In this document: positions 1-33,577 of the stretch, piece after piece
Layout: each line of letters begins with the position of its first letter
How positions within the stretch are numbered: the first letter of the stretch is position 1
Assembly (NCBI RefSeq): GCF_001748285.1
Contig: NZ_BDGT01000074.1
Span: 1-33,577, forward strand
Source: Thermogemmatispora onikobensis
GTDB lineage: Bacteria > Chloroflexota > Ktedonobacteria > Ktedonobacterales > Ktedonobacteraceae
Length of the DNA: 33,577 nucleotides
Direction of reading: 5' to 3'
Notes under the pieces: generated by a model
The model's input: only the letters and a program-made list of their open reading frames with translations
What the model was told of the DNA's origin: nothing
Database searches by the model: none
Translations under genes and position numbers: made by a program

Positions 1-522
1 GATCAAATCCAGATGAAAATAGATCGTAAACAGGGGCAGCAGCAGAATCTGCAGCGGCACCATAATGCCCGCCAGGAAGAGCAGCAGTACGAAATTGCGC
101 CCACGCCAGCGCATGACTTCCAGAGCGAAGCCGGCGGGCACACTCAAGGCCAGAATCAGCGCCAGGGCTGGAAAGACGGTCAGGACACTGTTGAGAAAGT
201 AGAGACCGATATTGCCCGTAGTCCAGGCTTCCACATAGTTCTGCCAGTGCAAGCCCGCGGGCAGGGCCCACAATGGTTTGAGCGAGAACTCCGCGTCCTC
301 CTTCAATGAAGAGAGCAGCAGCCAGAGCAGCGGATACACCTCAATCACAAGCAAGAGCACCAGGAGAAGGCGCACAGGAAGGCGCCGGAGCCAGGACAGG
401 CGGCGCCTGCGCGACGGACGCGGAGAAGAAGGGTAGCCCTGCGGGGGCCGGCCAGGTGCTCGCCTGAAAAGCGGGGCCGGCGCGCGCCGGGACGACTGCG
501 TGACCACATCAGAGTGCATCAT
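1..522 (-). CDS. Carbohydrate ABC transporter permease, MalG-type (partial, C-terminus beyond window)
   Basis: Inner-membrane subunit of a binding-protein-dependent sugar importer. The minus frame is open from the left edge to tandem ATGs at 522 and 519, giving 174 residues of the N-terminal part. I see a basic, proline-rich cytoplasmic tail (residues 1-47), a first TM segment (about 48-70, LLLVLLLVIEVYPLLWLLL), the periplasmic stretch HWQNYVEAW, and a second and third TM (LNSVLTVFPALALILALSV; FVLLLFLAGIMVPLQILLLP). The last segment with MVPLQ is characteristic of MalG/AraQ-type permeases. A GGGGGAGGA Shine-Dalgarno site lies about 8 nt before the ATG. It follows the other permease by 131 nt on the same strand, so both probably belong to one importer operon. 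The EAA loop expected further on is outside the window. The longer-than-usual basic N-terminal tail is the only oddity. Confidence 0.9.
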   Translation of the reverse strand, partial: MMHSDVVTQSSRRAPAPLFRRAPGRPPQGYPSSPRPSRRRRLSWLRRLPVRLLLVLLLVIEVYPLLWLLLSSLKEDAEFSLKPLWALPAGLHWQNYVEAWTTGNIGLYFLNSVLTVFPALALILALSVPAGFALEVMRWRGRNFVLLLFLAGIMVPLQILLLPLFTIYFHLDLI

Positions 523-653
523 AGGAAACGGTCCTCCCCCTCTTTGATCTGTCGATCTGCCTCTCTCTCTTCCTCCCCAAGGGATGGGCGACGCACCAAT
601 CCGGGCTGTCACCAGACCTGGGCCTGGATGCTTCGACTTGGCTCCGCCCAGGC

Positions 654-1538
654 TCAGGCCACATCGCGGCGCGCCGAGCCAAAGATCATGACAGTCACCA
701 ACAAGCTCAGCACGGCCAGGGCCATTGCCAGTGTACTGCCGTAGCCGTACTGGCCATAAGAAAAAGCAGTATTGAACATATAGAGAGTCAGAGGCGTAGT
801 GGCCTGACCAGGGCCGCCCCCCGTCAGGGCCAGGACGCTGTCAAAGACCTTCAGGGTTCCATTGATACTGAAGATCAGAGCCGAGAGCAGGATCGGCAGC
901 AACAGCGGCAGGACCACATGCCAGACGAGGCGCAGGCCGGAGGCGCCGTCGACCCGCGCGGCCTCGATCAGCTCGGCGGGAATCTCCACCAGACCCGCGT
1001 AGAGCAGCACCGCGTAGAAGCCCATCGCGCGCCAGATATCCATGAGAGCCAGCACCCAGAAGGCCGTTGATCCCTGGCCCAGCCAAGCTTGAATCCAGCC
1101 ATCGAGATGCAGCAGCGCCAGCCCGGCATTCACCAGGCCATATTGCGGGGCAATGGCGAAGATCTTAGCGAAAAGCTGGGCCACGGCCACCGTCGGTAAC
1201 ACCACGGGAAAGAAGACCAGAGTACGCACCAGAGCCGAGGCCCGGCGCAGGTAGAACACATAGAGCAAAGCCAGCAGCAGGCCAAGCAGAATCTGGCCCG
1301 CGGTCACCGTCACCGCGTACTTCAGCGTAAAGACCAGGGCCTGCCAGAAGGCCGCATCACGCAGGAGCTGGCGGTAGTTCTGCAGCCCAACGAAATGGAA
1401 GCCACCGATAACATTGCCCTCGAAGAAGGTATAGACCAGCGACCAGACGACTGGCAGCAGCACCACGCCGCTATAGACCAGCAGAGCCGGCCCTACCAGG
1501 AGCAAGATCGCCCGCCGATCGCGCAAGATCTGTTCCAT
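654..1538 (-). CDS. Carbohydrate ABC transporter permease, MalF/UgpA-type
   Basis: The second membrane subunit of the sugar importer (294 aa), forming the translocation channel with the MalG-type partner. The chosen ATG at 1538 (MEQILRDRRAILLLVGPALL) has an AAGGGAG site about 9 nt upstream and gives the usual family start just before TM1. The open frame continues upstream to 1709, but those residues do not resemble a permease. About six TM segments are visible. The cytoplasmic EAA loop that docks on the ATPase is clear near the C-terminus (EAARVDGASGLRLVWHVVLP). The late segment FDSVLALTGGGPGQATTPL is typical of UgpA/LacF permeases. The substrate cannot be read from the sequence. No ATPase gene is visible; such importers often share a genome-wide MsmK-type ATPase. 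Confidence 0.93.
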   Translation of the reverse strand: MEQILRDRRAILLLVGPALLVYSGVVLLPVVWSLVYTFFEGNVIGGFHFVGLQNYRQLLRDAAFWQALVFTLKYAVTVTAGQILLGLLLALLYVFYLRRASALVRTLVFFPVVLPTVAVAQLFAKIFAIAPQYGLVNAGLALLHLDGWIQAWLGQGSTAFWVLALMDIWRAMGFYAVLLYAGLVEIPAELIEAARVDGASGLRLVWHVVLPLLLPILLSALIFSINGTLKVFDSVLALTGGGPGQATTPLTLYMFNTAFSYGQYGYGSTLAMALAVLSLLVTVMIFGSARRDVA

Positions 1539-1796
1539 ACAAAGAGCACTCCCTTCCTCTCTTGTCCTTTCCTTGCCTCTCCTTGTCAGCATAGCCCGCC
1601 CGGGACAGGAATCGCAGACGGCTATGTTTCCCCCAAGGCGGTGGTGCCGTAAGGAAGGCGCCGGAGCCGTGCCGCTGGCGGGCAAACAGCCAGGCAAGAG
1701 AAGGGGCATCCCCGGCCCGGCATGAACACGGCAAGGTCCGGCGCCTCACAACGCGGCGCTCACACCAGGATCGCGCGCCTGCCGTGTAGAGGAAGA

Positions 1797-3134
1797 TTAG
1801 CCCTGGTCAAGCGCCTGCTGAATGGTAGCCATAAATGTCTGTGGCGACATGGCTCCAGTCACCAGGGGAGCCGCGTTCTGCTGCGACAGAGTCGTGGCCT
1901 TAGTCGAGAAGAGGGCCTCAAACCAGAGCACCGGCTGCTTCACCTGACTGATCAGCGTGAGCACCAGCCGCGTCAAGGCTGGCACAGAGGCCGGTTGCTG
2001 ATGGACGACGAAGCCAGTGACGGCCCCTTCTTTCTGCAGGGCAACATCGCCGTAGTGCCGCGCCACGTAGGCCAGCCAGTCGCCGGCGGCGCTGGTATAG
2101 CGAGCCTGGTTGACCGAGGTAGTCTGGCCGGCATTCATCGGGGCCTGGTCGCTGGTCCCGCTGCCGCCGGCCACCGTTGGGAAAGGGAAATAGCCGATGG
2201 CCTCGGCCCCAATCTTGTTGCGTGCCGGATTATTGAAGTCGCGCAAGGCCCAGCTCCCCATGTAGAGGATAGCGGCCTTGCCCTGCAAAAAGAGATCTTC
2301 GGCTGGATCATAATCCAGCTCGGCGACGCCCTTTCCGAAATAGCCCTCTTTCCCCAGAGTAGCCACAGCCTGCGCGGCCTCAACGTAGCCAGGATCGGTG
2401 AGCTTCGCCTGCCCGTTTTTGACGCGCAGCAGGGCCTCGGGACCATACTTACGGAAGAGATAGTTGCCGAGCAGGCGCGTCAGGGGCCAGCCCTGGATGC
2501 CCGAGGCAGCGAAGGGCTGAACACCGTGCTGCTGCAACTGCGCGGCCAGGCGCACCAGCTCGTCCCAGGTCTGCGGCGGCTGTAGCCCGTAGCGCGCAAA
2601 GATAGTCTTGTTATACCAGAAGCCTTCAATGTTCAACTCGAAAGGGAGAGCCAGGAGCTGGTTATTGAAGAGCTGCTTGATGATGGTGATGGCGGCGGGC
2701 ACGAGCTGGTCGAGCACCCCCAGTTGACGGAAAGCCGCTTCCAGATCGAGCACCTGACCGCTCTTCTGCAGTTGGAGCAGCGTATCAACAGGCGGACTGT
2801 TGTAGAGCAGCGGCAGGGCGCCCTGGCCGGCCAGGAGCTGTACTTTCTGGTAGAGGTTGGTCTGGGCGATGTAGTCGACGGTGAAGCTCACGCCGGGGTG
2901 GCTCCTGGCGTAGTCGGCGGTGATGGTCTGGAGCACCAGAGGCCAGCCAGTGTCTGCTTGCTGGACCGAGAGGAAGTGAATGGCGAGCGAGCCGGAGCCA
3001 CTGCTCCCGCCGCCAGACTCGCCGCCGCAGCCGCTCAGCAGGGCGGCCAACCCGAGCGTGGCGCCCCCAGCCAGGCGCACGAATTGGCGCCGATTCAGCA
3101 GGGCCTTGGGGTCGAGATCGTCTGTGGTCTGCAT
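1797..3134 (-). CDS. Sugar ABC transporter substrate-binding lipoprotein
   Basis: Extracytoplasmic solute-binding protein (family 1, MalE/UgpB fold) that should capture a sugar and deliver it to the two permeases downstream. The start at 3134 (MQTTDDLDPK) has a GGAGG site about 10 nt upstream; the open frame reaches 3206 but the extra residues lie in a TGCAT repeat. The signal region has a twin-arginine-like motif NRRQFV (residues 14-19), a hydrophobic stretch, and a lipobox LSGC ending at Cys36, so the mature protein is probably a lipoprotein. A Gly/Ser linker follows. Family hallmarks include FWYNKTIFARYGLQPPQTWDE and FLQGKAAILYMGSWALRD. Length (445 aa) is normal. The gene is divergent from the ROK regulator at 3660, which suggests local sugar-responsive control. 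Ligand unknown. Confidence 0.93.
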   Translation of the reverse strand: MQTTDDLDPKALLNRRQFVRLAGGATLGLAALLSGCGGESGGGSSGSGSLAIHFLSVQQADTGWPLVLQTITADYARSHPGVSFTVDYIAQTNLYQKVQLLAGQGALPLLYNSPPVDTLLQLQKSGQVLDLEAAFRQLGVLDQLVPAAITIIKQLFNNQLLALPFELNIEGFWYNKTIFARYGLQPPQTWDELVRLAAQLQQHGVQPFAASGIQGWPLTRLLGNYLFRKYGPEALLRVKNGQAKLTDPGYVEAAQAVATLGKEGYFGKGVAELDYDPAEDLFLQGKAAILYMGSWALRDFNNPARNKIGAEAIGYFPFPTVAGGSGTSDQAPMNAGQTTSVNQARYTSAAGDWLAYVARHYGDVALQKEGAVTGFVVHQQPASVPALTRLVLTLISQVKQPVLWFEALFSTKATTLSQQNAAPLVTGAMSPQTFMATIQQALDQG

Positions 3135-3180
3135 AGGCGTCGATCCTCCTCTGGATTGCTGACCCAAGCAAGAGGGCCAG

Positions 3181-3211
3181 TGCATCTGCATTGCATCGCA
3201 TTGCATTGCAT
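3181..3211. repeat. Short TGCAT-type tandem repeat in the leader of the binding-protein gene
   Basis: The stretch reads as six near-perfect pentamers of TGCAT/CGCAT with one extra C. It lies 47 nt upstream of the binding-protein start codon (minus strand) and is in frame with an unlikely upstream extension of that gene. It may be a slippage-prone tract in the 5' leader; function unknown. Confidence 0.8.
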
Positions 3212-3478
3212 CGGCTCACCTCGCGTCGGCAGGCAGACAAACGCTGGCTCGCTGCGGCCCCTCTTTTCGCAGCGACCCGGGCGGCCTGCGTGGGCCCCGT
3301 TGCCCGCACTCCTTCGCTCTCAGTGAGTCTGATCTGCCATAATGGCGCGCTTCCTGGCTCCCGGCCCGCTTGCCGTCACTGGCGCTGCGGGCCAGCGCCG
3401 CGCTCTTCTTCCTGGTGCTGTTTGGCTTGCGTAGCTAACATACCCGGCGGCGGCAGGCTTCTCCTCGCCGCCGAAAAT

Positions 3479-3495
3479 TTAAGTAAGTAACTTAA
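3479..3495. promoter_or_regulatory. Operator-like inverted repeat, candidate ROK site 1
   Basis: TTAAGT and ACTTAA form a perfect inverted repeat separated by 5 bp. The word TAACTTAAG (3488-3496) recurs at 3644-3652 next to the ROK start. The site sits in an AT-rich island between divergent genes. ROK repressors commonly bind AT-rich palindromes beside their own gene and the sugar transporter. The assignment to this ROK protein is inference. Confidence 0.5.
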
Positions 3496-3570
3496 GTAAA
3501 AGCCGGGATTAGTAGATAGTATAGTCGGGTGCTGGGGGCTTGTCAATGGGCGGACGGAGAGGACTCGCCT

Positions 3571-3598
3571 CGGTTCGGTTCGGTTCTGTTCTGTTCGG
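3571..3598. repeat. CGGTT/CTGTT pentanucleotide tandem repeat upstream of ROK gene
   Basis: Five consecutive pentamers (CGGTT three times, then CTGTT twice) and a partial sixth. If the upstream ATG at 3540 were used, this would encode an odd Arg/Phe/Ser-rich segment unlike any ROK N-terminus, so I read it as noncoding leader. Confidence 0.75.
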
Positions 3599-3643
3599 CT
3601 CAGGCTTGACGTCAGGGGCTTTTTGCGCTACCATTTTCCTTAC

Positions 3644-3652
3644 TAACTTAAG
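3644..3652. promoter_or_regulatory. Candidate ROK operator site 2 next to the ROK start codon
   Basis: Carries the same TAACTTAAG core as the site at 3488-3496. It lies 7 nt before the proposed GTG start, where a bound repressor would block its own expression (autoregulation inferred). The wider context TTACTAACTTAAGAAAGG is AT-rich against the GC-rich surroundings. Confidence 0.45.
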
Positions 3653-3659
3653 AAAGGTG

Positions 3660-4928
3660 GTGACGGCACTGGGACAGCCGCGCAGGGCGGCGGATCGCTT
3701 TTTGATCCGCGGGATCAACCAGAGCATTGTCTTGAATCTCATTCGCTCCCGTGCCCCGATCTCGCGTCCGCAGCTGGCGGCCCTTTCGGGCCTGAGCCAG
3801 GTGACGGTGATTAAGATTGTCAATAGCCTGTTGGAGCGCCAGCTTATTCTGGAGCGTGAGGGGGTGGAGTCGACTGGTGGGCGCAGAGCCGGGCTGCTGG
3901 AGTTACACCCGGAGGGTGGTTTTGCCATTGGGCTCATACCGCAGCCCGATTCGTTGACGGCGGCCATTGTTAATCTGACGGGTGACCTGGTGGAGACGCG
4001 GCAATGGCCATTGGCGCTGGTTGGTCGGCAGCAGCGAGCGATGGAGCTGGTGGCGGACTGCGTTGAGGAGCTGCTGAGCGGCACTGAGCTGCCGCGGGCC
4101 CGGGTGATAGGGCTAGGGCTGGGCCTCAGTGGCCTGATCGATGCCGAGCGGGGCTGGTGCCTGCAGTCGCACATTCTCGGCTGGAAGGAGCTGCCGATCA
4201 GGGAGCCATTGGAGCAGCGGCTGGGTCTGCCGGTCTTTGTCGACAACGATGTCAACTGTTTAGCCATCTACGAGAAGCTCTTTGGTCTGGCGCAGGTCTA
4301 CACTCATGCGCTGGTTGTGGCCATTGGGCGTGGCGTGGGTCTGGGTTTGATCCTCAACGGCGATCTCTACCGAGGTGCTTTCGGGGGGGCGGGCGAGTTC
4401 GGGCATACTGTGGTTGCGCTCGATGGGCGACGCTGCAACTGTGGAAACCGTGGCTGTCTAGAGACCTATGTCTCGGAGGCTGGCATTGTGCAAAATTATC
4501 TAGAGGCTGTTCAGGCGGCGAGTGCGGCCCCGCTGCAACTTGATCCGCTCTGGCAGCCGCCTGTGCCGGCCCTGGGTGAGGTCATTGCGCGTGCCAGGGC
4601 GGGTGAAGAGGCGGCGCGCGCGGCCATTGGGCGTGCTGGTCTCCTCCTGGGGGTAGCCCTGGCCAATCTGGTCAATCTGCTCAATCCCGAATGCGTCATT
4701 CTCTCCAGTCCTGATACCTCTCTTGGGGTGAGTGATTTGCTTCTCGACTCACTGCGCGCCACATTTGACCGACATGTTTTTGCTCAGATGGGGCGCGACC
4801 TCTGCTTTCTAACGGTCAAGAAGCCGGGCTACGAGAGCTGGGCCCGAGGAGCGGGCAGCCTGGTGTTACGCCATTTCTTTGCGCCGCCGGCGCAGCTGCG
4901 TGCGGAGCAAGGGCTGCCGGAAAGCTAA
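3660..4928 (+). CDS. ROK family transcriptional regulator
   Basis: Sugar-responsive repressor with an N-terminal winged helix and a C-terminal sugar-kinase-like (ROK) domain. The HTH is recognisable at about residues 16-60 (INQSIVLNLIRSRAPISRPQ, then LSGLSQVTVIKIVNSLLER). The ROK part shows the DND motif (residues 195-197), GRGVGLGLILNGDLYRGAFG, and the zinc-binding CNCGNRGC signature (259-266) followed by LE. The start is uncertain. The longest frame begins at 3540 but its first 40 residues come from a pentanucleotide repeat. GTG at 3660 (or 3657) gives a normal ROK N-terminus, although an AGAAAGG tract lies too close for an ideal ribosome site. The gene is divergent from the ABC importer and probably regulates it and itself. 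Whether the ROK domain retains kinase activity is unknown; most HTH-ROK proteins do not. Confidence 0.9.
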   Translation: MTALGQPRRAADRFLIRGINQSIVLNLIRSRAPISRPQLAALSGLSQVTVIKIVNSLLERQLILEREGVESTGGRRAGLLELHPEGGFAIGLIPQPDSLTAAIVNLTGDLVETRQWPLALVGRQQRAMELVADCVEELLSGTELPRARVIGLGLGLSGLIDAERGWCLQSHILGWKELPIREPLEQRLGLPVFVDNDVNCLAIYEKLFGLAQVYTHALVVAIGRGVGLGLILNGDLYRGAFGGAGEFGHTVVALDGRRCNCGNRGCLETYVSEAGIVQNYLEAVQAASAAPLQLDPLWQPPVPALGEVIARARAGEEAARAAIGRAGLLLGVALANLVNLLNPECVILSSPDTSLGVSDLLLDSLRATFDRHVFAQMGRDLCFLTVKKPGYESWARGAGSLVLRHFFAPPAQLRAEQGLPES

Positions 4929-5268
4929 AGGGCTGAAGGATGGCAGGACGGGGGTGGTGCCAGCCTGCCTCTGCACGGCTTGCTCTCGCTTGTCCCCTCA
5001 GAAGGGGAGCAGATGATCCCTGTTTGTCCTCCCGCTGGGCTGGCGCTACGGCCTGCGCTCAGGTACTGTCTTCTCTATCAAATCAGAGCTGAGCTGAAGG
5101 GAACGGAGGCCACAGGCCACAGGCAGCCCTGGCCCATGATCGCCCGCGCCCGCCCTCCGGCGGCCAGCCGAACCAGCAGCCTGGCCTGTGCTGGTCTGCC
5201 TGACTGCGCTTCGCTTCGCTCCGCTCGTCTGCCTATGTCTTCGCTGACTTGCGGGAGGACCCACTGCC
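4929..5268. other. Intergenic region, no gene seen
   Basis: 340 bp between the ROK gene and the MFS gene, both on the plus strand. I see no credible coding frame. Two weak hairpins are present: GGCAGG/CCTGCC shortly after the ROK stop, and CCCCT-CAGA-AGGGG at 4994-5007. Neither has a T-run. A promoter for the downstream cluster is expected here but I found no convincing -35/-10 pair. Confidence 0.6.
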
Positions 5269-6585
5269 ATGAACCTTGAGCAAGGCCACAGCGGTCTCGT
5301 TACCCCCCAGCGTAGCCGTCTCCTCTCTCTGGACTGGTATCGCACCCTGCGCGGCTCCTCCAGGCATGCCTTCTGGGCCGCCTTCCTCGGCTACGCCCTC
5401 GATGCCTTCGACTACCAGATCTTTTCCTTCGTGCTGACGGCCACGGCGGCGGCCTTCGGGCTGACGACCGGTCAGTCGGGCCTGATTGCCACGGTGACGC
5501 TGGTCGTCTCGGCCTTCGGCGGCATTCTGGCCGGCGTCTTTGCTGACCTGATCGGGCGTGTCCGCACCTTGATGCTGACGATTGCCGTCTATTCGCTCTT
5601 TACTTTCCTCTCGGGCCTGGCGCCCAACTACGGCTTCCTGCTCCTGTTCCGCTCGCTCCAGGGTCTGGGCTTCGGTGGCGAGTGGGCCGCCGGCGCCATT
5701 CTCATCGCTGAGGTGGCCGATCCGGCCCAGCGCGGGCGTGTCTTGGGGATGGTGCAAAGCTCGTGGGCTGTCGGCTGGGGTCTGGCCCTCGTCGCCTATA
5801 CCCTGGTCTTCTCCTTCTTCCCGGTCTCCATCGCCTGGCGCATCTCCTTCTGCCTGGGCATCTTGCCTGGACTTCTGACCCTCTATGTGCGCTCGCGCGT
5901 GCCGGAGCCGGAGGTCTTTGTCCAGACGCGCGCCGCTGAGCAGCAGGCCGCCGGGGACCGGATGCCCAGTACCCGCAGCTCGCTGTTGCAGATCTTTCAG
6001 CCGGACCTGCTTGGGCGCACGCTGCCAGCCACCTTGCTGGCCATTGGGGCCCAGGGCGGCTATTATGCGATCTTTACCTGGCTGCCGACCTTCCTGAAGA
6101 CGGTGCGCCATCTCTCGGTGGTGGGCAGCGCTCCCTATCTGGCGGTGGTCATTATCGGCTCCTTCGTGGGCTATGTGACCAGCGGCTATATCAATGACTG
6201 GCTGGGCCGCCGTCCGACCTTTGCCATCTACGCTATTTGTAGCGCCGCCTTGATTTTCCTCTACACCCAGATTCCGAGCGGCGCGAATGGGCTGCTGCTG
6301 GTCCTGGGGGCGCCGCTGGGCTTCTTTGCTTCGGGCATCTTCAGCGGCTTCGGCTCTTTCTTGGCGGAGATCTTCCCGTCGCGGGCCCGCGGGGCTGGCC
6401 AGGGCTTCTGCTACAATTTCGGGCGTGGCGTGGGGGCCTTCTTCCCGACGATCATTGGCTTCCTCTCGGGAGCTATTGGCCTGGGGGGCGCCATCGGCTT
6501 CGGTGCCTGTGCTTATGCCCTCTGCCTGATCGCTCTCCTGCTGCTGCCGGAGACGCGCGGCAAGCGTCTGGTGGCCGTCGATTAG
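5269..6585 (+). CDS. MFS transporter, sialate/lactate:H+ symporter-like
   Basis: A 438-residue, 12-TM major facilitator, probably a proton-coupled importer of an organic acid. It resembles the SHS/NanT/aromatic-acid symporter branch: after TM4 it has FRSLQGLGFGGEWAAGA and then ADPAQRGRVLGMVQSSWAVG, both characteristic of that group. DLIGRVR follows TM2 and the second half has the counterpart INDWLGRRPTF. A GGGAGGA site precedes ATG 5269 by about 9 nt. It is followed on the same strand by a DUF1445 protein and hydantoinase A/B subunits, which suggests that it imports the substrate degraded by them. Substrate assignment by family alone is unsafe: candidates include 5-oxoproline, a glutamate derivative, or another carboxylate. 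Confidence 0.88.
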   Translation: MNLEQGHSGLVTPQRSRLLSLDWYRTLRGSSRHAFWAAFLGYALDAFDYQIFSFVLTATAAAFGLTTGQSGLIATVTLVVSAFGGILAGVFADLIGRVRTLMLTIAVYSLFTFLSGLAPNYGFLLLFRSLQGLGFGGEWAAGAILIAEVADPAQRGRVLGMVQSSWAVGWGLALVAYTLVFSFFPVSIAWRISFCLGILPGLLTLYVRSRVPEPEVFVQTRAAEQQAAGDRMPSTRSSLLQIFQPDLLGRTLPATLLAIGAQGGYYAIFTWLPTFLKTVRHLSVVGSAPYLAVVIIGSFVGYVTSGYINDWLGRRPTFAIYAICSAALIFLYTQIPSGANGLLLVLGAPLGFFASGIFSGFGSFLAEIFPSRARGAGQGFCYNFGRGVGAFFPTIIGFLSGAIGLGGAIGFGACAYALCLIALLLLPETRGKRLVAVD

Positions 6586-6655
6586 GCCGCGCCGCTGACT
6601 CGTTGCCGTGCTTTGCCTTCCTCCCTTGATCTGAAAGGAGGTTCTGACGACTGCC

Positions 6656-7471
6656 ATGCAGATGGAAGAACTCGCTCGCCTGAGCGCGGCGGAGGCGCGC
6701 CAGCTGATCCGCGCGGGCCGCTGGCGCCGTCCAACAACCGGGCTGGCCCTGGGCCATGTCCAGGCCAATCTGGTGATTCTGCCCGCCGACTGGGCTGAGG
6801 AGTTTGCTGAATTCTGTCGGCGCAATTCCCAGGCTCTTCCTCTGCTGGAAATGACGGCCCCAGGCGACCCTGAGCCGCGCCGCCTGGCGCCCGGGGCCGA
6901 TCTGCGCACCGATCTGCCGCGTTACCGTGTCTATCGCCAGGGCCGGCTGGTCGAAGAGCGGGAGGATCTCCTCCCGCTCTGGCGTCCCGATCTGGTGGCC
7001 TTCTTGCTTGGCTGCTCCTTCTCGGCGGAGCGCGCCTTGCTGGAGGCCGGGGTCCGTCTGCGTCATCTGGAGGAAGGGCGCAACGTGGCCATGTATCGCA
7101 CGAGCCGACCCTGTCAGGCCACGGCTCGCTTGCATGGGCCGCTGGTAGTGAGCATGCGCCCGATCAAAGGCGACCAGGTGGCGCGGGCCAGCGAGGTGAC
7201 GGCGTGCTATCCGCTGGCGCATGGGGCGCCGGTGCATTGCGGCGAGCCGCTGGCCCTGGGCATTGCCGATCTGGGACGGCCCGACTGGGGCGATCCCATC
7301 GCCGTGGCCCCCGACGAGGTGCCGGTCTTTTGGGCCTGTGGCGTCACACCGCAGGCGGTGATCATGGAGAGTCAGCCGCCGCTTGCTATCACTCACGCCC
7401 CGGGATATATGTTTATTACCGATTGGCGCGACCAGGAGATCGACCAGCGCACGAGCACGAACCCGCGCTGA
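6656..7471 (+). CDS. DUF1445 / D-glutamate cyclase-like protein (putative hydro-lyase)
   Basis: A 271-residue cytosolic protein of the DUF1445 family (YcsI, UPF0317, 'putative hydro-lyase'). Recognisable family blocks are RPTTGLALGHVQANLVILP (about residues 25-43), the FCRRNSQALPLLE block (53-65; usually FCxxNPxxCPLL), LVAFLLGCSFSAERALLEAG, YRTSRPC, and MRPIKGDQVARASEVT. In mammalian DGLUCY a DUF1445 domain belongs to an enzyme that cyclises D-glutamate to 5-oxo-D-proline; bacterial members are mostly annotated only as hydro-lyases. A strong AAAGGAGG site lies at 6634-6641, 14 nt before ATG 6656, which is long; ATG 6662 is an alternative. Placement directly before two oxoprolinase/hydantoinase subunits supports a glutamate/5-oxoproline role, but this remains inference. 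Confidence 0.85.
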   Translation: MQMEELARLSAAEARQLIRAGRWRRPTTGLALGHVQANLVILPADWAEEFAEFCRRNSQALPLLEMTAPGDPEPRRLAPGADLRTDLPRYRVYRQGRLVEEREDLLPLWRPDLVAFLLGCSFSAERALLEAGVRLRHLEEGRNVAMYRTSRPCQATARLHGPLVVSMRPIKGDQVARASEVTACYPLAHGAPVHCGEPLALGIADLGRPDWGDPIAVAPDEVPVFWACGVTPQAVIMESQPPLAITHAPGYMFITDWRDQEIDQRTSTNPR

Positions 7472-7591
7472 GCGCGTGAGGTGGGCCGGGCCGGGCCGGG
7501 CTGGACAGGTCGGGGTCATCGGCGCTGTGCTGGCCTGGCTCGCCTGCTGCTTGTCGTAGGAGAGGAGAGAGGACTGTCGAGGAGTACAGGA

Positions 7592-9694
7592 ATGACTGCA
7601 ATTCTTGCCGGAGTTGATACGGGAGGCACGTTTACCGATCTGGTGCTCTTTCAGGAGGGAAAGCTGCGCGTTCATAAAGTCTTCTCGACCCCGCATGATC
7701 CGTCGCAGGCCATTCTGGAGGGGCTTCAGGAGCTGGGGGCGTTGCCGCGCCTGCGCACGCTGGTGCATGGCTCAACGGTGGCCACCAATGCCGTGCTGGA
7801 GGGCAAGGGGGCCCGCACCGGCCTGATTACCACGGCGGGCTTCCGCGACGTGTTGGAGATCGGGCGGCAAACGCGGCCCAGCCTCTACAATCTGCGCGTG
7901 CAGAAGGTGCCGCCGCTGGTGCCGCGGGCGCGGCGGGTCGAGGTTGTCGAGCGGCTCAATGAGCGCGGTGAGGTGCTCATTCCCCTGGATGAGGGATCGC
8001 TCGAAGAGGCCCTGGCCACGCTGGCGCGCGAAGAAGTGGAGGCGGTGGCCGTGGTGCTGCTCTTTAGCTTCGCCAATCCAGCCCATGAGCGGCGCGTGGC
8101 CGAGGCGGCCCGCCAGCGGGGCTGGTACGTCTCGGCCTCGGCGGAGGTCCTGCCGGAGTTCCGCGAGTACGAGCGCACCAGTACGCTGGTGCTCAATGCC
8201 TATGTGGGGCCGCTGATCGATCGCTATCTGGGCCAGCTGGAGCAGGCGCTGCCGGCGGGCACGGGCCTGCGCATCATGCAGTCAAACGGCGGCTCGATAT
8301 CGAGCGCGATGGCGCGGCGTGAGGCGGCGCGGACCTTGCTCTCTGGTCCGGCGGCGGGCGTGGTGGGGGCGCGCTTTGTGGCCCGGGCCTCGGGCATCGA
8401 GCGGCTGATTGCCCTCGATATCGGCGGCACGTCGACCGATGTCTCGCTGGTCGATGGGGCGATTACAGAGACGACCGACGGGCGCATTGGGGGCCATCCG
8501 ACGAAGCTGCCGATGATCGATATCCATACGGTGGGGGCCGGCGGGGGCAGCCTGGCCTGGTTCGATCTGGGTGGCGCCCTGCGCGTGGGGCCGCGCTCGG
8601 CGGGAGCTGTGCCGGGGCCGGCGGCCTACGGACGCGGCGGGACGGAGGCCACCGTGACTGATGCGCATGTGGTGCTCGGGCGCCTGTTGCCTGATGCCTT
8701 CCTGGGCGGCAGCCGGCGTCTGGATGTCGTCCAGGCGCGCCAGGCGGTGGGGCGCATCGCTGCCCGGCTGGGGGCGTCGCTGGAGGAGGCGGCCCTTGGT
8801 ATCGTGCGCATTGCCAATGCCAATATGGAGGCGGCCATTCGCCTGATCTCTGTTGAACGTGGGCTTGATCCGCGTCACTTTACGCTGGTCGCCTTTGGGG
8901 GGGCTGGTCCCCTGCATGCCTGCGAGCTGGCGGCGTCCCTCTCGATCCCGCGCGTGCTCGTCCCGGCGGCTCCGGGGGTGCTCTCGGCCCTCGGCATGCT
9001 GGTGGCTGACGTGCTCAAGGACTACGTGCGCACGCTGATGCTGCCCATTGATCAGGAGCAGGCTCAGGCTACCGTTGAGGAGGCGCTACTGGCTCTGGAG
9101 GAGCAGGGGCGGGCCGATCTGTTGGCTGAGGGCTTCGCGGGGGAGCGGATTCAGATCGAGCGCTATCTCGATCTGCGCTATGTCGGCCAGTCATACGAGC
9201 TGACCATTCCTTTCGGCGGCGACTGCGCGCGCGCGGCTCAGCAGTTCCATCTGGCCCATGAGCGGCGCTTTGGCTACAGCGATCCCAATGAGCCGGTGCA
9301 GGTAGTCAACGTCCGTCTCAAGGCGCGCGGCCTGGTTGAGCCGCCGGTGCTGGAGCGTCAGCCGCTGCAGCCGGAGGCGGTGGTTCAGCCGCTGGAACGG
9401 CGCCAGGTCATTTTTGCCGGCGAGGCCGGGCCGGTGGCGCATGAGGCGGCTATCTATGAGCGGAGCGCGCTGGTGCCGGGAGTACAGTTCGTCGGTCCGG
9501 CCATTGTCACCCAATACGACACGACGACCGTGGTGCCGCCAGGCTGGCGGGCGCGCGTCGATGCCGTTGGCAATCTCTTAATTGAGCTGGCCGGCGATGG
9601 CCCGGCGGGCGTGCAGCAGCTCCAGCAGCAGCGCCGTCAGCCCGCGCAGGCCGCTTCAGCCCAGCTTGCTGAGGAGGGGTCGCACGTATGGTAG
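7592..9694 (+). CDS. hyuA: Hydantoinase/oxoprolinase family protein, subunit A
   Basis: ATP-dependent lactam-opening enzyme subunit (N-methylhydantoinase A / 5-oxoprolinase N-terminal half / acetone-carboxylase-like), 700 aa. The ASKHA-type phosphate loops are intact: DTGGTFTD at residues 9-16 and DIGGTSTD at 276-283. Further blocks typical of the family are LVHGSTVATNAVLEGKGART, RTLLSGPAAGVVGA, HTVGAGGGSLAW and LVAFGGAGPLHACELA. The start at 7592 has a GAGGAG site 10 nt upstream; the upstream extension to 7481 is an unlikely Gly/Arg-rich stretch. Its last codons overlap the B-subunit gene by 7 nt, indicating translational coupling. Neighbouring DUF1445 and MFS genes favour an oxoprolinase-like activity, but hydantoin or acetophenone-type substrates cannot be excluded. 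Confidence 0.93.
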   Translation: MTAILAGVDTGGTFTDLVLFQEGKLRVHKVFSTPHDPSQAILEGLQELGALPRLRTLVHGSTVATNAVLEGKGARTGLITTAGFRDVLEIGRQTRPSLYNLRVQKVPPLVPRARRVEVVERLNERGEVLIPLDEGSLEEALATLAREEVEAVAVVLLFSFANPAHERRVAEAARQRGWYVSASAEVLPEFREYERTSTLVLNAYVGPLIDRYLGQLEQALPAGTGLRIMQSNGGSISSAMARREAARTLLSGPAAGVVGARFVARASGIERLIALDIGGTSTDVSLVDGAITETTDGRIGGHPTKLPMIDIHTVGAGGGSLAWFDLGGALRVGPRSAGAVPGPAAYGRGGTEATVTDAHVVLGRLLPDAFLGGSRRLDVVQARQAVGRIAARLGASLEEAALGIVRIANANMEAAIRLISVERGLDPRHFTLVAFGGAGPLHACELAASLSIPRVLVPAAPGVLSALGMLVADVLKDYVRTLMLPIDQEQAQATVEEALLALEEQGRADLLAEGFAGERIQIERYLDLRYVGQSYELTIPFGGDCARAAQQFHLAHERRFGYSDPNEPVQVVNVRLKARGLVEPPVLERQPLQPEAVVQPLERRQVIFAGEAGPVAHEAAIYERSALVPGVQFVGPAIVTQYDTTTVVPPGWRARVDAVGNLLIELAGDGPAGVQQLQQQRRQPAQAASAQLAEEGSHVW

Positions 9695-11295
9695 ATGCCA
9701 TCAGTCTGGAGATCTTTCGCAGCGCCTTGACGGCCATTGCCGAGGAGATGGGGGCCGTGCTGATGCGCAGCAGCTACTCGCCCAATATCAAGGAGCGGCG
9801 CGACTTCTCCTGCGCCCTCTTTGATGCCCGCGGGCGCCTGGTGGCCCAGGCGGCCCATATCCCGGTCCATCTCGGCTCGATGCCCGATTCGGTGGCCGAG
9901 GCCCTGGTGGCCTTCGATCATTTTGCGCCTGGCGATATTATTGCTCTCAACGATCCGTTTCTGGGGGGCACGCATCTGCCCGATATCACGTTGATTGCGC
10001 CGATCTTTGTCGAGGTCGAGGAGGAGCAGCGCCTGATCGGCTTTGCAGCCAACCGCGCCCATCATGCCGACGTCGGGGGGATGGCGCCGGGGTCGATGCC
10101 GCTGGCGACCGAGATCTATCAGGAGGGGCTGATTATTCCCCCGCTCAAGCTGTGGGAGGCGGGTCAGCCTAATCGGGCCTTGCTGGCGCTACTCTTGCGC
10201 AATGTGCGCACGCCCGATGAGCGCCGCGGCGACCTGGCGGCCCAGGTGGCGGCCAATCGGACGGCGGCCCGTCGCCTGCAGGAGCTGGTCGATCGCTGGG
10301 GCCTGGCGGCTCTGGAGGAGCATGTGGAGGCGCTGATCGACTATGCGGCGCGTATGGCGCGGGCCACCATTGCCGCCATTCCCGATGGCTGCTATCGCTT
10401 TACCGACTATCTGGATGATGACGGGGTGACGGGCGAGGGCATTCCGATTGCGGTGACGGTGACGGTGCGTGGCAGCGAGTTGACGGTGGACTTTACGGGG
10501 AGCGCTCCCCAGGTGCGCGGCAATGTCAATACGGTGGCCTCGGTGGCGCGTTCGGCGACCTATTATGTGGTGCGCTGCCTGATGCCGGAGGATGCGCCGA
10601 TGAATCACGGGACGTTCGCGCCGGTGACGGTGATTGCGCCGCGGGGCTCGGTGGTCAATGCGCGTCCGCCGGCGGCGGTGGCCCAGGGCAATGTCGAGAC
10701 GTCGCAGCGCCTGGTCGATGCGATCTTTGGGGCCTTGGCGCAGGCGTTGCCGGAGGTGGTGCCGGCGGCCAGCCAGGGGACGATGAATAATATTGCTGCC
10801 GGGGGGATCGATCCGCGGACGCAGCAGCCCTTTGCTTACTATGAGACAATGGGGGGTGGCATGGGGGCCCGCCCGGGCCTCGATGGGCTGTCGGGGGTGC
10901 ATACGCATATGAGCAATACGTTGAATACGCCGGTGGAGGCGTTCGAGTATGCCTATCCCATGCGTGTGACGCGCTATGCGCTGCGCGATGGGTCGGGGGG
11001 CGCGGGCCTGGCCCGCGGGGGCGATGGGCTGGTGCGCGAGATCCGCTTTGAGGCGCCTGCTGAGGTGACGCTGCTGACGGAGCGGCGCCGCCTGCCGCCC
11101 TATGGCCTGCAGGGGGGAGAGCCGGGGCGCTGCGGGGAAAACTGGCTCTATCGCCGCGATGGCGAGGTGACCTTGCTGCCGGGCAAGGTGCATTTCCGCG
11201 CTGAGCCGGGCGATCGCCTGGTGATCGCCTCGCCTGGCGGTGGTGGCTGGGGGCAGGCGCCCGCGCCTGCGCTGGCGGCAGCCGAGGGTGCCTAG
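9688..11295 (+). CDS. hyuB: Hydantoinase B/oxoprolinase family protein, subunit B
   Basis: The partner of the A subunit; together they hydrolyse a lactam or hydantoin ring with ATP. At 535 aa it is of normal length. The start ATG overlaps the A-subunit stop (ATGGTAG), with GAGGAGG upstream inside the A gene. Family landmarks are NDPFLGGTHLPD (residues 88-99), the metal-site block NRAHHADVGG with His125, His126 and Asp128, then GSMPLATEIYQEGLIIPP, and the C-terminal GRDG-like turn RYALRDGSGGAGLARGGDGLVR. The protein ends with the common Gly-rich ASPGGGGWG. No N-terminal targeting signal, so cytosolic. No third (C) subunit follows; the next gene is an unrelated regulator. Confidence 0.93.
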   Translation: MVDAISLEIFRSALTAIAEEMGAVLMRSSYSPNIKERRDFSCALFDARGRLVAQAAHIPVHLGSMPDSVAEALVAFDHFAPGDIIALNDPFLGGTHLPDITLIAPIFVEVEEEQRLIGFAANRAHHADVGGMAPGSMPLATEIYQEGLIIPPLKLWEAGQPNRALLALLLRNVRTPDERRGDLAAQVAANRTAARRLQELVDRWGLAALEEHVEALIDYAARMARATIAAIPDGCYRFTDYLDDDGVTGEGIPIAVTVTVRGSELTVDFTGSAPQVRGNVNTVASVARSATYYVVRCLMPEDAPMNHGTFAPVTVIAPRGSVVNARPPAAVAQGNVETSQRLVDAIFGALAQALPEVVPAASQGTMNNIAAGGIDPRTQQPFAYYETMGGGMGARPGLDGLSGVHTHMSNTLNTPVEAFEYAYPMRVTRYALRDGSGGAGLARGGDGLVREIRFEAPAEVTLLTERRRLPPYGLQGGEPGRCGENWLYRRDGEVTLLPGKVHFRAEPGDRLVIASPGGGGWGQAPAPALAAAEGA

Positions 11296-11361
11296 CGCGG
11301 GCTGGCCCGCCCGGGCCGGACTGGACCAGGCCGGTCGTCATCTCCTGCAGGAGTGCCCACG

Positions 11362-13140
11362 ATGAAACCGAATCTGCGTCTGAGACATGAGCGCGAGATG
11401 CGAGGCTGGTCGCAGGCCAGGGTCGCCGAGGCCATCGGCTCGTCTGAGAAGAATGTCAGTCGCTGGGAGCGGGGAGTCTCCTCGCCGCAGCCCTATTATC
11501 GCGAGAGGCTCTGTCAGCTCTTCGGCAAGAGCGCCCGCGAGCTGGGCTTTGTGGAGGAGGCCGGGGGTGGGCTGCAGGAGCGCGAGACCTCCCCAGGTCA
11601 GGGCCGTCAGGAGCGGGTGCTTGATCCGACGATGCCGCCGCTGCCAAACGAGGGGCGCGGCCTGGTCGGGCGCGAGACTCTGCTCGGGGAGCTGACGGCC
11701 CAGCTCTGTGCCGGGCGCTCGCTGGCGCTCTGTGGGTTGCCTGGGGTGGGGAAGACCGCTCTGGCCGTGACGTTGGCGCACGATCCGCGCGTGCTGGCGC
11801 GCTTTGAGGCGGGGGTGCTCTGGGCGGGCCTGGGGCCGCGCCCGAATGTGTTGGAGCATCTGCGCCGCTGGGAGCAGTTGCTGGGGGTGCCGCCGGCAAC
11901 GGGAGAGCTGTCGCTGGAGGCGCGGGCCCGTGCCTTGCGGACGGCCATCGGGCAGCGCGGCTTTGTGCTGGTCATCGATGATGTTTGGGAGCTGGAGGCG
12001 GCTCTGGCTTTCAAGATCGGGGGGCCGCGCTCGGTCTTGATCGCCACGACGCGCTTTCCGCGCCTGGCGCTGGCGATCGCCGGTGAGGGAGCGCGGACGA
12101 TTCATGAGCTGGAGAGCGCCGACGGGCTGGCTTTGCTGGCGCAGTGGGCGCCGGAGGTGGTGGCGCACGATCGGCGCGCGGCTTTGAGCCTGGTCGAGGA
12201 GGTTGGGGGGCTGCCGCTGGCTTTGACCCTGCTGGGGAAGTATTTACAGTCTCAGGCCCATAGCGGCCAGCCGCGTCGCCTGCAGGCGGCCCTGGCCCGC
12301 TTGCGCAGCTCGCATCAGCGCCTGCATGTCAGCGAGATGCGCGGTCCACTGGAGCAGCCGCCGCATCTGGCCTGGGGGACGCCGCTCTCGCTGCAGTCGG
12401 CCATTGCTGTCAGTGATCAGCAGCTCGATGAGCAGGCGCGTGAGGTGCTGCGCGCCTTGTCGGTCTTCCCGCCGAAGCCGAATAGCTTTAGCGAGGAGGC
12501 GGCCCTGGCGGTGGCCCAGGCTCCGCCGGAGGCGCTGGATGCTCTGGTCGATGCCGGCCTGTTGGAGAGCAGCGGCGCCGGACGCTATTTGTTGCATCAG
12601 ACGATTGCCGATTATGCCAGCGCTCATCTGCGCGATCCGCAGGCCGGCGAGCGCCTGGTGGCCTATGTGACGGGCCTGCTGGAGCGGCATGGGAACGACG
12701 ATGCCGCTCTGGAGCTGGAGAGCCGCAATATTGTGGCCGGCCTGCAGTATGCTTTTGAGAATGGACGCCATGCGCGCTTTATCCGCGGGGTGTTGGCCTT
12801 TGCGCCCTTTCTGCGCCGGCGTGGCTTTTATGATCTGGCCCGTCTCTATTTGCAGCGCGCCTATCAGATTGCTATCTGGTCGAGCGATGCGGCGACGCAG
12901 GGGCGTCTCTTGTTGGGTCTGGGCGAGGTGGCGCTGCGTCAGGGCGATCTGAAGGCGGCGGGCGGCTATCTGCGCGAGGCGCTGGTGCTGGTGCGTGAGG
13001 GCAGGCTGCGGCGCGAGTGGCGGCGCGTTCTGCGCCTGTTGCGCTATCTGGCCTGGCGCCAGGGCGAGGTTGAGCGGGCCGCCGATTATGGGCGCGAGCT
13101 GGCGGTGCTGGTGACGGAGGAGGGCGGCGGCGACGGCTGA
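11362..13140 (+). CDS. XRE-type HTH / NB-ARC STAND regulator
   Basis: A 592-residue signal-transduction ATPase. Residues 5-62 form a Cro/CI-type helix-turn-helix (GWSQARVAEAIGSSEKNVSR). An NB-ARC domain follows: P-loop GLPGVGKT at 125-132, Walker B FVLVIDDVW at 201-209, sensor-like IATTR at 227-231 and GLPLAL at 283-288. A winged-helix segment (VLRALSVFPPKPNSFSEEAA) and C-terminal TPR-like helices (ARLYLQRAYQIA; YLREALVLVREG) come next. Such proteins are thought to act as ligand- or partner-gated switches on transcription. ATG 11362 has AGGAG 8 nt upstream; GTG 11353 is the alternative start. It begins 66 nt after hyuB and could be co-transcribed, perhaps as its regulator. The 3' end overlaps the convergent MFS gene by 55 bp. 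Confidence 0.88.
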   Translation: MKPNLRLRHEREMRGWSQARVAEAIGSSEKNVSRWERGVSSPQPYYRERLCQLFGKSARELGFVEEAGGGLQERETSPGQGRQERVLDPTMPPLPNEGRGLVGRETLLGELTAQLCAGRSLALCGLPGVGKTALAVTLAHDPRVLARFEAGVLWAGLGPRPNVLEHLRRWEQLLGVPPATGELSLEARARALRTAIGQRGFVLVIDDVWELEAALAFKIGGPRSVLIATTRFPRLALAIAGEGARTIHELESADGLALLAQWAPEVVAHDRRAALSLVEEVGGLPLALTLLGKYLQSQAHSGQPRRLQAALARLRSSHQRLHVSEMRGPLEQPPHLAWGTPLSLQSAIAVSDQQLDEQAREVLRALSVFPPKPNSFSEEAALAVAQAPPEALDALVDAGLLESSGAGRYLLHQTIADYASAHLRDPQAGERLVAYVTGLLERHGNDDAALELESRNIVAGLQYAFENGRHARFIRGVLAFAPFLRRRGFYDLARLYLQRAYQIAIWSSDAATQGRLLLGLGEVALRQGDLKAAGGYLREALVLVREGRLRREWRRVLRLLRYLAWRQGEVERAADYGRELAVLVTEEGGGDG

Positions 13141-14456
13141 GGCCGGGGCAGGGTCTCGCGCATGAGCAGGGCGGTGAGGCAGCCCGAGAGGAAGGTGAGG
13201 AGGGCGACCAGGCCGATGGCCCAGGGAATCGAGAGCAGGTCGGCCAGCAGTCCGGCCAGGAGGCCGCCAATGGCGTAGCCGCTGTCGCGCCAGAGACGGT
13301 AGACGCCGACCGCCGAGGCGCGCCAGTCGGGCGGGGTGACGTCGCTGACGGCGGCCAGCAGGGTCGGGTAGACGAGGGCGGTGCCGCTGCCCAGGAGGAT
13401 GGCCCCCAGGAGCCAGGGCCAGAAGCCCTGCGTGAGGAGCATCAGGGCCAGACCAATGGCCTGCACCCACATGCCCACGCTGATCATCCCTTTGCGCCCC
13501 AGTCGATCAGAGATAGCTCCTGTCAGGAGCTGGCCCGCACCCCAGACGGCTGGGTAGGCGGCGACCAGCCAGCCGATGTGCGCGGCGTCGAGGCCGGCGG
13601 CGGCGAAGTAGAGGGGGAAGAGGCCCCAGGAGAGGCCGTCGTTGAGGTTATTGACCAGGCCGGCTTGGCTGACGGCCAGCAGGGTGCGGTCGCGCCAGGA
13701 GACGTGTGCCACGATCTGCCAGAAGCTGGGGGCGGGTTGCTCCGGGGTCTGGGCCGTGCCGGCAGGGGTGGCTTGGGCCTGGGTCTGGAGCTGGCGAGCT
13801 TCCTGGCGGGCGTGGCCCTGCGATTCGCGGGCGCCGAAGAGGGAGAGGAGCAGGCCGCAGAGGGCGAGCAGGGTGCCCAGCAGGAAGGGCTGGGGACGCA
13901 GGGCGTAGGCGGTGGCCAGGTAGCCGGCGGCCAGGGCGGCGGCGGAGACGGCCAGGTAGCCCGCGGCCTCGTTGAGGCCCATCGCCAGGCCGCGCCGCCG
14001 CGGTCCCACCAGGTCGATTTTCATGATGACGGTGGTTGACCAGCACAGGCCCTGGTTGATGCCGAGCAGGACGTTGGCGAAGACGACCCAGCCCCAGTTT
14101 GGGGCCACGATGATGAGGGGCGAGACTAGCAGGCCGACGAGCCAGCCAGCGACGAGGATGCGCTTGCGCCCGTAGCGGTCGCCGAGGCGGCCCGCCAGCA
14201 GGTTGGCCAGGGCCTTGACGAGGCCGAAGCTGATCAGAAAGGAGAGGATGGCGGTTTTGGAGGCCAGGCCAAAGTCGTGGGCGGCCAGCAGCGGCAGGAT
14301 GGTGCGCTCGATGCCGACGAGCGAGCCGACGAAGGCGTTGATGATGACGAGCAGGGTGAACTGCTGCCAGTTGGCGCGCAGCCCTAGCTGCGGCTGGGGT
14401 GCCTCTGATTGGGGACGCTGGTTCTGGCCGGCTGGGTGCTTAAAGGGTGACCGCAC
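13086..14456 (-). CDS. MFS transporter, third gene of the sulfur-response operon
   Basis: A 456-residue, 12-TM major facilitator. The signature after TM2 reads GRLGDRYGRKRILVAG, and the second half has the matching GAISDRLGRKGMISVG. A Gln/Pro-rich cytoplasmic loop of roughly 40 residues separates the halves, and the C-terminal tail is Ser/Pro-rich. The start is a GTG at 14456 with an excellent AAGGAGGAG site about 10 nt upstream; this lies within the end of the rhodanese/MBL gene, so the two overlap by 17 bp and are probably translationally coupled. Family members of this type export drugs or small metabolites. Position behind persulfide-detoxification genes suggests transport of a sulfur compound, but nothing in the protein proves it. 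Confidence 0.88.
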   Translation of the reverse strand: MRSPFKHPAGQNQRPQSEAPQPQLGLRANWQQFTLLVIINAFVGSLVGIERTILPLLAAHDFGLASKTAILSFLISFGLVKALANLLAGRLGDRYGRKRILVAGWLVGLLVSPLIIVAPNWGWVVFANVLLGINQGLCWSTTVIMKIDLVGPRRRGLAMGLNEAAGYLAVSAAALAAGYLATAYALRPQPFLLGTLLALCGLLLSLFGARESQGHARQEARQLQTQAQATPAGTAQTPEQPAPSFWQIVAHVSWRDRTLLAVSQAGLVNNLNDGLSWGLFPLYFAAAGLDAAHIGWLVAAYPAVWGAGQLLTGAISDRLGRKGMISVGMWVQAIGLALMLLTQGFWPWLLGAILLGSGTALVYPTLLAAVSDVTPPDWRASAVGVYRLWRDSGYAIGGLLAGLLADLLSIPWAIGLVALLTFLSGCLTALLMRETLPRPQPSPPPSSVTSTASSRP

Positions 14457-15606
14457 AGCGATTGGCTCCTCCTTCCAGTTCTTCGGGTGGGACGGTGGGC
14501 CACTCTCCGCTTTCGTTGGCGGCGATGATCTCTTGATAGTGGGCCGGTGGCGCGGGCAGGTTGCTGAGTAGCTGGGCGCTGAAGGTGGCGGGCGAGGCCA
14601 GGAGCGGCGCCAGCCAGCCGCGTACGGTGGCCAGGGTGGTCAGGGCGGGCTGGCCGTCGAAGGGCAGCGGGCGCGCGCTGTGGCCGGCCAGCACCAGGCT
14701 GTCGTCGGGCAGGCTGAGCAGGCGCTGCAGGCTGGTGTAGAGCAGGGCGACGCGGCGGCGGGCCTCGTCGGGGTCGGCGTCGAGATCGGGACGCCCGAGG
14801 CCCTCGGGAAAGAGGGTGTCGCCGCTGAAGAGCAGGGCCGGCCTCCCTGGCGGACCGGGCAGCAGGTAGCAGGTGCTCTCGGGGGTGTGGCCGGGCGTGT
14901 GCAGGGCCTGCAGGTGCAGGCGCCCGATGGTGAGCTGCTGGCCGTCGGCGATGGGTTTGAAGGGGAAGCTGACGCGCCGTTGGGCGGGCAGGTAGAGGTC
15001 GGCTCCGCAGGCTGCGGCCAGGGCGCGGGCCCGTGAAAGGTGGTCGGCATGGATGTGGGTTTCCAGGACGGCGGTGATCTGCCAGCCGCGCTGTCGGGCT
15101 TGTTGCTGGTAGACGGTGGGATCAAGGGCCGGGTCGAGGACGAGGGCGGCGGCGCCGTCGCTGATGAGGTAGGAGAGGCAGCCTTTGCCGGTGCGTCGGA
15201 TCTGGATGACCTGCCGCTGCTCTGGCTCTGGCGTCGTGCTGGCGGCTTCCGGCTGTCGGGAGGAGCCAGGTTCGGGCAGGACGGGGGCCGTGTTCCAGGC
15301 CAGGCTCCAGGCGCGCATGCCTCCCTCCAGGGAGTAGGCGGTGAAGCCGCGGGCGGCCAGAAGAGCGGCGGCGCGCTGGCTGACCAGGCCGGCCTCGCAG
15401 ACGGTGACGACGGGCCGGTCCTTGGGTAGGGCGAGCTGGTCCAGTCCGCCTGGCTGGCCGGCTTTGAGGGCTTCGTAGGCGTCAAGGTGCTGGCTGCCCG
15501 GGATCGACCAGGCGGCATAAGCGGCGGTGGGCCGCACGTCGAGGATGGTGACGGCCTGGCCGCTCTCCAGCCAGGTGCGTAGGGTTTCGACGCTGATGCG
15601 CTCCAT
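14440..15606 (-). CDS. Rhodanese / metallo-beta-lactamase fusion, persulfide dioxygenase-like
   Basis: A cytosolic two-domain enzyme (388 aa) likely to handle glutathione- or thiol-persulfides and sulfane sulfur. The N-terminal rhodanese domain (about 1-105) has LDVRPTAAY and the active loop with Cys70 (VCEAGLVSQ). A Pro/Ser/Glu linker leads to a metallo-hydrolase domain with THIHADH (183-189), HTPGH (236-240), LFSGDTLF with Asp263, the ETHE1-like GRPD (271-274) and AGHS near the end. ETHE1/CstB enzymes usually carry the metallo-hydrolase domain first; here the order is reversed. ATG 15606 has AAAGGAG about 10 nt upstream and overlaps the preceding regulator stop by one base (TAATG), implying coupled translation. 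A rhodanese-gated hydroxyacylglutathione hydrolase is a less likely alternative. Confidence 0.88.
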   Translation of the reverse strand: MERISVETLRTWLESGQAVTILDVRPTAAYAAWSIPGSQHLDAYEALKAGQPGGLDQLALPKDRPVVTVCEAGLVSQRAAALLAARGFTAYSLEGGMRAWSLAWNTAPVLPEPGSSRQPEAASTTPEPEQRQVIQIRRTGKGCLSYLISDGAAALVLDPALDPTVYQQQARQRGWQITAVLETHIHADHLSRARALAAACGADLYLPAQRRVSFPFKPIADGQQLTIGRLHLQALHTPGHTPESTCYLLPGPPGRPALLFSGDTLFPEGLGRPDLDADPDEARRRVALLYTSLQRLLSLPDDSLVLAGHSARPLPFDGQPALTTLATVRGWLAPLLASPATFSAQLLSNLPAPPAHYQEIIAANESGEWPTVPPEELEGGANRCAVTL

Positions 15607-16310
15607 TAGAGGACGCTCCTTTCCGCTGCCTGGGCCTGGATGATGGGGAGACCGCGCTCTTGCCATTCGAGGACGCCGACTTCCAGGCGCCAGGCGCGAA
15701 AGCCGTGGGCGCGCAGGAGGGCGACGGCTTCGTCGGCGAAGACGCAGTAGGGGCCGCGGCAGTAGGCGATGATCTCGCAGTCGCGGGGCAGCTCGCTCAG
15801 GTGGGCCGCCAGCTCGGCGACGGGGAGCGAGCGCGCTTGTGGCAGGTGGGCGCTGGCGTATTCGTCGCGAGGGCGCACGTCGAGCAGCAGGGCGCGCCCG
15901 CTTTGGAGTAGCTCCAGGGCGGCGTCGATGCTGAGGGCGGGCCAGTGGCGGCGCTCGGGCAGCCAGGTGCTGACGAGGTGCTCCAGCTCGGCCAGATGGG
16001 CTTCGCCGGTGCGCCGCAGGGCCAGCCAGAGGCGCACGACTTCGCCGGAGGCCAGGCGATAGCGTCGCTGACGCCCGCGACGCCGCACGTCGACGAGCCG
16101 CGCCGCGTGGAGAATCTGCAGGTGCTGGGAGACGGTGGCCACGGGCAGGGTGGTCTCACGGGCTAGCTCTTCGACGCTGCGCTCGCTCTGGGCGAGGAGG
16201 TCGAGCAGCTCCAGTCGATGAGGGCTGGCCAGGGCTTTGCCGATGCGCGCCAGTTGTTCGTAGAGCTGGTTTTTAAAGGCTCGCTTGCTTTCAGGGTGCT
16301 GGTATGCCAC
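15606..16310 (-). CDS. ArsR-family regulator with C-terminal rhodanese domain
   Basis: A 234-residue transcriptional repressor fused to a sulfur-transfer domain. The winged helix is at about residues 20-95 (ALASPHRLELLDLL, then LPVATVSQHLQILHAARLVD and a basic wing RRRGRQRRY). The rhodanese domain (about 125-230) has LLDVRPRDEYASAHLPQA and the active loop AYCRGPYCVFADEA, with Cys184 as the likely catalytic residue and Cys189 close by. The two cysteines could register persulfide or polysulfide. It is the first gene of a three-gene minus-strand operon with a persulfide-dioxygenase-like enzyme and an MFS transporter. The start is GTG 16308-16310, with an AGAGGAG site about 14 nt upstream, rather distant. 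An inverted repeat at 16553-16572 is a candidate operator. Confidence 0.9.
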   Translation of the reverse strand: MAYQHPESKRAFKNQLYEQLARIGKALASPHRLELLDLLAQSERSVEELARETTLPVATVSQHLQILHAARLVDVRRRGRQRRYRLASGEVVRLWLALRRTGEAHLAELEHLVSTWLPERRHWPALSIDAALELLQSGRALLLDVRPRDEYASAHLPQARSLPVAELAAHLSELPRDCEIIAYCRGPYCVFADEAVALLRAHGFRAWRLEVGVLEWQERGLPIIQAQAAERSVL

Positions 16311-16546
16311 GCCGATCTCTGCTCTCCTCTTCTTTTTTGTTCTGCTCTTTTCTACTCTGCCCTACTCTTTCCTACTTTACGCTCTTCTTTTATATACTCC
16401 TGTCTACTTCTGGGTGCTCTTGTCTGCTGGCTGAGACGGACGGCGCACCGTTGTTGGTGGGCCTGGCTCGGCGCCTGACCCTGCCGTTTCTGTCTCGTGC
16501 CTCGCCTGCTTTGTTGGGCCAGGCTCTGCATATTTTCGTTCGATAT
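16311..16546 (-). other. Purine-rich 5' leader of the ArsR-rhodanese operon
   Basis: No gene. Between the operator-like repeat and the regulator start, 16318-16410 is strongly pyrimidine-rich on the plus strand, so the minus-strand transcript would begin with a long A/G-rich leader. Open frames here are low-complexity and unconvincing. Confidence 0.5.
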
Positions 16547-16572
16547 ATTGATATTCAATAGAATAATTGAAT
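16547..16572 (-). promoter_or_regulatory. AT-rich promoter/operator with nested inverted repeats (ArsR-like)
   Basis: ATTCAAT-(6)-ATTGAAT at 16553-16572 is a perfect 7-bp inverted repeat, and ATTGA-TAT-TCAAT (16547-16559) nests a second one. On the minus strand a -35-like TTCAAT and -10-like ATATAT/TATATC fall within or just after it. ArsR proteins bind such AT-rich imperfect palindromes over promoters, so this is a natural autoregulatory site for the gene at 16310. The AT island stands out from GC-rich surroundings. Confidence 0.55.
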
Positions 16573-16761
16573 GATTGAGGGATGTCAAGGGGTGGGGGGA
16601 GAAGGCCGGGCGTGGGGGCAAAGGGCTACAAGCCTGGAGCAGAGGGGGCGGGCTTCCTGACCTGGATTGCGGCTAACGGTTCTGAGGTGTAGTTAAGCGG
16701 TTGCAAAGCCAGGCAGGCGCAGGAGGCATTTTGTTCCTTACATAAGCCAGGGTCCCGAGTG
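16573..16761. other. Intergenic region at the decayed end of the CRISPR array, no gene seen
   Basis: No coding frame I can support. It separates the ArsR operator from the first recognisable (degenerate) repeat. I looked for further decayed repeats and found none convincing. Confidence 0.5.
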
Positions 16762-18066
16762 CTTTCAACCCCAGACGGGAGAAGCAAGCATTCTGACGCG
16801 ATCGGCTCTTCAGGGATGAGGACGAGATCGATTGGTTTCAACCCCAGAGCGGGCGAGACAGCCACCTGACACAACATCCCTCACAGCTGGTGTTGCTGGA
16901 CACAATCGGCAGCTTCGGTTTCAATCCCCGAACGGGCTAAATAAGCATTCTGACTACTCATGGTTGGCTTGCTGCAGTATGGCCAAGAGGTTTCAATCCC
17001 CGAACGGGCTAAATAAGCATTCTGACTACTCATGGTTGGCTTGCTGCAGTATGGCCAAGAGGTTTCAATCCCCGAACGGGCTAAATAAGCATTCTGACGT
17101 CCGGCAAGTTTCGCCGCGTCTTCTAATGCGGCTGTTTCAATCCCAGAGCGGGCTAAATAAGCATTCTGACCGTGCATAGGACTCCGATGGCGCGATGCTT
17201 GCGCCCCTGGTTTCAATCCCCGAGCGGGCTAAATAAGCATTCTGACCTTCTCGGGTCGATCCTATCTCCTCATCTTTAATGTGGTTTCAATCCCCGAGCG
17301 GGCTAAATAAGCATTCTGACTCGGATGACCGGCCTCATGGGAAGCGACATCACTTCGTTTCAATCCCCGAGCGGGCTAAATAAGCATTCTGACAAGAAGT
17401 AGGGTCAGATGCTGTATCGAGAGCAGTTGAAGTTTCAATCCCCGAGCGGGCTAAATAAGCATTCTGACTTTGTCGTTGATTTTGCGAATGACCGAGATGT
17501 CCCCTTTGACGGTTTCAATCCCCGAGCGGGCTAAATAAGCATTCTGACTCTCCTATCATCCGTATCTGGATACCTTACCTGGGTTTCAATCCCCGAGCGG
17601 GCTAAATAAGCATTCTGACTTTCCTGTCTGAGCACCAGGTCAAGCAACACGGTTGAATGTTTCAATCCCCGAGCGGGCTAAATAAGCATTCTGACGGAGA
17701 TTTCCAAGGAGCCATGTGGCGAGGTCCGCTTTGTTTCAATCCCCGAGCGGGCTAAATAAGCATTCTGACGGAGATTTCCAAGGAGCCATGTGGCGAGGTC
17801 CGCTTTGTTTCAATCCCCGAGCGGGCTAAATAAGCATTCTGACTCATGACAGCAACCGTGACCATCGACAAAGATACAAAGAGGTTTCAATCCCCGAGCG
17901 GGCTAAATAAGCATTCTGACCTCGTGGATCACGGCCTGGGCGGCCCTGCTGATTCGTTTCAATCCCCGAGCGGGCTAAATAAGCATTCTGACTCCAGTGA
18001 TGATCATCGATCTGGGTGAAGTAGGTTTTGTTTCAATCCCCGAGCGGGCTAAATAAGCATTCTGAC
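16762..18066 (-). CRISPR. CRISPR array: 16 well-conserved plus 2 degenerate 37-bp repeats
   Basis: On the plus strand each repeat begins GTTTCAATCCCC and ends GCATTCTGAC (37 bp), with a small CCCG-AG-CGGG stem inside. Good copies start at 16918, 16990, 17062, 17134, 17210, 17284, 17357, 17432, 17512, 17583, 17659, 17733, 17807, 17884, 17956 and 18030. Degenerate 36-bp copies lie at 16762-16797 and 16835-16870. Spacers are 34-43 bp, with a 47-bp one at the old end. Reverse-complemented, the repeat ends in ATTGAAAC, the usual 8-nt 5' tag of type I/III crRNAs. The decayed copies are at the left and a promoter abuts the right end, so transcription is on the minus strand with the newest spacers at the right. 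Two spacers are present twice: 16955-16989 = 17027-17061, and 17696-17732 = 17770-17806. No cas genes are in the window. Confidence 0.98.
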
Positions 18067-18078
18067 GGTACCCTCTCT

Positions 18079-18107
18079 AGAATAGCATCGCAGGCGGCCT
18101 CAGTCAA
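18079..18107 (-). promoter_or_regulatory. Promoter of the CRISPR array
   Basis: On the minus strand TTGACT (18102-18107) and TATTCT (18079-18084) are separated by exactly 17 bp, and TGC precedes the -10 (extended -10). Transcription would start near 18072, only a few bases before the first repeat at 18066. The best -35/-10 pair I found in this part of the window, and it agrees with the repeat orientation. Confidence 0.75.
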
Positions 18108-18124
18108 GCCTTTTCGAGCATCCC

Positions 18125-18147
18125 AAAAAAACGGTCATCAGTGACCG
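18125..18147 (-). terminator. Intrinsic terminator upstream of the CRISPR promoter
   Basis: Minus strand: CGGTCA-CTGA-TGACCG followed directly by seven T residues (plus-strand A-run 18125-18131, hairpin 18132-18147). It would end any minus-strand transcript coming from 18148-18890, about 18 bp before the CRISPR -35 element. Confidence 0.7.
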
Positions 18148-18866
18148 CTGTTGCGCGGTCATGATGCCAGCCACTCTGGCCATGACGCGGCCTGCCAAGC
18201 CATTCGAGCATCGCTGCATGAAAACCCGGGCACTGCGATCCTCGAAGCGAACAGCATGAGCGGCAAAAAGAGGCACGTTCGTCCTCGCCAGCAGCCGAAG
18301 GAGCAGCTTCAACGGAGAGGAGCTACGCCGGCGCCGACTCGCGCCCAACGACTGGCCAGTCCCGGCCTCCAGCGCCAGCCCGCACGCCAGGACGCCGGCC
18401 TACGAAGCCCGATCCTGGTCTGGCCTGGGCACACAAGGGGAAGAGATTCAGACCCCGGCGCCTTCGGCCAGACCCGCCGTCGGCGTTGAGGTCAAGCTGC
18501 CCACTGCCAACGACGACCTCGTCGCACTCTCGCCCTCCCTCGGCAACGGACACGAAGCCCCCAGCGCACGGCAAGAGCAGGGCCAGGCTACCAGCCAGCC
18601 TATAGCACAGCACAGCGCCCCGCTGGCGCTGGCGAAAGCCATCCCAACCAGCATCAGCAGACCATTGATCACCAGCGAACTGAGCAAAACAACGGACAGC
18701 CTCCTCACAACAAACAACAGTCCCATCGCCAGAAGCGAACCGCTGCTACGAGAGAGCGCCGACGCAAAGGATAAGCAGGCAAAAACGACACCTGTTCCCT
18801 TCCTCGTTAAGAGACCAGCGATGCCAGTGAGGTGCCGGACAAGAGCGATCGAACAGCGTAACGTGA
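18148..18866. other. Gene-poor region; possible remnant of a minus-strand membrane protein
   Basis: About 720 bp with no confident gene. A minus frame at 18448-18726 encodes two hydrophobic stretches (VVLLSSLVINGLLMLVGMAF and ALCCAIGWLVAW) followed by a Ser/Thr/Pro-rich tail, but it has no clear Shine-Dalgarno site and I do not recognise it. Another minus frame (18323-18613) overlaps it. The terminator at 18125-18147 shows that something was or is transcribed leftward here. It may be a decayed gene or an RNA. Confidence 0.3.
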
Positions 18867-18884
18867 ACCTCCCGTAAGGGAGGT
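18867..18884. other. Perfect hairpin with GTAA tetraloop
   Basis: ACCTCCC-GTAA-GGGAGGT: a 7-bp perfect stem closed by a GNRA-type loop. It sits just before the -35 element at 18893. No T-run follows on either strand. Role unknown; an RNA element or protein-binding site is possible. Confidence 0.4.
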
Positions 18885-18892
18885 AGCAGCAC

Positions 18893-18921
18893 TTGTCAAG
18901 CTACAAACAAGCTGCTATCCT
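18893..18921 (+). promoter_or_regulatory. Promoter of the left duplicated unit
   Basis: TTGTCA (18893-18898), 17-bp spacer, TATCCT (18916-18921), with TGC before the -10. The same arrangement is kept at the matching place in the right copy although the spacer and flanks have diverged, which supports function. Confidence 0.6.
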
Positions 18922-19035
18922 CCATAGAGGAGCCAGAAGCCTCAGCTTCTCTTAGCCAGGAAGACAGACGGGCCTGGATCGCAAGCGGTTATCTGTGGAT
19001 AAACCTTTACAAGTGCAATGGATAGGAGCAAGAGC

Positions 19036-19186
19036 ATGCAAGACAGCTCGGCTCAACAAGGGCCAACCAGGAGCACCTACCCCATTGATCCCGAGCGCCT
19101 GTCAGCAGGCCATCGCTGAGATGCAGGCTGACGACTTCTGCGCCATCTGGACCTGGCTCACCGTCTGGGGTCGCCAGCCCACCTGA
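19036..19186 (+). pseudogene. Truncated SAM-dependent methyltransferase remnant
   Basis: Corresponds to the intact gene at 21940-22809 with the middle removed. The first about 20 codons (MQDSS...STYPIDPE) parallel the intact N-terminus (MQASS...STYPVDPE). From 19102 the sequence jumps to a stretch matching 22725 onward, which encodes the C-terminus QQAIAEMQADDFCAIWTWLT. The net deletion is about 719 bp, not a multiple of three, so the N-terminal frame runs into a TGA after 27 codons and the C-terminal part is out of frame. All SAM-binding motifs are gone. The ribosome site AGGAG is kept, so a short leader peptide could still be made ahead of the kinase gene. Confidence 0.88.
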
Positions 19187-19337
19187 AGCGGGCAAACAGC
19201 AAGCGCCATGCCAGCCTCGACCGACCAACCGACCATCGTAACCAGCGCATCACCAGCAGGCCAAAGGGACCGAGCGGCCCGGCTGCGCTGGTGATAGCAA
19301 CCAGCGATCATATTCTGTTGAAGATCGCCATAGCCAT

Positions 19338-21584
19338 ATGAGTACATCCTTTGCACAAGAACGCTTCTGCGACCATTGTGGAGCCGCCAACCCGGCAGAT
19401 GCCGCCCGCTGCTGGCATTGTCAGGGGGCGCTGCCGGCCCCCCTGGCCACAGTGGGCGCCCTGCTCCTGGGGCGCTACCATCTGATCCGCGAGCTGGGCC
19501 AGGGGGGCATGGGCACCGTCTTTCTGGCCGAAGACCGGCGCCTTGGTGCCCGTGCCGTCGCCGTCAAATGCCTCTACAAACATCGCCTCAACACACAAGA
19601 GCGAGCCGAAGCCGAGCGCGCCTTTCAACAGGAGGCTGAACTACTGGCGCGCCTGCACCATCCGAGCCTGCCGGCCATCCACGACTACTGGAGCGAGCCA
19701 GAGGCCAGCTATCTGGTGATGGACTATATCGAGGGCGAGACCCTGGAAGTCATCCAACAGAGAGCCGGTCAGAGGCCCCTGCCCCTGGTACAAGTCTTAG
19801 GCTGGGGGCAGCAGCTCTGCGAGGTGCTGGCCTATCTGCACGAGCAGCAGCCGCCGATTATTTTCCGCGACCTCAAGCCGGCCAATGTCATGCTGCGCCG
19901 TAGCGACGGGCGGCTCCTGCTGATTGACTTTGGGATTGCGCGGCACTTCAAACCAGGCCAGGCCCACGACACCGTTGCCTTTGGCTCTCCTGGCTTTGCG
20001 GCGCCGGAGCAGTATGGCAAAGAGCAGACCACGCCGCGCAGCGACCTCTACAGTCTTGGGGCGGTGCTGCACTACCTGCTGAGCGGGCGTGATCCGAGCG
20101 AGCAGCCGTTTCGCTTTGCCTCCTTGCGGCAGCTCAATCCAGAAGTGCCCGAGGGGCTGGCCCGGCTCATTGCCGAGCTGGTGGCCCTGGAACCGAAACA
20201 CCGCCCATCCTCGGCGCGTGAGGTGCTGGAGCAGCTGAAGCAGCAGGCTGGGATTGGCAAAGGGAGCGGCAGGAGCACGCGAGTGGGGGGCTGGCCAGCA
20301 CAGGGGCAAGGTGCAGCAGCAGCAGTGCAGCCGAAGCAGGGACTGGCGCCGACGGTGCCGGCGGGGCCCTTGGTCTCAGCAGCCGGCCAGGCTCAGGCTG
20401 GGGGGCAAGGTGCAGCAGCAGCAGTGCAGCTGAAGCAGGGACTGGCGCCGACGGTGCCGGCGGGACCCTTGGTCTCAGCAGCCGGCCAGGCTCAAGCGGG
20501 AAGGCAGCGCCAGTTGCAGCAGCCTGCGCTGATCTCCCCGCCGGCGGTGCCAGTTCAAAAACCACGGCTATCTCGGCGCTCCTTGCTCGCACTGGGCCTC
20601 GGGGGAGGAATGTTGGCCCTGGTCTCTGGCGGTGTCTTTTTCCTCTTAGCGCAATCGCGCATTCCCAGGCTGGCCCTCCAGGAAGGGCAGGGAACAGGGC
20701 AAGTGAGCCTCCTGCTAACCTGCCGGGGACATCGCGGCCCGGTGACTGCGCTCGCCTGCTCGCCGGATCACATCGTGCTCGCCTCCGCTTCGAGCGATCA
20801 GACGGTCCGCCTCTGGGATGCCAACACTGGGGCAAGCCTGCGGGTCTACACTGGCCATCAGAGCGAAGTTCGGGCGCTCTCCTGGTCGCCCGGAGGCGTC
20901 TACATTGCCTCTGGTTCCGCTGATGGAATGATCCACATCTGGGATGCTGACGCAGGGCAGCTCCGGCGAAGCTACCAGGGGCACAACGCTGCCGTCAATG
21001 CCCTGGCCTGGTCTCCACAGCCGGATGATACACCGTTGGCCTCAGCGGGCGACGATGGCAGCGTCTCCATCTGGGATGGCTCCAGCGGGCAGCTTCTCAC
21101 GAAGCTGCCCGGCAGCGGCGGGAGCATTCGCGCCCTGGCCTGGTCGCCTGATGGCGAGCTGTTTGCCTCAGCCGGCGACGCTGGCCTGGTCGAGATCCGA
21201 GAAACGGGCGCGTGGTCTGCCCTAAGTTCCTACCAGGGCCATAGCGGCCCGGTCTGGAGTCTGGCCTGGTCGCCTGACAGCAGCCTGCTCGCCTCCGGCT
21301 CGGCTGATACCACCGTCCAGATCTGGAACCCCAGCACCGGCGAACGGCTGCTGACCTACAGGGGCCACTGGGATACCGTCACCGGCCTGGCCTGGTCGCC
21401 CTTTCAGCGCGAGATCGCCTCGTGCTCCTATGACGGCACCGTCCAGGTCTGGGAGAGCAAAAACGGGCAGCTTTTGGGAGCTGGCAAAAGCGCAGCCTTC
21501 CAGGCGCTCATCTGGTGGCCGTCCTATACCCTGCTCGCCACCGGAGACAAGGACGCCAACGTACGCATCTGGCAAGTTTCCTGA
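19338..21584 (+). CDS. Membrane Ser/Thr protein kinase with zinc ribbon and WD40 sensor (copy 1)
   Basis: A 748-residue Hanks-type receptor kinase. Order: zinc ribbon with Cys11, 14, 25, 28; kinase domain about 46-300; a linker with two 33-residue repeats (323-388); one TM segment (about 413-438); and seven WD40 blades (about 460-748), predicted outside the membrane. Kinase motifs: GQGGMG (54-59), Lys77, FRDLKPAN (176-183; the usual His of HRD is Phe), DFG (197-199), APE (222-224). Blades end in LWD, IWD, IWD, IRE, IWN, VWE and IWQ, so a complete propeller is likely. It probably senses an external ligand or wall component and phosphorylates cytosolic targets. No strong Shine-Dalgarno is seen before ATG 19338. 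Compared with copy 2 the first about 455 residues differ by two substitutions and one Ala, whereas the propeller differs at about 25 positions. Confidence 0.93.
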   Translation: MSTSFAQERFCDHCGAANPADAARCWHCQGALPAPLATVGALLLGRYHLIRELGQGGMGTVFLAEDRRLGARAVAVKCLYKHRLNTQERAEAERAFQQEAELLARLHHPSLPAIHDYWSEPEASYLVMDYIEGETLEVIQQRAGQRPLPLVQVLGWGQQLCEVLAYLHEQQPPIIFRDLKPANVMLRRSDGRLLLIDFGIARHFKPGQAHDTVAFGSPGFAAPEQYGKEQTTPRSDLYSLGAVLHYLLSGRDPSEQPFRFASLRQLNPEVPEGLARLIAELVALEPKHRPSSAREVLEQLKQQAGIGKGSGRSTRVGGWPAQGQGAAAAVQPKQGLAPTVPAGPLVSAAGQAQAGGQGAAAAVQLKQGLAPTVPAGPLVSAAGQAQAGRQRQLQQPALISPPAVPVQKPRLSRRSLLALGLGGGMLALVSGGVFFLLAQSRIPRLALQEGQGTGQVSLLLTCRGHRGPVTALACSPDHIVLASASSDQTVRLWDANTGASLRVYTGHQSEVRALSWSPGGVYIASGSADGMIHIWDADAGQLRRSYQGHNAAVNALAWSPQPDDTPLASAGDDGSVSIWDGSSGQLLTKLPGSGGSIRALAWSPDGELFASAGDAGLVEIRETGAWSALSSYQGHSGPVWSLAWSPDSSLLASGSADTTVQIWNPSTGERLLTYRGHWDTVTGLAWSPFQREIASCSYDGTVQVWESKNGQLLGAGKSAAFQALIWWPSYTLLATGDKDANVRIWQVS
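20304..20501 (+). repeat. Two 99-bp in-gene tandem repeats (linker of kinase copy 1)
   Basis: Units 20304-20402 and 20403-20501 are nearly identical and encode 33-residue Ala/Gln/Pro-rich segments starting GQGAAAAVQ and ending GQAQAG. They lie between kinase and TM segment. Each starts with a CAG-rich run prone to slippage. Confidence 0.9.
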
Positions 21585-21612
21585 TGAGAAAGCTTCTCAC
21601 CAATGCACAAGC

Positions 21613-21646
21613 GGACTGCTGTCACTAGCTCCGGCCACGGCAGTCC
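21613..21646 (+). terminator. Stem-loop after kinase copy 1
   Basis: GGACTGCTGT (21613-21622) pairs with ACGGCAGTCC (21637-21646), nine Watson-Crick pairs plus one G-U. The matching right copy has a perfect 10-bp stem with a different loop, so pairing is maintained. There is no T-run, so it may be a terminator or an mRNA-stabilising structure. Confidence 0.45.
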
Positions 21647-21790
21647 CTCGTGGCCATCAACCATGACGAAGGAGGCGGCAGCGGCATATGTTTCCTTCCT
21701 GGCTGGGGGGCCAGTAAGGTACTATTGAGGGGCCATACGAGAGCGAGTGAACAGCCCATAGCGAGACGACTGTCAAGGATGCATGAGCGC

Positions 21791-21819
21791 TTGTCAAGCG
21801 ACGGACAAGCTGCTATGCT
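21791..21819 (+). promoter_or_regulatory. Promoter of the methyltransferase-kinase unit (right copy)
   Basis: TTGTCA (21791-21796), 17-bp spacer, TATGCT (21814-21819) with TGC just before the -10. Transcription would begin near 21826, about 115 nt before the methyltransferase start. Conserved in the left copy. Confidence 0.65.
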
Positions 21820-21939
21820 CCATAGGGGGAGCCAGAAGCCGTAGCATCTCCTCTCTCAGCCGGGAGGACAGACGGGTCTGGATCGCCAACAGCACTCTGA
21901 GGATGAATATCTGAGCTTGAAATGGAGAGGAGCAAGAGC

Positions 21940-22809
21940 ATGCAGGCCAGCTCGTCTCTTCCAGAGCCAACGCAGAGTACCTACCCTGTTGATCCAGAAC
22001 AGGCGGCTGAACTCGCCCGCCTGATACAACAGGATCGCCTGGTGACTGAGGCAATGGGCGGCCTCTTTCCCGAAGGGCAGCCGCTCCCGCCCGATGGGCA
22101 GGTTCTCGATCTGGCCTGTGGCCCTGGCGGCTGGGCTATGCAGGTCGCTTTTGCACATCCTTCTGTCGAGGTGATCGGCGTCGATCTCAACGCTGGCGTC
22201 ATCGACTATGCCCATGTCCAGGCTCGCAGCCGCGGCCTGACGAATGTCGCCTTCTCCGTCATGGACATCAGGCAGCCCCTGGCCTTCGCTGATGCCTCCT
22301 TTGATCTCATCAACGGGCGCTTCCTCTTCAGCTTCATGGGTCCCGCAGACTGGGCGGCTCTTCTGAGCGAGTGCCGCCGCCTGCTCAAGCCCGGTGGCAT
22401 AATCCGCCTGACAGAGACCGAGGGCCCGCTGACGACCAGCCCCGCCACGGAGCGTCTTTTCGCTTTGGGCTATGCCGCCCTCAAGCGCGCCGGTCAGAGC
22501 TTCTCGCCCGACGGCAACCACATCGGCATTACTCCCGTGCTGCCGCGGCTACTGCGCCGCGCCGGCTTCACTGAGGTGCACCTGTATGCCAGCGCCGCCG
22601 AATGGTCGAGTGAGACGCCGCTGCATTATGCCTTCTTCAAAGATGAGATGGTCGCCCTGGACCTCTCACTTCCCTTTCTGGTCAGGATAGGCATGGGAAG
22701 CGAGGAAGGACTACGCCAGCTTTATCAGCAGGCCATCGCTGAGATGCAGGCTGACGACTTCTGCGCCATCTGGACCTGGCTCACCGTCTGGGGTCGCCAG
22801 CCCACCTGA
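21940..22809 (+). CDS. Class I SAM-dependent methyltransferase
   Basis: A 289-residue cytosolic methyltransferase of unknown substrate. Motif I is VLDLACGPGGWAMQVA with GPGG at residues 61-64; the acidic loop binding the SAM ribose is VIGVDLN (79-84). Motif II/III-like segments FSVMDIRQPLAFADASFDLI and LLKPGGIIRLTE follow, as in ubiquinone/menaquinone-type and other small-molecule methyltransferases. The C-terminal half (PRLLRRAGFTEVHLYASA) is normal for the family. ATG 21940 was preferred over 21922 because GAGAGGAG lies 7 nt before it. The kinase gene starts 150 nt later on the same strand behind the same promoter, and the pair was duplicated together, which suggests a functional link. A deleted copy is at 19036-19186. 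Confidence 0.9.
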   Translation: MQASSSLPEPTQSTYPVDPEQAAELARLIQQDRLVTEAMGGLFPEGQPLPPDGQVLDLACGPGGWAMQVAFAHPSVEVIGVDLNAGVIDYAHVQARSRGLTNVAFSVMDIRQPLAFADASFDLINGRFLFSFMGPADWAALLSECRRLLKPGGIIRLTETEGPLTTSPATERLFALGYAALKRAGQSFSPDGNHIGITPVLPRLLRRAGFTEVHLYASAAEWSSETPLHYAFFKDEMVALDLSLPFLVRIGMGSEEGLRQLYQQAIAEMQADDFCAIWTWLTVWGRQPT

Positions 22810-22959
22810 AGCGGGCAAACAGCAAGCGCCATGCCAGCCTCGACCGACCAACCGACCATCGTAACCAGCGCATCATCAGCAGGCCAAAAGGACCGAGCGG
22901 CCCGCTTGCGCCAGTAATAGCAACCAGCGATCATCTCTGTTGAAAATCGCCATAGCCAT

Positions 22960-25203
22960 ATGAGTACATCCTTTGCACAAGAACGCTTCTGCGACCACTG
23001 TGGGGCCGCCAACCCGGCAGATGCCGCCCGCTGCTGGCATTGTCAGGGGGCGCTGCCGGCCCCCCTGGCCACAGTGGGCGCCCTGCTCCTGGGGCGCTAC
23101 CATCTGATCCGCGAGCTGGGCCAGGGGGGCATGGGCACCGTCTTTCTGGCCGAAGACCGGCGCCTTGGTGCCCGTGCCGTCGCCGTCAAATGCCTCTACA
23201 AACATCGCCTCAACACACAAGAGCGAGCCGAAGCCGAGCGCGCCTTTCAACAGGAGGCTGAACTACTGGCGCGCCTGCACCATCCGAGCCTGCCGGCCAT
23301 CCACGACTACTGGAGCGAGCCAGAGGCCAGCTATCTGGTGATGGACTATATCGAGGGCGAGACCCTGGAAGTCATCCAACAGAGAGCCGGTCAGAGGCCC
23401 CTGCCCCTGGTACAAGTCTTAGGCTGGGGGCAGCAGCTCTGCGAGGTGCTGGCCTATCTGCACGAGCAGCAGCCGCCGATTATTTTCCGCGACCTCAAGC
23501 CGGCCAATGTCATGCTGCGCCGTAGCGACGGGCGGCTCCTGCTGATTGACTTTGGGATTGCGCGGCACTTCAAACCAGGCCAGGCCCACGACACCGTTGC
23601 CTTTGGCTCTCCTGGCTTTGCGGCGCCGGAGCAGTATGGCAAAGAGCAGACCACGCCGCGCAGCGACCTCTACAGTCTTGGGGCGGTGCTGCACTACCTG
23701 CTGAGCGGGCGTGATCCGAGCGAGCAGCCGTTTCGCTTTGCCCCCTTGCGGCAGCTCAATCCAGAAGTGCCCGAGGGGCTGGCCCGGCTCATTGCCGAGC
23801 TGGTGGCCCTGGAACCGAAACACCGCCCATCCTCGGCGCGTGAGGTGCTGGAGCAGCTGAAGCAGCAGGCTGGGATTGGCAAAGGGAGCGGCAGGAGCAC
23901 GCGAGTGGGGGGCTGGCCAGCACAGGGGCAAGGTGCAGCAGCAGCAGTGCAGCCGAAGCAGGGACTGGCGCCGACGGTGCCGGCGGGGCCCTTGGTCTCA
24001 GCAGCCGGCCAGGCTCAGGCTGGGGGGCAAGGTGCAGCAGCAGTGCAGCTGAAGCAGGGACTGGCGCCGACGGTGCCGGCGGGACCCTTGGTCTCAGCAG
24101 CCGGCCAGGCTCAAGCGGGAAGGCAGCGCCAGTTGCAGCAGCCTGCGCTGATCTCCCCGCCGGCGGTGCCAGTTCAAAAACCGCAGCTATCTCGGCGCTC
24201 CTTGCTCGCACTGGGCCTCGGGGGAGGAATGTTGGCCCTGGTCTCTGGCGGTGTCTTTTTCCTCTTAGCGCAATCGCGCATTCCCAGGCTGGCCCTCCAG
24301 GAAGGGCAGGGAACAGGGCAAGTGAGCCTCCTGCTAACCTGCCGGGGACATCGCGGCCCGGTGACTGCGCTCGCCTGGTCGCCGGATCACACTGTGCTCG
24401 CCTCCGCTTCGAGCGATCAGACGGTCCGCCTCTGGGATGCCAACACTGGGGCAAGCCTGCGGGTCTACACTGGCCATCAGAGCGAAGTTCGGGCGCTCTC
24501 CTGGTCGCCCGGAGGCGTCTACATTGCCTCTGGTTCCGCTGATGGAATGATCCACATCTGGGATGCTGACACAGGGCAGCTCCGGCGAAGCTACCAGGGG
24601 CACAACGCTGCCGTCAATGCCCTGGCCTGGTCTCCACAGCCGGATGATACACGGCTGGCCTCAGCGGGCGACGATGGCAGCGTCTCCATCTGGGATGGCT
24701 CCAGCGGGCAGCTTCGTGAGAAGCTGCCCGGCAGCGGCGGGAGCATCCGCGCCCTGGCCTGGTCGCCTGATGGCGAGCGGCTTGCCTCAGCCGGAGACGC
24801 TGGCCTGGTCGAGATCCGAGAAACGGTCGGCTGGTCTGCCCTAAGCTCCTACCAGGGCCATAGCGGCCCGGTCTGGAGTCTGGCCTGGTCGCCTGATGGC
24901 AACCTGGTCGCCTCCGGCTCGGCTGATACCACCGTCCAGATCTGGAACCTCAGCACCGGCGAACGGCTGCTGACCTACAGGGGCCACAGCGATACCGTCA
25001 CCGGCCTGGCCTGGTCGCCCTTTCAGCGCGAGATCGCCTCGTGCTCCTATGACGGCACTGTCCAGGTCTGGGACAGCACGAGCGGGCGGCTCTGGGGAAC
25101 TGGCAAAAGTGCTGCTTTCCAGGTGCTCGTCTGGTGGCCATCCTATACCCTGCTCGCCACCGGAGACAAGGACGCCAACGTACGGATCTGGCAAACTGCC
25201 TGA
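22960..25203 (+). CDS. Membrane Ser/Thr protein kinase with zinc ribbon and WD40 sensor (copy 2)
   Basis: A 747-residue paralogue of the gene at 19338 with the same layout: zinc ribbon (Cys11, 14, 25, 28), kinase domain with GQGGMG, Lys77, FRDLKPAN, DFG and APE, repeat linker, one TM segment, and a seven-bladed WD40 domain. The one-residue difference in length comes from loss of one CAG in the second linker repeat. The cytoplasmic half is almost unchanged from copy 1. Substitutions gather in the propeller, mostly blades 4-7: for example SKNGQLLGAG becomes STSGRLWGTG, and GHWDTV becomes GHSDTV. Some changes restore propeller consensus (ALAWSPD here, ALACSPD in copy 1). It is 150 nt downstream of an intact methyltransferase. 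Ligand and phosphorylation targets are unknown. Confidence 0.93.
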   Translation: MSTSFAQERFCDHCGAANPADAARCWHCQGALPAPLATVGALLLGRYHLIRELGQGGMGTVFLAEDRRLGARAVAVKCLYKHRLNTQERAEAERAFQQEAELLARLHHPSLPAIHDYWSEPEASYLVMDYIEGETLEVIQQRAGQRPLPLVQVLGWGQQLCEVLAYLHEQQPPIIFRDLKPANVMLRRSDGRLLLIDFGIARHFKPGQAHDTVAFGSPGFAAPEQYGKEQTTPRSDLYSLGAVLHYLLSGRDPSEQPFRFAPLRQLNPEVPEGLARLIAELVALEPKHRPSSAREVLEQLKQQAGIGKGSGRSTRVGGWPAQGQGAAAAVQPKQGLAPTVPAGPLVSAAGQAQAGGQGAAAVQLKQGLAPTVPAGPLVSAAGQAQAGRQRQLQQPALISPPAVPVQKPQLSRRSLLALGLGGGMLALVSGGVFFLLAQSRIPRLALQEGQGTGQVSLLLTCRGHRGPVTALAWSPDHTVLASASSDQTVRLWDANTGASLRVYTGHQSEVRALSWSPGGVYIASGSADGMIHIWDADTGQLRRSYQGHNAAVNALAWSPQPDDTRLASAGDDGSVSIWDGSSGQLREKLPGSGGSIRALAWSPDGERLASAGDAGLVEIRETVGWSALSSYQGHSGPVWSLAWSPDGNLVASGSADTTVQIWNLSTGERLLTYRGHSDTVTGLAWSPFQREIASCSYDGTVQVWDSTSGRLWGTGKSAAFQVLVWWPSYTLLATGDKDANVRIWQTA
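23926..24120 (+). repeat. Tandem repeats in the linker of kinase copy 2 (99 + 96 bp)
   Basis: Same two-unit repeat as in copy 1, but the second unit (24025-24120) lacks one CAG triplet, an in-frame contraction that leaves GQGAAAVQ instead of GQGAAAAVQ. Confidence 0.9.
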
Positions 25204-25231
25204 TGAGAAAGCTTCTCACCAATGCACAAGC

Positions 25232-25265
25232 GGACTGCTGTCACTGGCTCCTGCTACAGCAGTCC
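25232..25265 (+). terminator. Stem-loop after kinase copy 2
   Basis: GGACTGCTGT (25232-25241) and ACAGCAGTCC (25256-25265) form a perfect 10-bp stem with a 14-nt loop. No T-run follows. Conserved pairing with the left copy supports a role at the 3' end of the kinase mRNA. Confidence 0.5.
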
Positions 25266-25276
25266 GCACTAGCACT

Positions 25277-25314
25277 GGCGAGCAAGCGGCGCTCAGCCGG
25301 CTGGGCTGCTCGCC
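25277..25314. other. Inverted repeat between convergent kinase and esterase genes
   Basis: GGCGAGCA (25277-25284) and TGCTCGCC (25307-25314) flank a GC-rich interior containing AGCCGGCT. It lies 22 bp after the esterase stop (minus strand) and could help end transcription from either side; no T-run is present. Confidence 0.35.
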
Positions 25315-25335
25315 ATCCTCTCGCGCACGACCCCG

Positions 25336-26745
25336 CTACACCACGGCGCAGTTCATACCATTGAGCGTGAAAGCCGTGGGCGGCGGATTGCTCCCACTCC
25401 AGGTGGCCTGGAAGCCCGGCGGCACACTCAAGCTACTATTGGCCGGAATCACCGCATTGACGGCCACATTCGTCACCGTCACAGCGCTGCCCGCCTGCGA
25501 GAAATTTCCGTTCCAGCTCACCGTGATCATCTGGCCATTGGCGAAGGAGAAGCGCAGCGTCCAGCCGTTGATCGCGCTGCTACCGGTATTGGTGATCGTC
25601 AGGCTGGCCTGGAAGCCGCCACTCCACTGGCTGACGATTCCGTAATGGATCTGGCAGGAGCTAGCCCCCGGCGTCGGGCTGGGGGATGACGTGGGCGACG
25701 GCGTACTCGTGGGCGTAGCCGTCCCGCCCGAGCCGCTGCCGCCATGCAGCGGATGCTTTATGAAAAAGCTATAGATGGCGTTAGTGGCGCTGGGACCCTG
25801 CGGGTCAGTGTAGGAGCCGCTGCTGCCGCCGCCGGACCAGTCATGACCCATGCCGTTGATTTTCCAATACTCCTCAATCTCGTTCCCCTGATTATCGTTC
25901 CAGGACTGCACCGTATAGCTGCGCCCACCCGACACCTGGCCACTTATACTACTGCTCGGACTGCTGAAGCTGGCGTTGTAGCTGCCGTTCGAGGCCAGAT
26001 GATCGGTCGTCATCCACTGTTGGACCACCTGGTCGCCGTTGACCGGATAGACCGTATAGTCGCTCTGGCCCTGGAAGACGATCGTCGGCACCACGCGGGC
26101 AGCGCTGCCCATCGCTTGATAAGCGGCCTGCCCCTGCTGCTGCGGATTCGGTCCACCTTGCATCATCGCCGTTGTGGCCGCCGTCTGCGAGGTCGCCGCC
26201 TGATATTCCAGGCCCGAAGCCGAAGCGATGGCCGCAAAGATATCCGGGTAGGTCGCTCCCATAATCACCGCCATTGCCGCCCCTGCTGAGAAACCAGCCA
26301 CATAGACGCGATTGCGGTCGATCGTCCACTGCGAGGTATTTTGCTCGACAGTCTGGACGATACCAGCAATGATGGCCGGCTCGCCGCTGCCGCGCGACTG
26401 ATCGGCGGGCAGGAACCAATTCCAGCAGGAAAGCGAATTATAGCTACTCGTCTGCTGCGGATAGACCACGATGAACTGATCCTGATCGGCCAGGGCGTTC
26501 ATCTGAGTGCCGTTAGCGAAGTCCTGCGGCGTCTGGGTGCAACCGTGGAGCATGACGATCAGGGGGACCGCCGTGCCAACCCGGTAATTGGCCGGCGTAT
26601 AGACATAGTAGGGACGGCTGCCGGCTGGCCCGTTATAGGTGTACTGGGTGAAGGTGCCGCTGCTGGCGTGCGCCCGCTCAAAAAAGAGCATCCCACTGAC
26701 GAGGAGCAGCGCGCAAGCGAGTACAAGGCGAACAAAGTTTCGCAT
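25336..26745 (-). CDS. Secreted CE1/PHB-depolymerase-like esterase with CBM2
   Basis: An exported polysaccharide esterase (469 aa), most likely an acetylxylan or feruloyl esterase; poly-hydroxyalkanoate depolymerase is the alternative suggested by family naming. A signal peptide ends near AHA (residues 25-27). The alpha/beta-hydrolase domain (about 30-335) has the oxyanion-loop block MLHGCTQTPQDFA, nucleophile Ser153 in GFSAG, and likely Asp229 (GQSDYTVYP) and His301 (NGMGHDW). A Thr/Ser/Pro linker (about 340-362) leads to a C-terminal carbohydrate-binding module of family 2 (364-468), bounded by two cysteines, with tryptophans in QWSGGFQ, NGWTL and SWNG. ATG 26745 has AAGGGGG 8 nt upstream and starts the signal peptide; the frame is open to 27135 but that extension is not protein-like. 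The distant promoter at 27156-27184 probably serves it. Confidence 0.92.
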   Translation of the reverse strand: MRNFVRLVLACALLLVSGMLFFERAHASSGTFTQYTYNGPAGSRPYYVYTPANYRVGTAVPLIVMLHGCTQTPQDFANGTQMNALADQDQFIVVYPQQTSSYNSLSCWNWFLPADQSRGSGEPAIIAGIVQTVEQNTSQWTIDRNRVYVAGFSAGAAMAVIMGATYPDIFAAIASASGLEYQAATSQTAATTAMMQGGPNPQQQGQAAYQAMGSAARVVPTIVFQGQSDYTVYPVNGDQVVQQWMTTDHLASNGSYNASFSSPSSSISGQVSGGRSYTVQSWNDNQGNEIEEYWKINGMGHDWSGGGSSGSYTDPQGPSATNAIYSFFIKHPLHGGSGSGGTATPTSTPSPTSSPSPTPGASSCQIHYGIVSQWSGGFQASLTITNTGSSAINGWTLRFSFANGQMITVSWNGNFSQAGSAVTVTNVAVNAVIPANSSLSVPPGFQATWSGSNPPPTAFTLNGMNCAVV

Positions 26746-27139
26746 GATGAACCCCCTTGACGGTGAGGCGATGCCAGGGGCAGGCAGTCTGGCATCCTTG
26801 CCCTGCAGAATCGGGCAGGAATGAAAAAGAGAAGATGGGCGGGTAAGAGGAGAGAAAGCAGGAAAGACCAACCCGGCTGATAGCACTCTCTCTGTCTCTG
26901 AGGAGAGGCGAGGCAGATGCTGAGGCAGATGCTGAGGGAGATGCCAGGGTAACCATTTGCTGTCTCTAGCCGCCTGGTGCTGATCTTGATCAGGCAGCAC
27001 AGGCCAGGCGCGAGCCGGAGCAGAAAGGCTGCTGGTAGCAGGCCAGCACCGTGCTGGCGGAAGGCAAGTCATGGCCGGCGTCCTCCTGCGGCGCTGGTTC
27101 CGCGCAACACTGCGCGGCGCTGGCGCTCTCTCCAAGGCT
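26746..27139 (-). other. Long leader of the esterase gene, no gene seen
   Basis: About 390 nt between the esterase start and the palindromic promoter. It contains short imperfect repeats of GCAGATGCTGAG near 26915-26940 and no recognisable protein. If the promoter call is right, the esterase mRNA has an unusually long 5' leader. Confidence 0.4.
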
Positions 27140-27184
27140 CATATGACACATGAATCATGTATCATATGACAGGTATTTTGTCAA
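27140..27184 (-). promoter_or_regulatory. Promoter overlapped by a 29-bp near-palindrome
   Basis: CATATG at 27140-27145 and again at 27163-27168 bound a 29-bp near-perfect palindrome (arms also containing ACATGA / TCATGT). On the minus strand a consensus TTGACA (27179-27184) lies 17 bp from TACATG (27156-27161), which falls inside the palindrome. A dimeric repressor bound there would cover the -10 element. It sits in the gap between the gene ending at 27217 and the esterase and points toward the esterase. The binding protein is unknown. Confidence 0.6.
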
Positions 27185-27216
27185 GGGAGCACCGTGCGTC
27201 GCCGCCCCGTCGGACC

Positions 27217-27975
27217 TCAGCAGATCAGGGGCCGCCAGTGATCGAGGTAGTAGCCCAGCAGCTCGGCCAGCTCCACCGGCAGCTCCTGACGCCGCTGCCG
27301 CCAGACCTCCGTCAGACGGGCATAGATCGGGGGAGAAAAGAGCCAGAGGCGCAGCTGCGGCCACTCGTCCTGCTGCCATTCTTGGCGAGAATGTTCTGCC
27401 AGCGCCGGCCCTTCCTCGACAAAGAAGAGCGCCAGATGATAGAGTGGAAGAAAGCCCACGGCCTCCTCCCAGAGGCGCAGAAACGGTGCCGGCGACTCCC
27501 AGCACAGAGCCATAGCGCGCAAGAAGGCCGCCGCATCGTGCCAGACCAGGGTCGCGGGAGGCTGCGACAGCAGCAGGCGCCAGCAGAGCAACAAGGCCGT
27601 CTCGACGGCCTCCTGCTCGGCATGCGGCCAGGTGCGCCACTGGCCGTAGTCCAGCTTGGCAGCGAGCTGGCTGAACTCCAGCGCAAAGCCGTCATCCTGG
27701 CCGCGCAGGATAATCTCCAGCCAGCGTGGCAGAAAATGCTTGAAATCGGCGACCTCGCCCCAGGTCGTCAGCGCCTTCCAGGCGTAGCGTTGCAGATCGG
27801 AGCCTGACAGCTGCTCCAGCGGTACGCGCCCCAGACGCGCAATCTCCTCCGGCGTCACGCAATGGAGACAGGCCCACATCTGTCGCCGGAACGGATAGGC
27901 GGCAAAGGTTCGATAGAGGCGCGCAATGACCGCCGCGCGCGCCGCCTCCAATTCTTGGTCTGGCCGGCTCATCAT
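27217..27975 (-). CDS. Conserved-looking protein of unknown function
   Basis: I do not recognise a characterised family. The 252-residue protein is soluble, mostly helical and rich in Trp, Leu, Glu and Gln, without signal peptide or TM segment. The N-terminal part has a short CLHC pair (WACLHCVTPEEIARLG), then LSGSDLQRYAWKALTTWGEV, and ADFKHFLPRWLEII. The last two blocks resemble an uncharacterised bacterial family that I recall only as hypothetical proteins. ATG 27975 has AAGGAG 6 nt upstream; TTG 27978 and ATG 27972 are alternatives. It has its own extended -10 promoter at 28031-28039 and is divergent from the thiamine operon. Codon use looks like that of its neighbours, so it is very probably a real gene. 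Confidence 0.75.
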   Translation of the reverse strand: MMSRPDQELEAARAAVIARLYRTFAAYPFRRQMWACLHCVTPEEIARLGRVPLEQLSGSDLQRYAWKALTTWGEVADFKHFLPRWLEIILRGQDDGFALEFSQLAAKLDYGQWRTWPHAEQEAVETALLLCWRLLLSQPPATLVWHDAAAFLRAMALCWESPAPFLRLWEEAVGFLPLYHLALFFVEEGPALAEHSRQEWQQDEWPQLRLWLFSPPIYARLTEVWRQRRQELPVELAELLGYYLDHWRPLIC

Positions 27976-28030
27976 CAACAGCTCCTTGTTTGGGATGGGC
28001 CTCCTGGCCGCTCGCTCCTTGTTGGACTCC

Positions 28031-28039
28031 AGTATAGCA
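28031..28039 (-). promoter_or_regulatory. Extended -10 promoter for the 27975 gene
   Basis: Minus strand TGC-TATACT: a good -10 (five of six consensus bases) with the TGn extension. The -35 region 17 bp away (TGGCCT) is poor, as is common with extended -10 promoters. It lies about 55 nt before the start codon. Confidence 0.45.
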
Positions 28040-28210
28040 GACCTGGTCTTTCGAGGCCAGCACAGCTGCGCGCTGCTCGGGCGTTTGCCGACTGGCTGGC
28101 TGGTGGAAGACAGTCAGTCTATGGTATCATCTCTGATAGAGAAGATTGCCGGCCTGTTTGCCGCGCGGCCCTGTCGGGCAGGCTCGGGAGCGCAGGCCGG
28201 GCAAGGAAGG

Positions 28211-28313
28211 AAGCGAGGGGAGTCCGGAGAGCCGGGCTGAGAGTGCGACCCTGCAATGTCGCAGACCCTGCAGCAGACACCTGATCTGGATCATACCAGC
28301 GGAGGGAACGCTT
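28211..28313 (+). promoter_or_regulatory. TPP riboswitch (THI element)
   Basis: The conserved TPP aptamer words are all present and in order: CTGAGA at 28237-28242, ACCTGATCTGGAT at 28279-28291, and ATACCAGCGGAGGGAA at 28293-28308. AAGCG (28211-28215) and CGCTT (28309-28313) close the P1 helix. It senses thiamine pyrophosphate and should switch off the thiO-thiG-thiE-thiS genes downstream through the terminator at 28386-28423. A -10-like TATCAT at 28125-28130 is a possible start of the leader, with a weak -35. Confidence 0.95.
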
Positions 28314-28385
28314 TCTTTCTCCCACTGGCTCCGCTGCCTAACGTGGCTTCACCCGCGTCACGCAGCGGGAGAGCGTCGACAAGAA

Positions 28386-28423
28386 GCCGTTTCCCGGCCC
28401 GCCTGGGGAAGCGGCCTTTTTTT
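28386..28423 (+). terminator. Riboswitch-controlled intrinsic terminator
   Basis: GCCGTTTCCC (28386-28395) pairs with GGGAAGCGGC (28406-28415), including one G-U, closing a 10-nt loop, followed by C and seven T (28417-28423). Lying between the TPP aptamer and thiO, it is the natural expression platform for ligand-dependent termination. Confidence 0.85.
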
Positions 28424-28466
28424 ATGGGCCGCCTGTTCTGTTCAAGGAAGAGGAAGGCACGAGCCT

Positions 28467-29717
28467 ATGCAACGGCGAACCTATGATGTCGCGGTAGTTG
28501 GCGCGGGCATTGTCGGCAGCGCCACGGCCTACCATCTAGCGCGGGCCGGGCAGCGCGTTGTCCTCGTAGAGCGCAGCGGCGTCGCTGCCGAAGCCTCAGA
28601 CGCCGGGGCTGGCATGCTCACCCCGCTGGCCGAGGCCGGCGCTAGCGACCTGAGTGATCCCCTCTTGCGTCTTGGCCTGGCCGGCCTGCGCCACTACCAG
28701 ACCCTTGAAGCACAGCTAGAGAGTGAAACCGGCATGCGGGCCGGCCTTGTCCACCTGCCGACCCTCTATCCCGCCTTCGACGAAGGGCAGGCCGAGGCCC
28801 TGCGCCGCGACCTACCCGCCCTGCAGACCCTGCGTCCTGAACTCGTCTGGCTGGAGGCCGACGAGGTCCGCCAGCGCGAGCCACTGCTGGCCCCCAGCGT
28901 ACGCGGAGCCATCCTTTCGCCCGCCGAAGGTAACGTCGCCATCGGCCACCTCACGCGCCTGCTCGTGCGCGCCGCACAATTGCATGGCGCCGAGCTGCTC
29001 ATTCCGCGCAGCGCCCTGGCCCTGCTCTGGGACGGCGTCCGCGTCCAGGGCGTTCTCACTGAGGAAGAAGCCATCGAGGCTGCCCATGTGGTGCTGGCGA
29101 CCGGCGCCTGGAGCAGCGCCTGGTCCGATCGGGGCCAGCGCTCAGGCATCGTCTATCCGCTCAAGGGCCAGCTTCTAGCCCTGCGTCCCAGTGACCAGCC
29201 CTTGCGTCACACGATCTACGCTGGTCCCTTGGGCTATCTTGTCCCCAAAGCCGACGGCAGCGTCTTTGTCGGGGCCACCTCCGAGCGGCGCGGCTTCGAC
29301 AAGACGCCGACCGCCGCGGGCCTGGCCCAATTGCTCACTGTCGTGCGCCGTGTGGCCCCAGCTCTAGAGGAAGCCGCCGTTGAACGCACCTGGGCCGGCC
29401 TACGCCCCGTCTCTGTGGATGGCCTGCCCTTCATCGGCGAAGCGCCCAGCAGCCCCGGCCTCTGGCTGGCCGTCGGGCACGGGCGCGTCGGCGCCATCAC
29501 TGGACCTGTCACCGGCTTCCTCATCGCCGAACTCATCCAGGGGCGGCCCGTCCCCTACGAACTGGACCTGCGCCCCTTTGCGCCCGAGCGTCTCGGGGCC
29601 TGGCGCCGCCGCCTGACTCCCCTCAGCGCCGCCGGGGCCGGCGATCGCCAGCTCGAATTGTTCAGCCAGCCTCCCGAAGCCGTCGCCGTAGAAGAAGAGA
29701 GGAGAGAACGACCATGA
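28467..29717 (+). CDS. thiO: Glycine oxidase ThiO
   Basis: FAD-dependent oxidase that turns glycine into the imine used to build the thiazole ring of thiamine. The 416-residue protein starts with the dinucleotide-binding fold DVAVVGAGIVGSATAYHLA (GxGxxG), followed by the acidic end of beta-2 (VVLVERSG) and the DAO-family AEASDAGAGML. The C-terminal substrate part has YPLKGQLLAL, GYLVPKADGSVFVGATSE, GLRPVSVDGLPFIGEAP and AVGHGRVGAITGPVTG, all typical of ThiO. ATG 28467 was chosen because GAGGAAGG lies about 10 nt upstream and the protein then starts at the FAD motif; the open frame runs further up through the riboswitch and is not coding there. Its stop overlaps thiG by 4 nt (ATGA). Regulation is by the upstream TPP riboswitch. 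Confidence 0.95.
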   Translation: MQRRTYDVAVVGAGIVGSATAYHLARAGQRVVLVERSGVAAEASDAGAGMLTPLAEAGASDLSDPLLRLGLAGLRHYQTLEAQLESETGMRAGLVHLPTLYPAFDEGQAEALRRDLPALQTLRPELVWLEADEVRQREPLLAPSVRGAILSPAEGNVAIGHLTRLLVRAAQLHGAELLIPRSALALLWDGVRVQGVLTEEEAIEAAHVVLATGAWSSAWSDRGQRSGIVYPLKGQLLALRPSDQPLRHTIYAGPLGYLVPKADGSVFVGATSERRGFDKTPTAAGLAQLLTVVRRVAPALEEAAVERTWAGLRPVSVDGLPFIGEAPSSPGLWLAVGHGRVGAITGPVTGFLIAELIQGRPVPYELDLRPFAPERLGAWRRRLTPLSAAGAGDRQLELFSQPPEAVAVEEERRERP

Positions 29718-30499
29718 CAGAGGATCTGCTCACCATTGGCTCGCGGACCTTCCGCTCCCGCCTCCTCCTGGGCACGGGCAAGTACCGCAGCTTCGAAGAG
29801 ATGCAGCAGAGCCTGGAGGCCAGTGGCACCGAGGTCGTCACCGTGGCCCTGCGCCGCCTGGATCTCTCACGTCCGGGACAGCCAACGCTGCTCGACTATC
29901 TCGATACCGAGCGCTACACTATCCTGCCGAACACCGCCGGCTGCAAGACCGCCGAGGAGGCCATTCAGATCGCTCACCTGGCGGCGGCGATGGGCCTGCC
30001 GCGCTGGGTCAAGCTAGAGGTCATACCCGATCCCGACTATCTGCTGCCCGACCCCGTTGCTACTCTGGAAGCCACGCGCCAGCTCGTCAAAGAGGGCTTC
30101 GAAGTCCTGCCTTACATCAACGCCGACCCCGTCCTGGCCCGGCTCCTCCAGGATGCCGGCGCCGTCACCGTCATGCCCCTCGGCTCGCCCATTGGCTCCG
30201 GGCAAGGGTTGCTCAACCTGCCGCAGATCCAGATCATCATCGAGCAGGCGCGCGTCCCCGTCATTGTCGACGCCGGCATCGGCGCCCCTTCGGACGCCGC
30301 CCTGGCGATGGAACTGGGGGCTGCCGCCTGCCTGATCAATACCGCCGTCGCCCAGGCCGGCAACCCTGTGCTGATGGCGCGCGCCATGAAGCTGGCCATC
30401 GAAGCTGGACGGGCCGCCTTCCTGGCCGGACGCATCCCGCGCCGTCCCCAGGCCGTGGCCAGCAGCCCCCTGACTGGCCTGGTCGGCAGCCTATCCTGA
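29714..30499 (+). CDS. thiG: Thiazole synthase ThiG
   Basis: Forms the thiazole phosphate ring from 1-deoxy-D-xylulose 5-phosphate, the ThiO-derived imine and sulfur carried on ThiS. The 261-residue TIM-barrel has Lys100 in WVKLEVIPD, the expected Schiff-base lysine, plus TGKY, ILPNTAGCKTAEEA, GFEVLPYINADPVLARLL, VMPLGSPIGSGQGL and VIVDAGIGAPSDAALAMELG, a complete set of ThiG landmarks. The ATG overlaps the thiO stop as ATGA, with GAGAGGAGAG upstream inside thiO, so translation is coupled. Cytosolic. The short C-terminal tail after GRIPRR is within family variation. Confidence 0.97.
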   Translation: MTEDLLTIGSRTFRSRLLLGTGKYRSFEEMQQSLEASGTEVVTVALRRLDLSRPGQPTLLDYLDTERYTILPNTAGCKTAEEAIQIAHLAAAMGLPRWVKLEVIPDPDYLLPDPVATLEATRQLVKEGFEVLPYINADPVLARLLQDAGAVTVMPLGSPIGSGQGLLNLPQIQIIIEQARVPVIVDAGIGAPSDAALAMELGAAACLINTAVAQAGNPVLMARAMKLAIEAGRAAFLAGRIPRRPQAVASSPLTGLVGSLS

Positions 30500-30524
30500 G
30501 CGAGCCAACGAGTGAGAACGGTGT

Positions 30525-31262
30525 ATGCCGGAAGAGAGTGCATCAGTCGCCGGAGGAGAGCGAACAGCGGGTCTGCCCCTGGGTGAGAGGCCGCTGCTCT
30601 GCCTGGTCACCGATGAGCGACATCCGGCCCTGGTCGAGGTCGCGCGCCAGGCCCTGGAGGCGGGGATCGATCTCCTCCAGCTACGCGGTCCGGGGCTGTC
30701 AGCGGCCCGGCTCTACGAGCTGGCGACCATTCTGGGGCCGCTGGCGCGCCAGCACGGTGCCCGCCTGATCATTAACGACCGCCTCGATGTGGCCCTGGCT
30801 GTCGGCGCCGACGGCGTCCAGCTCGGCAGGCGCTCGCTGCCGCTGGTCGTCGTCCGCTCCCTGTGCCAGCGCTGGGGGCAATCCTTGCTGCTCGGGGCCT
30901 CCGTCCACTCGCTGGCCGAAGCGGAAGAGGCGGTTGCCTCCGGCGCCGATTATCTGCTGGCTGGCACCATCTTCCCCTCACCCTCTCATCCCGGCCAGGC
31001 CGGCGCTGGCCCCACGCTGCTGCGACAACTGCGCGACCGCTGGCCTCGGCTGCCGCTGCTGGCCATCGGCGGTCTCAGCGCTGCCAATGCCGCCCAGGCC
31101 ATTGCCGCTGGAGCCGACGGCATCGCCGTCATCTCGGCCATCTACGGTGCCGCCTCTGTGGCCCAGGCCGTGGATGCGCTACGCCAGGCTCTGGCCGCTG
31201 GCCGCCAGGCCCGCTGGCTGCCAGGCCCGCCGCCGGCATCCCATAACAGTCCGGCAACCTGA
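30525..31262 (+). CDS. thiE: ThiE/TenI family protein (thiamine phosphate synthase or thiazole tautomerase)
   Basis: A 245-residue TIM-barrel of the ThiE/TenI family, in the thiazole operon 25 nt after thiG. ThiE joins thiazole phosphate to HMP-pyrophosphate; TenI aromatises the thiazole product of ThiG. Seen: LCLVTDERHP, GIDLLQLRGPGLSA, LIINDRLDVALAVGADGVQLG, LGASVHSLAEAEEA, LAGTIFPSPSHPGQAGAG and LLAIGGLSAANAAQAIAAGADGIAVISAI. The pyrophosphate-binding lysine of the ThiE consensus (LREK) is replaced (LRGP), and the TPTK-like loop reads SPSHPG. These losses and the ThiO/ThiG/ThiS context favour a TenI-like role, as in the Bacillus tenI-thiO-thiS-thiG operon. Automated annotation will most likely say thiamine phosphate synthase. 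The start has only a weak ribosome site, and the first about 20 residues are poorly conserved. Confidence 0.85.
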   Translation: MPEESASVAGGERTAGLPLGERPLLCLVTDERHPALVEVARQALEAGIDLLQLRGPGLSAARLYELATILGPLARQHGARLIINDRLDVALAVGADGVQLGRRSLPLVVVRSLCQRWGQSLLLGASVHSLAEAEEAVASGADYLLAGTIFPSPSHPGQAGAGPTLLRQLRDRWPRLPLLAIGGLSAANAAQAIAAGADGIAVISAIYGAASVAQAVDALRQALAAGRQARWLPGPPPASHNSPAT

Positions 31263-31283
31263 AAGCCAGCCACAGAAAAGTGT

Positions 31284-31318
31284 AAGCAAATAAACAAGCA
31301 AACAAGCAAGCAAGCAAG
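31284..31318 (+). repeat. CAAG-type tetranucleotide repeat before thiS
   Basis: An A-rich run built from AAGC/AAAC tetramers, with four successive CAAG units at the 3' end. It is immediately followed by the thiS ribosome site (AAAGGAGGGG, 31319-31328). Length changes here would alter the leader but not any protein; it may keep the ribosome site unstructured. Confidence 0.75.
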
Positions 31319-31340
31319 AAAGGAGGGGACATATAGACCA

Positions 31341-31574
31341 ATGGCAGAAGATACAGCGTCCCAGGTGGAACTGATGACCATCGTCGCGAACGGCCAGCCC
31401 TGGCATGTCCCGCGCGAGAGCACCATCGCCGACTTTCTGGGGCAGCTCGCCCTGACGCCGGGCCGCGTTGTGGCCATGCTCGACGGCGTCATTGTGCCGC
31501 GCGAGCGCTTCGCCGAAACGCGCCTGCACGAGGGCTGTCGCCTGGAGCTGGTCACGATGGTCGGCGGTGGCTGA
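31341..31574 (+). CDS. thiS: Sulfur carrier protein ThiS
   Basis: Small ubiquitin-like protein that carries sulfur as a C-terminal thiocarboxylate for thiazole synthesis by ThiG. The family pattern is clear: MTIVANGQPWHVPRESTIAD, LGQLALTPGRVVAMLDGVIV, then PRERFAETRLHEGCRLELV and the required Gly-Gly end (MVGGG). From ATG 31341 it has 77 residues. An in-frame ATG at 31374 gives a 66-residue protein starting MTIVANGQ, which is the usual ThiS start and length, with AGGTGG upstream. The strong AAAGGAGGGG site is 12 nt before 31341, so I keep the longer form but not firmly. It is the last gene of the thi operon. The adenylating partner ThiF is not in the window. Confidence 0.92.
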   Translation: MAEDTASQVELMTIVANGQPWHVPRESTIADFLGQLALTPGRVVAMLDGVIVPRERFAETRLHEGCRLELVTMVGGG

Positions 31575-31887
31575 GTGGCTAAGCCCTGCCTCCCTCTGAG
31601 GTGGGGCCGCCCTTGATTGGCAGCTTACCTGCTATCGTTGGCCGAAGATGCCTCACGTGCCTCTGAAGCTTACGTAAACGGCTGTGATAGTCTGGTGCAG
31701 ATCATGAGCAGGGTGCTACTTCTCTGGCCAGCGACAGCTTTTTACTGGCTTCTCTCCAGGCTTGGGACGGGTCAGCCTCTCTGCGATGTCATTGCCAGGA
31801 ATCGTCACTTCGTTCCCGTCGGTCAGTGTGATCTCACCTGTCGAGAAGCTCAGAAAACTGGATTCGCTGGCAAGGAGGAAGTGTAGA
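31575..31887. other. Intergenic region between thiS and the M23 peptidase, no gene seen
   Basis: 313 bp. A plus frame (31617-31886) and a minus frame (31716-31913) are open but neither has a convincing start or any family resemblance, and each overlaps the other. No hairpin with a T-run was found after thiS. Confidence 0.5.
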
Positions 31888-32844
31888 ATGGAACCCGTGA
31901 AATTCAATCTCACATCGATGAGGCTTTGGCTGCTCGTGATGGGGATAGTCTATCCTCTCGGGATGCTGATACTGACTGGCTATCTATCCAGCGGCCCTCT
32001 GGCTCTGGGGCCAGCTCTCGCGGCCCTGGCCCTCACCTGGATCCTCTTCATCACGATGTGGGATACGCTCAGTCTCTACCTTCAGTACGCCTGGCTGCTG
32101 GCCTTGCTCGCTCTCCTGCTCTTCAAACAGGACTGGCTGGCCATCGCGCTCGTCGTGGGGGCCTGGCTGCTGCTCGAGTGGAGGGTTCGCCGCAACGTTG
32201 GGCAGCCGGGCCTTGACCTGGCCTCGCCCTGTCCACGACGGCTCTCCGTTGGGCAGGGCGGCCACTCCCGCCTGGTCAACTACCACGGATTAAAAGCTCC
32301 CACCCAGGCCTATGCCCTCGATCTCGCCGTGATCGATGCCCTGGGCCGCAGAACGTCCGGCTTCAGCCTCTTTCCTCGCCCGCTGACGGCCTACCACAGC
32401 TTTGGGCAGCCGGTGCTATCACCCATCGACGGCATCGTCCTCAACTGCGAAAACCGTCTACCCGATCAGCCCATCGGCAGCACAGACCCTCAGCGTCCCC
32501 TCGGTAACTACGTCCTCATGCGCAGCGCTGCCAGGCCCGAGGTGCACCTGCTCGTGGCCCACCTGCAGCAAGGCAGCGTCGCTGTCCGGCCCGGGCAAGA
32601 GGTCCGTGTCGGTGACTACCTGGGACGTATTGGCAACTCCGGCAACACCAGCGAGCCCCACATTCACCTGCACGCCGAGCGCGCCATCAACGGCCAATGG
32701 CAAGCCGTTCCCATCACCATCAACGGGAAGCGACTGCGACGCAACTCCATCATCCCGGGTCGTCCCGTTCCCCTTTTCCCCGCCCGACGCTCCTCCTTCG
32801 TCCCCCTCCCTGAAAGAGAGAACCGTAGCAGAGAAGCGGGCTAG
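31888..32844 (+). CDS. Membrane-anchored M23 (LytM-type) peptidase
   Basis: A 318-residue protein with three or four N-terminal TM segments (about residues 10-110) and a C-terminal peptidase domain of the lysostaphin/LytM family, expected to cut or bind peptidoglycan peptides outside the membrane. Metal-site motifs are HGLKAPTQAYALD (HxnD type), HLLVAHLQQGSVAV, VRVGDYLGRIGNSGNTSEP and HIHLH, so all usual zinc ligands seem present. The start at 31888 has an AAGGAGGA site 8 nt upstream; the longer frame from 31762 adds residues unlike a membrane protein. The many helices before the domain are less common than a single anchor. It is monocistronic, convergent with the gene at 33152, and is not obviously linked to the thi operon. 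Confidence 0.88.
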   Translation: MEPVKFNLTSMRLWLLVMGIVYPLGMLILTGYLSSGPLALGPALAALALTWILFITMWDTLSLYLQYAWLLALLALLLFKQDWLAIALVVGAWLLLEWRVRRNVGQPGLDLASPCPRRLSVGQGGHSRLVNYHGLKAPTQAYALDLAVIDALGRRTSGFSLFPRPLTAYHSFGQPVLSPIDGIVLNCENRLPDQPIGSTDPQRPLGNYVLMRSAARPEVHLLVAHLQQGSVAVRPGQEVRVGDYLGRIGNSGNTSEPHIHLHAERAINGQWQAVPITINGKRLRRNSIIPGRPVPLFPARRSSFVPLPERENRSREAG

Positions 32845-33034
32845 GTAGCCCCTCCTTGCCGTCGTTGCGCGGAACGCGCTGCCCACACAGCGGCTGAGAG
32901 CGTAGAAGGCGGACCGCCGTAGCCATGAGATGGGGGGGAGCGCTGACGCGAGGCTATCGCCTGGGACCGGTCACCATCGCCAGCGGGCGGCTGAACCGGA
33001 GCCGTGGCTGCAGCGCAGAGAGCAAGCAAAGAAA
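32845..33034. other. Intergenic region between convergent genes, no gene seen
   Basis: Spacer between the M23 gene and the terminator hairpin. Open frames on both strands are short, Arg/Ser-rich and unsupported. Confidence 0.5.
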
Positions 33035-33080
33035 CTGGCGCGGCCTGCTCCCCGGGGGAAAGGGAGCAGAACCGCGCCAG
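33035..33080 (-). terminator. Strong terminator hairpin for the right-edge gene
   Basis: Outer arms CTGGCGCGG (33035-33043) and CCGCGCCAG (33072-33080) and inner arms CTGCTCCC (33045-33052) and GGGAGCAG (33062-33069) form a 17-bp stem broken only by a small internal loop. On the minus strand it is followed by TTTCTTT. It lies 72 bp after the stop of the 33152 gene. It may also stop readthrough from the M23 gene on the other strand. Confidence 0.75.
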
Positions 33081-33151
33081 CCTATCTCAGACGCGGGCTG
33101 CGGAGCCGTCGCGCGCCCAGCCCAGCGCTCCCGCGTGGAGTCGGCCCCTCC

Positions 33152-33577
33152 TTAGCTGGCCGCTGCGGCGAAGAGATGCAGGTTACTATTCGTCGGCAAG
33201 ATCAGGTAGGCCACCGGCTTACCGGCCTGCAGCGGCAGCGCTGTATAGTAGATGCTCACCGCATGAGGGCCAAGCGTATCACCTGGGGGGCGGTTCCAGT
33301 GATCTGCCGTCGCCAGCAACTCATCGCCCGGCGCTGGCTGATTGGCGTACCAGTCAGCCAGCGTCAGCGTAGCCTGCTGCTGCGACCCATCGCTATAGAC
33401 GATCGTCAATGTCCCGCTCTGAGTTCCAAAGGCCGCCGCCCCGAGGAAGGCCAGCTTTGTGCCCTGGGCCGAGAAGGCGATCACCTGCCCCTGAGCGCTC
33501 ACATTATCGGGCTGCCCGGGCGGCACATTGGGCCAGGTGAACGTAACCCCAGCGTGGGTCACCGTCGCCCCCGGCGT
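33152..33577 (-). CDS. C-terminal domain of a probable secreted glycosidase-like protein (partial)
   Basis: The minus frame is open from the right edge to TAA at 33152-33154, giving the last 141 residues of a larger protein; its start is outside the window. The segment looks like one beta-sandwich domain: TFTWPNVPPGQPDNVSAQGQ, KLAFLGAAAFGTQSGTLTIV, YSDGSQQQATLTLADWY, then VSIYYTALPLQAGKPVAYLI and LPTNSNLHLFAAAAS. I know this pattern as a C-terminal module on actinobacterial and Chloroflexota secreted glycoside hydrolases and phosphoesterases; which catalytic domain precedes it cannot be told. No cysteines, no membrane segment in the visible part. A strong terminator hairpin follows at 33035-33080. 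Confidence 0.75.
   Translation of the reverse strand, partial: TPGATVTHAGVTFTWPNVPPGQPDNVSAQGQVIAFSAQGTKLAFLGAAAFGTQSGTLTIVYSDGSQQQATLTLADWYANQPAPGDELLATADHWNRPPGDTLGPHAVSIYYTALPLQAGKPVAYLILPTNSNLHLFAAAAS

Follow-up and report, generated by a model that had tools for sequence, protein, structure and literature searches.

PkwA of Thermomonospora curvata carries an N-terminal protein kinase domain (Pkinase) and a C-terminal seven-bladed WD40 domain (WD40 structure, 5yzv), an arrangement shared by the two kinases analyzed here. For receptor layout, PkwA-type proteins serve as the comparison, as treated in PMC6113231 and in Janda et al. 1996 cited there. The methyltransferase (MTase) encoded beside the kinases resembles the class I SAM methyltransferases (Pfam Methyltransf_25/11/31), which have a Rossmann domain with motif I. 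No literature on the locus itself was found.

Layout of the two direct copies

Thermogemmatispora onikobensis is a heat-loving soil bacterium. The window, namely the whole stretch of DNA analyzed, comprises bases 1–33577 (33,577 nucleotides) of contig C74 of its draft genome (5.56 Mb, 112 contigs), whose closest relatives are Thermogemmatispora species. Self-comparison of the window revealed two direct copies at 18893–21646 (left) and 21791–25265 (right). An earlier sequence-only reading had described both copies; each consists of a sigma-70-like promoter, MTase sequence, a gene encoding a zinc ribbon, Ser/Thr kinase, linker, and WD40 domain, and a stem-loop. Their features are as follows.

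18893–18921, forward strand: left sigma-70-like promoter, TTGTCA-17-TATCCT, kept in the left and right copies of T. carboxidivorans PM5
19018–19101, forward strand: 5′ remnant of the left MTase, approximately 24 codons, in a frame from ATG at 19037 to TGA at 19118–19120
19102–19186, forward strand: 3′ remnant of the left MTase, its last codons, identical to 22725–22809 of the right copy
19338–21584, forward strand: kinase K1, 748 aa, with zinc ribbon, Ser/Thr kinase, linker, putative transmembrane (TM) segment, and seven-bladed WD40 domain
21612–21646, forward strand: closing stem-loop of the left copy (z = −2.8)
21791–21819, forward strand: right sigma-70-like promoter, TTGTCA-17-TATGCT, kept in PM5
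21922–22809, forward strand: intact right class I SAM MTase, 295 aa, dN/dS 0.11–0.16
22960–25203, forward strand: kinase K2, 747 aa, with the architecture of K1 and a near-identical kinase half
25229–25265, forward strand: closing stem-loop of the right copy, where the shared sequence ends (z = −4.8)

The offset between the copies is 2898–2904 at the promoter but 3622–3623 downstream, so the left copy has a net loss of 719 bp, the size previously estimated for the left MTase. The right copy is complete, as had been claimed, with an intact MTase and an open kinase-WD40 frame. The left copy likewise retains its promoter, an open 748-aa frame, and its stem-loop. The left MTase remnant is composite: its 5′ piece, together with the promoter and leader, is approximately 76% identical to the right copy, while 19102–19252, which takes in the final 28 codons of the MTase plus 66 bases of the spacer, is 100% identical. 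The 3′ remnant is probably a conversion tract from the right copy.

Both kinases match Pkinase PF00069 well above threshold (142 bits; cut-off, 31.7), and the motifs GQGGMG, AVK, FRDLKPAN, DFG, and APEQY are invariant among six orthologues. The C-terminal region matches PF00400, and a propeller of seven four-stranded blades is predicted there with high confidence. The AlphaFold model, which is reliable for the propeller only and of low confidence in the kinase half, places 28 WD40 strands at residues 456–745 with pLDDT mostly >85. The putative TM segment was called by eye.

Elsewhere in the window, a CRISPR array of approximately 14 repeats (GTTTCAATCCCCGAGCGGGCTAAATAAGCATTCTGAC) lies at 17061–18066 and contains one tandemly duplicated repeat-spacer unit (17658–17731 = 17732–17805). 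In the window ORFs covered by the Pfam scan, no cas genes were detected. A STAND-type HTH-NB-ARC-TPR protein is encoded at 11353–13140.

Orthologous loci and gene conversion between the kinase genes

The single-contig genome of T. carboxidivorans PM5 contains two units at the equivalent place (L037), flanked by a CRISPR array on one side and a PHB-depolymerase-type esterase on the other. The order there is a left MTase cut after approximately 33 codons, a kinase, an intact MTase whose protein is 86% identical to the window right MTase, and a second kinase. Since PM5 shows this tandem layout with the left MTase truncated, the two-unit layout is old and an assembly artefact, in which one true unit is displayed twice, is highly improbable. 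The draft status of the window genome and its near-identical tracts of 0.7–1.2 kb would accommodate such an error, but the copies are distinct by approximately 20% or more in their promoter regions and also in the WD40 halves toward the 3′ end, and PM5 carries two units on one contig. Near-identical halves may be collapsed or chimeric in a 112-contig draft.

The PM5 left remnant stops at the position equivalent to window 22023, and the window remnant is compatible with this end point after an 18-nt internal loss. Because the left MTases of both genomes are cut near the start, the truncation would either predate the split of the two species or have occurred twice. T. tikiterensis has a single MTase and a single kinase (L038). 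T. aurantia has a lone kinase (L045) that has lost its zinc ribbon; its N-terminal end is joined in frame with the tail of the MTase (L045:6015–6130). The left junction of this fusion lies at a short direct repeat, within the near-repeat ATCAGCAG(A/G)CCAT, which occurs in the window at approximately 18653 and 22724; this position makes a deletion between near-repeats a plausible route to the fusion. In a fifth genome (G004), a short contig carries a WD40 half of the T. aurantia type adjoining the esterase, and no counterpart of this kinase and no orthologous esterase were detected in a sixth (G002).

The identity of K1 and K2 is 99.7% for the kinase half, 100% for the linker, and 95% for the WD40 half. 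These values might suggest a recent simple tandem duplication in the window strain followed by deletion of the left MTase, as the sequence-only reading implied. Although the near-identical kinase halves agree with it, this history is improbable, since the PM5 layout matches and the left MTase is truncated there too. Furthermore, the promoter and MTase 5′ regions of the two window copies are only about 76–80% identical, and their coexistence with 99.7% identical kinase halves rules out a single duplication age. The copies are old and homogenized.

The kinase halves show a dS of 0.000 within the window genome (no synonymous differences) and 0.022 within PM5, against 0.55 between the window species and PM5. 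Protein constraint was ruled out as the cause of the identical kinase halves, as synonymous sites are identical too. In PM5, the identity of K1 and K2 switches from 99% to approximately 60% at codon 272, with 5 differences in 818 sites before nt 818 and 532 in 1339 after it. Between the window genes, 11 of the 1756 sites preceding nt 1756 and 38 of the 485 following it are different. These positions are the best breakpoints in the respective genomes, and in both, site-order shuffles gave p < 0.001 for the longest identical run. The kinase-half tree groups sequences by genome (support of 100 for the PM5 pair), whereas the WD40-half tree groups them by type: PM5_K2 pairs with T. tikiterensis (support of 100), and the two window copies cluster with PM5_K1, T. 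aurantia, and G004. Low dS within genomes, the value of 0.55 between species, and the conflicting trees indicate that the near-identity of K1 and K2 stems from gene conversion.

The direction of conversion is read from few genomes. Since the other WD40 type is found in the right copy of PM5 and of T. tikiterensis, the WD40 half of window K2 was apparently replaced by the left type, after which drift lowered the identity to 95%. The kinase half of the window pair was apparently renewed by conversion after this replacement. The dN/dS is approximately 0.15 for the kinase half versus 0.4–0.7 for the WD40 half; therefore, either evolution is faster or constraint is weaker in the WD40 sensors, although such values are no proof of positive selection. 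From a reading of the repeats, the replacements between K1 and K2 in the WD40 half appear to map mostly to the SPDG loops, the WD-TG loops, and the outer strand rather than to the GH-loop face.

The methyltransferase, its family, and the kinases

The right MTase contains motif I (LDLACGPGG) and matches PF13649 with 78 bits (cut-off, 27). Its dN/dS values of 0.16 and 0.11 demonstrate purifying selection. As for its substrate, all NCBIfam matches were far below cut-off, none at equivalog level, and the solved relatives in the PDB are diverse small-molecule and other MTases with generic class I matches only. The family has 24 members in the window genome, 25 in PM5, and 29 in G001, the better-assembled Thermogemmatispora genomes, and 47 in the relative G009. 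In these four genomes (window genome, G000; PM5, G003), the members are full-length and often form tandem arrays (e.g., L017, L025, and L039). A promoter or leader common to the family was considered and rejected: when 22 other MTase genes were compared, their upstream sequences showed no homology to the window leader beyond a single 13-nt match of chance size.

The sequence-only reading had proposed that the MTase and kinase form a general signaling pair or that one MTase serves both kinases. In such a pair, the MTase could, for example, modify the kinase itself, the kinase target, or the kinase ligand. In three species, the orthologous locus indeed has the MTase next to the kinase on the same strand, and the MTase evolves under purifying selection. 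In addition, the window genome has a second neighbor pair on contig C54 (L080, G000:C54:9417–12968), with the kinase first and the MTase 261 bp downstream on the same strand, and this pair is conserved in PM5 near G003:C1:4232742. The C54 gene is, however, the sole other family member in the window genome with a related kinase within approximately 2 kb; only 2 of 24 members adjoin a kinase, leaving about 22 without such a neighbor. When the MTase set was rotated around the genome and kinase neighbors were counted, no enrichment was observed in PM5 (2/25 versus 1.68 expected, P = 0.45) or G009 (0/47 versus 2.62 expected). Because these counts do not exceed chance, a dedicated pair is not supported, and the pairing as a general module was rejected in both genomes; the sequence-only reading had itself named such an outcome as refuting the pair. 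The lone T. aurantia kinase without a local MTase and the loss of the MTase from the left copies of the window and PM5 also argue against a dedicated pair, which we regard as unlikely. A single MTase may nevertheless act for both receptors. The best reading is that the MTase is constrained but incidental to the kinases, and the pairing appears to reflect local context. The related suggestion that the MTase became dispensable in one copy fits the PM5 and T. aurantia kinases that have no MTase directly in front. Thus, the duplication and the MTase loss of the sequence-only reading are real, but its general signaling pair lacks support, and the simple recent duplication that it implied is wrong.

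Proposed history and comparison with PkwA

Considering these results, the best explanation, to which we assign a probability of roughly 75%, combines an old tandem duplication, an ancient truncation of the left MTase, and repeated conversion, yielding kinases that share an output and differ in their sensors. Long ago, a single Thermogemmatispora locus would have undergone tandem duplication of an MTase-kinase unit. Its left MTase would then have been reduced to the first 24–34 codons, so that only the left kinase would be driven by the remaining promoter and leader. Gene conversion between K1 and K2 has since carried over the kinase half repeatedly and, in the window, would also have taken in the tail of the MTase, the spacer, the linker, and, at an earlier stage, the WD40 half. 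The outcome would be two PkwA-like membrane receptor kinases that have one output domain in common but sensors diverging strongly in PM5 and slightly in the window.

K1 may use the former MTase promoter, which would give its transcript a leader of approximately 400 nt, and K2 follows the MTase, with which it probably forms a two-gene operon. The layout and the PkwA-type proteins suggest a likely topology with the kinase inside and the WD40 propeller outside the membrane. The identical kinase halves suggest one target set, and the divergence of the WD40 halves, large in PM5 and small in the window, suggests separate inputs. More tentatively, conversion might be favored because it holds two receptors on one output while the WD40 sensors diverge or swap, a modular arrangement of one output and several inputs that we consider possible but doubtful. 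The locus provides a clean example of how bacterial receptor kinases can undergo domain-wise concerted evolution, and the breakpoints can be read in both PM5 and the window species. As the window kinases show, paralogue identity can mislead the dating of duplications.

K1 and K2 are best read as PkwA-like WD40 receptor kinases with a putative membrane location and predicted kinase activity. While generic class I enzymes provide the match for the neighboring MTase, it belongs to a Ktedonobacterial family with 24–47 copies per genome in several genomes. The window WD40 half matches that of PkwA with an E value of 1.5e-51. Unlike PkwA, the window kinases have an N-terminal zinc ribbon and a Pro/Gln-rich linker containing an internal repeat, carry Phe in place of His in the HRD motif (FRDLKPAN), possess a putative TM segment, and occur as two tandem copies.
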